From an uncultured Gammaproteobacteria bacterium (GTDB taxonomy: Bacteria; Pseudomonadota; Gammaproteobacteria; Arenicellales; UBA868), in NCBI GenBank assembly GCA_913051905.1, contig CAJXBY010000140.1, positions 1 through 6,771 of the forward strand: a stretch of DNA of 6,771 nucleotides. The letters are read 5' to 3'. The translations under genes were made by a program, and so were the position numbers. Of the stretch, positions 1 through 6,771 are shown piece after piece. The notes under the pieces are model-generated. The model was not told the DNA's origin. It did not search any database and worked only from the letters and a program-made list of their open reading frames with translations. How positions within the stretch are numbered: the first letter of the stretch is position 1; every line of letters starts with the position of its first letter.

Positions 1-37
1 GTTCCTCAGCATTGATGAATACCTTGTCATTACTCAT
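1..37 (-). CDS. Possible 5' end of a further leftward gene (partial)
   Basis: Reading leftward from an ATG at 37-35 there are 12 open codons (MSNDKVFINAEE) before the window ends. A GGAA lies about nine bases before the ATG, and the start is about 39 bases past the stop of the lyase-like gene, as expected for the next gene of a leftward operon. The peptide faintly recalls the N-terminus of some bacterial phosphoribosyltransferase-family proteins (a pattern like M-S-x-K-V-x-I-S-A-x-x-L). Twelve residues are far too few to identify a family, so this is only a guess. It could also be a chance open stretch. Confidence 0.33.
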   Translation of the reverse strand, partial: MSNDKVFINAEE

Positions 38-76
38 TGAAAACAATTCCGGTGGTAGGTTGCAGGCAATCGGGAC

Positions 77-1003
77 TCATTGTTTTTCTTCCTCCCCTTC
101 TCCCCGGTCTTTTTCCACCGCCATGGGGTCCGAAGCAGGTAGCGCCGGAGGCGTCTGGAGTTCGACGGTCACTTCGGGTTCGAGTGTCTCGTTGTCGGAA
201 GACAAGGATTCAGGCTGTTCTTCTGAGGGTGGTGGTACGTATCCGGAGAAGCCGATACCACTGGCGCTTTTTCTAGCCGGGGTGAAATAGATCACCTGAA
301 CAGGTATTTCGTCGGTTTTGAAACGACTGCGGTACCTGGAGAGTTCTGACCGCAGAATGCCATAGGTCAGAAACACTCTGCAGTCAGTGCAAGTCGGTCC
401 CTGATGGTCCACACGCGGTTCGCCGTTGACCCAAACTCTCAAATACCCATCGACCGCAGACCATTTGACGTTAACGCTGATTTCATGCCATTGGCCCAGT
501 AGCAGGTCTTCATCAATCAGCGAGGAATAATGGTGCTCCTTTGCGACGCGATTGCCAAGCCAGAAGACGCCCGTGCTGCCGACTTCGAACGTCCAGACAG
601 GTTTCGCACCGCGGTCTAGAAATTGACCGTGAATGCTTCTGGCCGGATAAATGTTGGTGTAATCCTCGGGGAAATAGACCTGCCATTGGTACCATTGTTC
701 CCCCGTCAGTGGTGTATCGGGCATCAGTCTTTCTGCGACTTCAGAGCGTTCCAACTCTCTTTTACAGTCGTTACTGACTTTGCCAACGGTGCAGTCGCCC
801 GGCCGGACCTCGAACCTCTGGATCACGTCATGGCTCTTGATTCCCGCAGGATCATCGACCTCCTGGTAGCCCCATTCGGTGCTGTTTAGGAAGCGAATAA
901 GATCAGCAGCCTGACTGAATCGAGGGAAAACCGAGAGAGCGAGTAACGTCATGCCCAGGACGAACATGGCGCGGCAACGAAGCTGATTGATTCCCCCATT
1001 CAT
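77..1003 (-). CDS. Secreted polysaccharide-lyase-like protein (heparin lyase I-like fold)
   Basis: This is a 308-residue exported protein. I chose the ATG at 1003 because AGAGGA (complement of 1015-1020) lies 11 bases upstream and because it gives a clean signal peptide: Arg-containing N-region, hydrophobic core at about 13-26 (FVLGMTLLALSVF), and probable cleavage after SQA at 30-32. The frame stays open up to 1117, but that extension would bury the signal peptide. The mature part resembles the polysaccharide lyase / heparin lyase I-like family (PF14099, a jelly-roll beta-sandwich). It has the CKRELERSE segment (80-88), GEQWYQWQVYFPEDY (101-115), an IHGQFLD segment (124-130), and the GQWHEISVNVKW and GYLRVWVNGE strands (170-181, 186-195) typical of LamG-like sandwiches. 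Cysteines pair as C71/C80 and C205/C208, which suits a periplasmic or extracellular site. Residues 256-308 form a Pro/Glu/Ser-rich tail, probably disordered. Family assignment is by pattern; substrate and lyase activity are not shown. Confidence 0.85.
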   Translation of the reverse strand: MNGGINQLRCRAMFVLGMTLLALSVFPRFSQAADLIRFLNSTEWGYQEVDDPAGIKSHDVIQRFEVRPGDCTVGKVSNDCKRELERSEVAERLMPDTPLTGEQWYQWQVYFPEDYTNIYPARSIHGQFLDRGAKPVWTFEVGSTGVFWLGNRVAKEHHYSSLIDEDLLLGQWHEISVNVKWSAVDGYLRVWVNGEPRVDHQGPTCTDCRVFLTYGILRSELSRYRSRFKTDEIPVQVIYFTPARKSASGIGFSGYVPPPSEEQPESLSSDNETLEPEVTVELQTPPALPASDPMAVEKDRGEGEEEKQ

Positions 1004-1074
1004 TGGAAAACCGATCCTCTGAGGTTTCCCTGTCTCATTCGAAACTTTCCGACAATCCCTATCCCTGAAACTGA

Positions 1075-1105
1075 TTGACAATATCAATACGGTTCGAACT
1101 ATATC
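1075..1105 (+). promoter_or_regulatory. Candidate sigma-70 promoter for the rightward SDR gene
   Basis: A perfect TTGACA lies at 1075-1080. The best -10 match is TATATC at 1100-1105 (four of six consensus bases), after a 19-base spacer, which is longer than the preferred 17. It would leave an untranslated leader of roughly 105-110 bases before the ATG at 1219. An inverted repeat, GGTGAA (1121-1126) and TTCACC (1141-1146), lies just downstream and could be an operator or leader hairpin. A second -10-like hexamer, CATAAT at 1163-1168, has no good -35. This is read by eye and weak. Confidence 0.28.
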
Positions 1106-1218
1106 CCGGAATGACACCGAGGTGAATCGAAAGTCGTCGTTTCACCCAGCGCCACAATCGGACATAATGGTGCCACGTTTGGGTTATTCTGGTTATGTGC
1201 TGGAGGGCCGCGTGTCCT

Positions 1219-1992
1219 ATGGTGTTTGAAAAGCGGTTTGAGGGGAAAGTTGCGATCGTCACCGGAGCCGGCTCTGGAATCGGTCAAGCTGTTGCGGAAC
1301 GTCTCGTGGCCGAGTCGGCCTCTGTACTGGCAGTCGACAACGACGAGAACAGACTTTCGGCTCTAGGTGAGGAGTTACCATCCTTCAAAAGGGCCGCGTG
1401 CGATGTCAGTAGCGCGGATGACTGTGCGGCCCGCGTCACTGACGCCGTCGAGCATTTCGGCCGCCTTGATATAGTGATCAATTCAGCCGGCATTACGGCC
1501 CGGTCTCTTTCTGAGAGTACCAGTTTCGAGGAGAAGTGGGATGCAGTTATGCGGGTCAATCTAAAGGGCACTATGCTGATGTGCCAGGCTGCCGTGCCGG
1601 TTCTTCAGAAAATGGGTGGCGGATCTATTGTCAACCTTGCTTCGATAATGGGACTGGTGGGTTATGATCCAAGCCTGCCTCTATCAGACGGGTTTTCCCC
1701 CTACCCCCCGAGCAAAGGGGGTGTGCTGCAAGTCACTCGTGACCTTGGTGCGCGACTGGCCCGCGAGAAAGTCCGGGTCAACGCTGTGTGCCCGGGTTTT
1801 GCGTACACCAGTCTTACTCAGAGTCTCGCTGATTCGCCAGAGACTCACCAGGCCCTGATCAGGATGCATCCGATGGGGCGCCTTGGTGACGCGGAAGAAA
1901 TTGCCAACGTGGTTCTTTTTCTGGCTTCGGAAGAGGCATCTTTTGTAACGGGCGCTGCCTGGGCAGTCGACGGTGGCTACACGGCGGTGTGA
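1219..1992 (+). CDS. Classical short-chain dehydrogenase/reductase, probably NAD-dependent
   Basis: This 257-residue cytoplasmic oxidoreductase has the full classical SDR signature: glycine-rich cofactor loop TGAGSGIG (15-22), CDV (61-63), NSAG (88-91), catalytic Asn114 (VNLKG), Ser142, and Tyr162/Lys166 in YPPSK, followed by the conserved VRVNAVCPG segment. Asp40 at the end of the second strand (LAVDND) suits NAD(H) over NADP(H). I chose ATG 1219 because GGAGGG (1202-1207) is 11 bases upstream; an earlier in-frame start at 1195 would lie upstream of that site. Nineteen residues separate Ser142 from Tyr162, against about twelve in most classical SDRs, so there is an insertion near the active site (DPSLPLSDGFSP). 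The family oxidises or reduces secondary alcohols or ketones; the substrate here is unknown. Because it lies near a beta-keto-acid enzyme, a beta-hydroxy-acid dehydrogenase is a reasonable guess. Confidence 0.95.
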   Translation: MVFEKRFEGKVAIVTGAGSGIGQAVAERLVAESASVLAVDNDENRLSALGEELPSFKRAACDVSSADDCAARVTDAVEHFGRLDIVINSAGITARSLSESTSFEEKWDAVMRVNLKGTMLMCQAAVPVLQKMGGGSIVNLASIMGLVGYDPSLPLSDGFSPYPPSKGGVLQVTRDLGARLAREKVRVNAVCPGFAYTSLTQSLADSPETHQALIRMHPMGRLGDAEEIANVVLFLASEEASFVTGAAWAVDGGYTAV

Positions 1993-2021
1993 CGCCGGAT
2001 CCAGTCAAGTAGGAACGCTCC

Positions 2022-2174
2022 GTGAACAGCAGACGGTGGACAGTTCGCCAACGCCGTAATCACAGGCGACGTCGCCGACGGATCAAATTTGATCGTTACA
2101 ATCCGCAGTTGTTCCTGCCATTTCCCGTCGAAACTGAAGTCGATGTGCTACGCCAGCTGTGGAGAGACGAATAG
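2022..2174 (+). CDS. Arg-rich 50-residue small protein (hypothetical)
   Basis: A GTG-started small ORF of 50 codons begins 29 bases after the SDR stop. AGGA at 2011-2014 sits seven bases before the GTG, which is good ribosome-binding spacing. The first 25 residues contain twelve arginines, including a run of six (residues 15-20). The second half changes character to FDRYNPQLFLPFPVETEV and ends VLRQLWRDE, mixed hydrophobic and acidic. This two-part design (basic tail, then a compact amphipathic segment) is unlike random frame translation, and the reverse strand shows no competing gene. A nucleic-acid- or RNP-binding peptide is possible, but nothing identifies the function. It may be cotranscribed with the SDR. 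It could still be a chance ORF. Confidence 0.5.
   Translation: MNSRRWTVRQRRNHRRRRRRIKFDRYNPQLFLPFPVETEVDVLRQLWRDE
2065..2094. repeat. Two neighbouring perfect palindromes
   Basis: GGCGACGTCGCC (2065-2076, 12 bp) and GATCAAATTTGATC (2081-2094, 14 bp) are both exact palindromes and are separated by only four bases. They lie inside the Arg-rich small ORF. Each could be a dimeric-regulator site or fold as a short cruciform or hairpin. The second contains two GATC sites. They may also be chance consequences of coding sequence, the first overlapping repeated CGN arginine codons. Confidence 0.4.
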
Positions 2175-2234
2175 CGGAGTCGTCTTCGAGCGAATCAATC
2201 ACCCCGGAGTAAACCGGTTAACAGGTCTGGCCGT

Positions 2235-2360
2235 TTATCCTCCGACCATCAGGCTGGCGTAGTAGTACATTGAACCAGCGATGACGAGGAGCCAAAGAAT
2301 AGCCACAAAATTCGAGCGAATGAAGGCCCGAACCTGCTCGAAGAGTTTCTTCAGGTCCAT
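2235..2360 (-). CDS. 41-residue single-pass membrane peptide (hypothetical)
   Basis: Reading leftward from ATG 2360 to TAA 2235 gives 41 residues. The N-terminal part is basic and amphipathic (MDLKKLFEQVRAFIRSN). A hydrophobic segment of about 20-22 residues follows (about 18-39, FVAILWLLVIAGSMYYYASL), and the tail is short (MVGG). The layout predicts one transmembrane helix with the N-terminus in the cytoplasm by the positive-inside rule. GCAGG lies five bases before the ATG, a modest ribosome binding site. It is 83 bases downstream of the BKACE stop on the same strand, so it may share that transcript. Small membrane peptides of this kind often modulate a transporter or enzyme complex. I recognise no family. 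Confidence 0.6.
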   Translation of the reverse strand: MDLKKLFEQVRAFIRSNFVAILWLLVIAGSMYYYASLMVGG

Positions 2361-2443
2361 AGCTGCCTGCGTCTTGTCTCAGGAAAGTGAGGCACACGCT
2401 CCACTGATGGATCGAAGGCCGTTATAAATGCCTCCTTCTCCCA

Positions 2444-3331
2444 TTAGGAGCTCGGTTTCTTCAGACCCAGTATCTCTCGTGCCTCGGTCACGCTGGCGAC
2501 TTGCCCACCCAGGCTGCGGATAATCTGGACGGATTTTTCAACCAGAGCCGCATTACCCGGTGTCTTGACTCCTTTCTCCAGGTAGACGGTATCCTCCATT
2601 CCAATCCGGCAGTGGCCGCCCAAAAGAAAAGCCTGTGCGAGCATCGGGAATGCGTGCCGGCTCGCGCCGAATGCCGCCCATTCTGCACCATCCGGTAGCA
2701 TGGATCGAGCCTGAACTAGGGCCTCGGTTGTACTGTCCATTCCGTAATTGACGCCCATTACCAATTGAAACAACAAAGGCATTTTGAGCGTGCCTTCTTT
2801 CATGAGGTCCCGTCCCATGCGGATATCGCCTGTATCGAAGACCTCGAGTTCTGGCTTGACGCCGGCGCTGTAGATGCGCTCGGCCATCACACGTATGGAA
2901 GCGGGGTAGTTAATTACTGCACCACCCCCGAACCACATCGTGTTGAGGTCTAGGCTGCAGATTTCGGGTTTGAGTTCGACAACGTGTTCGGTGCGGACTT
3001 CCGGCGGCGCAAGAGTCGTTGCCTCCGCAGCTTTCGCTGGATCCCCTTCCGTCGGGACGTAGCGCCCACCCGGCCCAGTGGTCAGGTTGATGATCATGTC
3101 CGTATCGCTTTGTCGAATCCTCTTGACTACTTCCCTGTAGTATTCGAGCACCATACTGGGCCGACCGCTTTCCGGGTCCCGCACATGGATGTGGCAGATC
3201 GCAGCGCCCTGTTTCACAGCGGCGATACAGTCATTTGCGATCTCTTCAGGCGTGACGGGCAGATTGCTGTTGTGTTCGCGTGTTGTGAAGCTTCCTGTTA
3301 CCGCACAGCTCAGAATGGTCGGTTTCATCAT
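2444..3331 (-). CDS. Beta-keto acid cleavage enzyme (BKACE, DUF849 family)
   Basis: This 295-residue cytoplasmic enzyme belongs to the BKACE family, formerly called 3-keto-5-aminohexanoate cleavage enzyme. Members use a divalent metal, normally zinc, in a TIM barrel to react a beta-keto acid with acetyl-CoA, giving acetoacetate and a new acyl-CoA. Family landmarks: LPVTPEEIA (24-32), the metal-binding HIHVRDP with His47 and His49, INLTTG (81-86), the GASRH segment (222-226), and GHCRIGMED (239-247) with the third metal ligand Glu246 plus Arg242 and Asp247. These match His46, His48, Glu230, Arg226 and Asp231 of the Cloacimonas enzyme Kce, as I recall it. Glu14 of Kce, which contacts the substrate amine, aligns with Phe15 here (TGSF), so the substrate is probably not 3-keto-5-aminohexanoate. 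I chose ATG 3331 because GGTGGGAG (complement of 3337-3344) ends five bases upstream; an in-frame GTG at 3343 lies within that site. The gene is divergent from the aminotransferase operon. Confidence 0.95.
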   Translation of the reverse strand: MMKPTILSCAVTGSFTTREHNSNLPVTPEEIANDCIAAVKQGAAICHIHVRDPESGRPSMVLEYYREVVKRIRQSDTDMIINLTTGPGGRYVPTEGDPAKAAEATTLAPPEVRTEHVVELKPEICSLDLNTMWFGGGAVINYPASIRVMAERIYSAGVKPELEVFDTGDIRMGRDLMKEGTLKMPLLFQLVMGVNYGMDSTTEALVQARSMLPDGAEWAAFGASRHAFPMLAQAFLLGGHCRIGMEDTVYLEKGVKTPGNAALVEKSVQIIRSLGGQVASVTEAREILGLKKPSS

Positions 3332-3521
3332 TTTTGCTCCCACCTGCAGGTCTTTCAGTGTGATTTGAATGCTGCCTGGGCCAGGTTGTCAGAGTGCTGG
3401 TTTATGATTTGGGTTTAGAGACAGTGTTAATCATACCGCTTCCAGCGGGCCCACGGAAACAGTACACAACCAATCGGAGTAAAATCACCGATCATTGGAC
3501 CATCGCAAGAATTACTTTCTC
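3332..3521. promoter_or_regulatory. Divergent intergenic region between BKACE and aminotransferase genes
   Basis: These 190 bases must hold the promoters for the leftward BKACE gene and the rightward operon. There are TATGAT hexamers (five of six against TATAAT) in both orientations: rightward at 3403-3408 and leftward at 3435-3430. Neither has a convincing -35 at normal spacing. CCGCT/AGCGG arms (3436-3440 and 3444-3448) form a small inverted repeat beside the leftward hexamer and might be part of an operator. GGTGGGAG (complement of 3337-3344) is the BKACE ribosome binding site. The boundaries are certain; the individual sites are guesses. Confidence 0.4.
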
Positions 3522-4892
3522 ATGGAATCTGACAACTCTGCTATCGTCTCTGCTTACCGAGCCCAATCAAAGGAATCGGCTGAACTCGCCGGGCTGGCGG
3601 GCCAGCTGTTTCCAAGCGGCTTGACCCATGATTCTCGCTATCTGTTGCCCTACGGTATCTATGTCGAACGGGCCCAAGGTTCGAGGAAATGGGACGTGGA
3701 CGGCAACGAATATGTTGACTACTTTGGCGGGCATGGTGCCCTGCTTCTGGGGCACAGCCATCCAGAAGTCATTGCTGCTGCCCACGCGGCATTGGATGCT
3801 GGTTCGCATTTTGGGGCCGGCCACCAGCATGAACTGCGGTGGGCCCAGATTGTCCAGCGATTATTACCCGGTGCCGAGCGAGTGCGGTTTACCTCGTCGG
3901 GTACAGAGGCGACTCATCTGGCCCTTCGACTGGCCCGCGCTCACACCGGTCGCAACAAAATACTCCGCCTGAAAGGTCATTTCCATGGCTGGAACGATCA
4001 CATGACTTCCGGATACAGTTCTCACTTTGACGGCTCCCCTACTCCCGGGGTTCTGCCGGGAATTGCCGAGGGAATTCGACTCGTCGACCCGGGTGACCTT
4101 GACGCCATCGACCAGGCGCTAAGGTCTGACAACGACATTGCCGGCATTATTCTGGAGCCGACGGGTTCTACTTTCGGGATGGTTCCCTTGGATAGTGACT
4201 ATCTGACCGGACTCAGAGAACTGACCCAACGCCACAAAGTGCTACTGATTTTTGACGAAGTCGTGACTGGCTTTCGAGTATCTCGCGGAGGGGCACAGGC
4301 TCATCTCGGCATCCGCCCTGATCTGACCACCCTGGCCAAAATCCTAGGTGGCGGCCTGCCGGCGGCAGCGGTAACCGGTCGTGAAGATGTCTTAGAAGCG
4401 CTCGATTTCGGAGTTGCACTGGCAAATAAGCGGGAAAAGATACAGCATCAGGGGACCTTCAATGCCAACCCGGTTTCAGCTGCTGCAGGATACACTGCGC
4501 TTTCGATCATCGAGTCGACTGACGCTTGTGAGAAAGCAAACGCCTACGGTGCCCAGTTACGAGCCCGGTTTAACGAGGTTCTTGCTGCCGAGGGTATTCA
4601 ATGGGCGGCCTACGGAACATATTCCGGTTTTCATCTTTTCACTAACCCGCAGAATCGCAAACTGGACCCCCTGTCCTTTGACCCTGACACAATTGACTGG
4701 TCGGAACTCAAGTCGAATGCAACACTTTCGGCAGATCGCCTCCGGCTGGCCATGCTGATCAATGGTGTGGATATCACGGGCTGGCCCGGCGGTGTGATTT
4801 CCGCCGCCCACGATGACAACGATCTAGAGCACACAGTGGGTGCGTTCGAGGAATCGCTGAAAATGCTTCGTGCGGACGGCGTCTTGAGTTAA
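3522..4892 (+). CDS. Class-III PLP aminotransferase, glutamate-1-semialdehyde-aminomutase-like
   Basis: This 456-residue cytoplasmic fold-type-I PLP enzyme shows the class-III landmarks in order: DVDGNEYVDYFGG (58-70), GHSHP (77-81), SSGTEA for phosphate binding (125-130), KGHFHGWND (151-159), LEPTGS (211-216), FDEVVTGFR (244-252) with Asp245 contacting the pyridine nitrogen, TLAKILGGGLP (270-280) with Lys273 as the Schiff-base lysine, and GTFNANPVSAAAG (311-323). It resembles glutamate-1-semialdehyde 2,1-aminomutase most, but the catabolic neighbours argue against a haem-biosynthesis role. Beta-amino-acid (beta-phenylalanine-type) transaminases fall in the same branch. Such an enzyme would make a beta-keto acid, the substrate type of the divergent BKACE. 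The ATG at 3522 is preferred by length, though its ribosome site is weak; a TTG at 3495 would add nine residues. It is the first gene of the probable operon, 26 bases before the amidohydrolase. Confidence 0.93.
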   Translation: MESDNSAIVSAYRAQSKESAELAGLAGQLFPSGLTHDSRYLLPYGIYVERAQGSRKWDVDGNEYVDYFGGHGALLLGHSHPEVIAAAHAALDAGSHFGAGHQHELRWAQIVQRLLPGAERVRFTSSGTEATHLALRLARAHTGRNKILRLKGHFHGWNDHMTSGYSSHFDGSPTPGVLPGIAEGIRLVDPGDLDAIDQALRSDNDIAGIILEPTGSTFGMVPLDSDYLTGLRELTQRHKVLLIFDEVVTGFRVSRGGAQAHLGIRPDLTTLAKILGGGLPAAAVTGREDVLEALDFGVALANKREKIQHQGTFNANPVSAAAGYTALSIIESTDACEKANAYGAQLRARFNEVLAAEGIQWAAYGTYSGFHLFTNPQNRKLDPLSFDPDTIDWSELKSNATLSADRLRLAMLINGVDITGWPGGVISAAHDDNDLEHTVGAFEESLKMLRADGVLS

Positions 4893-4918
4893 GTCACAGT
4901 ACTTGAGCCGAAGGTCCG

Positions 4919-6364
4919 GTGGCAAGAAGCACTGTTGTACGGAACATAGCCTGGCTGGTGGCCTGGAACGGCAGCCGGCACGTCTACTTCCGGGGCGCAG
5001 ACCTGGTTTTTGAAGAGCGTGAGATTACTTTTTTAGGCCGAGATTATCCCGGTAGTGCAGAGCGGGAGATAGATGGCAGTGATTTGCTGGTCATTCCCGG
5101 GCTGATCGATATTCATACCCATCTTTCATCGGAGCCTATTCGAAAGGGCATTACCGACGAGACCGTCTCACCTGGTTTTTGGCACAGCTCTTTGTATGAG
5201 CACCTACCTGTATTCGATCCAGTCGACGATAGCGGGCGTATGGCCTGCCTGAAAGTTTCTTTGTCGGAACTGTTGTTATCCGGCGTCACGACCGTGGCCG
5301 ATCTTTCACCACCTTTCGATGGTTGGCTGGATGCGCTTGCTGAAAGTGGAATCCGTGCAGTTGTCGCGCCTTTGTTCAGAGATGCCCGCTGGTATACCCG
5401 CAACGGCCACGCACTGGAATACGAGTGGGACGAGGCGGCTGGCCGACAGGCATTCCGTAAAGCCCAGACCCTGCTGGACCAGGCCCTTGCTCATCCCAGT
5501 GGGCGAGTCAGCGGTATGGTGTCGCCCTCTCAAGTCGATACCTGTGGAGAGCAATTACTGCGAGACAGTTACGCTTTCGCTGAGGAAAAGAATCTGCCCT
5601 GGACCATACACGCTGCGCAGTCGGTAACCGAGTTTCTCGAGATGCAGCGGCGAAACGGTACAACACCGATTCAGTGGCTGGACGATATCGGGGTATTGGC
5701 TGAGCGAAGCACAATTGCGCACTGTATATTTCTTGATCATCATCCCTGGCTGCACTGGACCAGCCAGAGGGACCTGGGACTGCTCGCCGAGACTAAAGCG
5801 ACTGTTGCTCATTGCCCCACTGTATTCTCGCGCCGCGGAATCGCATTGAACACGTTTGGCCACTATCTGGATCATGGGGTGCGTTTAGCGACCGGAACTG
5901 ACACCTATCCTCATAACTTGCTGGACGAGGTGCGAACCGCCGCGATCGTAGCCAGAACCGCCGGCCAGAATGTTGAAGATGTCACGTATTTGGAGCTGTT
6001 CAGTGCGGCGACGCTTGGTGGCGCTGCGGCGTTGGGACGAGAGGACATAGGCCGCCTGGCCGTCGGTTGTAAAGCAGATTTTGCGTGTATAGATTTGACG
6101 CACCCTGCTATGAAGCCGTTACGAGAGCCATTGCGCACCCTGCTGGTCGTAGCGGCCGATCGGGCCGTACGGGATGTTTTTGTCGACGGAGAGCAGGTCG
6201 TTCAAGACGGTTTGGTTCAGACCATCGACCATGCTGCTGAACTGGAGCATCTTCAGGTTGCCCAGGAGCGAATGCTGGCCCAGGTCCCGGACCGGGACTG
6301 GGCCGGACGGACGGTGGATGAACTTGCACCGATGATGCTGGAGACTGTCGAATCTCTGGTTTGA
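4919..6364 (+). CDS. Metal-dependent amidohydrolase, ATZ/TRZ (TrzN/AtzA-like) type
   Basis: This 481-residue cytoplasmic hydrolase has an N-terminal beta-sandwich segment followed by a TIM barrel, with the sandwich completed at the C-terminus (DVFVDGEQVVQDG, 419-431). Metal site: GLIDIHTHLS with His66 and His68, then His231 (HAAQ) and Asp328 (TGTDTYPHN). Other conserved positions are His268 (IAHCIFL) and His298 (VAHCP). The branch hydrolyses or deaminates C-N bonds, or dechlorinates, in triazines, guanine-like rings and related compounds; the substrate here is unknown. TrzN and AtzA carry a catalytic Glu three residues after the third His, but this protein has Gln234. Glu238 is nearby. The GTG start has AAGG (4911-4914) four bases upstream and lies 26 bases after the aminotransferase stop, so the two are probably cotranscribed. 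A possible role is releasing the amine substrate of the aminotransferase. Confidence 0.93.
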   Translation: MARSTVVRNIAWLVAWNGSRHVYFRGADLVFEEREITFLGRDYPGSAEREIDGSDLLVIPGLIDIHTHLSSEPIRKGITDETVSPGFWHSSLYEHLPVFDPVDDSGRMACLKVSLSELLLSGVTTVADLSPPFDGWLDALAESGIRAVVAPLFRDARWYTRNGHALEYEWDEAAGRQAFRKAQTLLDQALAHPSGRVSGMVSPSQVDTCGEQLLRDSYAFAEEKNLPWTIHAAQSVTEFLEMQRRNGTTPIQWLDDIGVLAERSTIAHCIFLDHHPWLHWTSQRDLGLLAETKATVAHCPTVFSRRGIALNTFGHYLDHGVRLATGTDTYPHNLLDEVRTAAIVARTAGQNVEDVTYLELFSAATLGGAAALGREDIGRLAVGCKADFACIDLTHPAMKPLREPLRTLLVVAADRAVRDVFVDGEQVVQDGLVQTIDHAAELEHLQVAQERMLAQVPDRDWAGRTVDELAPMMLETVESLV

Positions 6365-6406
6365 GTCTTGCAGATCTCGCGATCTAGGGTCGGGTTTTCA
6401 TAGTTT

Positions 6407-6413
6407 AAGGAGG
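6407..6413 (+). promoter_or_regulatory. Strong Shine-Dalgarno for the terminal SDR
   Basis: AAGGAGG stands eight bases before the ATG at 6422 and is the best ribosome binding site in the window. It fixes the SDR start. The 57-base gap after the amidohydrolase also contains a weak AGATC/GATCT inverted repeat (6372-6376 and 6381-6385) without a following T-run, so no terminator separates the two genes. Confidence 0.8.
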
Positions 6414-6421
6414 CTAAGCAC

Positions 6422-6771
6422 ATGAGCCATTCTCTGGAAGGCAAGGTGGTGTGGATTACGGGTGGTGGTACAGGTATCGGTCGAGCCGCGGCCAAAGTGC
6501 TATCCAGAATCGGGGCCCGTGTGGCCTTGTCGGGCCGGCGCAAGTCGGCGCTGGACGACACGCTGAAAGAATTGACAGGTGGTCCAGGCGCGGGCCTTGC
6601 GCTGCCGCTAGATGTCGCGGATACGGCGTCAGTTGAGGCGGCGGCAAAAGAGATCCAGGCCTCGCTCGGTGAGGTTGATATTCTGGTGAACAGCGCAGGC
6701 CTCAACTTGGCCAAAAGGCGCTACCACGAGATGTCTGTAGAAGACTGGCAACAGGTGATTGCAGCCAACCT
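6422..6771 (+). CDS. Short-chain dehydrogenase/reductase, NADP type (3' end outside window)
   Basis: The first 116 codons of a classical SDR are present; the catalytic Ser and YxxxK lie beyond the window end. Visible are the cofactor loop TGGGTGIG (13-20), PLDV (62-65), NSAG (90-93), and the start of the helix-4 segment ending VIAAN, whose Asn is the usual catalytic-tetrad Asn. Arg39-Arg40 after the second strand (ALSGRR) suit NADP(H), unlike the Asp40 of the SDR at 1219, so the two are probably not redundant. The start is fixed by AAGGAGG. As the third gene of the probable aminotransferase-amidohydrolase operon it may act on an intermediate of the same pathway. Its substrate cannot be told. 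Confidence 0.93.
   Translation, partial: MSHSLEGKVVWITGGGTGIGRAAAKVLSRIGARVALSGRRKSALDDTLKELTGGPGAGLALPLDVADTASVEAAAKEIQASLGEVDILVNSAGLNLAKRRYHEMSVEDWQQVIAAN

What the first reader, a model, noticed from the sequence alone, without database searches (positions are those of the whole stretch)
2444..6771. Unassigned catabolic module: BKACE + class-III aminotransferase + amidohydrolase + SDRs
Seen: four recognisable enzymes arranged divergently around one shared promoter region, plus a second SDR nearby. Established: BKACE enzymes consume beta-keto acids with acetyl-CoA, and class-III transaminases of the GSA-aminomutase-like branch include beta-amino-acid transaminases that make beta-keto acids. 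Inference: the amidohydrolase frees or deaminates a nitrogen compound, the transaminase and/or SDR turns it into a beta-keto acid, and BKACE splits that into acetoacetate and an acyl-CoA. I know of no named pathway with exactly this set.
Basis: partly seen in the sequence, partly recalled or inferred. Interest (0 to 1): 0.72.

Follow-up and report, generated by a model that had tools for sequence, protein, structure and literature searches.

The report
Marine organic-acid breakdown gene module
A small group of enzyme genes in uncultivated marine bacteria probably breaks down an unidentified nitrogen-containing organic acid; the gene set is real and partly conserved, but each enzyme belongs to a known kind and the substrate is unknown.

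Summary
The window encodes an intact beta-keto acid cleavage enzyme (BKACE, 2444-3328, -), a class III aminotransferase (AT, 3522-4892, +), a COG0402-type amidohydrolase (AMH, 4919-6364, +), the start of one SDR (6422-end, +) and another SDR (1195-1992, +). A missed 41-aa ORF lies at 2235-2360 (-). One related marine MAG (L001) keeps the whole set in the same order, at dS above 1.2 for the five long genes compared. In three further genomes of the group BKACE and AMH stand divergently with both SDRs, but without AT. So the core is BKACE//AMH-SDR, and AT joins it in one lineage only. Of 80 loci with AT relatives, only L001 has BKACE or AMH nearby. AT is not the housekeeping aminomutase; its nearest solved relative is D-phenylglycine aminotransferase, not the beta-transaminases. 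BKACE belongs to a subfamily with Arg94 and Phe169, shared with the flavophos enzyme BsfD. Best reading: a peripheral catabolic module that hydrolyses and deaminates an acidic N-compound, oxidises it to a beta-keto acid and splits it with acetyl-CoA. Substrate and reaction order are inferred. New variant of a known kind, moderate interest.

The parts
1195..1992 (+). SDR1, short-chain dehydrogenase/reductase (likely beta-hydroxy-acid dehydrogenase; inference)
   Evidence: Pfam adh_short_C2 207 bits; NCBIfam PRK07231 227 bits, cut-off 215; next to the BKACE in L001 and L106-L109 at 60-80% identity
2235..2360 (-). 41-aa ORF, by eye a single membrane helix, downstream of and co-directional with BKACE
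   Evidence: conserved W..VI..SMYYY..LM ORF in L106, L107, L108, L109 and in L001 with a GTG start; dN/dS 0.22, dS 0.90 against L001
2444..3328 (-). BKACE (PF05853), subfamily with Arg94 and Phe169 (numbered from GTG 3343; subtract 5 to number from ATG 3328)
   Evidence: 315 bits; H51, H53, E250, R94, F169 in 121 of 121 (window plus the 120 listed homologues); nearest solved sequence 9zsc/BsfD 351 bits
3329..3521 (.). divergent intergenic region BKACE/AT (193 bp); no recognisable sigma-70 promoter
3522..4892 (+). class III PLP aminotransferase, D-phenylglycine-aminotransferase-like; Lys273 (PLP lysine by family knowledge), Arg39
   Evidence: 376 bits to 6g1f/6dvs, 374 to 2cy8, 236 bits to the best GSA aminomutase; K273 and R39 invariant in the 21 aligned sequences
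4919..6364 (+). COG0402-type amidohydrolase; H66, H68, H231, H268, D328 present, Gln234 where AtzA and isocytosine deaminase have Glu
6422..6771 (+). SDR2, N-terminal part, cut by the window end
   Evidence: full-length 267-aa copy in L001:12871-13674

Best explanation
A peripheral catabolic module of an uncultivated marine gammaproteobacterial group. The conserved core is BKACE standing divergently to an AMH-SDR2 operon, with SDR1 and a 41-aa ORF on the BKACE side; in the window's lineage a D-phenylglycine-aminotransferase-like AT stands at the front of the AMH operon. Likely working: AMH hydrolyses a C-N (or similar) bond of an acidic N-containing compound; AT removes an amino group; an SDR oxidises a beta-hydroxyl to a beta-keto acid; BKACE, with its metal and Arg94 holding a second acidic group, transfers the acetyl part to acetyl-CoA, giving acetoacetate and an acyl-CoA. 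Shown: the genes, their conservation, their families and their conserved residues. Inferred: substrate, reaction order, operon, and that all enzymes serve one pathway.
For: Whole set in L001, same order and strands. BKACE//AMH divergent pair with SDR1 and SDR2 in G010, G015, G020; the G017 contig starts just before BKACE. AT-AMH gap 26 bp in the window and 27 bp in L001, kept at dS 1.2-1.5, which speaks against a recent chance insertion. Two more family genomes, G004 and G009, hold an 80% BKACE in a different cluster with analogous parts: SDR, another class III AT, class IV AT, HyuA/HyuB, a TRZ/ATZ amidohydrolase and a BhcC-like aldolase (families scanned for G004). In 16 annotated plasmid stretches around 50-60% BKACEs an SDR is listed in 12, directly beside BKACE in 8; an amidohydrolase in 4 (two match AMH at 26%); an 'aspartate aminotransferase family' gene beside it in 2 (one matches AT at 29%, the other gave no match at E 1e-8); a catechol-type dioxygenase in 7. 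SDR+BKACE+lactonase+MFS is the genetically supported deoxyribonate pathway (PMC6365646, passages read).
Against: AT is beside BKACE or AMH in 1 of 80 AT loci; in other family genomes it sits elsewhere and G015 has no match at E<=1e-90. Four further chromosomal BKACE loci (L185-L188) show no match to AMH or AT, though L186 has a HutF-type amidohydrolase beside a histidine-lyase-like gene 0.8 kb from its BKACE. In seven short loci (L092, L105, L134-L138; at most 1.5 kb of flank) an SDR is beside BKACE in 2, HyuB in 1, AMH or AT in none. Five plasmid stretches around 45-53% AMH relatives list no BKACE. Of 50 AT genomes, 10 have a BKACE at E<=1e-90 and 24 an AMH at E<=1e-120, none of them at the AT locus. 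No transporter or regulator in the window names the substrate. The 16 plasmid stretches were picked by me from the 40 rows listed of 300 records, annotated ones first, so they are no random sample, and the plasmid gene tables are incomplete.
Confidence: 0.5

Rival explanations
1. The core (BKACE, AMH, SDRs) is one pathway, but AT is an independent amide/D-amino-acid salvage enzyme that settled in front of AMH by rearrangement.
For: Within 8 kb of AT relatives lie HyuA in 13 of 80 loci and an amidase in 10 of 80; L002 has an M19 dipeptidase, an Amidohydro_3 protein and an M24 peptidase nearby, L008 their relatives; the nearest solved relative is D-phenylglycine aminotransferase, described as stereo-inverting in the abstract start of PMC3503884 (listing); three family genomes with the core lack AT in it.
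Against: AT-AMH order and spacing kept at high synonymous divergence; since AT relatives are often near a C-N hydrolase and AMH is one, the window may simply show the same theme.
Confidence: 0.25
2. One reading: AT turns a beta-amino acid (for example beta-glutamate) directly into a beta-keto acid that BKACE splits.
For: Arg94 fits a second acidic group in the BKACE substrate (Arg91 of BsfD lies near the phosphonate, PMC12871164 section 8); a class III AT working with a BKACE-family enzyme is known in lysine fermentation (Kat and Kce, PMC3149608, passages).
Against: AT scores 376 bits to D-phenylglycine aminotransferase and only 159-171 to the solved beta-transaminases; its relatives' neighbours point to amides and lactams; three relatives have the core without AT.
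Confidence: 0.12
3. BKACE works like BsfD: C-acetylation with decarboxylation, giving a beta-diketone, so the module makes rather than degrades something.
For: The nearest solved sequence is BsfD, and the two residues its authors use to explain its chemistry and substrate (Phe166, Arg91) are both present.
Against: Phe is in 17 of 17 distinct BKACE genes (28 rows), in 16 of 16 plasmid ones (four are in both) and in 3c6c, many beside catabolic-looking genes, so it does not by itself mark the BsfD reaction; no phosphonate gene was seen in the window or among the 10 L001 ORFs scanned.
Confidence: 0.1

Closest known systems
Deoxyribonate catabolism of Pseudomonas simiae (SDR, BKACE, lactonase, MFS; PMC6365646)
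   Same: An SDR makes a beta-keto acid proposed to be split by a BKACE; a hydrolase and MFS genes are clustered with them (passages read). L001 has an MFS gene a few genes away, L106 and L107 its relatives.
   Different: Its hydrolase is a lactonase, no aminotransferase or COG0402 amidohydrolase is named in the passages; no sequence of that BKACE was compared here.
Lysine fermentation Kce and Kat (PMC3149608)
   Same: A BKACE-family enzyme works with a class III, HemL-like aminotransferase (passages read).
   Different: Kat acts after the cleavage, on 3-aminobutyryl-CoA; the window BKACE scores 245 bits against a 382 cut-off for Kce and has Phe where PMC12871164 names Tyr145 of Kce.
BsfD, flavophos biosynthesis, Burkholderia (preprint PMC12871164; PDB 9zsc)
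   Same: Nearest solved sequence, 351 bits; Arg91 and Phe166 shared.
   Different: BsfD acts in a phosphonate cluster with lumazine synthase (a pepM, lumazine synthase and BKACE group is in L172); no such gene was seen in the window or the L001 ORFs scanned.
D-phenylglycine aminotransferase (PDB 2cy8, 6dvs, 6g1f)
   Same: Full-length similarity of AT, 374-376 bits.
   Different: Activity untested; the window enzyme sits with BKACE and an amidohydrolase.
Caprolactam pathway, Pseudomonas jessenii (PMC6061476)
   Same: Lactam opening followed by transamination, the theme seen around AT relatives with HyuA/HyuB (passages read).
   Different: No BKACE in the passages read; HyuA here scores 502 and 567 bits and HyuB 329, under the caprolactamase cut-offs of 1000.

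Membership tests
BKACE (PF05853) | family profile over the curated cut-off | tested here: met
   315 bits against 24.8
BKACE (PF05853) | metal ligands H-x-H and Glu | tested here: met
   H51, H53, E250 in 121 of 121; His48, His50, Glu247 in BsfD
BKACE (PF05853) | active-site Tyr that PMC12871164 says all BKACE sequences contain | tested here: not met
   Phe169 in 121 of 121 and in 28 of 28 rows, 17 distinct genes; read by eye, one search shows Tyr in 2y7d, 3lot, 3e02 and Phe in 3c6c and 9zsc
BKACE (PF05853) | beta-keto acid + acetyl-CoA to acetoacetate + acyl-CoA | not testable with these tools
   needs an enzyme assay
BsfD-type phosphonate enzyme | Arg91 and Phe166 equivalents | tested here: met
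BsfD-type phosphonate enzyme | pepM and lumazine synthase in the cluster | tested here: not met
   scope: the six window genes and the 10 L001 flanking ORFs scanned, none of them; not every short L001 ORF was scanned
Glutamate-1-semialdehyde aminomutase (HemL) | TIGR00713 cut-off 527 bits | tested here: not met
   292 bits; separate hemL over the cut-off in 7 of 7 family genomes
D-phenylglycine aminotransferase | full-length similarity above other class III branches in the PDB | tested here: met
   376 bits against 236 for the best aminomutase
D-phenylglycine aminotransferase | stereo-inverting transamination of D-amino acids | not testable with these tools
   needs an assay
Class III beta-transaminase | closest solved relatives are beta-transaminases | tested here: not met
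   171 (6iz9), 170 (2yku) and 159 bits (4ao9) against 376
COG0402-type amidohydrolase | metal-site H-x-H, His, His, Asp | tested here: met
   H66, H231, H268, D328 in 121 of 121, H68 in 120 of 121
COG0402-type amidohydrolase | Glu after the third His, as in AtzA and isocytosine deaminase | tested here: not met
   Gln234 in 121 of 121, alignment
Deoxyribonate pathway | SDR + BKACE + lactonase | tested here: inconclusive
   SDR and BKACE present, no lactonase family among the window genes; sequences of that pathway not compared

The most novel reading that the evidence does not exclude
The Arg94/Phe169 BKACE subfamily, the window's included, is not a plain cleavage family: like BsfD it may acetylate and decarboxylate 3-oxo acids bearing a second acidic group, and here that reaction is coupled to a Gln-type COG0402 hydrolase and a D-phenylglycine-aminotransferase-like enzyme in an undescribed pathway of marine bacteria.
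Probability: 0.1. Interest if true: 0.65.

Novelty: new variant of a known kind. Interest (0 to 1): 0.36.

Why it matters
It gives a testable gene set for an unknown organic-nitrogen compound used by uncultivated marine bacteria. It also shows that the residues offered to explain BsfD's unusual chemistry are shared by a whole subfamily with catabolic-looking neighbours, so one assay on such an enzyme would tell whether the subfamily cleaves or acetylates.

Tried and rejected
Aminomutase reading of AT: rejected by score and by a separate hemL. Recent chance insertion or assembly chimera: made unlikely by L001. Shared sigma-70 promoter: none found. Riboflavin catabolism as the source of acetoacetate: passages read show a pyrone hydrolysis/retroaldol route, no BKACE. 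A test for enrichment of C-N hydrolases directly beside AT (6 of 34 against 15 of 354, p 0.006) is circular, since the query set was taken from the same neighbourhoods, and is not used as evidence; the ORF caller there may also pick shadow ORFs in GC-rich loci. A Fisher test of AT with BKACE over 27 genomes (6 of 7 against 2 of 20, p 0.0006) is confounded by kinship and counts as AT only matches of 63% or more, leaving out G021 (51%) and G006 (41%). AMH at E<=1e-120 in 5 of 398 phylum genomes, G001 among them; at 1e-170 in 0 of 43 genomes of the order of G003 (no positive control in it). BKACE at E<=1e-115 in 2 of 398, G001 among them, and at 1e-110 in 4 of 150 relatives of G115. The plasmid search with AT gave 2 records at 37-38% identity. 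A fold search with the BKACE model (pLDDT 86.2) put 3c6c first (TM 0.87); BsfD 9zsc was not among the 50 rows shown. Literature: the listings showed no paper whose title or abstract start describes BKACE with AT and amidohydrolase in one cluster; only that open-licence library was searched, lists were capped, and the key BKACE paper (Bastard et al. 2014) was not read and is known here only through passages of PMC4922564 and PMC12133276.
Full report
1. What is there. The window encodes six large genes: a PF14099 polysaccharide-lyase-like protein (77-1117, -), SDR1 (1195-1992, +), BKACE (2444-3328, -), AT (3522-4892, +), AMH (4919-6364, +) and the first part of SDR2 (6422-end, +). BKACE and AT start 193 bp apart on opposite strands. 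AT, AMH and SDR2 are close-set on one strand (gaps 26 and 57 bp), so they look like one operon. No sigma-70-like promoter was found in 3250-3600. A 41-aa ORF (2235-2360, -), by eye a single membrane helix, lies between BKACE and SDR1; it is conserved in L106-L109 and in L001. No whole genome is held for the window.

2. It is conserved. Among the 80 loci with AT relatives kept from the genome collection, L001 (MAG, Proteobacteria SP340) carries every window gene in the same order, 65-91% identical. Five gene pairs have dS 1.2-1.5 and dN/dS 0.03-0.17; the small ORF has dN/dS 0.22 (SDR2 not compared). The other 79 loci have no match to BKACE or AMH within 8 kb, though only 32 of the 80 have 8 kb on both sides.

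3. The core is wider than the AT. Of 100 relatives of the L001 genome G001, itself among them, 8 have a BKACE at E<=1e-90; 7 of these are 78-91% identical to the window's. In G010, G015 and G020 the BKACE stands divergently to AMH (65-66% identical), with SDR2 after AMH and with SDR1, the lyase-like gene, a phosphoribosyltransferase and a two-component pair on the other side, as in L001; AT is not between them. G017 shows the BKACE side only, as its contig starts there. AT relatives at 66-67% exist elsewhere in G004, G009, G010, G017 and G020, and none at E<=1e-90 in G015. After SDR2 come an ABM-domain gene, a ChaC-like gene and an MFS gene; in L001 another SDR lies in between. So the core is BKACE//AMH-SDR2 with SDR1, and AT joined or left it in one lineage; which, is not settled.

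4. A second cluster type. In G004 and G009 an 80% identical BKACE lies in HyuA-HyuB-BKACE-BhcC-like aldolase, next to a TRZ/ATZ amidohydrolase (25-26% to AMH), a class III AT (32-34% to the window AT), a class IV AT and an SDR (families scanned for G004). Kinds of partner recur with different genes, which is mild evidence for a shared chemistry. Against this, four further chromosomal BKACE loci (57-74%) have no match to AMH or AT; one of the four has an SDR. L186 has a dipeptide ABC transporter, a PF00206 lyase and, 0.8 kb on, a HutF-type amidohydrolase near an aromatic-amino-acid lyase; L187 has a tripartite tricarboxylate transporter. Seven short loci (L092, L105, L134-L138) show an SDR beside BKACE in 2, HyuB in 1, AMH or AT in none. 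Five plasmid stretches around AMH relatives (45-53%) list no BKACE; ABC transporters are listed in all five.

5. BKACE. Metal ligands are present. Arg94 and Phe169 are in 121 of 121 (window plus 120 listed homologues). In the 28 rows, which stand for 17 distinct genes, Phe169 is in all, Arg94 in 14 of 17 genes (three at 42-44% have Asp). Both are in 16 of 16 plasmid BKACEs (four of them also). BsfD's authors propose Phe166 (for Tyr) for its different chemistry and a unique Arg91 near the phosphonate (preprint PMC12871164; abstract, section 8 and discussion read). Both residues are thus subfamily features; the alignment, read by eye, shows Phe also in 3c6c. In 16 plasmid stretches (chosen by me from 40 listed rows of 300 records) an SDR is listed in 12, a catechol-type dioxygenase in 7 (one only in a wider stretch), an amidohydrolase in 4, an 'aspartate aminotransferase family' gene beside BKACE in 2; one is a flavophos-type group with pepM and lumazine synthase. 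In two of them the amidohydrolase matches AMH (26%). I infer a beta-keto acid with a second acidic group.

6. AT. Lys273 and Arg39 are invariant in 21 aligned sequences. AT scores 376 bits to D-phenylglycine aminotransferase, 236 to the best aminomutase and 159-171 to the beta-transaminases. Among its relatives HyuA lies within 8 kb in 13 of 80 loci and an amidase in 10 of 80; L002 adds an M19 dipeptidase, an Amidohydro_3 protein and an M24 peptidase. The theme is release of an amine from an amide or lactam followed by transamination, as in caprolactam breakdown (PMC6061476, passages).

8. Co-occurrence at genome level. Of 50 AT genomes (of 79 beside L001), 10 have a BKACE at E<=1e-90 and 24 an AMH at E<=1e-120; by contig, contig length or distance none lies at the AT locus, and AMH and BKACE are neighbours only in G010 and G020 among them.

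9. Verdict. A real, moderately conserved, probably catabolic module built of known enzyme kinds; closest to the SDR-BKACE-hydrolase logic of deoxyribonate breakdown (PMC6365646, passages).

Noticed in passing
window 2235-2360 (-); L001 8712-8837 (-): Conserved 39-41-aa ORF, by eye a membrane helix, between BKACE and SDR1 in six loci, window included; function unknown.
   Followed up: partly
window 77-1117 (-): PF14099 polysaccharide-lyase-like gene, syntenic in the group but only 40-45% identical between the two lineages, less conserved than its neighbours.
   Followed up: no
window 2444-3328, residues 94 and 169: The two BsfD residues used to explain flavophos chemistry (Arg91, Phe166) are invariant in 121 of 121 close homologues.
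   Followed up: partly
window 4919-6364, residue 234: Gln in place of the usual catalytic Glu in a COG0402 subfamily (121 of 121).
   Followed up: partly
L096 (G001:C65:19928-20809): Second, 42% identical BKACE match in the L001 genome with one stop codon inside it.
   Followed up: no
L172 4001-4873: Burkholderia stagnalis plasmid with pepM, lumazine synthase and a BKACE: a flavophos-type group on a plasmid.
   Followed up: no
L167/L178, Rhizobium bangladeshense plasmid p4: Co-directional run dioxygenase-SDR-aldehyde dehydrogenase-amidohydrolase (26% to AMH)-BKACE-alcohol dehydrogenase-cupin, possibly a pathway for an aromatic nitrogen compound.
   Followed up: partly
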